A DNA stretch of 48,541 nucleotides from Deltaproteobacteria bacterium. GTDB taxonomy: Bacteria > Bdellovibrionota > JACOXK01 > 2-02-FULL-40-11. A program made the translations under genes and the position numbers. Numbering within the stretch: position 1 is the first letter of the stretch; each line of letters opens with the position of its first letter. The notes beneath the pieces were generated by a model. That model was not told the DNA's origin. It searched no databases and saw nothing but the letters and a program-made list of their open reading frames with translations. The stretch is from assembly GCA_016198185.1 (NCBI GenBank), contig JACQJD010000084.1, positions 1-48,541 of the forward strand, in the 5' to 3' direction. Positions 1 through 48,541 of this stretch are shown here, one piece after another.

Positions 1-2
1 AT

Positions 3-410
3 CTGGATGTTTTAAAAAAATTGGTCGCCGCCTTTTATTTAAATTTTTTGATTCATTATCCTATTTTTTTCTTTTTCCCGACGGTCATTGAGCGGCCTAC
101 AACTTCCTTGGATGGCTGGGCAGGATCAGCCTTTTCATTTTTGCGTTGGATAGATCAACCCGTCAATTGCTTCCCCAGTCAACATGTGAGTCTTTGTTTT
201 GTCGTAGCCTTGGGCTTTTGGAACTATCGAAGATGGATTTCCATTTTCTTTTTGTTCTGGGCCATTGCTATCTCCCTATCAACGTTAACGACAAAACAGC
301 ATTATTTTTGGGATGTTTTGGGGGGCCTCGTGGTGTTTTTAATTTGCTATGGGGTTGTCTTGAGGAAAGAAAGTCAACCTAAACTGCAGTTGGTATCCCC
401 TTCCAAATAA
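3..410 (+). CDS. PAP2/AUR1-type phosphatase or phosphotransferase, 5' truncated by window edge
   Basis: The reading frame is open to the left edge of the window, so the gene is partial and the TTG at 21 is probably not its start. The visible C-terminal ~135 residues carry two PAP2-superfamily signatures: NCFPSQHVS (the PSxH motif) and TTKQHYFWDVLGG (the HxxxD motif). The usual SR dipeptide before the last motif reads ST, as in inositol-phosphorylceramide-synthase (AUR1)-like members. Hydrophobic segments flank both motifs, so this is an integral membrane enzyme acting on lipid phosphates or phospholipid headgroups. The substrate cannot be told. Its 3' end overlaps the convergent hutI by 32 bp. 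Confidence 0.75.
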   Translation: MDVLKKLVAAFYLNFLIHYPIFFFFPTVIERPTTSLDGWAGSAFSFLRWIDQPVNCFPSQHVSLCFVVALGFWNYRRWISIFFLFWAIAISLSTLTTKQHYFWDVLGGLVVFLICYGVVLRKESQPKLQLVSPSK

Positions 411-1635
411 CGAGCTTACAAAAATTTTGTCCATAGTGATAGGGTAAGTACTCGTACGAAGGAATTTCATAAAAAGCCAAATCAGCTTGTTTGCCAATTT
501 CTAAAGAACCGACCTCTGATTCGATTCCCAAGGCACAAGCCGCATTATAAGTTATAGCCGACAATACTTCTGGAATCGTCATTTTCAGTTGAGTAGCGGC
601 TAAAAGTGTCATGAGAGGTAAGTTTTGGGTCATAGAAGAGCCAGGGTTGAAATCCGTGGCAATGGCAACGCGCACGCCACTGTCGATCAATTTTCGAGCG
701 GGTGCAAAAGGTTTTCCCAAAAATAAAGAAGTTCCGGGTAATAAAACAGCGGTTGTCTTTGATTTTTTTAACGCCGCAATTCCATGGGCTGTAATTGAAA
801 TTAAGTGATCTACGCTTTGTGCCTGGAGTGCACAAGATAGCTCTGTGCCTCCCAGCGGCTGGAATTCATCAGCGTGGCATTTGAGCCTAAGCCCATATTG
901 TTGAGCCGTTCTAAAAATGTGTTTGGTTTGTGATAAATTAAAAAATCCACGATCCATAAATACATCACAAAAAGTTGCCAAATTTTGTTTGCAAATCGTA
1001 GGGATCATTTTTTGACAGATATCTGCCACATACTTTTCTTTTGCATATCCTTTGGGAAAAGCATGGGCCCCGAGAAAAGTTGCAAAAATGTTTAGACCCA
1101 TTTCTTGTTTAGCGCGAGCGATGGCTTTTAAACATTTCAGTTCCTGGGCTAGGGAAAGACCATAGCCACTTTTGATTTCAACTGTTGTAATGCCGAGGCT
1201 CTTTGAAAAAAGCAGGCGTTTTTTTAATTGCGTAACCAAATCTTGGAGAGCGGCATGTTGCGTTGTTTGAACAGAACTTAAAATTCCTCCGCCTGCTTTT
1301 GCAATCTCAAGATAGCTTTTTCCTTCGCAGCGTTGTGCAAACTCATGATGCCTCGATCCTGAAAAGACCATATGGGTATGAGCGTCAATAAAACCTGGGA
1401 AACAAACCATGCCATTGGCATCTATTTTGGTTGAGACTCGAAAAGAGTGTACTTCCTTGGCAGGGCCCACCCAAACAATTTTTCCATTTTTACAAATAAT
1501 GGCAGCATTCGAAAGCACGGCCAGCTCCTCTTTCTTTGGAAATCGGCCTTTCTTTTTGGAGACGCCTTCAAAAGTGACCGCTTGAGAAATGTTGGTAATC
1601 AGTAAAGTTTTATGTTTTTTCAAAAGGGTCCTCAC
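379..1635 (-). CDS. hutI: Imidazolonepropionase (histidine degradation step 3)
   Basis: 418 residues, normal length for HutI, which hydrolyses 4-imidazolone-5-propionate to N-formimino-L-glutamate in the cytoplasm. This is an amidohydrolase fold: the N-terminal metal motif FIDAHTH lies near residues 82-88, followed by FSGSRHHEFAQR, KSGYGL, FLGAHAFP, KCHADEF, SVDHL and a C-terminal ATDFNPGSS carrying the metal/catalytic Asp. The start is GTG, directly after the hutU stop codon; the GGTGAGG just upstream can serve as ribosome binding site, so translation is probably coupled. It is the last gene of a twelve-gene minus-strand array and ends inside the convergent PAP2 gene. Confidence 0.95.
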   Translation of the reverse strand: MRTLLKKHKTLLITNISQAVTFEGVSKKKGRFPKKEELAVLSNAAIICKNGKIVWVGPAKEVHSFRVSTKIDANGMVCFPGFIDAHTHMVFSGSRHHEFAQRCEGKSYLEIAKAGGGILSSVQTTQHAALQDLVTQLKKRLLFSKSLGITTVEIKSGYGLSLAQELKCLKAIARAKQEMGLNIFATFLGAHAFPKGYAKEKYVADICQKMIPTICKQNLATFCDVFMDRGFFNLSQTKHIFRTAQQYGLRLKCHADEFQPLGGTELSCALQAQSVDHLISITAHGIAALKKSKTTAVLLPGTSLFLGKPFAPARKLIDSGVRVAIATDFNPGSSMTQNLPLMTLLAATQLKMTIPEVLSAITYNAACALGIESEVGSLEIGKQADLAFYEIPSYEYLPYHYGQNFCKLVIWKGIPTAV

Positions 1636-3288
1636 TTACCTCACCAGGGGTGTTTTTAAATGAAAGTCTTTTGCGGTCTTTATGGCCTTTTTATATCCCG
1701 CATCTGCATGTCGAATAATGCCCATGGCTGGATCTGAATTCAACACTCTCGAAATTCGCTCAGCAGCTTTTTGGGTGCCATCTGCCACAATGACCATGCC
1801 CGCATGGAGAGAGTACCCCATGCCAACCCCTCCTCCATGATGAAAAGAGACCCAGCTTGCACCATTGACGGCATTGATCAGCGCATTGAGGATCGGCCAA
1901 TCTGCAATGGCATCGCTTCCATCTTTCATGGCTTCTGTTTCACGATAGGGAGACGCCACAGACCCACAATCCAAATGATCTCTTCCAATGACAATCGGTG
2001 CTTTAACTTTCTTTTGTTTCACAAGTTTGTTGAAGAGGAGACCGGCTTTCTCACGTTCGCCGTATCCCAACCAACAAATGCGACTGGGGAGGCCTTGGAA
2101 TTTCACTTTTTCTTTTGCCAACAACAGCCAATTTTTTAACTGTTTTTTTTGTGGGAACGCTTTGATCAGCGCAGCATCTGTTACATAGATATCTTGCGGA
2201 TCTCCGGAGAGCGCTACCCATCGAAAAGGACCTTGTCCCTCACAAAATAAAGGGCGAATGTAGGCGGGAACAAATCCTGGAAAATGGAATGCTTGGCGAA
2301 GCCCCCCACCGAAAGCTTGTGCGCGAATGTTATTGCCATAATCAAAAACATGGGCCCCCTTTTTTTGAAGTTTCAGCATGGCATCGACATGAATGACAAT
2401 ACTTTGAATGGCTCGTTTGATATAGGCATTTGGATTGGACCGTCGAAGGCGAATGGCCTCTTTGAGACTGAGACCTCGAGGAATATATCCATTTAAAGTA
2501 TCATGCGCACTGGTTTGGTCTGTAACCAAATGAGGAATCATCTTTCTCTTTACAAATTCTGGGTAAATATCTGCAGCATTGCCAAGAAGCGCAATAGACT
2601 TTGCTTCTTTTTTTCTTTGATAGTGTTGGGCAAGCGAAAGAGCTTCTTCTAAAGAATTCGTTGCCAAGTCTACATAGCCAGTCTTTAATCTTCGTTCGAT
2701 TCGAGCTGGATCGACTTCAACCCCAATAAAAACAGCGCCATTCATCGTTGCTGCCAAAGGTTGAGCGCCCCCCATGCCGCCTAACCCAGCAGACAAAATG
2801 AGTTTCCCCGCTAAATTTCCGTTAAAATGAGTTCTACCAGCTTGAGCAAAAGTTTCATAAGTGCCTTGCAGGATTCCCTGCGTGCCAATGTAAATCCAAC
2901 TTCCGGCGGTCATTTGGCCGTACATCGTTAATCCCAAAGCTTCTAATTTTCGAAATTCATCCCAGGTGGCCCATTTGGGGACCAAATTTGAATTTGCAAT
3001 CAACACACGGGGGGCATCTTCATGAGAAGGTAAAATCCCAACAGGTTTTCCAGATTGAACCAAAAGGGTTTCGTCATTTTTTAATTGTTTGAGAGAAGTT
3101 AAAATGGCGTCATAACATTTCCAGTTGCGAGCTGCTTTTCCCGTTCCACCATAGACAATTAACTCTTTCGGGTTTTCTGCGACCTCTTGAGAAAGATTGT
3201 GTTGAATCATCCGGTAGGCGGCTTCTTGAACCCAGCCTTTGCAGTGCAAAGTAGTTCCGGTGGGTGGAAAGATTGCTCTTTTCATCAT
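1636..3288 (-). CDS. hutU: Urocanate hydratase (urocanase)
   Basis: 550 residues, the usual urocanase size. It converts urocanate to imidazolonepropionate using tightly bound NAD+. Visible signatures are [11 protein letters not shown] near the N terminus, [20 protein letters not shown], the Rossmann-like [14 protein letters not shown], and the conserved [18 protein letters not shown] segment (active-site Cys) followed by [12 protein letters not shown]. The ATG overlaps the hutH stop by one base (TAATG), and two ATG codons are adjacent at the start. It sits between hutH and hutI without intergenic space, so the three are co-transcribed and probably translationally coupled. Confidence 0.96.
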
Positions 3289-4796
3289 TATATATTTTGA
3301 GAGACCAGCTGAAAAAGGTCATCTGTGATTGAAACAATTTTTTCGATGTCTTGAGAAAAAATGCGATCGCCCGTAATGGGGGGGACGACCGTTCTGATTT
3401 TGGCTTGAACCTTTTCCAACAAGGGATTGGTCTTGAGTGGTCTTCGGAGCTCAATTGCTTGGGAAGCACTCAATAATTCAATGGCCAAAATAATTTTAGC
3501 GTTTTCAAGAATTTGATGGCATTTGAGTGCTGCGCCTACACCCATGCTGACGTGATCTTCCTTACTGCCAGAGGTTGGAATGGTGTCTACGCTGGCCGGG
3601 TGAGCAAGGGTTTTATTTTCAGAAGCCAAAGCAGCGGCGGTCACATGCGCCAACATCAATCCAGATTCTAAGCCTTGCTGAGACGCCAAACATGCGGGCA
3701 ATCCACTAAACTGCGGATCCAACAGTTTTTCGATTCGACATTCGGACATGTGTGCTAAGGAAGTAAACGCAATCGATAAATAATCCATGGCGTTGGACAA
3801 ATATTGGCCATGAAAATTTCCACCACTGAGCCACATTTTTTCTTTTGTGAAAAATAAGGGGTTATCCGTAACCGCATTTAATTCTGTTTCAACAATCTGA
3901 GAAACAAACGCCAGGGTATCCAGAGTAGAACCATGCACTTGGGGCATACAGCGAAAAGAATAAGGGTCTTGTACTTTTCCACAGGCCACATGTGCTTTTT
4001 GAAATTCACTTTGCTGGGTGAGGGACCAAAGAAGGTTTGCTACGTTGATTTGCCCGGCATGGGGTCGCAGACGATGAATCAGTTCATGAAAAGGTTTTTG
4101 ACTTCCAAGACACGCTTCCAAACTCAGTGCGCCGGCGATGGTAAACAGCAACATGAGTTTTTGAGCTTCTAAGACATTGAGTGCGGAAATGGCCGTCATC
4201 ACTTGAGTGCCATTGATGAGAGCCAATCCTTCTCTGCCCATCAATTTGAGTGGAGAAATGCCAGCCTTTTTTAAGATGGGAACCGAGGAGGTTCTTTTTT
4301 GGTTTTGCAAAACAGAGCCCTCTCCAATGAGTACCAGAGCCAAATGAGCAAGTGGGGCCAAATCACCACTGGCACCCACGGAGCCCTTTTGAGGGATATA
4401 AGGTAAAATATTTTTATTTAAAAGTGCAATGAGGCTTTCGATAATCGCAAGACGCACGCCAGAATAGCCCGCACATAAAGCGTGAATGCGTAACAACAAA
4501 ATGGCGCGTGTTTGAATCTCTGTATAAGGGAGCCCGACCCCACAGCTGTGAGATCGAATCAAATTGTGTTGCAAGGTTTCAATTTGATCTTCTGTAATTT
4601 CAATATTGGATAACACGCCAAAGCCGGTATTGAGTCCGTAGACGATGTCTCCGCGTTTTTGAAAAGACGCAAGGAGGGCGGTGTTTTTTTGGACCAAGGT
4701 GCGAGCGCTTGGGTGAATGCCGACAGAATGATGTTCAAAAACAATTTTTTGAAAAAGTTTCCAGGAAAGATTCTTTCCATTTAATAAGATGGACAT
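3288..4796 (-). CDS. hutH: Histidine ammonia-lyase
   Basis: 502 residues. It deaminates L-histidine to urocanate, the first step of the Hut pathway. The MIO prosthetic group forms autocatalytically from Ala-Ser-Gly, seen in [14 protein letters not shown] at residues 142-144, the same numbering as the classical enzyme. Other family segments are YGLNTGFG near 53-60, NGTQVM, and [14 protein letters not shown] in the second half. The ATG lies 2 nt after the stop of the upstream small gene. There is no room for a separate hut promoter or a HutC operator between them, so expression must follow the upstream genes or an internal promoter inside them. Confidence 0.96.
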
Positions 4797-4798
4797 CG

Positions 4799-5218
4799 TT
4801 AATCTCCAAATCGCCCTCGAAGTTCTTTCATTTGTTGATCTGCAACAAAGGCAATGCTTGTCAAATAATAGATAAAATCATTGAGTCCCAAATTAGACAT
4901 GGGGCGTAACATTTTAAGAATGATTTCATTGTTTTTATTGATCCCAAAAGCAGCGCCCAAGGATTGTTCCACATTGTCATTCAGTTCGAGAATTTTTCGG
5001 TACAACGTTGTAATGTTGGACTTGGGACAATTCATGATTTTAGATTGCAAAATGATAAAGCCCCCTGCAACAATGACAAAAATTTCAGCTTTGTTTTGAG
5101 TGATTTTCCAAATATTGGGTGCTTTTTTAAGCTCATCTGGATTGAAAGACATTTTTCGAAGATAGGCATCAATGGTATCAATGTCTCTCTTATTTTGGTC
5201 TTTATTGTTTTGGTCCAT
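4799..5218 (-). CDS. Small protein, YbjN / type III chaperone-like fold (tentative)
   Basis: 139 residues, acidic/amphipathic, no signal peptide. The layout (polar N terminus, a short strand pair FVIVAGGFIILQSKI, a helix LYRKILELNDNVEQ, then SLGAAFGINKNNEIILKMLRP and a C-terminal helix with FVADQQMKEL) resembles YbjN or CesT-type chaperone domains, which have this alpha/beta order. I cannot assign a partner. Its start overlaps the rpe 3' end by 17 bp and its stop is 2 nt from hutH, so it is firmly embedded in the operon. Function unknown; fold assignment is inference. Confidence 0.55.
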   Translation of the reverse strand: MDQNNKDQNKRDIDTIDAYLRKMSFNPDELKKAPNIWKITQNKAEIFVIVAGGFIILQSKIMNCPKSNITTLYRKILELNDNVEQSLGAAFGINKNNEIILKMLRPMSNLGLNDFIYYLTSIAFVADQQMKELRGRFGD

Positions 5219-5876
5219 GAATTTTTTGTTTCATCTCTTGAATGGTTTTGTCATAAGGCTTGTTTTTAAAGATCGCTGATCCAGCGACAAAGATATTTGC
5301 CCCGGCTTGCGCAATTTTTTCGATATTGGATGACCGAAGCCCTCCATCCACTTCAATCTCAAAGGCAAGTGCATGTTCATGGCGAAAGGCATTCAACTCT
5401 TCAATTTTTTTGAGGGCGCTTTCAATGAAAACCTGTTCGGCAAATCCAGGAAATACGCCCATCACCAAAACATAATCCAGTAACGCAAGATAAGGCAAGA
5501 GACGCTCTACCGGGGTATCTGGATTGAGTGCCAGGCCAGCTTTTATTCCCAGAGCATGAAGTTGTTCGATCAGGGTCTTTGGCTCAGATACAATTTCAAT
5601 ATGGCATGAAATGAGATTGGCGCCTGCGGCGGCAAATGCTTTCACATATCGTTCTGGGGATTCGATCATTAAGTGACAATCGAGTGGTAACGGGGTGCAC
5701 TTTCGAATGGCTTTTACAATAAAAGGCCCAAGGGTTAAATTGGGGACAAAATGACCATCCATCACATCCACGTGAAAAAGAGACGCTCCCGCAGCTTCTG
5801 CCTCTTGAATTTCTTGTTTTAAGATTGAAAAATCAGCAGATAAAAGAGAAGGCGCAATTTTGGGGGTGAAAACCAT
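5202..5876 (-). CDS. rpe: Ribulose-phosphate 3-epimerase
   Basis: 224 residues, a full-length TIM-barrel epimerase interconverting ribulose-5-phosphate and xylulose-5-phosphate. Family motifs: APSLLSADF at the N terminus, HVDVMDGHFVPN (metal-binding His and catalytic Asp), the HLMIE segment, VMGVFPGFAEQ (usually VNPGFGGQ; here the phosphate-loop region reads VFPGFAEQ), and FEIEVDGGL with the second catalytic Asp. It lies 2 nt downstream of fmt and overlaps the next gene by 17 bp. The placement after def-fmt is common in proteobacteria. Confidence 0.95.
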   Translation of the reverse strand: MVFTPKIAPSLLSADFSILKQEIQEAEAAGASLFHVDVMDGHFVPNLTLGPFIVKAIRKCTPLPLDCHLMIESPERYVKAFAAAGANLISCHIEIVSEPKTLIEQLHALGIKAGLALNPDTPVERLLPYLALLDYVLVMGVFPGFAEQVFIESALKKIEELNAFRHEHALAFEIEVDGGLRSSNIEKIAQAGANIFVAGSAIFKNKPYDKTIQEMKQKIHGPKQ

Positions 5877-5878
5877 GA

Positions 5879-6850
5879 TTATTTTTTTAGGGTACTCTTA
5901 AAAAATTGTCCAGGCAATAAGTGTTCACCCTTGAGAAATTCTGTTGCAGGTATTCGTTTTTTATTGGGTTTTTGGACTTCCGTTAACAAGAGAAGCCCTT
6001 GAGAGGTTTCAACGAGAATGCCCTGCTTCGATAGTTCTCGAATTTTTCCAGGCTGACCTTGTGTGCTAGGATCGATCACACGAGCCGCATGGATTTTGAG
6101 AACAGAATCTTTGAGAAAGGTATACGTGCCCGGCCAAGGGTTTGCGCCTCTGATTAAATTCAAAATTTGTTGGGCCGGTGCTTGCCAATCCAGGGTACCC
6201 ATTTCTTTGGTTAATTTCGGTGCTCGGGTGACTTGGTTTGGATCCTGTGGTTTTGCCGCAACTTTATTTTTTTTGATCTGATCAATGGTTTCAAGCAACA
6301 AAGAAGCACCGAGCTCAGCCAATGTGGGTTCTAAGGTTTCATAAGTGTCTTGCATAGAGATCGCGTAATTTTTTTGATTCAAAATATCTCCGGCGTCCAT
6401 TTCAGGCGTGACATATACAATGGAAACCCCCGTTTTTTCTTCCCCCTGAATGATGGCCCACTGAATGGGGGCAGCTCCTCGGTATTTGGGAAGTAAGGAA
6501 GGATGGATATTTAAGGTCTTCAATCTGGGGATATCTAAAATATCTTTGGGCAAAAAAAGACCGTAAGCAGTTACAACCATGAGATCTGGTGCCAAGGCTT
6601 TTAATGCTTTTACATGAGAAGGTGCGGTTAAAGTCACGGGCTGGTAACAGGCGATGCCATGTTGGACGGCAATCTTTTTAATGGGCGACATGTCGAGTTT
6701 TTGCCCGCGACCCCTGGGCCGGTCGGGTTGCGTATATACCGCAATCACTTTTTCGTGTTGAATGAGTTTCTCCAGTGCAGGGACTGCAAAGGAAGCGGTT
6801 CCCATAAAAACAATCTTTAAGGGTTCAAGTGTCTTCGGTTTTTTCAACAC
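5879..6850 (-). CDS. fmt: Methionyl-tRNA formyltransferase
   Basis: 323 residues. It formylates initiator Met-tRNA using 10-formyl-THF. The N-terminal Rossmann domain begins IVFMGTASFAVPAL and contains NIHPSLLPKYRGAAPIQWAI, which holds the Asn-His catalytic pair and the SLLPKYRG loop; the C-terminal domain starts around residue 205. The annotated start is GTG, giving about 12 extra residues before the conserved LKIVFMG; a later start is possible. It follows def by 12 nt and precedes rpe by 2 nt. Confidence 0.95.
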   Translation of the reverse strand: MLKKPKTLEPLKIVFMGTASFAVPALEKLIQHEKVIAVYTQPDRPRGRGQKLDMSPIKKIAVQHGIACYQPVTLTAPSHVKALKALAPDLMVVTAYGLFLPKDILDIPRLKTLNIHPSLLPKYRGAAPIQWAIIQGEEKTGVSIVYVTPEMDAGDILNQKNYAISMQDTYETLEPTLAELGASLLLETIDQIKKNKVAAKPQDPNQVTRAPKLTKEMGTLDWQAPAQQILNLIRGANPWPGTYTFLKDSVLKIHAARVIDPSTQGQPGKIRELSKQGILVETSQGLLLLTEVQKPNKKRIPATEFLKGEHLLPGQFFKSTLKK

Positions 6851-6862
6851 CCTGTTGACCCC

Positions 6863-7387
6863 CTACGATGATTTTTTCATGGATTGTAATTTTTTAAAAC
6901 GCTTAATGACCAGATCTTTTTTAAGGGTGCTCAATTGATCTATATAAAGTCTTCCCTCCAAATGATCGATTTCATGTTGGAGTGCCACAGCAAGCAAACC
7001 GGAAGTGTGTAATTTTTTTTTATTTCCTTGGCGATCTTGAAATTCTACCACCACTTCTTCGTATCTACGTGTGGGTGCCGAAACGCCAGGCAGACTTAAA
7101 CACCCTTCTTCAAAATCAATCTGTTTTGATTTTTCTAGAATTTTTGGATTAAAAAACACATGGAGGGCTCGATTTGCTGTGTCCTCCGATGACGTAATAT
7201 CAATGATGGCGAGTCTTAAGGGTTCACCAATTTGGTTTGCGGCCAGACCGATGCCCGGAGCGTTGTACATGGTTTCCGCCATATCTGAAATCAACCGATC
7301 CCACCGTTTGTTCTTAAAATCGGTGATGGGAAGTGTTTTTTGGGCCAAAATTTTTTTTGGATACGTCACAATGTCTAAAAGGGCCAT
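6863..7387 (-). CDS. def: Peptide deformylase
   Basis: 174 residues, type I PDF. It removes the N-formyl group from nascent proteins and pairs functionally with the adjacent fmt. All three motifs are visible: GIGLAANQIG (residues 45-54), EGCLSLPGV with the metal-ligand Cys96, and QHEIDHLEG (137-145) with the two His ligands and the catalytic Glu. Its start overlaps the lptG/F 3' end by 13 bp. Confidence 0.96.
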   Translation of the reverse strand: MALLDIVTYPKKILAQKTLPITDFKNKRWDRLISDMAETMYNAPGIGLAANQIGEPLRLAIIDITSSEDTANRALHVFFNPKILEKSKQIDFEEGCLSLPGVSAPTRRYEEVVVEFQDRQGNKKKLHTSGLLAVALQHEIDHLEGRLYIDQLSTLKKDLVIKRFKKLQSMKKSS

Positions 7388-8463
7388 AGCTTTTTATTCC
7401 TCTGCTGTTGTCTTAAAATATAATACCCAAAAAATGCAAATATGAAATTGGTGATCCACGCAGAAAGGATGGGTGGCAAGGTGCGATTGTATCCTAAGGA
7501 AAGGCCGGTATTGAGCGAGATCCAATAGGCAAAAGCGATGATAAGGCCAGATCCAAAACTCAATGCCAGAGCGCCACTTCGTGGATTTTTGGTCGAGAAA
7601 GGGATGCCTAAAAAAACCATTAACAAACAAGCCATCACATAAGCAATTTTGGCATGTAAATTAACTTCATGGCGGGTGGTATCAAACCCCGCTTTTTTAT
7701 TTTTTTTAACATAGGTGCGCAGTTCTTCAAAGCTGAGTGTCTCCAAGTTGGAGAGTTCTTTTAGGTCGCCTGGTTTTTCAGTAATATAATGAGCTATTTT
7801 ATTTTTAAAGTGATGGGTAATCGGAAAGTCATCAATATACGTTGTTGAAAGGCCATTGTGTAATTCCCATTGCTCATTTTGATAAACCGCACCTTCAGCT
7901 TGAATTTGTTCAATGAGGGTAAAATGGTCATCGAATAGATAAATGTTGAGCCCCTGAATTTCTTTTTTATCTGTATCAAAGTAATCAATATTGTAGATAG
8001 CATCTCGTCCCCGGTACCAGATTTTTTGACTTTTAAAAAAGCGATAACTGGGATCTTGTCGAATATGATGGTTGTAAATCCAGCGTGATTTTTTTAAAGA
8101 GACAGGAACGACGATGTCCGAAATAAAAAAATTGGAGATGCCGATGACCACGGCTAACGTAAGAAGCGAGGCTGAAATTCTTTCCAAACTGATGCCACAG
8201 GCATAGAGTGCAACCAGTTCCGCATTTTTAGCCAGCGTGGTGAGTGTAAACATGCTGGCGATGAGACACGACATGGGGATCATTTGAGAAATGATCCAAG
8301 GCAGTTGAAAGGATTCGTAATAGACCAATTGATTGGAAAAACCCCATCGCATCATTTGTTGAAGGATGTCTACCAGGAAAAATAAGAAAGAAAATACAAC
8401 AATACTTCCGAAAAAATACTTCAAAAATTCTTTAATTAAGAAACGGTCTAAAATTTTCATCAA
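7375..8463 (-). CDS. lptG: LptF/LptG-family permease (LPS export ABC transporter membrane subunit)
   Basis: 362 residues with the LptF/G architecture: an N-terminal block starting ILDRFLIKEFLKYFFGS with about three membrane segments, a periplasmic beta-jellyroll domain (roughly 100-260), then three C-terminal membrane helices ending at a polar tail. These proteins, with LptB2, pull lipopolysaccharide from the inner membrane. Only one paralogue is here, so whether it is LptF or LptG is uncertain. It starts 22 nt after priA ends and overlaps def. Confidence 0.8.
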   Translation of the reverse strand: MMKILDRFLIKEFLKYFFGSIVVFSFLFFLVDILQQMMRWGFSNQLVYYESFQLPWIISQMIPMSCLIASMFTLTTLAKNAELVALYACGISLERISASLLTLAVVIGISNFFISDIVVPVSLKKSRWIYNHHIRQDPSYRFFKSQKIWYRGRDAIYNIDYFDTDKKEIQGLNIYLFDDHFTLIEQIQAEGAVYQNEQWELHNGLSTTYIDDFPITHHFKNKIAHYITEKPGDLKELSNLETLSFEELRTYVKKNKKAGFDTTRHEVNLHAKIAYVMACLLMVFLGIPFSTKNPRSGALALSFGSGLIIAFAYWISLNTGLSLGYNRTLPPILSAWITNFIFAFFGYYILRQQQRNKKLWPF

Positions 8464-8485
8464 TCATTTAAGTCTACCATTGTCA

Positions 8486-10495
8486 TTAAAGGAGATTCAA
8501 GGGATCAACATCTATTTGAATGCGAGGCATTTCTCGAAAAGAATGGTCACAGCGCAGGGCTTCTGTGAGGAGAGCCTGTTGGCTAGAGACCGAAGGCGCT
8601 TTGATGAGGGTATGAAATCGGTATTTATTTTTTAGTTTAAAGAGGGGTGCTGGGCTTGGGCCTAAAATTTCAATGATTGAAAACAGGGGGTCGCTTTTAC
8701 GCCAGATTTCAAGCTTTTCAGTGAAGGAACGCAATTTTTGAAGGGCGATATTCATATCTGGATGTTGGCATTTAAAGTTAATGAGCCTTCGAAAGGGAGG
8801 GTAATGGAGCGCATGACGCCATTTCAGCTCTTCTTCAGCAAATGAAAAATAATTGTGAGCACGTACTTGGTTTAAATGAGGATGATGGGGTTGGAACGTT
8901 TGAATAATGACACGCCCCTTTTTTTCACCTCGTCCGGCTCTTCCAGCGACTTGGGTTAACAACTGAAAGGTGCGTTCTGGGGCTCTAAAATCGGGCAAGT
9001 TTAGGGCAATATCCGCTAAAATAACCCCGACCAAGGTTACATTTGGGAAGTCATGACCTTTGGCGACCATTTGCGTTCCAATTAAAATATCAATGTTGCC
9101 ATTTGAAAAGTCAGATAAAATTTTTTGGAGCGCATTTTTTTTGGCCGTTGAAACTTTATCTAACCGTGCAATACGGGCATGGGGGAATAATTCGTTTAAA
9201 TAAGTTTCGATTTTTTCTGTCCCAAAACCAATAAGGCCGAGCTCTTCCTGAGAACAAACCATGCACTGTTTTGGGATCGACAGGGTATAGGCGCAATAAT
9301 GGCAAATGAGGTTTTGGGTTTTAAGATAAACGGTGAGAGAGACATCGCAATATTTGCATTTTAAAACATGTCCACAGCAGTGACACAGCAAGAACGCAGC
9401 GTATCCCCTGCGATTGAGAAGCAGAATGGTCTGTTGTTTTTCAAACAGGGTTTCTCGGAGCGCGTCTTTCAAGGGTTGTGAAATCAGTGTGTTTTCAAAG
9501 TGAGCGTCTTTTTTTTGAAGGCGCACAATTTCGATTTCGGGCAAAGGTCTTTTTTCAACCCGTTGAGGAAGTCTGAGCAATGTCGATTTCTTTCGAATGG
9601 TTTGATACAAAGATTCTATGGCTGGGGTGGCGGAGCCCAGAAGAATAGGAATATTTTCATGTTTTGCGCGAATTAAAGCCACGTCTCGAGCATGGTATCG
9701 AAATTTTTCTTCTTGTTTAAAGGAGCTATCATGTTCTTCATCGACCACAATCAGTCCCAAAGCAGGGAAAGGTGCAAAAACGACACTTCGTGTTCCAATG
9801 ACAACCGATGCTTCTTGTTCTTGGATAGCTTTCCAGGTCTCGTGTCTTTCAGCGGGTGTCAGGCGACTGTGATAGACCGCAATGCGCTGAGGGAAGGCCT
9901 TTTTAAAAATATGCACAGCTTGGGGTGTCAAAGAAATTTCGGGAACCAAGACCATGGCTTGACGCTTGAGGGTGAGGACTTCGTCAATTAAGCGCAAATA
10001 AACTTCCGTCTTTCCACTGCCCGTGACGCCTTGCAAAAGGTATGGAGCAAAACGAAAAGGAGAAAAAGAGGTTTTGACTTGGTGTAATACTTTTTTTTGA
10101 TCTGTGGTGAGCATTTTGGGACGGTCTGGTGTCGAAAAGTGTGGGATTTCTTTTGGGGTACTTTTTTTTGCAGGAGAAGTAGGTGCAAAGGGGAAAGCGG
10201 CCTTCAACACTTCTCCCAGGGGGCTCGCATAATAAGTCGCTACTCTTTTTAAAAACAGGAGTGCTTGATCCGATAAAACAGGCTTGGGATCTACCACAGA
10301 AAAAATTTCTTTGGCTTGAGGGTATCCCTCCTTGGGTATGTCAATGACATAACCCATTAATTTTCGTCTTTGAAAGGGGACCCAGACTCGGCTTCCCAAT
10401 GAAATGGGATGTTGAATTTCCGTTGGAATTTTATAATGAAAAGTTTGATACAAAGGCAAAGGGAGCGCAACATCTACCCATCGGTCCTCCATCAT
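8486..10495 (-). CDS. priA: Primosomal protein N' (PriA replication-restart helicase)
   Basis: 669 residues. It has the N-terminal 3'-DNA-binding domain, a superfamily 2 helicase core with Walker A QGVTGSGKTEVYL and a DEEH box (VVDEEHDSSFKQEE), and the PriA zinc-binding insertion with paired Cys motifs (CHCCGHVLKCKYC, then CHYC and CMVC). The late helicase motifs GTQMVAKGHDFP and QVAGRAGRGEKKG are present. Start ATG overlaps the upstream LolA-like gene stop (ATGA). It is slightly shorter than E. coli PriA but complete. Confidence 0.96.
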   Translation of the reverse strand: MMEDRWVDVALPLPLYQTFHYKIPTEIQHPISLGSRVWVPFQRRKLMGYVIDIPKEGYPQAKEIFSVVDPKPVLSDQALLFLKRVATYYASPLGEVLKAAFPFAPTSPAKKSTPKEIPHFSTPDRPKMLTTDQKKVLHQVKTSFSPFRFAPYLLQGVTGSGKTEVYLRLIDEVLTLKRQAMVLVPEISLTPQAVHIFKKAFPQRIAVYHSRLTPAERHETWKAIQEQEASVVIGTRSVVFAPFPALGLIVVDEEHDSSFKQEEKFRYHARDVALIRAKHENIPILLGSATPAIESLYQTIRKKSTLLRLPQRVEKRPLPEIEIVRLQKKDAHFENTLISQPLKDALRETLFEKQQTILLLNRRGYAAFLLCHCCGHVLKCKYCDVSLTVYLKTQNLICHYCAYTLSIPKQCMVCSQEELGLIGFGTEKIETYLNELFPHARIARLDKVSTAKKNALQKILSDFSNGNIDILIGTQMVAKGHDFPNVTLVGVILADIALNLPDFRAPERTFQLLTQVAGRAGRGEKKGRVIIQTFQPHHPHLNQVRAHNYFSFAEEELKWRHALHYPPFRRLINFKCQHPDMNIALQKLRSFTEKLEIWRKSDPLFSIIEILGPSPAPLFKLKNKYRFHTLIKAPSVSSQQALLTEALRCDHSFREMPRIQIDVDPLNLL

Positions 10496-11409
10496 CGAAA
10501 TTCAAGAATAAACCGTTCCAAGATTTCTTTGATATAGCTTAAAGACTCGGGGAATCCTTTTTGCGTTTGATTGCGTAGCTGTGCTTGAGAAAAGATTTTT
10601 CCTTCAAACGGGGTATTGAGCCCAAAGAATTCTGGTAGTGTGTCTATCACCACCCCTGAAAGCCCTTCTTTTTGTATTTCGATGGTAGAAGGATAAGCAT
10701 AAGGAATTGTTTGAAGCTGTGAAAGGTTCTGATAGTTTTTAAAAACAATGTCTTTGTCTTCAAAGGTGATTTTGATGGGCAAAAAAAGATCGTGATCCAA
10801 CCAAACTTCGTGATGGTCTGCCACTGGAGAAACAAGCTGAGATACTTTGTTTCTTTCTAATGTGTGAGGGTCGCTTTTTTGAATGAGCCCAAGTCGGCTT
10901 AATTTAAGCTGTCCTTCTAATACCCAAGATTTATTGGGTATGGGTTCGTGCCATTTATCCGGCAAGTCTATCTTATTTTCCAAAGGCTTTGCCAAAATAA
11001 AGTTAAAATAGGAAAGCGATTCAATGAGATGGTTTTCATCGGCAGACAAAAACAAAGCTGGCCAATAAGACATGGGACGTGATTCCAGTTCAATCACGGA
11101 TCCATGATAGAATAATTTTCGCTGTTGGTTGACCTCCAGAACAGAGAGTAAAATACCGTCACAAAGGTAATCCATTCGAAAACGCCCTGGTTTTTCAAAA
11201 TAAAATGTTTCATCACAGACAAAAGGAGTGCTTGAAAAAAAGCCTTCCAAAAAATGGATTTTATGCTGAATTTTTAAAGTTCGAACGAATTGTCTGGTGG
11301 TTGCATTCTGATGAATAAGCAAAGAAGGGGTTCGAAAAGAAGCGGCCATGCCCATGCGGAATAGAAAGAAAGAAAGCACCAAACAAAAAAATATTTTTAG
11401 AGATTTCAT
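10492..11409 (-). CDS. Exported protein, LolA-like (tentative)
   Basis: 305 residues with a clear signal peptide (MKSLKIFFCLVLSFFLFRMG, cleavage near AAS). The first ~110 mature residues follow the LolA-type pattern of short beta-strands, including TFYFEKPGRFRMDYLCDG, which matches the 'phe-lys-pro-gly-arg-phe' strand of LolA/LolB-like carriers. At 305 residues it is longer than ordinary LolA (~200), with an unassigned C-terminal half. Probably periplasmic lipid or lipoprotein handling, which fits the neighbouring LptF/G gene. It overlaps priA by 4 bp and follows galU by 1 nt. Confidence 0.5.
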   Translation of the reverse strand: MKSLKIFFCLVLSFFLFRMGMAASFRTPSLLIHQNATTRQFVRTLKIQHKIHFLEGFFSSTPFVCDETFYFEKPGRFRMDYLCDGILLSVLEVNQQRKLFYHGSVIELESRPMSYWPALFLSADENHLIESLSYFNFILAKPLENKIDLPDKWHEPIPNKSWVLEGQLKLSRLGLIQKSDPHTLERNKVSQLVSPVADHHEVWLDHDLFLPIKITFEDKDIVFKNYQNLSQLQTIPYAYPSTIEIQKEGLSGVVIDTLPEFFGLNTPFEGKIFSQAQLRNQTQKGFPESLSYIKEILERFILEFR

Positions 11410-11410
11410 T

Positions 11411-12370
11411 TTAGAATTCCAATTGTTTCATAAATGATTTTAAGCGTTCTTTCATATCAGGTCTCAGGGCGGCAAAAAATAAGTTTGCTTCCACGAAGCC
11501 CGTTTTTTCTCCGACATCAAAACGAAGTCCTTCATAACGATAGCCGATGATGGGTTCCTGTTGCAAGAGTTCACAAAGGGCATCGGTTAATTGAATCTCT
11601 CCCCCCGCACCTTTTTGGGTACTTGCCAAACAATGAAAGAGAGCAGGCGATAATATGTATCGACCGATAACTGCCAAGGAGGAAGGTGCTTTTTGTTCAG
11701 AGGGTTTTTCAATTAAATTTTTAAGCAGATGGACACGGTTATTATCAGCGTGCATTTGGCCCTCAATGATTCCGTACAAAGGAGCATGTTTTTTTTCGAT
11801 TTCCATAACGGCAATGACATTGGCCTTATATTCTTGATAAGCCCCGATCAGTTGTTTGAGACAGGGGACGTTGCTTTTAATGAGATCATCCGGTAGCAAA
11901 ACAGCAAACGGTTCATTTCCAACGAATGACTGAGCACAGTGGATGGCGTGTCCTAATCCTAAGGGTTTTTTTTGTCTGGCGATGACAATGTCAATCAAGT
12001 TTGAAAGCTTGCGCATGAGGTCAAGCTCTGTAAATTTTTTTCGTTGCTCTAAAAAAGATTCCAAAGCTGTATCACTGTCAAAATAATCTTCGATGGCGGA
12101 TTTACCTTTGGAATTAACCAAAATAATTTGTTCAATGCCACTTTCTAATGCTTCTTCAATAATGTATTGAATGGCGGGTTTGTCTACAATGGGCAGCATT
12201 TCCTTTGGAATGGTTTTCGTAACGGGTAGAAAGCGAGTGCCTAGGCCAGCGACAGGAATGACCGCTTTTCGAATGGGCTTGGGCTGTTGAAAATGCAGTG
12301 GGTGGTTCAAGCCAACAGCAGTATGATTGTTCTTTTCTTTCATTTCAGCGAAGCTAAAATGACTCATCAC
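11411..12370 (-). CDS. galU: UTP-glucose-1-phosphate uridylyltransferase
   Basis: 319 residues. It makes UDP-glucose from UTP and glucose-1-phosphate for surface polysaccharides. The GalU signature is clear: KAVIPVAGLGTRFLPVTKTI (residues ~34-53), KEMLPIVDKPAIQYIIEEA, FAVLLPDDLI, and the C-terminal RFDVGEKTGFVEAN. The frame opens with GTG then ATG, and the conserved core begins ~33 residues in, so an internal ATG at 12343 is a possible alternative start. It lies 8 nt after the dksA-like gene. Confidence 0.95.
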   Translation of the reverse strand: MMSHFSFAEMKEKNNHTAVGLNHPLHFQQPKPIRKAVIPVAGLGTRFLPVTKTIPKEMLPIVDKPAIQYIIEEALESGIEQIILVNSKGKSAIEDYFDSDTALESFLEQRKKFTELDLMRKLSNLIDIVIARQKKPLGLGHAIHCAQSFVGNEPFAVLLPDDLIKSNVPCLKQLIGAYQEYKANVIAVMEIEKKHAPLYGIIEGQMHADNNRVHLLKNLIEKPSEQKAPSSLAVIGRYILSPALFHCLASTQKGAGGEIQLTDALCELLQQEPIIGYRYEGLRFDVGEKTGFVEANLFFAALRPDMKERLKSFMKQLEF

Positions 12371-12378
12371 TTGTCGAA

Positions 12379-12744
12379 TCAGTGGAGTGATTTTTCTTTT
12401 GCTTCAGATTCCGTTTTGCACTCTATGCAATAAGTTGTAACGGGTCGCGCACGAAGCCTTTCCATGGAAATGGGGCCTCCGCATCCTTCACAGATCCCAA
12501 AGTTGTTTTTTTCAAGGCGTTTTAAGGCTTCTTGAATTTTTTGAATCAATTTGCGTTCGCGGTCCCGAATGCGAAGCAAGAAATTCCGGTCTCGTTCAAT
12601 GGTGGCCAAGTCCGTTTCGTCCGGAACAGCTTCTTTTTCTTGACTCGATTGAAGTTCACCGGCTGTTTGTTCAGCTTCTTTCAAAAGGGCCTCTAATTGG
12701 GTGTTGAGGAGTTTCTTAAACTCTTCTTGTGTCTTTTTGTTCAT
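12379..12744 (-). CDS. dksA: DksA/TraR-family zinc-finger regulator
   Basis: 121 residues. An N-terminal coiled-coil hairpin rich in Glu/Lys is followed by a four-Cys zinc finger, CEGCGG at one end and YCIECK at the other, spaced as in DksA. These proteins bind the RNA polymerase secondary channel and modulate transcription with ppGpp. The signature GICEGCGGPISMERLRARP is typical. It is the first gene of the twelve-gene minus-strand array. A TATAAT-like element lies just upstream (see promoter entry). Which paralogue class it belongs to cannot be settled from one copy. Confidence 0.88.
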   Translation of the reverse strand: MNKKTQEEFKKLLNTQLEALLKEAEQTAGELQSSQEKEAVPDETDLATIERDRNFLLRIRDRERKLIQKIQEALKRLEKNNFGICEGCGGPISMERLRARPVTTYCIECKTESEAKEKSLH

Positions 12745-12755
12745 AGCCGCGGTAA

Positions 12756-12782
12756 ATTATATGACTTTTTTAATGTTGTAAA
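12756..12782 (-). promoter_or_regulatory. Candidate sigma-70 promoter for the dksA-galU-...-hut array
   Basis: On the minus strand TTTACA (12777-12782) and TATAAT (12756-12761) are separated by 15 bp, immediately upstream of the dksA-like start. The -10 box is a perfect match; the spacing is shorter than the preferred 17 bp. This is the only sizeable non-coding gap before the twelve-gene array. Confidence 0.4.
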
Positions 12783-12836
12783 GCACAAATTTTGCTGGCT
12801 TTAACCATTCAATGCCGCTAAGACAAAGAAGCGCCT

Positions 12837-13688
12837 ATGAAAAAAAAGCAGACAATTTTTATGCTGGGTTTTTTAAGTGGGTATTTTATCATTTGCTCTG
12901 GGTGGGCGTTTCAAGGGGTTCGAGGGATTGCCCTTTCCAATGCTATTCGGGGAGCTGTTGGACTCAATGAAGCTTTGTATGTCAATCCTGCCGGGTTTGC
13001 TTTTTCAGGGCGGTATTCCGTTGAAGGGCAGTCCTTTTATTTGCCGTCGCAGCAAGGGCCAGCTTTTTGGGTTTTGAATGGTTCTGTTGTAGATGCGCAC
13101 TTAAGGGGGCTTCAAGCGGGACTGGGATTTTCACGAAAAATTCAAGTTGGAAGAGACCAATTTGAAAACGCGTATTATTTGGCACTTTCTACTATTTTTA
13201 AAGATATTGTTTCCGTGGGAATGACGGGCAAATATTTTCATCAAGATTTAGAAAATGCTGAAAATCAGATGCTCAATTTAGATATAGGTACGTTTTGGGT
13301 ATTGACATCTCAGCTTCAGATGGGAATGGTGGGACATAACGTATTAGGTCCCAAGACGCATTTGGGTGAAACTTTAAAAAGGGAGCTCGGAATTGGATTT
13401 CGAGGGAAGTTGTGGGATTTTTTAATGGGCTCTGTGGATATTTCTAAAAATTTAGATCGATCTTGGAAAGAAGATATTGCCGTGCATGGGGGGTTAGAAT
13501 TTGTAAGGCAAACGGGGATTTTAACCCAAATGGGGCTCTCTCTCTCCGATCAAAAAGATCAAAATAGGTATAGTTTTGGACTGGGGTGGGCGCAGCATAA
13601 ATTTGGTGTTTTTTACGCATTTCAAAACTCGATGGATTCTTTGCGTCGCATGACGCAGGCATTGAGTCTTCGCATTTTTTTTCAGTAG
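12837..13688 (+). CDS. Outer-membrane beta-barrel protein, PorV/PorQ-FadL-like
   Basis: 283 residues with an N-terminal signal peptide ending near GWA. The mature start (GVRGIALSNAIRG...LYVNPAGFAF) matches the opening of PorV/PorQ and FadL-like barrels, where a 'G.R..alg.A......a.y.NPAG' pattern is typical. The rest alternates hydrophobic and polar residues in short strands with Gly and aromatic girdles and ends in LRIFFQ, compatible with a beta-barrel. Its ligand is unknown. It is divergent from the dksA-led array and has no strong ribosome binding site. Confidence 0.6.
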   Translation: MKKKQTIFMLGFLSGYFIICSGWAFQGVRGIALSNAIRGAVGLNEALYVNPAGFAFSGRYSVEGQSFYLPSQQGPAFWVLNGSVVDAHLRGLQAGLGFSRKIQVGRDQFENAYYLALSTIFKDIVSVGMTGKYFHQDLENAENQMLNLDIGTFWVLTSQLQMGMVGHNVLGPKTHLGETLKRELGIGFRGKLWDFLMGSVDISKNLDRSWKEDIAVHGGLEFVRQTGILTQMGLSLSDQKDQNRYSFGLGWAQHKFGVFYAFQNSMDSLRRMTQALSLRIFFQ

Positions 13689-13762
13689 ATAGCTTTTTTG
13701 AGAAAGATTCGAGCCTTCAAGGTACCCACGCTTTTTGCCGAAAAGGGGTATAAGGGGGGCAT

Positions 13763-14092
13763 ATGGCTATTAAAAAGAATAAAAAAAGGGGTTGTGAGCA
13801 GTCTGGTTGCAAAGAAGAAGTTTCAATGGAAGGGTATTGCCGTTTACATTATATTGCGCAGTGGCAGACGCATAAAAATGAGGCAAAACAAAAAAATGAG
13901 AAAATTTTGAATCAGTATGTGCGTGTGCTGACCAAAAAATATCCTGATTCTTATCTAGAAGTGTTGCGCAGTGATCTTCAAGATGCCAAAAAATTTGAAA
14001 AAACAGTGGCGGATTTGAATTTAGGAGATCTAGAGGATGACAATGTGTTGGATGATCTCGAAAAAATCGTCAAAAAACTAAGTAAAGACTGA
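13763..14092 (+). CDS. Small Cys/His cluster protein, unknown function
   Basis: 109 residues, no signal peptide. After a basic N terminus (MAIKKNKKRG) comes a likely metal site: CEQSGC, then GYCRLHY, giving a C-x4-C-x9-C-x2-H pattern around residues 11-30. The remainder is a charged helical region ending in a Leu/Asp-rich helix. The start is supported by a purine-rich GGGGGG tract 4 nt upstream. I do not recognise the family; a nucleic-acid or protein-binding zinc knuckle is a reasonable guess. Confidence 0.65.
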   Translation: MAIKKNKKRGCEQSGCKEEVSMEGYCRLHYIAQWQTHKNEAKQKNEKILNQYVRVLTKKYPDSYLEVLRSDLQDAKKFEKTVADLNLGDLEDDNVLDDLEKIVKKLSKD

Positions 14093-14215
14093 AATTTGGA
14101 AGCCCTTCTGAAGTATATACAGGAATCAATAACAGCGCTTTCCAATCCACAGTCCATTAAACTGCGATAAATTCCAAATTGGTGATTAAGTGAATACAGG
14201 ATGAAGTAGCTTTTC

Positions 14216-14256
14216 GTCATCCTGAATCCAGCGAAGCTGGATGAAGGATCTCGTCG
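14216..14256 (+). repeat. Palindromic dispersed repeat, GTCATCCTGA...GGATCTCGTCG type
   Basis: Begins GTCATCCTGA and ends AAGGATCTCGTCG. The centre is a perfect hairpin, ATCCAGC-GAA-GCTGGAT (14226-14242). It shares the outer GTCATCC and GGATCTC ends with the other dispersed repeats in the window. Confidence 0.7.
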
Positions 14257-14300
14257 AATTATTGCCAGTCTTTGGTTTTGCCCAAGTTAAGATGGTATCA

Positions 14301-14383
14301 CCCAATGTCATCCCCCGGCTTGACCGGGGGATCTCGTTGTTGAAGTTAAAGATCCCCCGGTCAAGCCGGGGGATGACATTGGG
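14301..14383. repeat. Perfect 33-bp inverted pair of the GTCATCCCCC repeat
   Basis: Left arm 14301-14333 (CCCAATGTCATCCCCCGG...) and right arm 14351-14383 are exact reverse complements, with a 17-bp spacer. Each arm is itself a nearly symmetrical GTCATCCCCCGGCTTGACC/GGGGGATC unit, so one arm alone can also fold. The first 27 bp of the right arm recur exactly at 17929-17955. Confidence 0.9.
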
Positions 14384-14569
14384 TGGGAAAGTGCACATAA
14401 CAGCAAATCGATGAAATACTTATAAAGTTCTGCTCATTTTGAGTTGGTTTGGAATCAATACTTTCTAAATTTTTTTAAATTAATAGCATCACAGAATCAG
14501 AGTGTTGACCAAATGTCACTTGTATAGCTTAACAGTCTGCTAGTGTTTTTTTCGGGCATTAAAAATGTT

Positions 14570-14830
14570 TTATGAATAAGCCTTATCTCGCGGTGATACC
14601 TTTACAACCGTAATCTGTTTCTGAATAGAATCTTGGTGAAGAAGTACTCGATATTTACCAATTCGGTATCGATAAATTCCCTTCATTCCTTTTAAAGCCT
14701 TAATCCCATTCATATTAAATATTCCTTTTTCAGAGAGCACCTTACAAAAGTCATAAATTCGTTGTTGAATGTCTTGAGATAATTTCTGGAGCTCCTTTGC
14801 CGCAGATTCTTTGAATTTAATTGTAAACAT
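14570..14830 (-). CDS. RelE/ParE-family toxin
   Basis: 86 residues, typical RelE/ParE size. It reads like the family: KFKESAAKELQKL at the N terminus, a short helix, GIKALKGMKGIYRYRIGKYR (the conserved L.G...YR.RvG.YRv pattern, with basic residues used for RNA or gyrase binding), then hydrophobic strands ending VVKVSPRDKAYS. It directly follows its antitoxin with no gap, so it is co-expressed and neutralised by it. RelE-type mRNA interferase or ParE-type gyrase poison cannot be separated here. Confidence 0.85.
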   Translation of the reverse strand: MFTIKFKESAAKELQKLSQDIQQRIYDFCKVLSEKGIFNMNGIKALKGMKGIYRYRIGKYRVLLHQDSIQKQITVVKVSPRDKAYS

Positions 14831-15082
14831 TTAATGTTTAATTTTAATCTTTCTGAAAACTTCTTCAAGGTTAATAGAAGGCTCATTCATTCTTTCAACA
14901 AGTGCTTGCATTGCCCATTGAATATCATCATAATCCTCCATTGCAGCCAAGATTGATGTCTCAACAAATTTCCCGATTTGAATATTATGCTCTTCACAGA
15001 ATTGAGCTAATAAGCTTCGTATATCACAAGAAACTTTAACGGTTAAAACTTCTTTGGGATTTCTCTTTAAGACCTTTGGCAT
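14831..15082 (-). CDS. Antitoxin of the RelE/ParE pair (ribbon-helix-helix-like)
   Basis: 83 residues. The N-terminal part (VLTVKVSCDIRSLLAQFCEEHNI) fits a DNA-binding beta-strand plus helices of ribbon-helix-helix proteins; the acidic C-terminal helix would wrap the toxin. Start ATG is supported by AAGGAGG 5 nt upstream. It precedes the toxin, which is the standard order, and the promoter region upstream contains an inverted repeat that is the obvious autoregulatory operator. Confidence 0.75.
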   Translation of the reverse strand: MPKVLKRNPKEVLTVKVSCDIRSLLAQFCEEHNIQIGKFVETSILAAMEDYDDIQWAMQALVERMNEPSINLEEVFRKIKIKH

Positions 15083-15094
15083 ACATCCTCCTTG

Positions 15095-15135
15095 ATAGTT
15101 GTATTATATTACTATTAGTTGTAAAATACAACTAT
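15095..15135 (-). promoter_or_regulatory. Promoter and operator of the toxin-antitoxin pair
   Basis: An 11-bp perfect inverted repeat, ATAGTTGTATT (15095-15105) and AATACAACTAT (15125-15135), encloses a third half-site TAGTTGTA at 15116. On the minus strand TTGTAT (15126-15131) and TATAAT (15103-15108) are exactly 17 bp apart, so the palindrome covers both promoter boxes. This is the arrangement expected for repression by the antitoxin complex. Confidence 0.7.
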
Positions 15136-15162
15136 AATCTTTCTAGTGTCCTGAGTATAAGT

Positions 15163-16467
15163 TTAATCTTGGACAATGATGCCGTCTTTTTCAAATTGTT
15201 GAATTTGTTCTTCCAGTGTATCCAATTCGTCTCTAATGATAGAACGTTCTGAAAATGGATCCCATAAAAAGAACGTCAACCCTCGTGGAACATGGCGAAC
15301 CACTTCAATGCCCAATGTTTCGTACCAGGGTTCATTAACAAATTTTCTTACTTCATCTTCAGCTAGTGATTGAAAAAGTCTTGAAAAATCAATAGCCACG
15401 TCTTTATAAAGGCGTGTACGGAGGTCAATTTGAATCAGTCTTCCAAGCTTACCGAGTGCAAATAGCTGATTGTGTAATGCTTCAAAAGAGGGTTCAGATA
15501 TCTGGGTTGAAATCCTGCCATGCACACGACCATCTTGTAAGAAACGCTGATAGAAGTCCCAAAAAATGTCTTCTACCTCTCCAATAAATTTATATTTCTC
15601 GAACAATTCAAGCCGGTTAGCTGCAAGAACGACCTCGACAAATTGATCAGAGGGTGAGTCCTGTGTCTTGTGTCGATTTTGTATGCTCTCAACGATTTTT
15701 GCATGTGACTGTCCGGGGTACAGGTTGATGACATTCTTCTGGAATTCTGTTTTGGCTTGTTTAAGTTCATTGTTTTTTTTTACGATTTCCAAAATAATGT
15801 CATCTAAGAATTCGTCAGAATCAAGACACGTGCCTGGGGTTGGATTCGTGAGCATGATTGTGGCGGTGATTTTTTCTAATTTTTCATTACTTTTCAACAT
15901 GCCATAACAGTTTTGAATATGTCTGAGGCTTTCATGGATGAGAATGCCGGCACGTGTGTTATCTCCCAATGTGTTCCAAGTTGGTGCCGAAATCCAAGCA
16001 CCCAGGTCCAATAAATATATAACGGCAGGACGAAGGACATGGTTGGGAAAGATATTCTCTAACCGAGGCTCTTGATTTTGATTCTCAGAATATCGAAATT
16101 CGAAGGGTGTATACAACCATCTTACATTTTTAAGTGCTTCCAAAATATAATTTACAATTACGGGAGAATTGGTTTTCCACAGCTCTAATCTTTGCTCAGC
16201 CTGTTTGAAAGCGGATGTGGTATAAACAGGAAACACATCATAGCCCACACGTTCTGAAAATTCGGAGATATGGATATCATCTTCAGGCGTTCTGCGATCA
16301 TTGGGGAGCTCGGTTTGAATATGTGTAAAATCATACAAAATGGGCTGTGCTGTATCGGTGGCTTGAAACAGAGTTCCACCAGCGCTGCTGTTTCCACCGG
16401 CCTGAGCGGATAAGGACCACAAAAACAAGCAGGTATTTAAAAAGAAAGCCATTTTTTGAATCTTCAT
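15163..16467 (-). CDS. Secreted protein of unknown function
   Basis: About 434 residues from the ATG at 16467, chosen over an upstream in-frame start because GGAGG lies 9 nt before it and the signal peptide (MKIQKMAFFLNTCLFLWSL, cleavage near AQA) then starts at residue 1. The mature N terminus is Gly-rich (GGNSSAGG). A histidine-containing segment GILIHESLRHIQNC lies mid-protein; it resembles HExxH but has one extra residue, so it is not a standard zincin site. The C-terminal half is predicted helical and charged. It is divergent from a TIGR02147 regulator, the pattern seen in Bdellovibrio-like genomes. Function unknown. Confidence 0.6.
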   Translation of the reverse strand: MKIQKMAFFLNTCLFLWSLSAQAGGNSSAGGTLFQATDTAQPILYDFTHIQTELPNDRRTPEDDIHISEFSERVGYDVFPVYTTSAFKQAEQRLELWKTNSPVIVNYILEALKNVRWLYTPFEFRYSENQNQEPRLENIFPNHVLRPAVIYLLDLGAWISAPTWNTLGDNTRAGILIHESLRHIQNCYGMLKSNEKLEKITATIMLTNPTPGTCLDSDEFLDDIILEIVKKNNELKQAKTEFQKNVINLYPGQSHAKIVESIQNRHKTQDSPSDQFVEVVLAANRLELFEKYKFIGEVEDIFWDFYQRFLQDGRVHGRISTQISEPSFEALHNQLFALGKLGRLIQIDLRTRLYKDVAIDFSRLFQSLAEDEVRKFVNEPWYETLGIEVVRHVPRGLTFFLWDPFSERSIIRDELDTLEEQIQQFEKDGIIVQD

Positions 16468-16593
16468 GTTATGTACCTCCAGGGTTTTATAATGGGTCGA
16501 TATATAGCGCAATTTTCAGAAAAAGAAATATAAACTTAATTAATAATAAATTTATAATTTGACTTTTAGTTAATTTATATTACAAGCACAGAA
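16468..16593. other. AT-rich divergent intergenic region
   Basis: 126 bp between the secreted-protein gene and the TIGR02147 gene. It is strongly AT-rich with overlapping TTAATTAAT and AAATTTATAATTT tracts; TATAAT at 16550-16555 (approximate) could serve the plus-strand gene. No confident -35 box is visible. It must hold both promoters. Confidence 0.4.
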
Positions 16594-17412
16594 ATGCATG
16601 TTTCGATACTCAATTATAAAGACTATCGCGAATTCCTGAGAACATGGATTGAAACATATCCCGCCGGAAGGAAGGGGCTTAAAAAGGCTTTGGCATTGGC
16701 TTGTGCGTGTCAGCCAGCATACCTTACACGAATTTTAAAAAAAGATGCGCATTTAAGTTTAGAACAGGCATACGCGTGTGGACCCTTCTTAAAGTTGTCT
16801 TCTGACGAGGTGGACTTTTTTATTTTGCTCATTCAATTCGATCGGGCAGCAACAGCACCCCTCAAGCGGTTTTTTTTAGAAAAGATGAATCGCATGCTTA
16901 CGGACCAACTGACGCTGGAAAAGAAGCTTCAATCAAAAAAACATATCCGCCTGTCAGAACAAGAACAGTATTATCGTTCGTGGTATGTGGCGGTTATCCA
17001 CGTCATGGTGACCATCCCGCAATTTCGAACGGCGGACGCCCTTGCACATTATTTAAATTTACCTTTGCGTGAAATTCAATCTGTCTTGGATTTTCTTCAA
17101 TCCTGTCGATTGATTGAAAAAAAGGACCATCAGTATCTTCCCAAAAAAGTAAGGCTGCATTTGGGAAGTTCTTCACCTCTGATTCAGAGAAATCATATGA
17201 ACTGGAGAATTAAAACTCTGGAAGCTTTACAAAACTTGAGGGCATCAGAAGATAAAACACTCCATTATTCATCTGTGTTTACAGCAAGCGAACAGGATCT
17301 CTTGAATTTGAAACAAATGATCGTGGATTTGCTGCAGCGTACGGAAAAAACCATTGATGTCTCACCCGCTCATCTGGTGCACTGTCTTCACATTGATTTT
17401 TTTCCGATTTAA
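16594..17412 (+). CDS. TIGR02147-family (DUF4423) putative regulator
   Basis: 272 residues. The N terminus (LNYKDYREFLRTWIE) and the following helix-turn-helix-like stretch (KALALACACQPAYLTRILKK) match the TIGR02147 family, where 'Dyr.fL......k......s.r.la...g..sps.l..il' is conserved. The middle (SEQEQYYRSWYVAVIHVM) and a second winged-helix-like part (ADALAHYLNLPLREIQSVLDF) are also typical. The family is expanded in Bdellovibrio and Fibrobacter; function is presumed transcriptional control. It probably regulates itself and the divergent secreted protein. No ribosome binding site is evident. Confidence 0.75.
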   Translation: MHVSILNYKDYREFLRTWIETYPAGRKGLKKALALACACQPAYLTRILKKDAHLSLEQAYACGPFLKLSSDEVDFFILLIQFDRAATAPLKRFFLEKMNRMLTDQLTLEKKLQSKKHIRLSEQEQYYRSWYVAVIHVMVTIPQFRTADALAHYLNLPLREIQSVLDFLQSCRLIEKKDHQYLPKKVRLHLGSSSPLIQRNHMNWRIKTLEALQNLRASEDKTLHYSSVFTASEQDLLNLKQMIVDLLQRTEKTIDVSPAHLVHCLHIDFFPI

Positions 17413-17452
17413 GTGTGAATCTCACACCCATTTGTCCTCCAGTAACAGTAAG

Positions 17453-17471
17453 GGTCAAGCCGGGGTATGAC
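17453..17471 (-). repeat. Degenerate fragment of the GTCATCCCCC repeat
   Basis: GGTCAAGCCGGGGTATGAC differs from the right half of the intact repeat by loss of GG and a substitution. It sits just 3' of the TIGR02147 gene. Confidence 0.5.
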
Positions 17472-17556
17472 AAAAAAAGACGTTTTCGGACACAGCCTGC
17501 CAAGGATTCTCAGTTAGGGTGAAGTCGTTTCAAGTCATCTTGTTGAAGCGCAGTAA

Positions 17557-17606
17557 GTCATCCCCCGACCCCCGATTTCTCGAGGACATGCTTGATCGGG
17601 GGATCT
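17557..17606 (+). repeat. Palindromic repeat flanking the GIY-YIG ORF, downstream copy
   Basis: Starts GTCATCCCCCGACCCCCGAT and ends TTGATCGGGGGATCTT, with CCCCCGA/TCGGGGG arms. It is oriented opposite to the copy at 17929-17955, so the two bracket the GIY-YIG gene as inverted repeats. Confidence 0.75.
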
Positions 17607-17613
17607 TAAGCTT

Positions 17614-17907
17614 TTACAGCAGTGATTGGTATAGATCATTCCAGTGAGGATTGTGTTTTTCAATGAGTTCAACTTTCCAATTCCGATCCCACTTTTTAAG
17701 TTTTTTTTCTCTATGGATTGCATTTTCAGGATCATCAAATATTTCATAATGAACAAGTTTATCTAGCTGATACTTCTGGGTAAATCCATCTACGAATTTA
17801 TGCTTGTGTTCATAAATTCTCTTGATGAGGTTTGATGTTGTTCCTACATATAAAGTTCCGTCCTTCTTATTTGTCAGAATGTAGGTGTAATACTGTTTCG
17901 CTGACAT
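17614..17907 (-). CDS. GIY-YIG nuclease-family small protein
   Basis: 97 residues. It is a stand-alone GIY-YIG domain: YYTYILTNKKDGTLYVGTT supplies the 'GIY' (here TYI) and 'YIG' (YVG) strands, followed by the conserved Arg and Glu-His helix (LIKRIYEHKHK), LVHYEIFDD, and REKKLKKWDRNWKVELIE. Proteins of this size have catalytic residues compatible with DNA nicking but no target-recognition domain. It lies only 7 bp from one palindromic repeat and 21 bp from an inverted copy on the other side, so it looks like cargo of a small repeat-bounded unit. Confidence 0.85.
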   Translation of the reverse strand: MSAKQYYTYILTNKKDGTLYVGTTSNLIKRIYEHKHKFVDGFTQKYQLDKLVHYEIFDDPENAIHREKKLKKWDRNWKVELIEKHNPHWNDLYQSLL

Positions 17908-17928
17908 ATTTCTTCTTATAATGTTGTA

Positions 17929-17955
17929 GATCCCCCGGTCAAGCCGGGGGATGAC
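17929..17955 (-). repeat. Palindromic repeat flanking the GIY-YIG ORF, upstream copy
   Basis: 27 bp (GATCCCCCGGTCAAGC through GGGGGATGAC) identical to 14351-14377. It lies 21 bp upstream of the GIY-YIG start. Confidence 0.85.
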
Positions 17956-18014
17956 GGTGTGTCGACTTCAGCATGGTAATCAACACATTAGGTCTTGTAA
18001 ACGGAGGGGACCTT

Positions 18015-18064
18015 CCTCGGCCTTTCAGGCCTCGAGGTAAATTTCGCACGAAGTGCGAAATTTA
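18015..18064. repeat. Two adjacent hairpins downstream of the ABC transporter operon
   Basis: The first is imperfect (CCTCGGCCT-TTC-AGGCCTCGAGG). The second is perfect: TAAATTTCGCAC (18038-18049), loop GAA, GTGCGAAATTTA (18053-18064). Neither is followed by a clear T-run on the minus strand. They may act as a terminator or be another palindromic element. Confidence 0.55.
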
Positions 18065-18206
18065 TCCTGAACGCGGCAAATCATTGGCATGAGTGACGTG
18101 TCTACTTCCAGTACCTATGGGCAAGGGCATTTCAAAATCTTTATTGAAGGCTTGGGTGATTTGAACAAGCGTTTTAGGCGAATCATCGGCGCAGTCCACA
18201 ACGTTC

Positions 18207-19013
18207 TCAATGGTTAATTTGTTCAACCTCTTCACGGTGATGGGTAATCCGCGGTTTCCCCGTAAATGGGTTTTGGTCGATAAAGGCGTTAAATCCGTAG
18301 ACATTTTTTAGATGGCCTGTCGTCATCCATTCCGAGATGGGGCCTTGGCCATAAATTTTCTCGCTTTTTAAAAAAATAAGTTCTTCACTGAATTCGCAAG
18401 CCAGGTCCAGTTGATGAAGCACCATCAAAACGGTCATTTTTTTTTGCTTCTGAATACTTCTTAACAACGATAAAATTTCAAATTGAGCTTGAATATCAAG
18501 GTGAGCAGTCGGCTCATCTAAGAGCAACAAAGGCGTTTCTTGGCACAAAGCTTTTGCCAGTAAGACTTTTTGTTTCTCCCCATGAGAAAGTGTATCCAGC
18601 AAGCGGTCCTTTAAATGCAGTGCTTGAACCATCGATAGGGTGGCTTCCCCTATTTCGTGATCTTCTGTTGATTCCAATCCGAGTCCTTGTAAATGGGGTG
18701 CACGACCCAAAAGGACATAATCAAAAACAGACATACTGAAAGCAAACTCCATAGATTGTGGGACAAAAGCAATTTTTTGTGCGCACTGTTTTAAGGCAAG
18801 GGTGTGTAACGGAGTTCCCTTCCAAACAATATCCCCTTGTTTGGGTTTTAAGAACTGTGTGATGAGATTTAAAATGGTGGATTTTCCGGAACCATTGGCA
18901 CCCAAGAGCGTTGTAAATGATCCCTCTTGGACAAAAAAAGAAAGTTCTTTGAAACAGAATGAAGGGTCCCCGCTGTATTTAAAATGCACATTTCTAAATT
19001 CAAGAAGCTTCAT
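18207..19013 (-). CDS. ABC transporter ATP-binding protein (BtuD/FecE type)
   Basis: About 268 residues from the ATG at 19013, which overlaps the permease stop as ATGA and has AAGG about 8 nt upstream; a TTG six codons earlier is less likely. Walker A LLGANGSGKSTILN, signature LSHGEKQKVLLAKAL, and Walker B LLLLDEPTAHLD are intact. It has the FecE/BtuD pattern, supplying energy for import of cobalamin, haem or ferric siderophore. It forms an operon with the permease and binding-protein genes. Confidence 0.93.
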   Translation of the reverse strand: MKLLEFRNVHFKYSGDPSFCFKELSFFVQEGSFTTLLGANGSGKSTILNLITQFLKPKQGDIVWKGTPLHTLALKQCAQKIAFVPQSMEFAFSMSVFDYVLLGRAPHLQGLGLESTEDHEIGEATLSMVQALHLKDRLLDTLSHGEKQKVLLAKALCQETPLLLLDEPTAHLDIQAQFEILSLLRSIQKQKKMTVLMVLHQLDLACEFSEELIFLKSEKIYGQGPISEWMTTGHLKNVYGFNAFIDQNPFTGKPRITHHREEVEQINH

Positions 19014-19978
19014 GGGGACGACCTTTTCCAAAGGAGAAACAGAAAAAAAGGAGCCCCGAGAAGCGCCGTCATGGCACCCAAAGGCATTTCATAGGGAAAA
19101 AGGGTTCGCACGACCATGTCCATGGAAATGAGAAGGATGGCCCCAACTAAAAAACAATGAATGAGAATCCGGCGTGGATCATTGCCCCATAGAAATCGGC
19201 AAAGATGAGGCACCAAAAGACCAACAAAACCAATCATTCCCGTCAAAGAAACGGTCAGTGCACAGAGCAACGAAGCTAATATAAAAAACAATCGTTGGGT
19301 TTTAAGTGCATCGATGCCCAAGGCCTGTGTTTCAATGGCGGATAAATTTAAAAGATGCAGATGATAACTTTTTCTATAAATGAAACTTAACAAAAAGAAT
19401 AATATGCCAAGCGAAATCCAAAGCATGGGCGTTGGAATGGGAAAAGAAAGGCCCCCCATAAGCCAAAATAACAAAGAGGTGCCTTCAAAAGGTTCTGAAA
19501 AAGATAAACACAACGTGACCAGCGAAGAAAATAAAAAGCTTAAAAATACACCCGTGAGAAGCAATACATGTGAAGTTGTCGAAACATGCTTTCGTGAGAC
19601 AAAATCAATAACCCCAAGGCACAGCAGTGAGGTCAGAAACGAGACGAACGTAATCAGCGGATAACCGAGATGCAGTAGAAACCCAAGTGCTCCGCCTAAG
19701 CAAGCCGCTCCGGAAACGCCCAAAATAAAAGGATCTGCCAATGGATTTTTAAGGATGATTTGAAAAATATAACCACTGACAGATAAGGCCCCTCCGGCAA
19801 TGATCGCCAAAAGCACTCTTGGCCAACGAATATCCCAGATAATGTTTTTGAAAAGAGGATCCCAAAAATGAACTGGAGAAATCCACTCCACGCCGATCGA
19901 AAGGCCAGTGAAGAGCGTTAAGAGAAACAAAAACCCAAGGCTTGAAATTTCGGCGATCCATTTTGAAGTGCGAATCAT
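19010..19978 (-). CDS. FecCD/BtuC-family ABC transporter permease
   Basis: 322 residues with about ten membrane segments. Family landmarks: DIRWPRVLLAIIAGGALSVS near residues 48-67, ILKNPLADPFILGVSGAACLG, and TGMIGFVGLLVPHLCRFLWG before the cytoplasmic coupling helix with DPRRIL. It forms the inner-membrane channel of a cobalamin/siderophore importer. It overlaps neighbours by 4 bp on both sides (ATGA), the mark of coupled translation. Confidence 0.93.
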   Translation of the reverse strand: MIRTSKWIAEISSLGFLFLLTLFTGLSIGVEWISPVHFWDPLFKNIIWDIRWPRVLLAIIAGGALSVSGYIFQIILKNPLADPFILGVSGAACLGGALGFLLHLGYPLITFVSFLTSLLCLGVIDFVSRKHVSTTSHVLLLTGVFLSFLFSSLVTLCLSFSEPFEGTSLLFWLMGGLSFPIPTPMLWISLGILFFLLSFIYRKSYHLHLLNLSAIETQALGIDALKTQRLFFILASLLCALTVSLTGMIGFVGLLVPHLCRFLWGNDPRRILIHCFLVGAILLISMDMVVRTLFPYEMPLGAMTALLGAPFFLFLLWKRSSP

Positions 19979-20814
19979 TTTTTGACTGAGGTTGGATGAA
20001 GGAGGTGGGCCATATGGGCGATGCCTTCTCCAAATCGTGGTCCAGCCCGGGTTGTTAAATCACCATCCATTGTAAAAATGCGATGGTGTCGAACCGCCGG
20101 AACGCTTACCCAAGATTTCCAGGATGATTGAATATCTTGGGATTTGTTTTCGTCCCCTTTGGTGAGTGGAATGAGAATAATATCGGGGTTTAATTGAAGA
20201 GCAGCTTCTTTTTGGAGCTTAGGGTAGCCTTTGTGGTGTTGGATGGCATTCATACCGCCGGCAAGTTCAATGGCGCGATCTAACAAAGTTTGTTTTCCCA
20301 CGAACATGGGGGGCACGAGTTCAATTTGGATCAAAACCCGGGGCTTCTCCAAATTTCTAACTCGGTTTTGAATGGTAAAAAGCATTTCTTTGAGAGAGGT
20401 GCAAAGCCTTTTGGCTTTTTGTTCTTTTCCAAATTTTTTCCCAAGCTGTAAGATCATCTCAAAAATATCTATTTCATGTTGAGTTTTGAACTCTAACAGG
20501 TGAATGCCAGATTGGCGCAGCTTTTGAAGCAAATGTTGGGGGGTTGCATGCCGTTTTGCAATGATAACGGTTGGTTTAAAATAAAGAATTTTTTCTAAAG
20601 AAGGGGCCATAAAAGTGCCGATGGTTTGTTTTTTTTGGGCCTCTTTTGGAAAATTACTAAACTCCGAAACGGCTACAATTTCATCTTGCAAAGACAAAGC
20701 GTAGAGCGTTTCTGTTAAATCGGGAGCCAAGGAGATGATTCTTTCTGTTGCAGAGAGAGTGCTGACAGCACACAGAAAAAATAAATAAAGGAGAGATCTT
20801 ATTTTTAGGCACAT
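19975..20814 (-). CDS. Periplasmic substrate-binding protein (BtuF/FepB type)
   Basis: About 279 residues from the ATG at 20814, preferred over a longer upstream frame because a signal peptide (MCLKIRSLLYLFFLCAVSTL) then starts the protein and GGAG lies ~10 nt upstream. The mature domain starts ERIISLAPDLTETLYAL, typical of BtuF-like proteins, and has IGTFMAPSLEKILYFKPTVI. No lipobox is seen. It delivers the ligand to the permease. The 69-bp upstream gap is too short for a cobalamin riboswitch, so the ligand (B12, haem or siderophore) stays open. Confidence 0.88.
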   Translation of the reverse strand: MCLKIRSLLYLFFLCAVSTLSATERIISLAPDLTETLYALSLQDEIVAVSEFSNFPKEAQKKQTIGTFMAPSLEKILYFKPTVIIAKRHATPQHLLQKLRQSGIHLLEFKTQHEIDIFEMILQLGKKFGKEQKAKRLCTSLKEMLFTIQNRVRNLEKPRVLIQIELVPPMFVGKQTLLDRAIELAGGMNAIQHHKGYPKLQKEAALQLNPDIILIPLTKGDENKSQDIQSSWKSWVSVPAVRHHRIFTMDGDLTTRAGPRFGEGIAHMAHLLHPTSVKK

Positions 20815-20883
20815 ATCTTTAGCTCCAGCGGTAGCGTGGTATTTAATTGCAACCAAGTTTTTCTCTATATAATAAAGAGATCC

Positions 20884-22185
20884 ATGAATGTCGAGTGCTA
20901 CAAAGCAGCTTTCGTGTATATCGATGGGAAGTTTGAAAAGGATAAGATTCTGGAGATATCTCAGGGTGTTATTCAGAAAGTTACTTCCCTGAGCGCAATT
21001 CAAGAAAAATCTTATAAAGACTTAGGGCACGTTGCCCTTTTACCTGGAACCGTCAATACCCATAATCATTCTTTTCAGTCTTTGGTACGAGGGTTTGGGG
21101 ATGATTTGTCATTTTTCGATTGGCGCGATCAGGGGATTTATAAATATTCTTTAAATTTAACCCAAAAAGATATTTACACGGGGGCCCTTTTTGCTTTTGG
21201 GGAAATGCTCAAACACGGGATTACCACTGTCTGTGATTTTTTTTATATTCAAGATGAAGGGAATGACAATGCCAAAGCCGTTATCCGAGCTGCCAAAGAC
21301 TTGGGGATTCGGCTGGTATTGGCGCGATGTTTTTATGATTGGCAAACTGCGCCCAAACGATATCGAGAAAAAGTTTCAGATGCAAAAAGTCGATGCATGG
21401 AACTGATCGAAGAATTTAAAGAAGATACGACGATCACCATTTGCCCAGCACCCCATAGCCCCCATGCTGCATCAGAAAAAATGATTCAAGCGGCCTATGA
21501 AGTGGCGAAGCTTTATCAAACACACTTTCATATTCATGTGGCAGAGGCGCGTTATGAAGTGGAATCGATTCAAACAGAAAAAGGGCTACGCCCTCTTTTT
21601 TATTTAGACCGCCTTGGGGTGGTAGACGAGCCAATGGTTTTGGTACATGGGGTTTGGCTTTCCGATGCGGAATTAGATTTGATGGCACAAAAAAAAGTGA
21701 AGCTTTCGTATAACCCCTCCAGCAACATGTTTTTGGCAGATGGCGTGACGCCCATTCGAAAAATGTTGGATCGAGGGATTACCATTGGGTTGGGGACCGA
21801 TGGTGCTTGCAGCAACAATAAAACCTCTATTTTTGAAGAAATGCGAATGGCCGCGCTCCTTCAGAAAGTTCATTTGTTGGATGCAACCAGTCTTTGTGCC
21901 GAAAATGTTTTTACGATGGGTACTGAAAGTGGTGGAAAGGTTTTGGGATTGCCCATTGGAAAGATTGGCCCCGGCTATAAAGCAGATTTTGTGACGGTGT
22001 CTTTAGATCGACTAGAACTTCATCCCCTTCAAAATTTAGCCAAGAATTTGGTATATTCTTTTTCGGATACCGTGATTGAAGATGTGTTTGTAGAAGGAAA
22101 AAAAGTTTTATCTCACGGTGAAATGGTAACGGTTCCAGAACGTGATATTGTTCAGCAGGTTCGTCGTGTAACTGAAAAATGGTGA
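20884..22185 (+). CDS. Amidohydrolase, MtaD/AtzA/SsnA-like deaminase
   Basis: About 434 residues from ATG 20884 (an in-frame GTG at 20836 is possible). Metal-dependent hydrolase: LLPGTVNTHNHSFQ carries the two N-terminal His ligands, FHIHVAEARYEVE the third, VLVHGVWLSDAELD the fourth, and LGTDGACSNN the catalytic Asp. NPSSNMFLADGVTPI is typical of the methylthioadenosine/S-adenosylhomocysteine deaminase and chlorohydrolase group. Substrate cannot be read; a purine-like compound is likely. A formimidoyl-glutamate deiminase (HutF) role is a weaker alternative, relevant because hutHUI lie 16 kb away. It is followed by plsY after 7 nt. Confidence 0.8.
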   Translation: MNVECYKAAFVYIDGKFEKDKILEISQGVIQKVTSLSAIQEKSYKDLGHVALLPGTVNTHNHSFQSLVRGFGDDLSFFDWRDQGIYKYSLNLTQKDIYTGALFAFGEMLKHGITTVCDFFYIQDEGNDNAKAVIRAAKDLGIRLVLARCFYDWQTAPKRYREKVSDAKSRCMELIEEFKEDTTITICPAPHSPHAASEKMIQAAYEVAKLYQTHFHIHVAEARYEVESIQTEKGLRPLFYLDRLGVVDEPMVLVHGVWLSDAELDLMAQKKVKLSYNPSSNMFLADGVTPIRKMLDRGITIGLGTDGACSNNKTSIFEEMRMAALLQKVHLLDATSLCAENVFTMGTESGGKVLGLPIGKIGPGYKADFVTVSLDRLELHPLQNLAKNLVYSFSDTVIEDVFVEGKKVLSHGEMVTVPERDIVQQVRRVTEKW

Positions 22186-22192
22186 AATTCAA

Positions 22193-22771
22193 ATGGGTAT
22201 TATTTTAGCGTATGGACTCTTTTCTTATTTGGTGGGGGCTATTCCCACAGGGTATTTAATTTCGAAGTATGTTGCTCATGTCAATATTCAAAACCATGGA
22301 AGTGGCAATATGGGCGCCACCAATATGACTCGGGTATTGGGAAAAAAGTATGGGTTTTTAACGCTGGCGATCGACGTGTCGAAAAGTTACGGTGTTGTCA
22401 AAGGGGCGCAACATTTTTTGTTCTTAGATTGGGCTATTTGTTTCAGTGCCGCTGCCCTGTTGCTTGGCAATTGTTATTCTGTTTTTTTGAAGGGTCGTGG
22501 TGGCAAAGGCGTTGCAACGACCTTTGGGATTTATGGGGCGCTCTCTCCATTCGTTTGTTTCATTGGGGTTGGCGTATACGGCATCTTAGCGTGGATGATC
22601 AAATTATCTGCAGCGGGCTCTTTGGGAGCTGCCGTCATATTTCCAGTTGCATTGTATATGGAGCAACAAAAAATCATGTATGGCGTTTTGGGCTTTATTC
22701 TATCCAGCATTGTGATTTATCGTCATAAGAAGAATATTCATGATTTTATGATAAAGGCAAAGTGTATTTAA
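22193..22771 (+). CDS. plsY: Acyl-phosphate glycerol-3-phosphate acyltransferase
   Basis: 192 residues, integral membrane, full length. It transfers acyl from acyl-phosphate to glycerol-3-phosphate in phospholipid synthesis. Conserved loops are visible: GAIPTGYLISK, HGSGNMGATNMTRVLGKKYG (loop 1), and KGRGGKGVATTFG (loop 2). Only 7 nt separate it from the preceding amidohydrolase, so it is probably co-transcribed with it. Confidence 0.95.
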   Translation: MGIILAYGLFSYLVGAIPTGYLISKYVAHVNIQNHGSGNMGATNMTRVLGKKYGFLTLAIDVSKSYGVVKGAQHFLFLDWAICFSAAALLLGNCYSVFLKGRGGKGVATTFGIYGALSPFVCFIGVGVYGILAWMIKLSAAGSLGAAVIFPVALYMEQQKIMYGVLGFILSSIVIYRHKKNIHDFMIKAKCI

Positions 22772-22870
22772 AATATTGCATAATTTGTTAGATTCCACTT
22801 ACGTTTTTAGTGATTTTTAATTTGAAAATTTAATTTGATTATTCTTTTTTACATATTTTGAATGATTTTA

Positions 22871-22899
22871 TTGACACCCATAGGATCGAACGTTATGGT
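22871..22899 (+). promoter_or_regulatory. Candidate sigma-70 promoter of glnA
   Basis: TTGACA (22871-22876) and TATGGT (22894-22899) with a 17-bp spacer, 41 bp upstream of the glnA ATG. The -35 box is a consensus match. No -24/-12 sigma-54 element is visible in the 168-bp gap. Confidence 0.6.
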
Positions 22900-22939
22900 T
22901 AGGCCAATAACAGTCACACGCTGACAGGAGGAAAAACCC

Positions 22940-24349
22940 ATGAGAACAGAAGCGCATACCGTTAAAAAAAACAAAGGAACAACGTACGCAAAGCCCACGA
23001 AAACCAAGATTTTGACCGACGAGGCCACCAAAAAAGAACTTTTAAATTTAATGAAGCAAGAAAATGTGAAGTTTTTAAGGCTTCAATTCACAGATATTTT
23101 AGGGGTCGTTAAGAATGTAGAAATTCCCGAAACACAATTTGCAAAATCGCTTGAAAATGAAATTTTATTTGATGGTTCTTCCATTGAAGGGTTTTCGCGA
23201 ATTCAAGAGTCTGATATGTTGCTGTATCCGGATCCCAGTAGTTTTCGAATTTTCCCTTGGGCTTCTAAATCCGGAAGCCGTGTGGCCAGGATTATTTGCG
23301 ATGTTTATCATCCCGATCACACTCCTTTCGAGGGTTGTCCTCGGCTTGCTCTCAAAAAAGTGGTTCAAGAGGCCGCCAACCTTGGGTATACGATGGCTGT
23401 TGGCCCAGAAGCAGAATTTTTCTTGTTCCAAAAAGATGAGAAGGGAAATGTGGTGTTAGAAACACACGACAAAGCCGGTTATTTTGATTTAACGCCGGTC
23501 GACTTAGGAGAAGATGCTCGTCGTGATATTGTGAGTGCCTTGGAAGCAATGGGATTTGAAGTGGAGGCGGCCCACCATGAGGTCGCACACGGTCAGCATG
23601 AGATTGACTTTAAATATTCGGATCCCATTACAACGGCAGACAATGTGAGCACCTTTCGTTTTGTTGTTCGAAAAGTAGCGCACGATTATGGTCTTCACGC
23701 GACGTTCATGCCCAAGCCTATTTTTGGAATCAATGGGTCGGGGATGCATACGCACCAATCTTTATTTAAAGAAGGGAAAAATGCTTTTTTTGATGCCAAA
23801 GGCGAATATCAGTTAAGTCAGATCGCCCTTCATTATATAGGGGGGCTGATTAAGCATTCTCGCGGATTTACAGCCATTACCAATCCTTTGGTGAATTCTT
23901 ACAAACGATTGGTTCCAGGATATGAAGCTCCGACGCACATTGCTTGGTCTTTAAGGAATCGAAGTCCGATGATTCGAATTCCTGCGAAACGTGGGGAAAG
24001 TACCCGATGTGAGCTTAGAATGCCAGATCCCGCTTGTAATCCTTATTTGGCATTTGCTGTAATGCTCAAGTCTGGTTTGGATGGGATTAAACATAAACTA
24101 CCTGCGGGAGAACCTGTGAATCAAAATATTTATTTGATGAGCCAGCGCGAGCGCGCACGATTAAAAGTGGGAAGTCTTCCTGGAGATCTTTGTGAAGCCA
24201 TTGAAGCGCTTCAAAAAGATTCTACTGTTCAAGAAGCCTTGGGACAACACATCCTAAGTCGCTTTCTAGAAGCCAAAGAGAAGGAATGGAATGATTATCG
24301 TGCGGCCGTTTATCCGTGGGAAGTCGATCGCTATTTGACAGTCTATTAA
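22940..24349 (+). CDS. glnA: Glutamine synthetase, type I
   Basis: 469 residues; makes glutamine from glutamate, ammonia and ATP as a dodecamer. Signatures are intact: FDGSSIEGF, GPEAEFFLF (metal Glu), NGSGMHTHQSLF (ATP/metal), NSYKRLVPGYEAP, and RIPAKRGESTRCELRMPDP (glutamate-binding Arg). The region that in enteric enzymes carries the adenylylated NLYDLP Tyr reads QNIYLMSQRERARLKVGSLP, which fits the non-adenylylated GSI-alpha style better. There is a ~28-residue basic N-terminal extension before the beta-grasp domain. Start chosen by AGGAGG 7 nt upstream. Confidence 0.96.
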   Translation: MRTEAHTVKKNKGTTYAKPTKTKILTDEATKKELLNLMKQENVKFLRLQFTDILGVVKNVEIPETQFAKSLENEILFDGSSIEGFSRIQESDMLLYPDPSSFRIFPWASKSGSRVARIICDVYHPDHTPFEGCPRLALKKVVQEAANLGYTMAVGPEAEFFLFQKDEKGNVVLETHDKAGYFDLTPVDLGEDARRDIVSALEAMGFEVEAAHHEVAHGQHEIDFKYSDPITTADNVSTFRFVVRKVAHDYGLHATFMPKPIFGINGSGMHTHQSLFKEGKNAFFDAKGEYQLSQIALHYIGGLIKHSRGFTAITNPLVNSYKRLVPGYEAPTHIAWSLRNRSPMIRIPAKRGESTRCELRMPDPACNPYLAFAVMLKSGLDGIKHKLPAGEPVNQNIYLMSQRERARLKVGSLPGDLCEAIEALQKDSTVQEALGQHILSRFLEAKEKEWNDYRAAVYPWEVDRYLTVY

Positions 24350-24389
24350 TTTATTTCCGTTGAAATTTTTTATTGAAAATGTATTTTTG

Positions 24390-24418
24390 TTGACATGAAT
24401 TTTTCGTTTTGTCATACT
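24390..24418 (+). promoter_or_regulatory. Candidate promoter of the porin gene
   Basis: TTGACA (24390-24395), 17-bp spacer, CATACT (24413-24418; 4/6 match). It would give a 5' UTR of about 110 nt, which contains an inverted repeat TGTAATGT/ACATTACA at 24438-24467. Confidence 0.5.
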
Positions 24419-24437
24419 GCCCAGGTGTATACAACTG

Positions 24438-24467
24438 TGTAATGTGTTGAGTTTACACTACATTACA
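24438..24467. repeat. Inverted repeat in the porin leader
   Basis: TGTAATGT (24438-24445) and ACATTACA (24460-24467) with a 14-bp spacer, in the 5' region of the porin transcript. Could be an operator or an mRNA hairpin. Confidence 0.5.
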
Positions 24468-24537
24468 TTAGAATTCATGAATTTTAATGTTGAATTTTAG
24501 TTTATTGATATGAAGTAAGTGTTAGATAGGAGGAATC

Positions 24538-26253
24538 ATGAAAAAACTAACATATTTATTTTCGTTTTTAATGCTTATGGGATCCATAAGCGTTGATGCA
24601 GGTACCTTTAAGTGGAGCGCGGATGCAACACAAACAGGAACCTACAAATCGTATTATGATTTAAATAAAGACAATAATAACGACATTGCAACGCGGGGAA
24701 CGACAACTAATTATGCTCAAGGTGTTGATTCTGGAGATCGCGTTCTGTTCTTTTCAACCTTGCTCGGAATGAACGGGGAATGGACATTGGTGAAAGACAC
24801 AAGCGTGCTTTTTAGACTCGCAACCCAATTTGATTGGTTGGGATCACAAGCAGGCGGTGTCGAAATGACTTCTTATGCTGGTAGCAATCAGGATAGAAGG
24901 CATAACGTTGTTAATGATTTACCTTTCTATTTGAATAAATTGTATGTGAAATTTGATGATTTTGGTGGGTTTCCTATCAACTTTAAATTTGGAAGGCAAA
25001 ACATTTGGTTAGGAAAAGGATTTGTTTTAGGAAATCGACTCTTTGGTGCGGGCCCTACCATTTATGCTTCTGGGTATGCGCCGTCGGGTTCTAATAATAC
25101 AACTGCCAAAAATGGGCAAATAAACTTAGCAACAGCGGGTAATTTACCATTAAGCAATCTGGCATCGAATGGTTCGTATCATGCTCCTGAAACATCTGAT
25201 TGGACTGGATTTGACGCATTTACTGGAAATGTCCATTTGATGAACAGCAAGCTTAACTTTGATTTTGGATATGCTCTGGTATCAGGTGCTTTATCAGAAA
25301 TGACCGGTGGTCATAGAAGTAATGGTGCTACGACAAGAGAGTTAGGCACAGATGATGATGAACATTTGTTTTTCTTTAATGCAGGCTATAAAGAAATGAA
25401 CAAATGGAATGCTGAAAGCTATCTTTTGTTTAACTATGACAAAGAACCTGTGACAGATGTTAATGATAACCCTGCTACTTCCGAAAAGGGCACTGATAAA
25501 ATATTTACTTATGGGGTTCGTGCAGACGCGGACTGGGGAAAAGGAATGGCCAATCTCTCAAATGTAAACACATTTGCAGAGCTTGCCTATCAGCTTGGAG
25601 ATCTGGGCGCGTTTTCTCCAGGAGCAGCCGTTGGGCGACAAAGATCCGCTTTTGCATTTAATCTTGGATCTGAGTTCAAGCTCGATACGACTTATTCTCC
25701 TTGGTTTTCGTTAGAAGGCGTCTTCTTCTCTGGGATGCAACCTTCAAAAATTGAAACCAATGATAATGGCGGTACCCCCGCTGCAGGGAACATATTTGTT
25801 GGTGCTGATGAAAAATGGCAAGTGTGGGATCCACAATTTAGAGGTAGATTCTTTACAAAAATTATGGATTTCATCGACAGTGTGTATCTTACAGATACCT
25901 TGGCGCCGGATGGAGGTGCCAATACGACGGCAGGTAGAATTGATGCTGGATTTACAAACCGTTGGATTGCAGTTGCAAAGGCTGGTTTACAACCGATGAG
26001 CAAAACCAATTTTGGATTGGCTTTTGCCTATTCACAAGCACACCAACCGCCCTCTGTGGGAGCTGAAAAAGACCTGGGTTTTGAAGTGGACTGGGATTTA
26101 AGCTACAAAATGTCTACAGCAACAACTTGGTGGTTCGATGGCGGAATCTTTTTGCCAGGCGGCTATTATGAAATGCCAGCAGATGCAGTCGGATCAACTG
26201 GAAAAGAAAGTGCATGGCTTCTTCGAACTGGATTTAAACTGGATTTAGGTTAA
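24538..26253 (+). CDS. Outer-membrane porin-like beta-barrel protein
   Basis: 571 residues with a signal peptide (cleavage near VDA). The mature part is an acidic, Asn/Asp/Gly-rich chain with alternating strands, typical of large porins; NFKFGRQNIWLGKGFVLGNR is a transmembrane hairpin of the kind seen in alginate-export/porin-like families. The C-terminal strands include WWFDGGIFLPGGYYE and end LLRTGFKLDLG. A similar closing motif occurs in the protein at 34535-35935, so the two are probably distant paralogues. RBS AGGAGG is 6 nt upstream of the ATG, and a strong terminator follows. Solute specificity unknown. Confidence 0.7.
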   Translation: MKKLTYLFSFLMLMGSISVDAGTFKWSADATQTGTYKSYYDLNKDNNNDIATRGTTTNYAQGVDSGDRVLFFSTLLGMNGEWTLVKDTSVLFRLATQFDWLGSQAGGVEMTSYAGSNQDRRHNVVNDLPFYLNKLYVKFDDFGGFPINFKFGRQNIWLGKGFVLGNRLFGAGPTIYASGYAPSGSNNTTAKNGQINLATAGNLPLSNLASNGSYHAPETSDWTGFDAFTGNVHLMNSKLNFDFGYALVSGALSEMTGGHRSNGATTRELGTDDDEHLFFFNAGYKEMNKWNAESYLLFNYDKEPVTDVNDNPATSEKGTDKIFTYGVRADADWGKGMANLSNVNTFAELAYQLGDLGAFSPGAAVGRQRSAFAFNLGSEFKLDTTYSPWFSLEGVFFSGMQPSKIETNDNGGTPAAGNIFVGADEKWQVWDPQFRGRFFTKIMDFIDSVYLTDTLAPDGGANTTAGRIDAGFTNRWIAVAKAGLQPMSKTNFGLAFAYSQAHQPPSVGAEKDLGFEVDWDLSYKMSTATTWWFDGGIFLPGGYYEMPADAVGSTGKESAWLLRTGFKLDLG

Positions 26254-26279
26254 GCCTATTACTTAAAATAGCTAATTTG

Positions 26280-26311
26280 AAAGGGAGGATATTTGGTATC
26301 CTCCCTTTTTT
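26280..26311 (+). terminator. Rho-independent terminator after the porin gene
   Basis: Perfect 12-bp stem AAAGGGAGGATA / TATCCTCCCTTT (26280-26291, 26297-26308), 5-nt loop, followed by a T tract. It lies 27 bp after the porin stop codon. Confidence 0.95.
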
Positions 26312-26352
26312 ATTGATTAAGGTTTTAATTTTTTTCTATACTGATTTTAACC

Positions 26353-26835
26353 ATGAAACGAAAATATATTATTTTAATTTGCTTGGCAGGGCTCGTTATT
26401 GTTGTTGATCAAATGACGAAATTGTATATTTCGCATCAATTTGAATTGCATCAAACGCTACAAGTTATTCCTAATTTTTTAAATTTAACCTATGTTCGAA
26501 ATACGGGAGCTGCTTTTGGGCTTTTGGCCAAAGCACCAGATAGTTTTCGAATTCCTTTTTTTATTATTGTTCCACTCATTGCGCTTACCATTATTGTCCT
26601 TATTTTTAAAAAAACAAAAGAAACGGAACTATTAATGGTGACAGCGCTATCCTTGGTATTGGGAGGCGCGATTGGTAATTTTATCGATCGGCTTCGATTT
26701 GATTATGTGATTGATTTTGTGGATGTTCACTGGTTCCATCGTTACCATTGGCCAGCGTTCAATGTCGCAGATTCTTCTATTGTCATTGGGGTGCTGCTTC
26801 TTATTTATTATACGCTTCGTTACGACCGACATTAA
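26353..26835 (+). CDS. lspA: Lipoprotein signal peptidase (signal peptidase II)
   Basis: 160 residues, four membrane segments. It cleaves prolipoprotein signal peptides in the inner membrane. Conserved boxes: VVDQMTKLYI near the N terminus, YVRNTGAAFG, GGAIGNFIDRL (first catalytic Asp) and FNVADSSI (second catalytic Asp). It has no strong ribosome binding site. The window contains likely substrates (lipoproteins at 31139 and 45823). Its stop codon abuts a palindromic repeat. Confidence 0.96.
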   Translation: MKRKYIILICLAGLVIVVDQMTKLYISHQFELHQTLQVIPNFLNLTYVRNTGAAFGLLAKAPDSFRIPFFIIVPLIALTIIVLIFKKTKETELLMVTALSLVLGGAIGNFIDRLRFDYVIDFVDVHWFHRYHWPAFNVADSSIVIGVLLLIYYTLRYDRH

Positions 26836-26926
26836 CAGGCTGTCCTAAAATGCCGTCATCCTGACCCTGAGCGAAGCGAAGGGGAAGGATCTCACCGTCG
26901 AAGACAAGACTTTTTGAACAGCCTGT
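26835..26926. repeat. Dispersed repeat unit with terminal inverted repeats
   Basis: Ends ACAGGCTGT (26835-26843) and ACAGCCTGT (26918-26926) are perfect inverted repeats. Inside is GTCATCCTGACCCTGAGCGA...GGATCTCACC. Positions 26838-26901 recur at 48433-48496 with about three mismatches. It overlaps the last base of the lspA stop codon. Confidence 0.85.
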
Positions 26927-26965
26927 GTGTCAACAGGGACATCGTGGACAGAATTGCCAGGGTGT

Positions 26966-29900
26966 TTATTTTCTATAAACAGAAATTGCAATTTCTAAGG
27001 AGTGTTCGTCTACTTGGGTTTGTTCTTTAAACGAGCCTTGGGGGACGGTTTTTTTTTCTATTTTTTTAGCCAATACTTGAGTTGCAATATTTTCTTGATG
27101 GTATTCAATTGCTTTGGTCAACGAATCATCTGTTTTGTATTGAACTTCAATGCGATCATTGAGGTTTAGGTTGGCGTTTTTTCTTAATTTTTGAATCCGA
27201 TTAATGACTTCACGACTTTGTCCCTCTAAAATTTGATCTTCTTCAATGGCGTTATCCAAGGCAACGGTCATGAAAGGATTGGATAGAGAGAACGGATGGT
27301 CCTGTGTTTGAATCCGTAAAATTTCAATATCGTCTCGTGAAAAAGTTTCATCCGAAATTTTTAAATCCCCGCCAACTTCTAATTTTAAAATATCATCTGG
27401 TGATAGATTTGTAATTTTTTGAAGATAATTTTTGAGATTTTTTCCAAGTCTTGGACCCAATCGTTTATGGTTCGGTTTGGCTTGAAGCGTTACATAGTGA
27501 TGTTCTTCATGATCGTATGAAATTTTTCGAACATTGAGTTCTTGTTTTAAATAATTCTCAAGGGGTTCAAAACTTTTTAATAAGGATCGATCTCTGTGGA
27601 TTAATTTCAATTCTTTCAACGGAATTTTAATTTTGGCCCCGATTTTTTCTCTTAAATTTCTACCCATGACGAGCACATGTTGAAGACGGTAAACGGTGTC
27701 TTCCAAGGATCGATCAATCCATTGCGAGTTGGGTGTTGGAAAGCGTTCCAGATGAACACTGTCCATTTTAGAGGGTACAGAGGCCGCTAACTGTACGTAA
27801 ATTCGTTCTGATAAAAAAGGGGTAAAAGGGGCCATGATTTTCGTGAATTCAAATAAAACCTGGTGAAGGGTTTCAAAGGCAGCCCATTTGTCTGCATTCC
27901 CTTCCTCATTCCAGAAGCGATCACGGTTTAATCGAATGTACGTATTGGTAAGGTCTTCAATAAAGTCAATTAAGGCTGGAACGACCGTATACAATCGATA
28001 TTCATTCATTTCGCATTGTGTATGAGCGATTAAAGATTGCAATCGCGACAAAATCCATCGATCCAAAACATTAGAAGAGCTTTTTGTAAATCCCTTTGGG
28101 AAAAAGGCTTCAATTTGTGCATAGCTCATATAAAAAGAATAGCTGTTCCACCATTTTAGCAAAACGCGTCGCACAATATCTTCAATGCCTTTTTCAGAAA
28201 ATCGAAGTTCTTCTGCGCGCAGCAAGGCAGAATTAATCATATAAAGCCTGAACGCATCGGCTCCATAGGTTTCTAAGATTTTCTGTGGATCTGGATAATT
28301 TTTGAGGCGCTTACTCATTTTTTTGCCATCTTCTGCTAAGATCAATCCATTGACGATGACATTTTTAAAAGGCGATTGATTAAATAAGACGGTCCCTAAA
28401 ATGGTGAGGGTATAAAACCATCCTCGTGTTTGGTCCAATCCTTCGCCAATAAAATCAGCTGGAAAGTTTTTTTCAAATGCCGTTTTATTTTCAAAAGGAT
28501 AATGGGCCTGGGCATAGGGCATCGCCCCACTTTCAAACCAACAATCTAAAACCTCTGGAATGCGTCGGTATCGTCCCTTTTCCCCTTTGAGTTGAAAGGT
28601 AATATCGTCGATAAACTCGCGATGTAAATCGGTTATTTTTTTCCCTGAGAGCAATGCCAGTTCTTGGATAGAGCCCACACAATACACTTTTTCAGTTTCT
28701 GAATTTTTCCAAAGTGGGATGGTGCATCCCCAATAGCGATTCCGAGAGATGGCCCAATCTCTGGCCTCTTCCAACCATTTTCCAAATCGCCCTTCCTTTA
28801 AATGAGTCGGAACCCAATTTGTTTTTTGATTTGCCGCAATGAGGCGATCTTTAATACTTTCGACTTTGACAAACCAACTTGAAATGGCACGATAGATGAG
28901 TGGGGTTTCAGATCGAGGACAAAAAGGGTAACTGTGAACAATGGTTTCGTGTTTTAAAATCTTACCCTCTTCTTTTAGTCTAGCAATGATGGCTTTGTCA
29001 GCGTTTTTGACAAGAAGTCCCTGATAATCGGATACTTCTTTTGTAAATTTTCCATTGGCATCCACAGGACAAATGACTGGAATTTTTGCTTTTTGACAGA
29101 CGTAGAAGTCATCTTCACCAAATCCAGGAGCCATATGGACAATACCCGTTCCCTCTTCCATTCTGACAAATTCGGCCTCTAGAATTTGAAAGGCCTGGTT
29201 TGTGTCTTTAAAATAGGGAAAAAGAGGTTCATAACGAGTTCCCATCAATGATTTTCCAGGAAAAGCGGTTAATAGTTTGTAAGAATTTTTATCTGGAAAA
29301 TGAAGCTCCAGTCGTTTTTGGGCCAAGATATAATGTTTTTTTGTTTTAAGATCTTCAATTTCTGCATAGGGTTCTTTGGGATGGACGGCCAAAGCAAGGT
29401 TGCTGGGAAGTGTCCAAGGGGTTGTTGTCCATGCAAGCAGATAAGTTTCGGGGGCATGGACTTTTTTAAATAAAACAATGAGTGATGGATCTTGGACGTC
29501 TTTATAATTCAATCCTGCTTCAAAGTTCGAAAGAGGGGTTGCCAGAGTTGTAGAATAGGGCATGACTTTGTACCCTTCATAAATTAAACCCTTATCCCAC
29601 AATTGTTTAAATACCCACCAAACACTTTCCATGAAAGAGGCATCCATCGTTTTATAATTTCGTTTGAAGTCCACCCATCGACCAATACGGTGTACGGTTT
29701 TTTCCCATTCCGCCGTGTATTTTAAGACAATGTTTCGGCAAGCATGGTTATAGTTTCCAATACCAAAATTTTCGATGGCTCTGCGATCTTCTAGTCCAAG
29801 ACTTTTATCAATTTCATATTCAATGGGTAGGCCGTGGCAGTCCCATCCAAAGCGACGTTCCACGCGATAGGATTTCATTGTCCAATAACGTGGAATGATA

Positions 29901-30121
29901 TCTTTGATAACGCTGGCCAAAAGATTGCCAGCATGTGGTAGGCCTGTGGCAAAGGGGGGACCATCATAAAAAACAAATTGCCGATTCGGATCTCTTTCTG
30001 CGACGGAACGTTCAAAAATGTTGGCTTCATCCCAAAATTTTAAAATTTCGTGTTCTGCTTTGGCAAAATCAATTTGCGGTGAAAACGAACTGATCATAAG
30101 ATGTTCAAAAATAGCACTCAC
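26966..30121 (-). CDS. ileS: Isoleucyl-tRNA synthetase, eukaryote-like type
   Basis: 1051 residues, class Ia. The HIGH-type motif is in ATGLPHAGNLLAS (H63-A-G-N66), followed by RFGWDCHGLPIEYE; the editing domain includes the TTTPWTLPSN segment; the second signature is KKMSKRLKN. Length, the GLPH.G context and the lack of the C-terminal Cys zinc motif of E. coli-type IleRS point to the IleRS2 (eukaryote-like) class, often mupirocin-tolerant. The fourth position of the HIGH motif is Asn rather than His. GTG start with a GAGGTGA ribosome binding site directly upstream; an ATG eight codons in is an alternative. Confidence 0.95.
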   Translation of the reverse strand: MSAIFEHLMISSFSPQIDFAKAEHEILKFWDEANIFERSVAERDPNRQFVFYDGPPFATGLPHAGNLLASVIKDIIPRYWTMKSYRVERRFGWDCHGLPIEYEIDKSLGLEDRRAIENFGIGNYNHACRNIVLKYTAEWEKTVHRIGRWVDFKRNYKTMDASFMESVWWVFKQLWDKGLIYEGYKVMPYSTTLATPLSNFEAGLNYKDVQDPSLIVLFKKVHAPETYLLAWTTTPWTLPSNLALAVHPKEPYAEIEDLKTKKHYILAQKRLELHFPDKNSYKLLTAFPGKSLMGTRYEPLFPYFKDTNQAFQILEAEFVRMEEGTGIVHMAPGFGEDDFYVCQKAKIPVICPVDANGKFTKEVSDYQGLLVKNADKAIIARLKEEGKILKHETIVHSYPFCPRSETPLIYRAISSWFVKVESIKDRLIAANQKTNWVPTHLKEGRFGKWLEEARDWAISRNRYWGCTIPLWKNSETEKVYCVGSIQELALLSGKKITDLHREFIDDITFQLKGEKGRYRRIPEVLDCWFESGAMPYAQAHYPFENKTAFEKNFPADFIGEGLDQTRGWFYTLTILGTVLFNQSPFKNVIVNGLILAEDGKKMSKRLKNYPDPQKILETYGADAFRLYMINSALLRAEELRFSEKGIEDIVRRVLLKWWNSYSFYMSYAQIEAFFPKGFTKSSSNVLDRWILSRLQSLIAHTQCEMNEYRLYTVVPALIDFIEDLTNTYIRLNRDRFWNEEGNADKWAAFETLHQVLFEFTKIMAPFTPFLSERIYVQLAASVPSKMDSVHLERFPTPNSQWIDRSLEDTVYRLQHVLVMGRNLREKIGAKIKIPLKELKLIHRDRSLLKSFEPLENYLKQELNVRKISYDHEEHHYVTLQAKPNHKRLGPRLGKNLKNYLQKITNLSPDDILKLEVGGDLKISDETFSRDDIEILRIQTQDHPFSLSNPFMTVALDNAIEEDQILEGQSREVINRIQKLRKNANLNLNDRIEVQYKTDDSLTKAIEYHQENIATQVLAKKIEKKTVPQGSFKEQTQVDEHSLEIAISVYRK

Positions 30122-30350
30122 CTCAGGATAAAGTCAACGAACGCCACCAAACGAGTAATTCTATATAGCCTGCCGGGGTCATATCGATGCATACCAGGAA
30201 ATTAAATGTGACATCCCGATTCTATTTCAGAGTAAACGAGACACTCGTCATCCCGAGGAGCAAAGCGACGAGGGATCTCATCGAGTCAGCCCTGATTCAG
30301 GATGACTTACAGAGCGTCTATTGCAACACCGCGGCAGGCATTATTGAAGA
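30122..30350. other. 229-bp gene-free stretch with repeat remnants
   Basis: No credible gene. Contains the palindromic pair 30247-30306. A plus-strand frame across it reads through the repeat and has no coding look. Confidence 0.6.
30247..30306. repeat. Palindromic repeat pair, GTCATCCCGAGG type
   Basis: GTCATCCCGAGGAGCAAAG...CGAGGGATCTC (30247-30279) followed by GTCAGCCCTGATTCAGGATGAC (30285-30306). The second piece is inverted relative to the first, giving the same inverted-pair layout as 14301-14383. Confidence 0.65.
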
Positions 30351-30578
30351 TCAACCAGTGGCGACTTTTTTTTTGTTTTTTCCAAAAAAAGACTCGATGA
30401 CTTCAAATGAATCCTGATCAAAAAACTGCTCACCACATGAAAAGCATTTTTCACGAGGGACATCGGGAACAACAACTTTCTTTCCTAACTTTTCATAGAC
30501 ACGATCTTCAACAATTTCTCGTATTTCTGAGCTCCCACACATAGGACATTGGGTTAATTTAATAGGTTTTTTGAACAT
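30351..30578 (-). CDS. YgiT-type zinc-finger protein (antitoxin-like)
   Basis: 75 residues with two CxxC pairs: CPMCGS near residue 11 and CFSCGE near 46, the pattern of the MqsA/YgiT N-terminal zinc domain. It lacks the C-terminal helix-turn-helix of full MqsA. It lies 2 nt downstream of a DUF4258 gene; such pairs are annotated as toxin-antitoxin-like modules, with the toxin gene first. Confidence 0.75.
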   Translation of the reverse strand: MFKKPIKLTQCPMCGSSEIREIVEDRVYEKLGKKVVVPDVPREKCFSCGEQFFDQDSFEVIESFFGKNKKKVATG

Positions 30579-30580
30579 AT

Positions 30581-30898
30581 TTACAATATACCCTCTCTTT
30601 TAGCAGAAATCAAAATATAGAGAATATCTTTTCCATTAAATTGTTTAATGGTTCCTTTTGTATAAATCGGGACATTGTCGTATGTAACGCCTTGAATGAC
30701 ATAAACTTTTTCACCTTTATGTGTCTTTCCAGGACTGGTGGATTTCATAATTTTATCAATACCAAAAGCATTTACAATTGCCTCTAAGACATCCGTTCGC
30801 GTGATTCCGGTAACATACATTTCAGTTTCAGCTTTATCTGTAAATTTATAATCCCCATTCAAGATCAAGCGCTTAATTTTATAGAGAGCTTTTTCCAT
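30581..30898 (-). CDS. DUF4258-type protein (toxin-like partner)
   Basis: 105 residues. The N terminus KIKRLILNGDYKFTDKAETEM and TRTDVLEAIVNA resemble DUF4258 proteins ('i...l..g...s.Ha..rm..r.I...dv..ai'), though the usual His before the Met-rich turn is replaced here (KAETEMY). The C-terminal strand DILYILISA is typical. Co-transcribed with the zinc-finger gene 2 nt downstream. Probable toxin of the pair; activity unproven. Confidence 0.65.
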   Translation of the reverse strand: MEKALYKIKRLILNGDYKFTDKAETEMYVTGITRTDVLEAIVNAFGIDKIMKSTSPGKTHKGEKVYVIQGVTYDNVPIYTKGTIKQFNGKDILYILISAKREGIL

Positions 30899-31138
30899 TA
30901 TGATGTCTCAACACTTCGATGCCAGTTGGAATTTATTAATCTCATTTGTATAGGATCTTCCCATTCTGCATTTAAGTATAATTATTTTTCAGCAAGAAAT
31001 CGATGAGATTTCTCGGCGTGCGGCCTCGAAATGACTTGCTGTCTCTACTACCTTGACTTAAACACCGGGATGCCTCGCTAACACTCGGCATGACATGCTG
31101 GAATTCATCCAAATAAGCGGGAATCTATCAGGCCAGTC
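30899..31138. other. 240-bp gene-free stretch with two palindromes
   Basis: Contains GAGATTTCTCGGCGTG...TCGAAATGAC (31005-31035) and GGGATGCCTCGCTAACACTC...CATGAC (31067-31094). They vary the same GTCAT(nn)CGAG theme as the other repeats. The first ~100 bp would hold the promoter of the DUF4258 pair; no clear boxes seen. Confidence 0.5.
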
Positions 31139-31585
31139 TTAATGTTTAACCAAGGCTTCAGCTTTGAGTGCATCTTCTTGGGCTTGATGGCCATAGCCCA
31201 ACTTTAACCAATTTTGACTCGAAAGTTCATAACACGCCGAAAGCCAAAAAGGCATTTCTCTAAATAAAAGTTTTGCTCTTTCTAAAATACCATTCGAACG
31301 CTTGGGTTCATTTTTTTCATGATACAAAAGACCCAAGAAATAATAAGAAAAAGCATTGTCAGGATCAATTTCTAAAGATTGGTTGAGCAATGCCAAAGCC
31401 TTGGAATACTTTTTATCTTTAATATTTTCTCTGGCGCGTTCCGTTAACTTTAAAGACGCTACGGTTTCTGGCAAGGGGTCTGTCTTATAAAAAAGGACCA
31501 AAGGATCGTCACGGGTAAGTTTTTTTTGAAAAAGACTGCAAGAGAGCGCAAAAAAGACAGATAGGCATAAAATGCAAATTTTCAT
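31139..31585 (-). CDS. TPR-repeat lipoprotein
   Basis: 148 residues. The N terminus MKICILCLSVFFALSCSLF has a lipobox-like ALSC, so it is probably a lipid-anchored envelope protein processed by LspA. Two TPR-like helical pairs are seen: KDKKYSKALALLNQSLEIDP and SYYFLGLLYHEKNEPKRSN. It starts 3 nt after the PBP1 gene ends, so it may be a co-expressed partner of the synthase, as lipoprotein activators are for PBP1A/B. The link is inference. Confidence 0.7.
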   Translation of the reverse strand: MKICILCLSVFFALSCSLFQKKLTRDDPLVLFYKTDPLPETVASLKLTERARENIKDKKYSKALALLNQSLEIDPDNAFSYYFLGLLYHEKNEPKRSNGILERAKLLFREMPFWLSACYELSSQNWLKLGYGHQAQEDALKAEALVKH

Positions 31586-31588
31586 TTT

Positions 31589-33913
31589 TTAGTCCGCATC
31601 CTTTCTGAATTCAGGAGCAATTTTTTTCTGCAGAACCGGAGCGCTATGCCGTTCACAAAATGTTTTTGGCTCGGTTCCTTTTAAAAACACTTCTGTGAGG
31701 CGTTCTGGACAACGGCGTGTTGCCAATTGCGCTGTCCGAGGATCGATTTCTACGGAGATGATTTTTTCTGGAACTTGAAAAGAGGCTTGTTTTTTTCCAC
31801 GTGTTGTTTGCAGCATAAACCGTGTCCAGAGTGGGAGAGCAGCTTGTGCCCCCGTTAGCCCTAATCTTTTTTCTTGGTCAAACCCTACCCACGAAACAGC
31901 GACCAATTGAGACGTATAGCCTGCAAACCAAGCATCTACATAATCATTGGTGGTGCCGGTTTTTCCAGCGGCAACGGCATTGAACCCAAACATGCGCACC
32001 CCAATACCGGAACCTCTTTCCAATACACCCTGGAGCGCTTGGGTGATTAAGTAGGTGGATTGTTCAGAGACGACTTTTTTGGCCTCTGGCGCACGTTCCG
32101 TTAAAATGGCTCCATCGGGACTTACCACATGCTTAATGGCGTAAGGGGGAACATAAAATCCACCATTGGCTAACGTACTGTAGGCGCCGGCCATCTCAAG
32201 CGGACTTACTTCTGCGCTCCCCAAAGCCAGTGAGGGAACTTGTGGAAGATAACTTGTGATCCCCATTTTTTTTGCTTGGGCAGCAATGTGTGGAATGCCA
32301 ACGTCGAGAGCTACTTTGGCTGTGGGAATGTTGATCGATAGTTCCAAGGCAGTTCGAAGGGAAACTTCTTCATAATATTTTTCTTCATAATTTTGAGGTT
32401 CCCACTGGTGGTGATCATATTCATAGACAAAGGGTTCATCTTTTAACAGGGTTGAAAGAGTATATTTTTGGGGAAGTCTTTCGAAAGCCGTTAAAAAAAC
32501 GAGTGGTTTAAATAAAGACCCAACTTGTCGTTTGGCTTGGGTGACGCGATTAAACTGGCTCTGTTCATAGTTTTTTCCACCCACCAGAGCTTTGATCCAG
32601 CCTGTTTGAGGTTGCACAGCAATCAACGCACCTTGAAGCGAAGCAGCGTTCTGAGGAACCGTTAATTCTTGAACATGAATTTTTTCTAGGGCTGCCAAGG
32701 TGATCTCCATGGCTTGATTGGCGTAGAGTTGAAGATCTATATCTAATGATGTAAAAATTCTTAACCCCTGCGTTAAAATGACATTTTCAGGATATCGTTC
32801 TAAAAGTTCTTGGCGTACGTGATCCACAAAATAAGGGGCACTGTTTTTGACCGATGGGACTTTTGAAGGATGTAAGGCTTCTGCAAGCGCCTCTTGATAT
32901 TCTGCCGGAAGAATCAACTGGTGCTCTTTCATTTTTTGAAGCACTATATTTCTGCGTTGAATTGTCTTTTTTGGGTTTTTAAAAGGTGAATGAAGGCCTG
33001 GATTTTGAATCATTCCCCCTAAAATGGCACATTCTGAAAGGGTCAATCGATCCAATGATTTTGAGAAGTAAAATTGGGCAGCCTTTTTCATGCCATGAAT
33101 CGAAGTCGATCCACGCTGTCCCATATAGACCTCGTTGATATAGGCTTCTAAAATGACATCTTTGCTGTATTTGCTTTCAACGATTAATGCCATGAGTGCT
33201 TCATTGATTTTTCGAGAGTAACTTCTTTTTTGCGTGAGAAAAAAATTTTTAACCAGCTGTTGGGTTAAGGTAGACCCGCCTTGAACAATTTTCCCAGATT
33301 TTAGATTGGTGAGAAATGCACGAAGAATTCCTTTGGGATCAATACCGGAGTGCTCTAGAAAACGAGCATCTTCAATCACCACAATGGCATTGAGAAGATG
33401 GGCTGGTAAAGCTTCAAGTTTTGCGATCTCTCGGTCAGAGCGAATTCCTCTAAAAAATTCCGAGATGAGTTCCGGTTCTAGTTCAACCATATCCAATGCT
33501 TGAGACCCTTTGAGGGCGACCTTTTCAAGAGAGACGAGCATTCCTTGTTTGACTGTCCATCGAACGGGAAAGCCTTTAAAAGAACGAGTGGGGTAATCAA
33601 AATCTTTGAGATACAAAATCCAAATTTCTTGAGAAGGTGAATTGGAAGAATCAATAAAATATTCCCCAGGTCTCATCGAAGGGCTGGTGACAAACCGATA
33701 CCCCAAGCGGTCCAATTTGGATTTAAGATTTAAAGACTGAATTTGAACGCCTGGAAAAAGGTGTGTGCTTTCAGAAAACACTTTTGAAGGGATATCCCAG
33801 CGAAGCTCAGAAAATCTTTGCTGAACAACAGAAGTCAAATGGAAGAGATAAATAACTGCACCCATCAGGAGGATGATCGCTAACATTCCGAGTAGGATAA
33901 AAAATCGTTTCAC
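31589..33913 (-). CDS. mrcB: Bifunctional penicillin-binding protein 1B-like (transglycosylase/transpeptidase)
   Basis: 774 residues: one N-terminal membrane anchor, a UB2H-like segment (~60-130), a GT51 transglycosylase domain with EDARFLEHSGID and GGSTLTQQLVKN, and a transpeptidase domain with RQVGSLFKPL (SxxK), the ELSINIP region (SxN) and GKTGTTNDY (KTGT). It polymerises and cross-links peptidoglycan. GTG start with GGAAGG upstream. The UB2H-like domain favours PBP1B over PBP1A. Confidence 0.93.
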   Translation of the reverse strand: MKRFFILLGMLAIILLMGAVIYLFHLTSVVQQRFSELRWDIPSKVFSESTHLFPGVQIQSLNLKSKLDRLGYRFVTSPSMRPGEYFIDSSNSPSQEIWILYLKDFDYPTRSFKGFPVRWTVKQGMLVSLEKVALKGSQALDMVELEPELISEFFRGIRSDREIAKLEALPAHLLNAIVVIEDARFLEHSGIDPKGILRAFLTNLKSGKIVQGGSTLTQQLVKNFFLTQKRSYSRKINEALMALIVESKYSKDVILEAYINEVYMGQRGSTSIHGMKKAAQFYFSKSLDRLTLSECAILGGMIQNPGLHSPFKNPKKTIQRRNIVLQKMKEHQLILPAEYQEALAEALHPSKVPSVKNSAPYFVDHVRQELLERYPENVILTQGLRIFTSLDIDLQLYANQAMEITLAALEKIHVQELTVPQNAASLQGALIAVQPQTGWIKALVGGKNYEQSQFNRVTQAKRQVGSLFKPLVFLTAFERLPQKYTLSTLLKDEPFVYEYDHHQWEPQNYEEKYYEEVSLRTALELSINIPTAKVALDVGIPHIAAQAKKMGITSYLPQVPSLALGSAEVSPLEMAGAYSTLANGGFYVPPYAIKHVVSPDGAILTERAPEAKKVVSEQSTYLITQALQGVLERGSGIGVRMFGFNAVAAGKTGTTNDYVDAWFAGYTSQLVAVSWVGFDQEKRLGLTGAQAALPLWTRFMLQTTRGKKQASFQVPEKIISVEIDPRTAQLATRRCPERLTEVFLKGTEPKTFCERHSAPVLQKKIAPEFRKDAD

Positions 33914-33969
33914 CTTGACCTTCCATCGTTAAATTGGTAATTAAATCAAAAACTTATTCTAGATGAACT

Positions 33970-34248
33970 ATGAAAATTAAACAAGATCAAGTCGAGAAGG
34001 TTTGCCAATTTTTAGTGCAGGCGTTGCAAGAAAAAAAACTTATCAAATTTAAGGCCTCGGAAAGAGAAGTTTTTGAAACTTTGGTGAAGGCTTTTATTGC
34101 CAATCTCGCTGAAGAAGAAGAAATAGATTTAAAGGCCAAAGAAGTTTTAGAACAAACCATGGAAAACACCCCTGAAAATATTGATCGGCAAAAGATGTTT
34201 CTCATGATTAAACGCAAACTTGCAAAAGAACGAGGGTTTATCTTGTGA
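33970..34248 (+). CDS. DUF507 family protein
   Basis: 92 residues, highly charged helical protein. KIKQDQVEKVCQFLVQAL and the C-terminal MIKRKLAKERGF match DUF507, where tandem copies are usual in deltaproteobacteria and Aquificae. Overlaps the next gene by 4 bp (GTGA). Function of the family is unknown; envelope or division links are only guesses. Confidence 0.85.
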   Translation: MKIKQDQVEKVCQFLVQALQEKKLIKFKASEREVFETLVKAFIANLAEEEEIDLKAKEVLEQTMENTPENIDRQKMFLMIKRKLAKERGFIL

Positions 34249-34517
34249 TTTTTAATGAAGATCGTATTTCACATTTAGCTCATTTGATGCAAGATCGTCT
34301 TTGGCAAGATGATTTGGTAGAGTTTATCGATGAGGGGCAAGCGTTAAGAGAAATGAAGCGTGTGTTAACCAAGTATTTTTCAGCGGTGGATGAAATTGAT
34401 TCTATGGTTCGAAATAAAATATATTCTCAAAAGAAAAACATTCCAGAAGGATCCCGAGATTGGGATATTCTGTATAAAAAATATTTTGAAGAAGAATTAA
34501 GAAAAAAACAATTTTGA
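34245..34517 (+). CDS. DUF507 family protein, second copy
   Basis: 90 residues. FNEDRISHLAHLMQDRLW at the N terminus and GSRDWDILYKKYFEEELRKK at the C terminus match DUF507; these complement the first copy. GTG start overlapping its neighbour's TGA, so translation is coupled. Ends 17 bp before the second porin gene. Confidence 0.88.
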   Translation: MIFNEDRISHLAHLMQDRLWQDDLVEFIDEGQALREMKRVLTKYFSAVDEIDSMVRNKIYSQKKNIPEGSRDWDILYKKYFEEELRKKQF

Positions 34518-34534
34518 TTAAAAAAGGAGCGGAT

Positions 34535-35935
34535 ATGAATCGAAAAAAACTGGTCATAGCGTTGATTGCCGTAGCAAATATGGCAGCTGTTATTTCCGTG
34601 GGGCGTGCAGATTTTTCATTTTATTGGAGAGATCAAAATTATCTTCGCTTTGAATCACGGCTGTATCGAAGCTTAGACTTAAATCAGAATGATCGCGCCG
34701 ATACGATTGGCAATGACCGCGTGTATTCTACTTTTTTATTGAGAATGAAACCTTCCATGAGTCTTTCAGATCGCTTGCTCATTCATTCTTTATTTGATGC
34801 ATATGTAAGCCCGCATACGACAAAATCTCAAGAATCGGGAGCCTTGGTTGGACAACAAGCTACCGACAACAATAACTATGGACCTAGCATTGGAACCTTA
34901 CCCAGAGATGTCTTTGGAAGCAGTTCTGGGTACGGAACTTCGAATTTAACGTCGGGGGACAGTAATTTTTTAATTAAAAATCTTTTTATGGAATACATCG
35001 GGGATTGGGGCATTTTAAAAGTAGGTCGAATTCCGAGGCATTGGGGGTTGGGTATTCGTTATAACGCTGGGTTGAATGCAGAAGATAAATTTTCGGATCG
35101 CACGGATTCATTGTTTTATGAATTGGGATTGGGAAACTTTAAAGTGGCAGCCATTGCATCTAAAATTTTAGAGGGTGCTTCGTTGGATACGCAAGCCGAT
35201 GACACCTCTCTCTATGAAGGCTATCTCAATTATATAGATCCTGAGTTGGATTGGAATGTGGGATTTTTATATTCATGGATGAAACAAAGCCGCAATTTTA
35301 TTGAACTGAATATTTTGGATGGCTATATCACTAAAAAGTTTAAAAAATTGAAAACAGGCCTTGAATTTGTGACCACGTTCGGGGATCCTGGAAATACCAC
35401 TGAAAATGGGGTCAGTCAGTTAGGTGTTGCCGCAGAGGTGGAATTTGAATGGACGCCAGCGCTATCAACTTTTTTAAAGCTGGGATATGCTTCTGGGCCT
35501 GATATTGATAAAAATAAAACACTCACTTTGTTTGCCTTTGATCGAAATTATGACATTGCATTTTTAATGTTTAATCAAGGGTTAGGTGCTATTTCCACCC
35601 AAACGGGCATTTCTGCAAACGCAGATCCGGATGTAAATGCCATTTTTAGTGCTTATTATGCATCTTTAGGTGGCAATTATCATTTTAATGATCGAATTGG
35701 ATCGCGTTTTTCTCTCGCATTGGCGAAATCTCCTAAAAGTTTGGTGGCTGGGGGCGGGAAGAGTTGGGGCGAAGAAGTTGATCTTGAGTTATGGTATAAA
35801 TTTTTAGAAAATTGGCGCTTTGGTTTAGAGGGGGGCGTGTTTTTCCCTGGAGATTTATATGAAGGGGCTTCAACTCAGGCGCAACAGACAGATCCGGCGA
35901 TGGGGGCATTGTTACAAGCAACGGTATCTTTCTAA
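34535..35935 (+). CDS. Outer-membrane beta-barrel (porin-like) protein
   Basis: About 466 residues from ATG 34535 (GGAG 8 nt upstream; a TTG seven codons earlier is unlikely). Signal peptide ends near GRA. The mature chain has aromatic-rich strands, LDLNQNDRADT near the start and WRFGLEGGVFFPGDLYEG near the end; the protein ends with Phe (ATVSF), as outer-membrane barrels do for BAM recognition. Similar end-motif to the 24538 porin. Substrate unknown. Confidence 0.7.
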   Translation: MNRKKLVIALIAVANMAAVISVGRADFSFYWRDQNYLRFESRLYRSLDLNQNDRADTIGNDRVYSTFLLRMKPSMSLSDRLLIHSLFDAYVSPHTTKSQESGALVGQQATDNNNYGPSIGTLPRDVFGSSSGYGTSNLTSGDSNFLIKNLFMEYIGDWGILKVGRIPRHWGLGIRYNAGLNAEDKFSDRTDSLFYELGLGNFKVAAIASKILEGASLDTQADDTSLYEGYLNYIDPELDWNVGFLYSWMKQSRNFIELNILDGYITKKFKKLKTGLEFVTTFGDPGNTTENGVSQLGVAAEVEFEWTPALSTFLKLGYASGPDIDKNKTLTLFAFDRNYDIAFLMFNQGLGAISTQTGISANADPDVNAIFSAYYASLGGNYHFNDRIGSRFSLALAKSPKSLVAGGGKSWGEEVDLELWYKFLENWRFGLEGGVFFPGDLYEGASTQAQQTDPAMGALLQATVSF

Positions 35936-36018
35936 TGTGACGATGGATCATCTTAAAATTTGAGAAAATTTATTTGGTAGATTTTTAAAATTTCACTTGT
36001 TAGGATATTTTTACCGGT

Positions 36019-37137
36019 ATGGTTGAAATTGAAACAATCAATAGAGATCAGTTTGAACAGATTGTCTATTGTAGTGATCCTGCCGTTGGTCTTAAATCAA
36101 TTATTGCGATTCATGATACAACCCTAGGCCCAGCAACTGGGGGCTGTCGATTTTTCCCTTATCCATCAGAAGAAGATGCACTCAAAGATGTTTTGCGTTT
36201 GGCGAAAGGCATGACCTATAAGTCCGCTTTGAGTGATGTAGCGTTTGGCGGGGGTAAAGCCGTGATTATCGGAGATCCTCAAAAAATAAAGACAAAAGCG
36301 TTACTTCAAAGATTTGCTCAATTCGTCAACACCCTCAATGGTCATTATATTACGGCCAAAGATGTTGGTATCTCCGGGGAAGACCTTCGTGTAATGTCTG
36401 AAGTTACCCAACATATTTTGGGGATTGAAGGAAAAGCAGATTCTTCTGGGGATCCTTCCATTGCAACGGCTTTTGGGATGATGCGGTCCTTCGATGCTTT
36501 GGCAAAGGAGATCTTGGGAAAATCTTCTTTGAAAAGTTTGACATTTGCCATTCAAGGGGTGGGTTCTGTGGGCCATTATTTGGCAGAAAATTTGGGGGAA
36601 CTTGGGGCAAACGTTATTATTACAGATATCGATCAAAACAATATCAGAGCGGTTCAACATAAAATTTCAAATATTCAGGTTGTAAATCCCAATGACATTT
36701 ATGGGATTCAATGTGATTTTTTTGTCCCCTGTGCTTTGGGGGGTATTTTAAATCAAGAAACGATTCCCAGATTAAAGTGTGGTATTGTGGCAGGCAGTGC
36801 CAACAATCAATTGGCGACCCTTCAAGATGGCTTTCGACTTTCTGAGCGATCTATTTTTTATGCGCCGGATTACGTGGTGAATGCAGGCGGGATTATTAAT
36901 ATTGCAGAAGAACGATTGGGATATGATCGCAAACGTGCTTTTGAACATGTTGGGCGTATCTATAACACCGTGGTTGAAATTATCAGACGAGCTAAAAACG
37001 CTCATAAAGCCCCCTTTTTAATTGCGGATCAAATGGCGGAAGAAATTTTAGAGCAAGCTAAAAAAAAAAACACGAAAATGCAGCCATTAAGAAATTTGCA
37101 TAAGATATCCCATCAGAATCATCTCAACCCCCTCTAA
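36019..37137 (+). CDS. ldh: Leucine/phenylalanine/valine dehydrogenase family
   Basis: 372 residues. Glu/Leu/Phe/Val dehydrogenase: LGPATGGCRFFPYPSEEDAL, the catalytic-Lys segment GMTYKSALSDVAFGGGKAV, DVGIS loop, and the NAD-binding IQGVGSVGHYLAENL. It reversibly deaminates branched-chain or aromatic amino acids to keto acids with NAD. Leucine dehydrogenase is the closest reading; the exact preference cannot be proved from sequence. It has a short 3' tail with TKMQPL. No SD is obvious at the ATG. Confidence 0.9.
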   Translation: MVEIETINRDQFEQIVYCSDPAVGLKSIIAIHDTTLGPATGGCRFFPYPSEEDALKDVLRLAKGMTYKSALSDVAFGGGKAVIIGDPQKIKTKALLQRFAQFVNTLNGHYITAKDVGISGEDLRVMSEVTQHILGIEGKADSSGDPSIATAFGMMRSFDALAKEILGKSSLKSLTFAIQGVGSVGHYLAENLGELGANVIITDIDQNNIRAVQHKISNIQVVNPNDIYGIQCDFFVPCALGGILNQETIPRLKCGIVAGSANNQLATLQDGFRLSERSIFYAPDYVVNAGGIINIAEERLGYDRKRAFEHVGRIYNTVVEIIRRAKNAHKAPFLIADQMAEEILEQAKKKNTKMQPLRNLHKISHQNHLNPL

Positions 37138-37145
37138 CTTCCACT

Positions 37146-37262
37146 ATGAAATTGTTGAAAAAGGAGATGGATGACCTCAAAGGCGAACATACTTTGTTCC
37201 CATATCTCAGAATGGTTCTACAGGGAGTTGGAACGATGGCTCTATATCCCCAACCCCTGTAG
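37146..37262 (+). CDS. Possible 38-codon leader ORF spanning a large hairpin
   Basis: ATG at 37146, with an internal ATG at 37167 behind AAGGAGATGG. The frame ends at TAG 37260-37262 inside the right hairpin arm, 15 bp before the D-aminoacylase ATG. Too short for composition evidence, so it may not be a gene. If translated, ribosomes would run through the hairpin in the same position as an attenuator leader peptide. Confidence 0.3.
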   Translation: MKLLKKEMDDLKGEHTLFPYLRMVLQGVGTMALYPQPL

Positions 37263-37283
37263 AACCATTCTGAGATATGGGAA
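37197..37283. repeat. Perfect 29-bp inverted repeat overlapping the D-aminoacylase start
   Basis: Arms 37197-37225 and 37255-37283 are exact reverse complements, and five more base pairs (GTTGG/CCAAC) continue inward after a one-base bulge. The right arm contains the ATG at 37277 and part of its upstream region. There is no T-run, so it is not an ordinary terminator. Confidence 0.9.
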
Positions 37284-38890
37284 TTGATATGCTTGATCTT
37301 TTAATTCAGCAGGCGACTGTTTACGATGGTTCCTTAAAGTCTGCTGAAGTTTTAGATGTTGCGGTTTGTGGGGATAAAATTCAAAAAATTGCACCTCATC
37401 TTCAAATCAAAGCGCGTCAAGTCATTCAAGCCAAAGGACTGGTACTTTCCCCTGGATTTATTGATGTTCATTCTCATTCTGATTATTTTATTTTAATCAA
37501 CCCCAGTGCGGAGAGTAAAATTACGCAGGGGGTTACTTCTGAAATTGGCGGAAATTGTGGGTATGCCGCAGCGCCCATTTGGGGGGAAGCCCAAAAAACC
37601 CGCGAAGCTGAATACGAAAAATATTATGGATTAAAACTAGGCTGGAGTGATTTAAAAAGCTATTTTGCACGACTCGAAAAAGAAAAAATTGGCCTCAATT
37701 ATGGTCAATTGGTAGGGCATAATACACTTCGTCAATCTGTGATGGGTGTTGTAAATCGCCAGGCGACAGATCCAGAAATAAAAGCCATGAAGCAGGGCTT
37801 GCGGCAAGGCTTAGAGCAAGGTGCCGTTGGACTCTCCACGGGGTTAATTTATCCACCGGCCTGTTATGCAGATACCCGTGAGGCGCAAGCACTTGCCAAC
37901 GTTTGTCGGGAATTTGATGCTATTTTTACGTTTCATATGAGAAGTGAAAGTGATGGTTTAATCGAAGCCGTTGAAGAAGTCTTAAACATCGCTGAAACGA
38001 CAGGTGTTCGGGTTCAAATTTCACACATCAAAACTTCAGGAGAACGAAATTGGCACAAGATTGATCGCGTTTTTGAACTCATTGAAGCAGCACAAAAAAA
38101 GGGGCTGGATGTTGCATGTGATCGATATCCCTACATTGCTTCCCAAACGGGACTCATGCAGGTTTTACCACAATGGACCTTTGAAGGGGGTCCCCTGGGA
38201 TTGGTAAAAACCCTTCAAGATCCAGACAATCGAAAAAAAATAAAAGATGAAATTTTAGCGCTTCATCCCTTGCATGAAAAATATTTTGAAAAAGTATGCA
38301 TTATGGAAGTGATGTCTGAAAAAAACAAAACCTATGTTGGGTGTTCGATTGAAAAAGCAGCCAAGAAGGCAAACCGTGATTCTTTTGAATTTTTGTTTGA
38401 TCTTTTGATTGAAGAAAATGCAGCGATTTCAGCTATTTATTTCACAATGTCAGAGGAAAATTTAAAGCGGTTTATCCATAAGGACTACATTTTTATTGCT
38501 TCCGATGCAGGATGTCGAGCTACTTCTGGGCCTTTGGCAAAGGGGGCGCCCCATCCACGAATTTTTGGGACCTTCCCGCGGGTTATCAAAAAATATGTTC
38601 GACAAGAACAGACACTGACCTTGTCACAAGCTATTTATAAAATGACCGGTCAACCAGCGGAGCGATTTCAACTTCAAAACAGAGGATTTGTTCGTGAGGG
38701 GTATACTGCGGACCTTGTTTTGTTTGACGAAAAAAAGATTCAAGATCGATCGGATTTTTTTGATCCTTTTCATTACGCGCAAGGGATTGAATTTGTTTGG
38801 GTGAATGGGCAAGCGGTCATTGAAAAAGGAAAACAGACAGGCGTTCGACCAGGCAAAATTTTACTCAGGGGTTCCCGAAGGAGTTCGTAG
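37277..38890 (+). CDS. N-acyl-D-amino-acid deacylase (D-aminoacylase)
   Basis: 537 residues; amidohydrolase fold. SPGFIDVHSHSDYF carries the His pair, EIGGNCGYAAAPI the conserved Cys, QISHIKTSG the carboxylated-Lys/His region, and ASDAGCRAT the catalytic Asp. It releases D-amino acids from N-acylated forms; some homologues act on D-amino-acid peptides or dihydropyrimidine-like compounds. The start may be ATG 37277 or ATG 37289; the first lies in the hairpin arm. The 3' end overlaps convergent nagZ by 30 bp. Placement next to cell-wall-recycling genes suggests D-amino-acid salvage. Confidence 0.88.
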   Translation: MGIDMLDLLIQQATVYDGSLKSAEVLDVAVCGDKIQKIAPHLQIKARQVIQAKGLVLSPGFIDVHSHSDYFILINPSAESKITQGVTSEIGGNCGYAAAPIWGEAQKTREAEYEKYYGLKLGWSDLKSYFARLEKEKIGLNYGQLVGHNTLRQSVMGVVNRQATDPEIKAMKQGLRQGLEQGAVGLSTGLIYPPACYADTREAQALANVCREFDAIFTFHMRSESDGLIEAVEEVLNIAETTGVRVQISHIKTSGERNWHKIDRVFELIEAAQKKGLDVACDRYPYIASQTGLMQVLPQWTFEGGPLGLVKTLQDPDNRKKIKDEILALHPLHEKYFEKVCIMEVMSEKNKTYVGCSIEKAAKKANRDSFEFLFDLLIEENAAISAIYFTMSEENLKRFIHKDYIFIASDAGCRATSGPLAKGAPHPRIFGTFPRVIKKYVRQEQTLTLSQAIYKMTGQPAERFQLQNRGFVREGYTADLVLFDEKKIQDRSDFFDPFHYAQGIEFVWVNGQAVIEKGKQTGVRPGKILLRGSRRSS

Positions 38891-39952
38891 CTGTTTTGCC
38901 AGTTCTTGATGCGTCTCACACCCTACAATTTTTTGGATGTCATCGATGGAAACGGGCGCAAATGGCAAAATATATCGATTTCTGATTTTGGTGATTCGTT
39001 CGGAACTTTCTTCAATCCGGGTTACGGGAATTTTTAAATCCAAAACGCCCCGCAGGACTGTTTCAATAGCTTTGATTTGATTTTCATGCTTTTTGCAGAT
39101 CAGTAAAAAATCAACATCGGCTTGGATGGAAAGTTGGGTGGCTTCTTCGATGGAATAATGATCTAAGATGGCTTTCATTTCCAAGTCATCGGTGATGATG
39201 CCCTTTTGAAATCGTAAATCTTCTCTCAAATAGCGAAGTGTTTTTTTAGACAACGTTGCGGGATAGGTGGGATCCAGATTTTTGTTAAAAATGTGAGCCG
39301 TCATCACCGTTTCGATACCACTTCGAATAACGCGTTCAAAGGGAATCCATTCGCGAGTTTTGAGTTGTTCTATAGAAGTTTCTACCGTTGGAAGTTCCAG
39401 ATGAGAATCTGTTTGGGTGTCGCCGTGGCCTGGAAAGTGTTTCGCGCAGGCCACCACCCCACCCCGTTGCAATCCTCTAAAAAAGCCAGAAGCAATTTTT
39501 GAAACTTCATTGGGATCTGAACTAAAGGCGCGATCCCCAATGATTGGATTTTGGGGGTTGGTGTTGATATCGACCACGGGTGCAAAATTAAAATTAACCC
39601 CAATGGCTCGAAGTTCTTGGGCAACTGCAAATCCAATATCAAAAGAAAGCTTCGGAGAAGGCGTTTTAACAAAATCTGAGGGATTTCCAAAATCTGTAAA
39701 AGGCTCTTTAAATCTTCGGACCTTTCCCAGCTCTTGATCTACGCAAATAAATAAAGGTGTTTTGCTTAAAGCTTGAATGTCATTGGTGAGCGTGGCCACT
39801 TGCTCCAACGACTCAATATTGCGCGAAAAGAGAACGACACCGCCAATGAAATAGTTTTCAATAATATGTTTTAATTCTGAAGAAACAGTGGTTCCTTCAA
39901 ATCCCACCATAAACATTTGCCCAACGCGACGACGAATCTGATCTAGTTTCAT
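38861..39952 (-). CDS. nagZ: Beta-N-acetylglucosaminidase NagZ (GH3)
   Basis: 363 residues. GH3 fold with FICVDQELGKV, the catalytic-loop signature AKHFPGHGDTQTDSH (residues ~170-184) including the Asp-His dyad, and the nucleophile region GIITDDLEMKAI near D255. It removes GlcNAc from GlcNAc-anhydroMurNAc muropeptides in the cytoplasm. It ends the oppB-oppC-nagZ operon, 33 nt after oppC. Confidence 0.93.
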   Translation of the reverse strand: MKLDQIRRRVGQMFMVGFEGTTVSSELKHIIENYFIGGVVLFSRNIESLEQVATLTNDIQALSKTPLFICVDQELGKVRRFKEPFTDFGNPSDFVKTPSPKLSFDIGFAVAQELRAIGVNFNFAPVVDINTNPQNPIIGDRAFSSDPNEVSKIASGFFRGLQRGGVVACAKHFPGHGDTQTDSHLELPTVETSIEQLKTREWIPFERVIRSGIETVMTAHIFNKNLDPTYPATLSKKTLRYLREDLRFQKGIITDDLEMKAILDHYSIEEATQLSIQADVDFLLICKKHENQIKAIETVLRGVLDLKIPVTRIEESSERITKIRNRYILPFAPVSIDDIQKIVGCETHQELAKQLRTPSGTPE

Positions 39953-39985
39953 ACCCTGTTAACCTATAACAAATGAGGATCCATT

Positions 39986-40813
39986 TTAAATCATTTTTTG
40001 AGAATGTTTCATTTTAGGATCTAAGAGATCACGCAAGCCATCTCCGATAAAATTAAATCCCAAAACAATCAGCATAATGGCAAGTCCTGGAAAAATAGCC
40101 ACAAAGCCAGGTTGAAATGCAGATTGCTTGGCGAGATTGAGCATGTTTCCCCAACTCGGCGCATCGGGAGGGACCCCAACGCCTAAAAAGCTTAAGCTGG
40201 ATTCACCAATGATGACGCCCCCCATAAAAAAAGAAGCTTGAATCATGAGGGGTGCTAAAATATTTGGCCAAATGTGCCGGATCAAAATATAGAAATGCCC
40301 TGCTCCCAGGGAATGTGCAGCCAAAACAAAATCCTTTTCCTTTTCCACCAAAACTTGGCTCCGAGCCACCCTAGCAAAGCCCGTCCAGCCCACCAATGAA
40401 AAAATCAGGATTAAATTGATAAGACTTGGTTTTAAAAATGCGGCCAATGCAAAAATTAAGAGTAATCCAGGAAATGCCAAGAGAATATCCACACACCGCA
40501 TAATGAGCTCTTCAACCCAAGAGCCAAAATATCCTGCTGCCGAACCCAGACACAATCCAATGATGAGGGCAAACAAGGTTGATAGACAAGAAACGACCAA
40601 AGAAATACGTGCGCCATAAATTATTTTACTCCAAATATCACTGCCTAATTTATCTTGTCCCAGCCAATGGATATGAGAAGGGGGTGAAAATCTTTCTTCA
40701 AGCATGGTTGCTTTTGGGTCATAGCTTGTTATCCAAGGCGCACAGAGTCCTATTAAAATAAACATGGCTAAAATGCCGCTTCCAATGATGGTACGAAGAT
40801 TTATTTTTTTCAT
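39986..40813 (-). CDS. DppC/OppC-type peptide ABC transporter permease
   Basis: 275 residues. Inner-membrane permease with the DppC N-terminal segment (PWITSYDPKATMLEERFSPP, then HWLGQDKLGSDIWSKII) and the coupling-loop EAA-like region (FVLAAHSLGAGHFYILIRHI). It pairs with the OppB protein it overlaps by 4 bp (ATGA). No binding protein or ATPase gene lies nearby. Confidence 0.92.
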   Translation of the reverse strand: MKKINLRTIIGSGILAMFILIGLCAPWITSYDPKATMLEERFSPPSHIHWLGQDKLGSDIWSKIIYGARISLVVSCLSTLFALIIGLCLGSAAGYFGSWVEELIMRCVDILLAFPGLLLIFALAAFLKPSLINLILIFSLVGWTGFARVARSQVLVEKEKDFVLAAHSLGAGHFYILIRHIWPNILAPLMIQASFFMGGVIIGESSLSFLGVGVPPDAPSWGNMLNLAKQSAFQPGFVAIFPGLAIMLIVLGFNFIGDGLRDLLDPKMKHSQKMI

Positions 40814-41727
40814 GAATATCGAATACGTGGGTCTAAAAGCCCATACATTAAATCCGTTATCAAATTAACCATTACATAAAGACAAGCAATGACAAGCACA
40901 CAACCTTGAACCATCGGATAATTTCGTGATTGAATGGCCTCAACGAGCAGCGTTCCAATGCCAGGCCAATCGAAAACCGTCTCAGTGATGACGGCACCTG
41001 AAAGCAAAGCACCCGTTTGAATCCCTGCAATGGTTAAGACTGGGATGAGAGCATTTTTGAGTGTGTGTTTGAGCAGAATTTTTTCGCGAGAAAGACCTTT
41101 GGCCCATGCGGTTCGAATATAATCTTGTTGTAATACTTCTAAAGTGGAGGTTCGTGTCAGCCGTGAAAGCAGTGCCATGAGGGCTGTTCCTAACGTCAGC
41201 GCTGGCAAAATAACGCTGAGCAGCCCTTCATTTCCAGAAATGGGAAATAATGGAAGATGGTAAGCAAATATTAAAATGAGCAGTGGCCCTAACCAGAAAT
41301 GGGGCATGGAAATTCCCAGCAAGGCCAACGTCATGGCACTGTAATCAATCAAGGTTCCTTGTTTGACGGCTGCCCAAAGTCCCAGTGGAAGTGCAAATAC
41401 CAACGCAAAACCCATGGCCCACACGGCAAGCTCTAAGGTGGCTGGAAATCGGCTGAAAATTTCTTTCCACACGCTTTGACGTGTATGAATAGACCTTAAA
41501 TTTCCTGTGAACAAATCTTTCACAAAAAAAACATATTGTTTGTGCAAGGGTTCATCTAAATGAAGTAAATGCGTCAAATAGGCTCTATCTTGGGGAAGTG
41601 CATTTTCACCCAAGATCAGATCAACGGGATTTCCAGGAATAAAATACATGAGAGAAAAGACGATGATGGAAATCCCAAATAAAATAGGAAGAAGTAACGT
41701 GAGCCGTCGTAATACGAATCGTTGCAT
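40810..41727 (-). CDS. DppB/OppB-type peptide ABC transporter permease
   Basis: About 305 residues from ATG 41727, where RFVLRRLTLLLPILFGISII begins as in OppB; an upstream frame extends ~36 more residues into the divergent gene and is unlikely. Contains YFIPGNPVDLILG and the coupling region TAWAKGLSREKILLKHTLKN. First gene of the oppB-oppC-nagZ operon, and divergent from the M20 gene only ~50 bp away. No strong RBS is visible. Confidence 0.88.
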   Translation of the reverse strand: MQRFVLRRLTLLLPILFGISIIVFSLMYFIPGNPVDLILGENALPQDRAYLTHLLHLDEPLHKQYVFFVKDLFTGNLRSIHTRQSVWKEIFSRFPATLELAVWAMGFALVFALPLGLWAAVKQGTLIDYSAMTLALLGISMPHFWLGPLLILIFAYHLPLFPISGNEGLLSVILPALTLGTALMALLSRLTRTSTLEVLQQDYIRTAWAKGLSREKILLKHTLKNALIPVLTIAGIQTGALLSGAVITETVFDWPGIGTLLVEAIQSRNYPMVQGCVLVIACLYVMVNLITDLMYGLLDPRIRYS

Positions 41728-41777
41728 CGACGAAAGTATAGCATTTTCAGGAAAGATTATGCTAATCTTTTGCCACC

Positions 41778-42944
41778 ATGCGTGTTGCAAAAATTCATGA
41801 AGTCCTGGAACAGGTAAGCCCGTCTTTAAAATCATTGGCCATGTTTATTGGGAACCATCCCGAACTTAATTTTAATGAGTTTCTGGCTCAAGCCAAGCTG
41901 GTTTCTTTTTTAAAGCAGCATCATTTTAAAATTCAAAAAGGGGTTGGCGGTTTGCCCACGGCATTTGTCGGATCCTTTGGGCGCGGCCGACCGCATATTG
42001 GTTATTTGGCTGAATATGATGCATTGCCAGGCATTGGCCATGCCTGTGGACATAACCTGATTGGGACAGCAAGCTGTGGTGCAGCCGTTGCATTGGCAAA
42101 GTGTTTGGAAGGAAAATCTGGAACTGTTTTTGTGATGGGATGTCCTGCAGAAGAAGGCGGCGGCGGGAAAGTGATTCTTTCTCAAAAAGGGCTTTTTAAA
42201 AGATTAGATTGCGCCATGATGGCGCACCCAGATTCCAAAACGGAAGTGATTAAATTTATGTTGGCGCTCATGGAAATCGATATTGAATTTTTTGGGAAAC
42301 AAGCGCATGCAGCAGCAGAGCCCGAAAAAGGAATCAATGCATTAGATGCAGCGGCGGCCACCTATGTGCGGATTCTAAAATTTAGAAAAACTTTAAAAAA
42401 AGATGCCAGAGTTCATGGTGTTTTTGCCCATGCTGGCGTTAAGCCCAATATCATTCCAGAATACGCTTCTCTAAAATACTATGTAAGATCTCTCCAGATG
42501 GCAGATGTAAAGATGATTGTCGATCAGATGACACGCATTGCCAAAGAAGAAGCCCAGAAACAAAAAGCAACCATTCACATAACCCAAAACCCGCTTCCCT
42601 ATGAACCTTTTTATCCGAATCGCGCGTTAGGCAAAATTTTTGAAAAACAACTGACGGGATTGGGTGTTCATCATGAACAAGGGGATCCTAAAAAAAGAAT
42701 TGGATCTTCAGATATTGGAAATGTGAGTCAAGTGGTCCCCACCCTTCATCCCTCGATTCAAATTTGCGATGATTTTTCTTGTCATACCCCTCAATTTGCT
42801 AAGGCTGCGTTGACCGAACGTGCGATGAAAAGCATGGTGCTTGCGGCCAAAGCTTTGGCGCTGACAGGGTTAGAGCTTATCTCACAGCCAGCGCACTTAA
42901 AAAAAATTCATGAAGAATTCAAAAAAACACACGCAAAAAATTAG
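41778..42944 (+). CDS. M20-family amidohydrolase/peptidase (PM20D2/AbgB-like)
   Basis: 388 residues. M20 metallopeptidase with GYLAEYDALPGIGHACGHN (the metal-ligand region), CPAEEGGGGKV (bridging Glu-Glu), FGKQAHAAAEPEKGINALDA (dimerisation domain), and C-terminal SSDIGNVSQVVPT. It hydrolyses peptide or acyl bonds; the aminobenzoyl-glutamate/PM20D2 group cleaves N-acyl or dipeptide substrates. Adjacent recycling genes suggest a peptide-trimming role, which is inference. Overlaps anmK by 35 bp. Confidence 0.85.
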   Translation: MRVAKIHEVLEQVSPSLKSLAMFIGNHPELNFNEFLAQAKLVSFLKQHHFKIQKGVGGLPTAFVGSFGRGRPHIGYLAEYDALPGIGHACGHNLIGTASCGAAVALAKCLEGKSGTVFVMGCPAEEGGGGKVILSQKGLFKRLDCAMMAHPDSKTEVIKFMLALMEIDIEFFGKQAHAAAEPEKGINALDAAAATYVRILKFRKTLKKDARVHGVFAHAGVKPNIIPEYASLKYYVRSLQMADVKMIVDQMTRIAKEEAQKQKATIHITQNPLPYEPFYPNRALGKIFEKQLTGLGVHHEQGDPKKRIGSSDIGNVSQVVPTLHPSIQICDDFSCHTPQFAKAALTERAMKSMVLAAKALALTGLELISQPAHLKKIHEEFKKTHAKN

Positions 42945-44115
42945 AAAACAAATTATTGGTTTAATTTCTGGTACGTCCTCAGATGGCATAGATGCAGCAT
43001 TGGTTGACATTGAAGCCCAGGGTCATGAGCGGAAAGTGGATCTCAAGGCCTTTGAGACTTATGCCTACCCCAAAAAAATTCGGTCCAAAATTTTGGAATT
43101 GGCGCATGCAGAAAAAATCATATTGGATGAGCTTTGTTCTTTTCAGATTATTTTAGGAGATTTGTTTGGAGATGCAGCTCTTGCGATTGCAAAAAAAGCA
43201 AAGGTGCCTTTATCCCAAATTGATTTAATTGGGTCACATGGACAAACCATTCGACATTTACCGCCTACGGCATCCTTCAACAGAGGGATGAGTTTTCAGA
43301 TTGCGGAAGCTGCGATGATTGTTTGCAAGACAAAGGTAACCACCGTTTCAGATTTTAGAGTGAATGACATGGCATGGGGTGGGCATGGGGCTCCTTTAAC
43401 ACCCTATCTTCATTATTATCTGTTTCATCAGGTTGGATACGGAGTGGCGATTCAAAACATTGGTGGTATGAGCAATGTAACGGTGATTCCCAGCAATGCT
43501 TCTTTGAAAGACGTCGTTGCCTTTGATACGGGGCCTGGCAATGCCTTAATTGATGCCATGGTTTCACACGCAACGCGTGGGAAGAAGCAATTTGATGCGG
43601 ATGGCGCAATGGCGGCCAAAGGAAAAGTTCAAACACTGTTTTTAAATAAACTTTTAAAACATCCTTTCTTTTTTAAAAAACCCCCGAAATCGACAGGGCG
43701 AGAAGAATTTGGGGTTGTATTTGCAAAGCATATTTTGTCATTGGCAAAAGGCATGTCGATGGAAGATCTCATTGCGACCGTAACAGCCCTCACGGCCCAC
43801 AGTATTTCCGAAAATTATTTTCGCTTTGTTTTTCCGAAAACAAAAATTCGAGAAATTATTTTAGGGGGTGGAGGTGCTAAAAATAAAACGCTGGTCCATT
43901 TTTTAAAACGGTGTATGCCGATGATTTCCCACAAACGGTTTGAAGACTATGGTTATAACAGCAGTGCCATTGAAGCCATGGCATTTGCACTTTTGGCTTT
44001 TGAAACAAGTCAAGGGACATGTGCTAATTTGCCAGAAGTGACGGGGGCTCAGCGAGAAGTTGTTTTAGGCAAAGTAACGCCCGGGGCTAATTTTCGGAGC
44101 ATTTGTTTGAAATGA
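42910..44115 (+). CDS. anmK: Anhydro-N-acetylmuramic acid kinase
   Basis: 401 residues, near the usual ~370-390. It cleaves the anhydro ring and phosphorylates anhydroMurNAc to MurNAc-6-phosphate. Signatures: IGLISGTSSDGIDAALVD, GSHGQTIRHLP, DFRVNDMAWGGHGAPL, QNIGGMSNVT, DTGPGNALIDAM, and ILGGGGAKNKTL near the C terminus. Start overlaps the M20 gene. The last 67 bp overlap the convergent uridylyltransferase gene, whose own C-terminal tail runs there. Confidence 0.95.
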   Translation: MKNSKKHTQKIRKQIIGLISGTSSDGIDAALVDIEAQGHERKVDLKAFETYAYPKKIRSKILELAHAEKIILDELCSFQIILGDLFGDAALAIAKKAKVPLSQIDLIGSHGQTIRHLPPTASFNRGMSFQIAEAAMIVCKTKVTTVSDFRVNDMAWGGHGAPLTPYLHYYLFHQVGYGVAIQNIGGMSNVTVIPSNASLKDVVAFDTGPGNALIDAMVSHATRGKKQFDADGAMAAKGKVQTLFLNKLLKHPFFFKKPPKSTGREEFGVVFAKHILSLAKGMSMEDLIATVTALTAHSISENYFRFVFPKTKIREIILGGGGAKNKTLVHFLKRCMPMISHKRFEDYGYNSSAIEAMAFALLAFETSQGTCANLPEVTGAQREVVLGKVTPGANFRSICLK

Positions 44116-44822
44116 CTCTTTTGGGATGCTGTTAAATATTTCAAATTATATTTTAAATAGAGATCGAGTGTTCCCAGATCAAGCCAAGCGCCACGGTAGA
44201 GACTTCCAAAGACAGGTGCTTTTTCCTGAATTAATTGAGCATAGACATCTGAATTGATACAAAATATTTTTTTATTTGGGAAACAATCAAATATTTCAGG
44301 CTCGAACAAATGAAGTCCGCAAAACATGACCCGCCGATAGCGTGGGTGAATCGTTTTAACTTTGAATTGTCGAATTTGATGTTGGGAATTTAACCCTAAG
44401 CACTCATAGCGTTCGGTGGGCTTGGGAGATCGAACCAACATCGTTGCCAATGATTTTTTGGCAAGATGAAATTTTAAAAGTTCTGAAATGGAAGGTTGCA
44501 TGACCACATCGCTGTTGATGACCACAAATCGATCTTCTTTTAAATAAGGTTTGGCTTTTAAAATTCCCCCGCCGGTCCCCAATATTTGGGGTTCATCCGA
44601 AAAGACAAACTCAAATTCTTTTTGGGTTTTTAAATATTTTTTTAAAGGATCTGGAAAGTGATGAAAATTGATAACCACTTCAAAGATATTGGCTTTTTTG
44701 AGAAGGTCTAGGGTATGACCGATCAGTGGTTTTTCTCTGAAGGGAAGTAGCGGTTTTGGGAAATGTTCTGTGAGTGGGTAAAGACGCGTTCCAAGACCTG
44801 CGGCCAAGATCATTGCTTTCAT
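44049..44822 (-). CDS. murU: MurU-like nucleotidyltransferase
   Basis: 257 residues. MKAMILAAGLGTRLYPLTEH followed by PKPLLPF is the sugar-1-phosphate nucleotidyltransferase signature; SDEPQILGTGGGI and VINSDVVM are further motifs. Adjacent to an AmgK-like kinase, it is best read as MurNAc-1-phosphate uridylyltransferase, giving UDP-MurNAc without new synthesis. MurU is usually ~220-240 residues; here the C-terminal ~20 residues extend over the anmK 3' end. No gap to the kinase gene. Confidence 0.8.
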   Translation of the reverse strand: MKAMILAAGLGTRLYPLTEHFPKPLLPFREKPLIGHTLDLLKKANIFEVVINFHHFPDPLKKYLKTQKEFEFVFSDEPQILGTGGGILKAKPYLKEDRFVVINSDVVMQPSISELLKFHLAKKSLATMLVRSPKPTERYECLGLNSQHQIRQFKVKTIHPRYRRVMFCGLHLFEPEIFDCFPNKKIFCINSDVYAQLIQEKAPVFGSLYRGAWLDLGTLDLYLKYNLKYLTASQKSHFKQMLRKLAPGVTLPKTTSR

Positions 44823-45851
44823 TTAGAGATCTCCGAATAAATTTTCTAGGACTTCATGAAATGCTTCGAGTTCTTTAAATTTTTTTAAATTTTTTTGTGC
44901 AGAAATCCACGTGGGTTTTAAATATTCAAGATACTGTGATTTTTGTTTTACGGTTTTGAGATAGCCAAAAGATCCCATGGCTTTTAAATTACGTTGAATG
45001 GAAACCCAATCGAAGGCCATGACAAAAGCTTCATATGAAAGTGGTTTTTTAAGGCGTTGTTCTTTTTCGAACAAATAGTATTTTAAGAGATCTTCAACGA
45101 GCGGTTCTGGAAGTTGAATGTAAGAATCTCGAAGCAAACTGGCTACATCATAATGACAAGGGCCCAATCGGGCATCTTGGAAATCGACAATGCCGATCCG
45201 CTGTTTTGTCATGAGTAAATTTTTACTGTGATAGTCCCGATGGCATAAACAGAGAGGTTCTTCATTGAGATGGCTTGAAATTTTTTGAAAACCAGTTTGA
45301 AGAACTTTATTTTCTTCAGGTGATATTTTTTTTTGAAGATGATTTTGAATTAAATGTTCTTTCATGAATTCGAGTTCAGCAAGAAATTTCTTCTCATCCA
45401 GTCGATGTTTCGTTGCGACACACCCTTCTAAGTTAGAACTGGCATCGATATGAAATTTTAAAAGTTCATCCAAGGCCAAAAAATAGTATTTTGCAGCAGC
45501 TTTAGGACCGAGATGCCGGTAAACCTTATCTAATAATTCATCTCCAAAATCTTCAATGAGAAAGGCGCCTAAATTTCCAGAAACAGCATAAATTTGAGGA
45601 ACGTGGATATCATTTTTTTGAAGGTGGGTTTGAATATTCAAATAGGGGTCTCGGGAGGGTTCAAACGGTTCTCTCTGGAGGAGGATCCAAGTTTTATTTT
45701 TATAAGATAGCCGAAAATACTGACGGTCTGAAGCATCTCCCGCAAGTTTGATGATGTTTAGGTGTTCACAAGATGTGTTGAGGTGTGCTTCGACAAAATG
45801 GATGATCTCAGGGGATCGGAGGTTATCGAACATCTGAAGGGGTGAGGCCAT
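44823..45851 (-). CDS. amgK: AmgK-like N-acetylmuramate/N-acetylglucosamine kinase
   Basis: 342 residues, aminoglycoside-phosphotransferase fold. LAGDASDRQYFRLSY near residues 36-50 is the AmgK-type start; LIEDFGDELLD follows; catalytic loop CHRDYHSKNLL (H204-D206), metal loop GIVDFQDARLGPCHYD, and VASLLRDSYIQLP are diagnostic. It phosphorylates the anomeric position of MurNAc. Paired with the MurU-like gene immediately downstream (stop and start adjoin). The start at 45851 overlaps the M48 gene by 29 bp; ATG 45833 is an alternative. Confidence 0.9.
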   Translation of the reverse strand: MASPLQMFDNLRSPEIIHFVEAHLNTSCEHLNIIKLAGDASDRQYFRLSYKNKTWILLQREPFEPSRDPYLNIQTHLQKNDIHVPQIYAVSGNLGAFLIEDFGDELLDKVYRHLGPKAAAKYYFLALDELLKFHIDASSNLEGCVATKHRLDEKKFLAELEFMKEHLIQNHLQKKISPEENKVLQTGFQKISSHLNEEPLCLCHRDYHSKNLLMTKQRIGIVDFQDARLGPCHYDVASLLRDSYIQLPEPLVEDLLKYYLFEKEQRLKKPLSYEAFVMAFDWVSIQRNLKAMGSFGYLKTVKQKSQYLEYLKPTWISAQKNLKKFKELEAFHEVLENLFGDL

Positions 45852-46716
45852 GTTGTTTTAAATAAGCATGATATTGGTTGATGAGCTGAGATTGTTCATG
45901 TTTTGAGGGATATTTTTGGAGAACTTTTTTCATTTCGCCAAATGAAGGCGTAGAGACAATCGGGTTTGGGTCGGCTTTATATTTTTGAACGGCCACCTTC
46001 ACTTCTTGAATACGAACATCCGGCGTTGGGTGCGTGGAGAGCATTTTTTCAAGGCGATTGGGTTTATCTTTATAGATTTTTTGAAGTTTCTCAAAAAAAG
46101 TATGGGCATAAGAAAGATCATAGTGACTGCGATGGAGTGATTCGACGCCAAATCCGTCGGATTCCAATTCGGCTTTTCGTCCATAAAAAAGAAGCCCTGT
46201 TTGGCCAAATAAATTAATGAGTTCCACTTGAATTTGTCCCAACCCAACCGCATTGGCAGTAATGGCCAAACAACAGGAAAATCCTTGAGCTTTCGTAAGT
46301 TGTTCCGTTCCATGTCGATACACCACGTGACCCATTTCGTGACCCAAGACCATGGCAAGTTCCGCTTCTTCTTCTACCACTTGCAGAAGTCCCAAATTCA
46401 CAAAAATATATCCGCCTGGAAGTGCAAAGGCATTGACTTGAGGGTCTTTTACAATTTTAAAATGATAATCAAACAGGCGTTCTTCCTCTGGAAATTGGTG
46501 GACAATTTTTTGTCCTAGATTATTGACGAAATCCAAAAGCCGTTCGTCGAATAACAAGGGCATCATTTTGGGAATTTGAGAGGCCCAATAGGCTCCGAGT
46601 TTTGCATCTTGTCCTGTGGAATACATATTGATATCGCCCTTATTGCGCCCGCTGGTAGCGCATTGCGTTAAAAATAGAAGCGATAAGAAAACAAATAATA
46701 TTCGATACACGCTCAT
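45823..46716 (-). CDS. M48-family metallopeptidase, probable lipoprotein
   Basis: About 297 residues from ATG 46716; an upstream GTG at 46848 would add 44 residues before the signal sequence and seems wrong. The signal peptide ends in LTQC (atypical lipobox, Gln at -1). Zinc site HEMGHVVYRHG (HExxH) and ELESDGFGV (third ligand Glu) are intact; STHPTPDVR is the BepA/LoiP-like C-terminal motif. It likely degrades or assists outer-membrane proteins in the periplasm. Precedes amgK in the same direction. Confidence 0.85.
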   Translation of the reverse strand: MSVYRILFVFLSLLFLTQCATSGRNKGDINMYSTGQDAKLGAYWASQIPKMMPLLFDERLLDFVNNLGQKIVHQFPEEERLFDYHFKIVKDPQVNAFALPGGYIFVNLGLLQVVEEEAELAMVLGHEMGHVVYRHGTEQLTKAQGFSCCLAITANAVGLGQIQVELINLFGQTGLLFYGRKAELESDGFGVESLHRSHYDLSYAHTFFEKLQKIYKDKPNRLEKMLSTHPTPDVRIQEVKVAVQKYKADPNPIVSTPSFGEMKKVLQKYPSKHEQSQLINQYHAYLKQHGLTPSDVR

Positions 46717-46870
46717 TTCAAAAACTTTATCAGAGCGATCATAAATAGTCCAACTTTTCAGTTTATGCCATACGCCTAAAACGAAATAATTTAATGGGGA
46801 CATCTGAAAATAGTTGAAATGATTTTTGAACTCTAATAGTGTTGTCACCTTAAGGTAGAAAATGTGTAAC

Positions 46871-46889
46871 GAGGTTGCTCGGCAACCTC
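46871..46889 (+). promoter_or_regulatory. 5' UTR hairpin upstream of an exported-protein gene
   Basis: GAGGTTGC (46871-46878), loop TCG, GCAACCTC (46882-46889), perfect 8-bp stem 22 bp before the ATG and 11 bp before the AGGAGGT ribosome binding site. No T-run follows. It may stabilise or regulate the mRNA. Confidence 0.6.
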
Positions 46890-46911
46890 AAACAATGAAC
46901 AGGAGGTATCT

Positions 46912-47460
46912 ATGAAACTTCTATCAAAATTAATGCTTACGGCAGTGGTAGCGGTAAGCCTTTTTTCCTTTAGTTTAAAATCTCATGCCCTAACGGTGGG
47001 GCTTGCCACAGGACAACCGGGTCTCATTATTGCAGGGGGTGCCACGATTGCAGGTGCTGTGGGTGTGGGTACGGTGGTTTTTATCAATGACTCCGATATT
47101 AATTTTGACAGTGAGAGATTTTGGTACACGGTGGCCGTACTGGCGGGAATTACAGGTGCTGTATTGGATGAACAGGCGAGTGATGTAAATACTGTTTTGG
47201 AAAAAGCATTGGCCCGTAATGTTACCCAAGGATTTTATACTGCCGAAGAAGCATCTCATATTTTCCTTCAGACAGCAGATTTTTTAAAATCACATGAAGG
47301 GCAAGAAGCGCTGACGGTTAATTTAGATGATCCAGCACTCAAAAATGTGAAGGACTCATCTTTAATTCGAAAATATTTTATGGAAAAAACAGGCTTAGAT
47401 TCTTTGACAGCCGGTTTTTTACTGGAAATGGCTCATGTTCCGACGATGGATATTGAGTAA
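46912..47460 (+). CDS. Exported protein of unknown function
   Basis: 182 residues. Signal peptide MKLLSKLMLTAVVAVSLFSF ending near SHA. A Gly/Ala-rich hydrophobic stretch (PGLIIAGGATIAGAVGVGTV) and a second one (TVAVLAGITGAVL) could be membrane segments; the C-terminal half is helical and acidic. Strong RBS AGGAGGT 5 nt upstream. No family recognised. Confidence 0.7.
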   Translation: MKLLSKLMLTAVVAVSLFSFSLKSHALTVGLATGQPGLIIAGGATIAGAVGVGTVVFINDSDINFDSERFWYTVAVLAGITGAVLDEQASDVNTVLEKALARNVTQGFYTAEEASHIFLQTADFLKSHEGQEALTVNLDDPALKNVKDSSLIRKYFMEKTGLDSLTAGFLLEMAHVPTMDIE

Positions 47461-47481
47461 TCTTTAGAGTTATTTTTATCG

Positions 47482-47531
47482 ATGGGCGAAGTTTTAAGAA
47501 TTTTATTTAAAAAACTTCGCCCATTTTTTTT
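47482..47531 (+). terminator. Rho-independent terminator overlapping the next gene's start
   Basis: ATGGGCGAAGTTTT (47482-47495) and AAAACTTCGCCCAT (47511-47524) form a perfect 14-bp stem with a 15-nt loop and a run of eight T's after it. It ends transcription of the 46912 gene or acts as an attenuator for the downstream gene, whose ATG is the first base triplet of the stem. Confidence 0.9.
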
Positions 47532-48429
47532 GTTTGTTTCTCTCACGCTTCTCCCATTCTTTGGTTTTGCTGAAACCGTGTTGGCGCCCAAAGTCTGTGT
47601 GGTGTCACTGTTACATCCGTTGTTAACGCGTCCTACCATTCATGAGGATATCCAAAAAGATGCTCATCAGTTGTTAGAAAGCATGGGGTATGATTCTACC
47701 CAGCGACTTTTCGATTATAAGACAGAGCCTCGGCATATTGCAGAATGTTTGGAAGGCGATTATGAAGATGTCATTATTATTTTTGAATCGGAGCCCCGAG
47801 GCCAACAAGTAGGGATGCTTTATGGCGTGGAAGAAGATGGAAAAGCGCATTGGGAACTTGTTTCCCCTAGAATTTTTGATCGACGAAAAATTAAAAAGAC
47901 ATTACGTCAAATTACCCTCATTGGGTGTATTACAGAAGAATTTTTAGATAGCTATCGTAATTTAAAAAACTTGGCGAAGAAGCAGGGTGTTTTAATCAAA
48001 TTTCAACCTGAAAATTATTTCATTTCAGGTGTGTTGGGCAGAGAAGGTCTTCGCGAAGAAGGATTATTTGGTGCCATGATTGCGGAATCGGCTCAAGATG
48101 AAACATCGAATACGATCTATTGTTTGCTGAGAACGCATCTTTATTTCGCTTATGAATATGGACATACCTCTTGCTTACGGAATCACTATCATGTGGCGCT
48201 TCATGCCCCCGTGAGCGTTGGATTAAAAACATCAACAAAGTGGGTAAAAGTGAATGTCGATCGCAAGCAATGTGCAGATAGCGCTGATGGCGCCCTTTTA
48301 GATGTTGAACTGGGTTTTTTTCGAGGGGTGAATGTAAACGTATCAAGACAGCCCTTAGATTTTACCAAGGAAAGCTTTGGGGCTTCTATTTCATTAGTAC
48401 AATATTTTTCGATATACAAAAATCCGTAA
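47482..48429 (+). CDS. Exported protein of unknown function
   Basis: 315 residues. N terminus RILFKKLRPFFLFVSLTLLP followed by FFGFAET is a signal peptide with cleavage near GFA. The mature part has a hydrolase-like beta strand pair (VIIIFESEPRG, ITLIGCITEEF), then HYHVALHAPVSVGLK and a Cys-containing end; four to five Cys residues may form disulfides. No family recognised. The start codon and much of the signal sequence lie in the terminator hairpin; there is no good RBS upstream. A start at the TTG near 47530 would drop the basic signal-peptide N region. Confidence 0.65.
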   Translation: MGEVLRILFKKLRPFFLFVSLTLLPFFGFAETVLAPKVCVVSLLHPLLTRPTIHEDIQKDAHQLLESMGYDSTQRLFDYKTEPRHIAECLEGDYEDVIIIFESEPRGQQVGMLYGVEEDGKAHWELVSPRIFDRRKIKKTLRQITLIGCITEEFLDSYRNLKNLAKKQGVLIKFQPENYFISGVLGREGLREEGLFGAMIAESAQDETSNTIYCLLRTHLYFAYEYGHTSCLRNHYHVALHAPVSVGLKTSTKWVKVNVDRKQCADSADGALLDVELGFFRGVNVNVSRQPLDFTKESFGASISLVQYFSIYKNP

Positions 48430-48432
48430 GTG

Positions 48433-48496
48433 GGCTGTCCGAAAATGCCGTCATCCTGACCCTGAGCGAAGCGAAGGGGAAGGATCTCACCCTCGG
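48433..48496 (+). repeat. Second copy of the 26838-26901 dispersed repeat
   Basis: GGCTGTCCGAAAATGCCGTC onward, including GTCATCCTGACCCTGAGCGA and GGATCTCACCCTCGGAG, matches 26838-26901 with about three differences. It begins 4 bp after a stop codon, as does the other copy. The rest of the window edge (48497-48541) continues as GC-rich hairpin-like sequence. Confidence 0.85.
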
Positions 48497-48541
48497 AGAT
48501 TCCTCGCACTTCGCCACGCGTGGCTTTGTGCTCGGAATGTC

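Follow-up and report, generated by a model that had tools for sequence, protein, structure and literature searches.

A small gene for a GIY-YIG nuclease lies between inverted copies of a short palindrome in the window, as the whole stretch of 48,541 nucleotides analyzed here (contig JACQJD010000084.1 of a Deltaproteobacteria bacterium) is termed, and the same two repeats stand about 3 kb away with only a short spacer between them. The locus raises the question of whether one unit is present here in a full and an empty form, and whether the nuclease might promote movement or spread of the repeat, as an earlier note on this DNA had inferred.

The gene (17614–17907, minus strand) encodes a protein of 97 aa, in which GIY-YIG is the only domain matched (PF01541, E=7e-16), and belongs to a repeat-associated group designated clade A. 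The tyrosines of the GIY and YIG motifs and the active-site Arg and Glu are all present, as membership of the GIY-YIG superfamily demands; in a cross-phylum alignment of 34 GIY-YIG sequences, the invariant positions are Y9, Y20, G22, R30, H34, and E67. The nearest solved structures are those of UPF0213 proteins (PDB 1ZG2 and 1YWL; E=3e-6) and UvrC. On its right, the gene is bounded by an intact CGTC-type repetitive extragenic palindrome, or REP (17929–17955, minus strand), which has the exact 27-bp core and forms a hairpin as single-stranded DNA (z=-4.1). The REP on its left (17557–17605, plus strand) is degenerate, its palindrome being interrupted by a 22-bp insertion, CCCCCGATTTCTCGAGGACATG, the start of which duplicates CCCCCGA. 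Both tags point away from the gene, so that the inverted bracketing described in the earlier note holds in orientation, with the qualification that only one of the two copies is intact. No transposase was seen with the CGTC REPs here. Just outside the unit are a partial REP, GGTCAAGCCGGGGTATGACA (17453–17472, minus strand), which is a remnant adjoining it, and a double-hairpin element (17997–18070, minus strand) that is 97% identical to the element flanking clade-B GIY-YIG genes of the same genome (C49 and C72; L093 and L094). This 74-nt double-hairpin family flanks clade-B genes on both sides in several genomes, and the copy in the window adjoins a clade-A unit.

Judged by their sequence, the window repeats are CGTC-tagged REPs, and they meet the definition of that superfamily: a CGTC or TGTC tag, a stem of 8–9 bp starting AT, a loop of 4–5 nt, and a short tail (PMC3733652). 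The REP at 14306–14335 and its mirrored copies read TGTC-ATCCCCCGG-CTTGA-CCGGGGGAT-CT, with TGTC/CGTC as the tag, ATCCCCCGG/CCGGGGGAT as the stem, and CTTGA as the loop. Known CGTC families, including Neisseria dRS3 and Rickettsia RPE-4 and RPE-6, share with the window repeats the CGTC/TGTC tag, the stem of 8–9 bp starting AT, the 5-nt loop, and the arrangement in HH dimers. Such dimers, with the tags outside, predominate among CGTC REPs (PMC3733652). The window pair is likewise HH, and among all adjacent REP pairs at the 80 loci described below, HH pairs (79) are more frequent than TT (60) or HT (48) pairs, an excess weaker than that in Di Nocera et al. 2013 (PMC3733652). The describers of the superfamily noted in 2013 that it "apparently lack[s] a dedicated transposase" (Di Nocera et al. 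2013, PMC3733652) and that its families might be heading for extinction (PMC3733652).

The gene-less pair is an HH dimer made up of a left REP (14307–14333, plus strand) and a right REP (14351–14377, minus strand) that are, as originally described, 17 bp apart, the right one sharing 27 identical bp with 17929–17955. Its perfect inverted repeat spans 36 nt per arm (14299–14334 and 14350–14385), extending about 8 nt past the REP as CACCCAAT/ATTGGGTG, and folding of the pair as single-stranded DNA gives z=-15. A search of the genome for the 27-bp core found exactly four copies, three in the window and one on another contig (C45:1230), and a wider family, GTCATCCN{6,36}GGATC, has 69 copies in the genome versus 0 for a reversed control. 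The outer flank of the pair's left REP (14284–14306, plus strand) is common to the C45 copy, the sole other exact copy in the genome; because these two copies share about 23 bp outside the palindrome (AAGTTAAGATGGTATCA[C/T]CCAAT), the dispersed unit must be longer than the palindrome itself. Since outer flanks and spacer differ between the pair at 14.3 kb and the unit at 17.6 kb, these two belong to the same repeat family without being demonstrably a single unit in gene-less and gene-containing form. A second, more abundant REP type, GTCATCCTGACCCTGAGCGAAGCGAAGGGGAAGGATC, has about 18 copies in the genome, including those at 26855–26891 and 48450–48486 of the window; this assembly yielded no matching GIY-YIG gene of full length. 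A truncated GIY-YIG gene on contig C32 of the same genome has a GAAGGATC-type palindrome upstream.

Whether the locus is occupied in relatives can be read from five genomes of the same family (G001–G005). In these, the orthologues of 12837–13688 and of the ABC ATPase gene at 18207–19031 are neighbors, at most about 720 bp apart, with neither the GIY-YIG unit nor the REP pair between them, so that the window carries an insertion of about 4.5 kb (13689–18206) containing the REP pair, a ParE-type toxin–antitoxin pair, and the GIY-YIG unit. Conservation of the ORF and its repeats at the same syntenic place in all relatives, which would have refuted the idea of a mobile unit, is thus not what is seen. 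Because the unit lies within this larger insertion, its own movement there is not isolated. The toxin–antitoxin pair within the insertion (14570–15082) consists of a ParE-type toxin (PF05016) and a DUF6290-like partner.

Dispersal of the unit itself is evident in Thalassotalea sp. ND16A. Seven full units (REP–GIY-YIG–REP), each about 570 bp long, are present in this genome; they are 91%–95% identical, lie in unrelated contexts, and have sharp ends, starting with GTGCCATT and ending near ATCGCTC; several gene-less copies retain both of these ends. The dispersed segment extends beyond its REPs, by about 55 bp on the left and 20–40 bp on the right. Sharp shared ends together with non-autonomous deletion derivatives are what characterize insertion sequences and their MITEs, and an enzyme gene flanked by REPs of a family dispersed in the genome is what characterizes a REPtron-type unit; the ND16A units satisfy both descriptions, and the second also applies to the unit in the window. 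No target-site duplication was visible by eye at the ends of five full copies in ND16A. In the close relative Thalassotalea G203, the site of one ND16A full unit is occupied by a gene-less unit that matches it at the outer ends but has different REPs, while a second ND16A site has no unit and an unrelated segment in its place. These comparisons provide no usable clean empty site in Thalassotalea, the flanks being mostly non-coding and the two sites holding the gene-less unit and the unrelated segment, respectively.

Another comparison comes from Azospirillum lipoferum 4B, where the GIY-YIG gene lies between sufB and sufC with an HH dimer of CGTC REPs on either side. The unit is absent between sufB and sufC from 11 of 11 related Azospirillum plasmids, and the four of these plasmids that were aligned have no REPs at this position. 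Similar comparisons of Sinorhizobium and Rhizobium plasmids were uninformative, since in the former the relatives that share the flanks have the GIY-YIG gene as well, and in the latter the gene-free relatives match only one side of the site. With non-syntenic units, coexisting full and gene-less copies, and empty sites in relatives, the idea of a single unit with a full and an empty version is well supported as a matter of anatomy and dispersal.

The main rival to mobility of the whole unit holds that a free-standing homing endonuclease gene cuts REP dimers and is copied into their spacer, the REPs being spread by something else. In its favor, the GIY-YIG fold is classically that of homing endonucleases, the gene is often found exactly at the spacer position of an HH dimer, and one orthologous Thalassotalea site has a gene-less unit in G203 and a gene-containing unit in ND16A. 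However, a homing gene would be expected to find its REPs already in place, and the aligned A. lipoferum relatives have none between sufB and sufC, which implies that REPs and gene share one pattern of presence and absence; this REP-free empty site speaks against homing as the sole mode. The sequences carried outside the REPs of the ND16A unit also amount to more than an insertion into the spacer would include.

The number of REPs per genome bears on homing from both sides, as REPs are far more numerous in carriers of the gene than in non-carriers, yet REP-rich genomes without the gene exist. Within the window's phylum (59 genomes), the nine carriers of clade A or B have 20–584 REPs versus a median near 3 in the other 50, and nine of nine carriers are REP-rich versus two of 50 non-carriers (p=4e-9). 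The two non-carriers with more than 15 REPs both belong to the same genus as a carrier and have incomplete genomes, and in one family (f4), a single genome (G047) is both the sole carrier and the sole REP-rich member. Likewise, among 120 Anaerolineae, the 18 carriers have a median of 79.5 REPs versus 8 in the others (p=6e-6). Twelve Anaerolineae with at least 50 REPs (up to 821) have no clade-A match in their assemblies, and REPs can therefore persist, or even spread, without the gene, unless assembly gaps at repeats conceal it. The link between gene and REP number is strong but not absolute, and on balance homing as the whole explanation appears unlikely.

Association of the gene with REPs extends well beyond these examples. 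Scanning 84,980 species genomes (one per species) for the window's clade of GIY-YIG proteins of about 95 aa gave 523 relatives, of which the best 80, from at least 20 named phyla, were retained; selection was by protein motifs only. REPs were detected as GTCAT followed by 3 nt and, after the loop, by 3 complementary nt and AT, and the contigs carrying the 80 loci supplied 355 other ORFs of 100 aa or more as controls. REPs with outward tags occur on both sides within 200 bp at 39 of the 80 GIY-YIG loci versus one of 355 control ORFs (Fisher p=5.6e-32), and on at least one side within that distance at 65/80 versus 45/355. Within 100 bp of the gene their density is approximately 7 per kb, and past 500 bp it is 0.1–0.3 per kb. 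For 80 of 85 genes, tag words of the family lie no more than 250 bp away, and 17 of 20 named phyla have at least one outward REP near the gene, although counts by phylum and class are not phylogenetically independent. A motif-free measure, the similarity of the 5ʹ flank to the inverted 3ʹ flank, has a median of 15 versus 8.5 in control ORFs (p=5e-26). The simple detector finds no outward REP at about 15 of the 80 loci, some of which hold variants that it misses (L118 and L126).

The GIY-YIG gene is present in the groups from which CGTC REPs were originally reported (Neisseria, A. lipoferum, and Sinorhizobium meliloti). It sits between dRS3/CGTC-1 copies in N. gonorrhoeae, and the adjoining palindromes carry a CGTCAC tag in S. 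meliloti and a CGTCGCC tag in Novosphingobium; GTCAT-type REPs are found on either side of it in Rhizobium CIAT894 and Planktothrix. Existing annotations of clade-A genes, where there are any, read only "GIY-YIG nuclease family protein." Whereas Di Nocera et al. 2013 reported no transposase gene with CGTC REPs, a GIY-YIG clade is associated with them here, which revises that statement. Several individual loci have features of their own. On Planktothrix agardhii plasmid p1 (L266), many GTCATTCTGA repeats lie on either side of the GIY-YIG gene, which is placed between a gene for an MmeI-type enzyme and drmA of a DISARM system. In a Gracilibacteria GIY-YIG gene (L112:4983-5279), the position of the invariant glycine in the GF[TS] motif is occupied by an in-frame TGA, which probably reflects the reading of TGA as glycine (code 25). 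Two PLSDB "plasmids," NZ_CP119140.1 (N. gonorrhoeae, 2.2 Mb) and NZ_AP026896.1 (Aeromonas caviae, 4.9 Mb), are of chromosome size.

The association is also restricted to particular GIY-YIG clades. In the window's phylum, eight of nine clade-A genes are REP-flanked versus none of 13 in the KGAKFFR clade and none of eight UvrC genes. The UPF0213/YhbQ-type proteins resemble clade A in consisting of a single GIY-YIG domain of about 95 aa, but their genes, like those of KGAKFFR type, are not REP-flanked, even in REP-rich Anaerolineae lacking clade A (0/8); REP richness alone thus does not place REPs beside GIY-YIG genes. A search of these Anaerolineae for a divergent REP-flanked GIY-YIG gene found only unflanked YhbQ-type genes and UvrC. 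Clade-B genes of the window's own genome (C49 and C72) have a different palindrome, the 74-nt double hairpin, on both sides. Chance and generic REP richness are ruled out by the control ORFs and by the other GIY-YIG clades in REP-rich genomes. A random placement of repeat pairs relative to GIY-YIG genes, the other outcome that would have refuted a mobile unit, was thus not seen.

Furthermore, repeat type varies with the protein. When mapped on the protein tree, repeat type requires 20 changes versus 33.6 in shuffles, and after removal of proteins at least 70% identical, nearest neighbors share a repeat type in 36 of 56 cases versus 17.6 expected, a level that none of 5000 shuffles reached. Resolution of the tree is poor (96–98 columns), and host relatedness contributes to the match. 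Within a single genome (G010), there are four clade-A genes, with different flanking REP types among them.

These observations tell against a passive association, in which REPs are terminators or recombination sites and an often-transferred gene is caught between them via homologous recombination without any action of the nuclease. CGTC REPs do lie mostly downstream of genes (PMC3733652), where they could serve as recombination homology, and assembly of metagenomes may inflate repeats at contig ends. Against it stand the near absence of REP pairs around control ORFs and other GIY-YIG genes in REP-rich genomes, the fixed outward orientation on both sides, and a repeat type that tracks protein phylogeny across phyla, and the clade specificity in particular makes passive association quite unlikely. 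Least credible is a domesticated function resembling that suggested for domesticated RAYTs, in which the nuclease processes or limits REP hairpins (in cruciform resolution or genome maintenance) and stays next to REPs for the sake of its regulation: the mostly one or few copies per genome, the conserved active site, and structure-selective GIY-YIG relatives such as SLX1 are compatible with it, but the non-syntenic, patchy distribution, the seven full copies in ND16A, and the often truncated or stop-interrupted genes (C32 in the window's genome; G010:C67, G131, and G163) speak against it.

The reading we prefer, with a probability of roughly 0.7, is that the GIY-YIG gene and its two outward CGTC REPs constitute a small autonomous mobile unit, of which gene-less HH pairs are non-autonomous derivatives similar to MITEs or REPINs. 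Anatomy, orientation, clade specificity, protein–repeat co-variation, dispersed full and gene-less copies, and presence or absence in relatives are all matters of observation; cleavage of REPs by the nuclease, and dispersal driven by it, are inferred. In the absence of binding data, the nuclease of about 95 aa is presumed to recognize the tagged hairpin or cruciform of its own REP type. It would then nick at or near the tag, for which there are no cleavage data, and host replication or repair machinery would copy or paste the REP-bounded segment elsewhere. The simplest account, proposed by analogy with TnpA-REP, is that the nuclease nicks the extruded REP hairpin and the host then carries out the copying. 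A broader claim, that this is a new class of mobile element in which a GIY-YIG nuclease of about 95 aa, without a transposase, mobilizes CGTC-REP units as well as REPs and dimers in trans across at least 20 phyla, is one we regard as evenly balanced.

The unit would be a counterpart of the REPtrons, built on an unrelated nuclease. In REPtrons, a RAYT (TnpA-REP, an HUH tyrosine transposase related to IS200/IS605) is associated with GTAG REPs and REPINs, and the two systems have in common a single enzyme gene, flanking tagged palindromes, gene-less HH dimers, a repeat type specific to the enzyme lineage, and copies scattered around the genome. They differ in that the enzyme here is GIY-YIG and not HUH, a part of the REPtron definition that the window protein does not meet, and in that the repeats are CGTC-tagged and had no known enzyme. 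Free-standing GIY-YIG homing endonucleases similarly represent the selfish spread of a nuclease gene, but here there is no intron or intein, and it is the whole REP-bounded unit, not a gene in a fixed target, that is present or absent.

GIY-YIG proteins and CGTC REPs were each already known. No earlier report linking the two was found in the literature, in a search that did not extend to subscription journals and preprints, and priority for the association and its gene-less derivatives is accordingly not certain. Few short repeats in bacteria are as widespread as CGTC REPs, and their enzyme was unknown to those who described them in 2013. The GIY-YIG enzyme is the best candidate yet for the spreader of these repeats, and as a specific, small, and testable nuclease, it turns their spread into a question for the bench. 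If the proposal is correct, it would explain the wide occurrence of genes with no more informative annotation than their nuclease family and would establish a second, independent REP-spreading system beside the RAYTs, one whose enzyme shares its fold with proteins of homing and repair. In its broader form, the proposal would also supply the long-missing enzyme for CGTC REPs, including dRS3, rickettsial RPE-4 and RPE-6, and the REPs of rhizobia, sphingomonads, and others.

Follow-up and report, generated by a model that had tools for sequence, protein, structure and literature searches.

To our knowledge, the recovery of wall fragments in Gram-negative bacteria without AmpG is known for few groups only. 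In Escherichia coli, the binding protein MppA works together with OppBCDF in the uptake of murein tripeptide. The YejBEF-YepA system of Agrobacterium tumefaciens is a muropeptide importer (PMC9790009), and the recycling route of Pseudomonas runs via AnmK, MupP, AmgK and MurU (PMC5371407).

Here we describe a recycling gene cluster in the genome of a Deltaproteobacteria bacterium; the window, the whole stretch of DNA analysed, comprises 48,541 nucleotides. YejBEF-YepA is the closest precedent: in both cases a peptide/nickel-class ABC importer would take AmpG's place, NagZ is kept and the binding protein would set the substrate. However, the permeases found here are of the DppB/DppC type and not YejB/YejE, the ATPases are separate DppD and DppF proteins instead of a fused YejF, no AmpD was found, and the genes for the channel adjoin those for NagZ, AnmK, AmgK and MurU. 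With the Pseudomonas route the genome shares AnmK, AmgK-like, MurU-like and NagZ proteins, and MurQ was not found over the cut-off, but AmpG, AmpD and a convincing MupP were not found either and most of the genes lie in one cluster. The likeness to MppA consists in a binding protein that has neither a permease nor an ATPase of its own and would be used for wall material, whereas here the permease appears to be dedicated to the recycling cluster and the binding protein belongs to a clade without the amine-binding Asp that MppA has. We suggest, with a probability of about two in three, that a Dpp-type ABC importer split over three loci imports muropeptides in place of AmpG and feeds the MurU shortcut.

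Results

The sequence-only reading had named NagZ, DppBC, M20, AnmK, MurU-like and AmgK-like genes at 38861-45851, and profile matches identified every one of them there. The predicted beta-N-acetylhexosaminidase NagZ (GH3; 38861..39952, minus strand) scores 251 bits with NF003740 (cut-off 207), and its motifs KHFPGHGDTQTDSH and ITDDLEM line up with solved GH3 N-acetylglucosaminidases. The DppC-type ABC permease (39986..40813, minus strand; PF00528) matches the Opp/Dpp/Nik C families under all equivalog cut-offs, and the DppB-type permease (40810..41727, minus strand) reaches 332 bits with NF045470. Both permeases are closer to Opp2B/Opp4C/DppB than to YejB/YejE (for DppB, 332 bits to Opp2B and 121 bits to YejB). 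DppB, DppC and NagZ form a tight minus-strand run with a 4-bp overlap followed by a 33-bp gap. The conserved start of DppB is 41727, and the 341-aa reading frame starting at 41835 in the ORF list is 36 residues too long at its start.

The plus strand carries a predicted M20 metallopeptidase/amidohydrolase (41778..42944; TIGR01891, 209 bits, cut-off 154), with HmrA (3ram) and the Xaa-Arg dipeptidase PM20D2 (7yh4) as closest solved structures, and AnmK, a predicted anhydro-N-acetylmuramic acid kinase (42910..44115; NF007148, 463 bits, cut-off 387; PF03702). On the minus strand follow a MurU-like nucleotidyltransferase (44049..44822) and an AmgK-like sugar kinase of the APH fold (44823..45851), with MurU (NF045761, 142 bits, below the cut-off of 250) and AmgK (NF045759, 147 bits, below the cut-off of 550) as their top NCBIfam matches. 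The MurU-like protein matches the MurU structure 4y7t (2.4e-21) more weakly than it does non-MurU nucleotidyltransferases such as 7whr (1.3e-27), and the closest structure to the AmgK-like protein is 3csv. Upstream of the AmgK-like gene lies a gene for an M48/BepA-like lipoprotein peptidase (45823..46848, minus strand; PF01435) with its true start probably near 46713, which is a conserved AmgK neighbour in families f1, f2 and f8/f15.

One conserved cluster member had been overlooked in the sequence-only reading, a 537-aa D-aminoacylase-like amidohydrolase (37277..38890, plus strand; PF07969/PF01979), the gene for which adjoins that for NagZ here as well as in f1, f2 and genome G018. Its relatives in the PDB are D-aminoacylase (1m7j), N-acyl-D-glutamate deacylase (3gip) and PpOngB (9kb1).

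The genome containing the window (G000) is a MAG of 92% completeness; its class is represented by eight genomes (G000-G007, with G002 being 100% complete) and the wider sample by 59 genomes. Gene order is retained in the relatives of the same family (G001-G005) and, for the most part, in the second family of the class (G006-G007), showing that the arrangement is not due to chance. NagZ and DppB are encoded at most 3.6 kb apart in 23 of the 59 genomes, across seven families, and in three genomes of family f7 the genes AmgK-MurU-DppB-DppC-NagZ lie in this order on one strand (clearly so in G012 and G026; for G033 the gene call is less clean). In the DppB tree, a single branch (support 95/95) parts all NagZ- or AmpG-linked DppB from all others, and the DppB of the window falls on the linked side. 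The co-occurrence counts reported here come from related genomes, and Fisher values are not independent tests.

AmpG is an MFS permease unrelated to the Dpp system, which would do the same job. A search with TIGR00901, which detects AmpG over the cut-off in 17 of the first 33 genomes, found none in G000 or in the other seven class members, including the one that is 100% complete. Among the 45 genomes of at least 90% completeness, only G047 is without both AmpG and the NagZ-linked Dpp system. In family f10 (G015 and G022) AmpG occupies the position adjoining NagZ, and in G057 the NagZ-type DppBC is grouped with AmpG and a binding protein, the latter being located between the two. AmpG (as a strong or weak match) and NagZ-linked DppBC occur together in 8 of the 59 genomes; thus, the Dpp system is not solely a replacement, and a strict rule that DppBC is present solely where AmpG is missing was dropped.

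A substrate-binding protein without its own permease is encoded on contig C87 (8661-10199). Such permease-less binding proteins and the one from G057 form a single clade, supported at 100/99 in an initial tree and at 99/99 in a larger tree. The clade is present in all 24 genomes with this DppBC and in 3 of the 35 genomes without it (G010, G018 and G034), and the idea that it never occurs without DppBC was dropped. For 18 of 25 clade loci, the binding protein gene is arranged head-to-head with dacB (Peptidase_S13), the gene for PBP4, as is the case on C87; this holds for 0 of 25 operon-borne binding proteins. In the structures of DppA and OppA, an Asp binds the free amine at the N-terminus of the peptide. 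E. coli DppA, OppA and MppA all have this Asp, and a gap or another residue is found in its place in all readable clade members, a loss that would fit a ligand with its amine blocked by MurNAc. Asp loss is not specific to the clade: the residue is present in 19 of 44 binding proteins outside it, and the claim that only this clade is without Asp was dropped since other binding-protein types also lack it.

The Asp loss also bears on the possibility that the Dpp system takes up free murein peptides, similar to MppA/OppBCDF, or peptides in general, with the sugar half being recovered by another route. Dpp and Opp systems are peptide importers, the genes for the M20 and D-aminoacylase-like peptide enzymes adjoin those for DppBC, and E. 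coli mppA is likewise located near genes for murein-peptide enzymes (ycjG and mpaA). We nevertheless consider this explanation unlikely, since the clade has no Asp to bind the amine of a free peptide, and since DppBC is partnered most closely and most widely by the sugar enzyme NagZ, joined in f7 by AmgK and MurU. Furthermore, with AmpG absent the sugars would require another route.

The Dpp/Opp ATPases that the first reading had reported as missing could be located: one DppDF pair was found in the genome, on contig C54 (52022-53973), encoded by separate genes of 326 and 324 aa that are nearest to OppD/DppD and DppF. The genome thus has the complete set of a Dpp/Opp-type ABC importer, which comprises a cluster-C binding protein, two permeases and two ATPases, with the binding protein on C87, DppBC on C42 and DppDF on C54. 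The assignment of DppDF to the cluster DppBC is by elimination only, and the pair probably serves other Dpp channels too: a second Dpp locus with a binding protein and DppB is located at the end of contig C63, and the 100% complete G002 has three DppBC loci, of which two include a binding protein gene of their own, and a single ATPase pair located apart from all three.

The second operon could itself fulfil the role of AmpG, or another transporter could, the linkage of DppBC then reflecting only that recycling genes are kept together. This operon exists in f1 and f2, its binding protein is likewise without the Asp, and it is followed by an Amidase_2 gene in G005, with Amidase_2 matches nearby in G001 and G004. 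These matches were first read as AmpD; this was rejected because the G005 protein, the only one read, starts with a signal-peptide-like stretch and thus looks periplasmic and not like a cytoplasmic AmpD. In addition, in none of the genomes seen is the operon tied to NagZ, AnmK, AmgK or MurU, which makes this explanation improbable. A cytoplasmic Amidase_2 (AmpD) was not found in the genome of the window (PF01510 search); it was also not found in AmpG-bearing relatives, and its absence is therefore uninformative about the M20 gene.

The proposed feeding of the MurU shortcut by the split importer also concerns murQ and mupP, which the sequence-only reading had singled out as genes to look for. 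MurQ has no match over the cut-off in the genome, which fits the prediction of the MurU route; weak hits cover part of the model within longer frames and are probably other SIS-domain proteins. No convincing MupP candidate was found in the genome: TIGR01449 detected one HAD protein, on contig C49, that reaches 37 of 359 bits to MupP and was rejected, as it is closer to beta-phosphoglucomutase (117 bits) and encoded upstream of an aminoethylphosphonate-type ABC operon. That MurNAc is not the sugar used by the AmgK-like and MurU-like proteins, or that AnmK uses a different anhydrosugar, could be argued from the two scores under the cut-offs, from levoglucosan kinase as the nearest solved relative of AnmK and from the lack of a convincing MupP, but it is very doubtful given that AnmK scores above its own equivalog cut-off, that AnmK, AmgK and MurU are co-located in all AnmK-bearing relatives with a long enough readable locus, AmpG-bearing ones included, and that MurQ was not found over the cut-off.

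Discussion

The sequence-only reading had proposed that the permeases replace AmpG. Three findings argue for this proposal: AmpG is absent, the linkage is conserved, and a fitting binding protein and ATPase pair are encoded at other loci of the genome. It has to be restricted because eight genomes keep both systems. AmpG, AmpD or full Opp operons at other loci had been regarded as speaking against it; the first two were not found, and a second Dpp locus does exist, with a single DppDF pair being found in the genome.

We propose that the cluster supplies that half of a cell wall recycling pathway which operates in the inner membrane and the cytoplasm. PBP4, encoded by the dacB gene next to that of the C87 binding protein, would trim the wall outside, and the muropeptides released would enter via the Dpp-type ABC importer and not via AmpG, with the binding protein from C87, the DppBC channel from the cluster and the DppDF motors from C54. 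Inside the cell, NagZ would remove GlcNAc, AnmK would generate MurNAc-6-phosphate, a putative phosphatase would convert this to MurNAc, AmgK would produce MurNAc-1-phosphate and MurU would yield UDP-MurNAc, MurA thereby being bypassed. Processing of the peptide probably falls to the D-aminoacylase-like and M20 enzymes. Since neither a convincing MupP nor AmpD was found, two steps of this pathway are without an assigned enzyme.

A Dpp-type importer reserved for the products of peptidoglycan turnover may well be present, in pieces, across much of one phylum, independent of YejBEF-YepA, and allow lineages without AmpG; we lean slightly towards this broader view. It suggests that muropeptide import by ABC transporters arose more than once. 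The analysis provides a concrete candidate muropeptide transporter that would serve an entire class and some members of several further families, and illustrates that a scattered transporter can be reassembled from a genome by matching orphans. The uptake of wall fragments bears on the tolerance to beta-lactams and fosfomycin and on the use of wall material by such bacteria.

Gene content and gene order

All the genes listed by the sequence-only reading are present in the window; it had overlooked a neighbour, a D-aminoacylase-like gene (37277-38890) located tail to tail with NagZ. DppB (40810-41727), DppC (39986-40813) and NagZ (38861-39952) look like one operon, since these minus-strand genes overlap or almost touch. 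M20 (41778-42944) is divergent from them, AnmK (42910-44115) runs in the direction of M20 and overlaps it, and an M48-AmgK-MurU run (46848 down to 44049) converges on AnmK. NagZ and AnmK pass the curated cut-offs. The genes called AmgK and MurU match these families best yet score short of the cut-offs, and these two names are thus likely rather than proven. Upstream of the cluster lies a Glu/Leu/Phe/Val dehydrogenase-type gene (36019-37137), kept there in two relatives (G003, G005), with the tryptophan dehydrogenase ScyB as nearest family at 350 of 600 bits (well under the cut-off). A PBP1B-like penicillin-binding protein is encoded about 5 kb off the cluster (31589-33913).

The source assembly (1.77 Mb in 93 contigs, rated 92% complete, the window being all of contig C42) was compared with relatives G001-G058, five from the same family, two more from the class and the remainder from the phylum. 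Relatives from the same family preserve the order D-aminoacylase, NagZ, DppC, DppB, M20, AnmK, MurU, AmgK, M48, in some cases interrupted by contig ends, and the second family of the class largely retains it. In 23 of 59 genomes, which belong to seven families and extend beyond the class, no more than 3.6 kb separates NagZ from DppB. Family f7 has AmgK, MurU, DppB, DppC and NagZ in that order on a single strand, clearly in G012 (L143) and G026 (L145) and with a less clean gene call in G033 (L146). In family f10 (G015, G022), AmpG and not DppBC adjoins NagZ. A single locus of G057 combines AmpG with a binding protein, DppB and DppC. In family f2, a CNNM/CorC-type transporter-like gene directly follows DppBC, between DppC and AnmK or NagZ (L025:10486-11721, L036:2159-3397).

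A proposed importer in place of AmpG

The permeases had been proposed to replace AmpG, and AmpG was indeed not found in any of the eight genomes of the class, nor in G014, G019, G032, G044, G046, G054 and G058, all of which carry NagZ-linked DppBC. In the genomes of 90% or higher completeness, AmpG is missing from 11 and present in 7 of those having the linkage, and missing from 1 and present in 26 of those lacking it (Fisher p = 3e-5, a guide only because the genomes share ancestry). The sole genome of this set lacking both systems is G047 (93% complete, 450 contigs). In families f9 and f12, all members without the Dpp system have AmpG and all members without AmpG have the Dpp system. However, eight genomes carry both AmpG and NagZ-linked DppBC; replacement therefore does not hold throughout, and the two can coexist.

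DppBC by itself is unable to import. Of the three DppBC loci found in G002, a relative with a nearly closed genome, two have adjacent binding proteins; the NagZ-linked locus is the only one without, and the only binding protein of this genome lacking its own permease is on contig C16. Its counterpart in the source genome is on contig C87 (L034, 6662-8200, minus strand). In a tree of 51 binding proteins, a 99/99 branch (100/99 in a smaller tree) separates all 26 of this type, including the one from the G057 AmpG-DppBC locus, from the rest, and in the DppB tree, with four long rows left out, NagZ- or AmpG-linked copies split from all others at 95/95. All 24 genomes with NagZ- or AmpG-linked DppBC encode the C87-type protein, which was also detected in 3 of the 35 others (G010 and G018, both incomplete and without AmpG, and G034), the best-scoring binding protein being classed by score alone in 13 genomes without this system. 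Of 25 loci with the gene, 18 have dacB (PBP4) head-to-head with it, an arrangement seen at none of 25 loci that encode other binding proteins. In the source genome (L034:5658-6677) and in G010 (L218:1781-2809), an adjacent gene codes for a GGDEF-domain response regulator.

The ATPases missing from the cluster were located elsewhere: the oligo_HPY search found a single DppDF pair each in the source genome and G002, away from any DppBC. By elimination, this pair is therefore likely the motor of the NagZ-linked channel, common to the other Dpp channels.

Substrate and cytoplasmic steps

The free amino group of a peptide is held by an Asp in E. coli DppA (408), OppA (419) and MppA. Every readable member of the C87-type clade has a deletion or a different residue at this position. 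The lactyl group of MurNAc blocks the amine of L-Ala in a muropeptide, and the loss of the Asp thus fits such a ligand. Judged from these residues, the protein would not be an ordinary peptide binder; since the Asp is missing from other types of binding protein too, its loss does not prove muropeptide binding.

The class has a second Dpp operon of binding protein, DppB and DppC (G005 L200:1797-6586, G001 L199, G002 L165; contig C63:23048-25711, L035, in the source genome), whose binding protein is likewise without the Asp and which is possibly another importer of wall fragments. An Amidase_2 protein is encoded after this operon in G005, and G001 and G004 have Amidase_2 matches in its vicinity.

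MurQ gave no match over the cut-off in any of the 21 genomes tested, as expected for an anabolic route, and the search for MupP identified no gene. No AmpD was found, and the Amidase_2 protein of G005 was rejected for this role, as it begins with a signal-peptide-like stretch. AmpG-bearing relatives are mostly without AmpD as well. The M20 protein, suggested earlier as a substitute amidase or peptidase (closest to HmrA and the PM20D2 Xaa-Arg dipeptidase), and the D-aminoacylase-like protein (closest to D-aminoacylases and PpOngB) are only candidates for amide cleavage.

Precedent and distribution

ABC import in the role of AmpG is already known from YejBEF-YepA of Agrobacterium (PMC9790009). 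The system described here differs in its permeases, separate ATPases, binding protein and gene neighbourhood. Searches of an open-licence library turned up no account of a Dpp importer linked to NagZ, which does not disprove that one exists elsewhere. AnmK adjoins a binding protein and DppBC in distant metagenome bins, for example a Chloroflexi bin (L099) and a Bacteroidetes-labelled bin (L061). AnmK beside Dpp-type ABC genes was also seen in further bins with Chloroflexi/Anaerolineae or Bacteroidetes labels (L094, L074, L108), in L074 and L108 together with NagZ. Uptake of wall fragments by ABC importers may extend beyond the source phylum.
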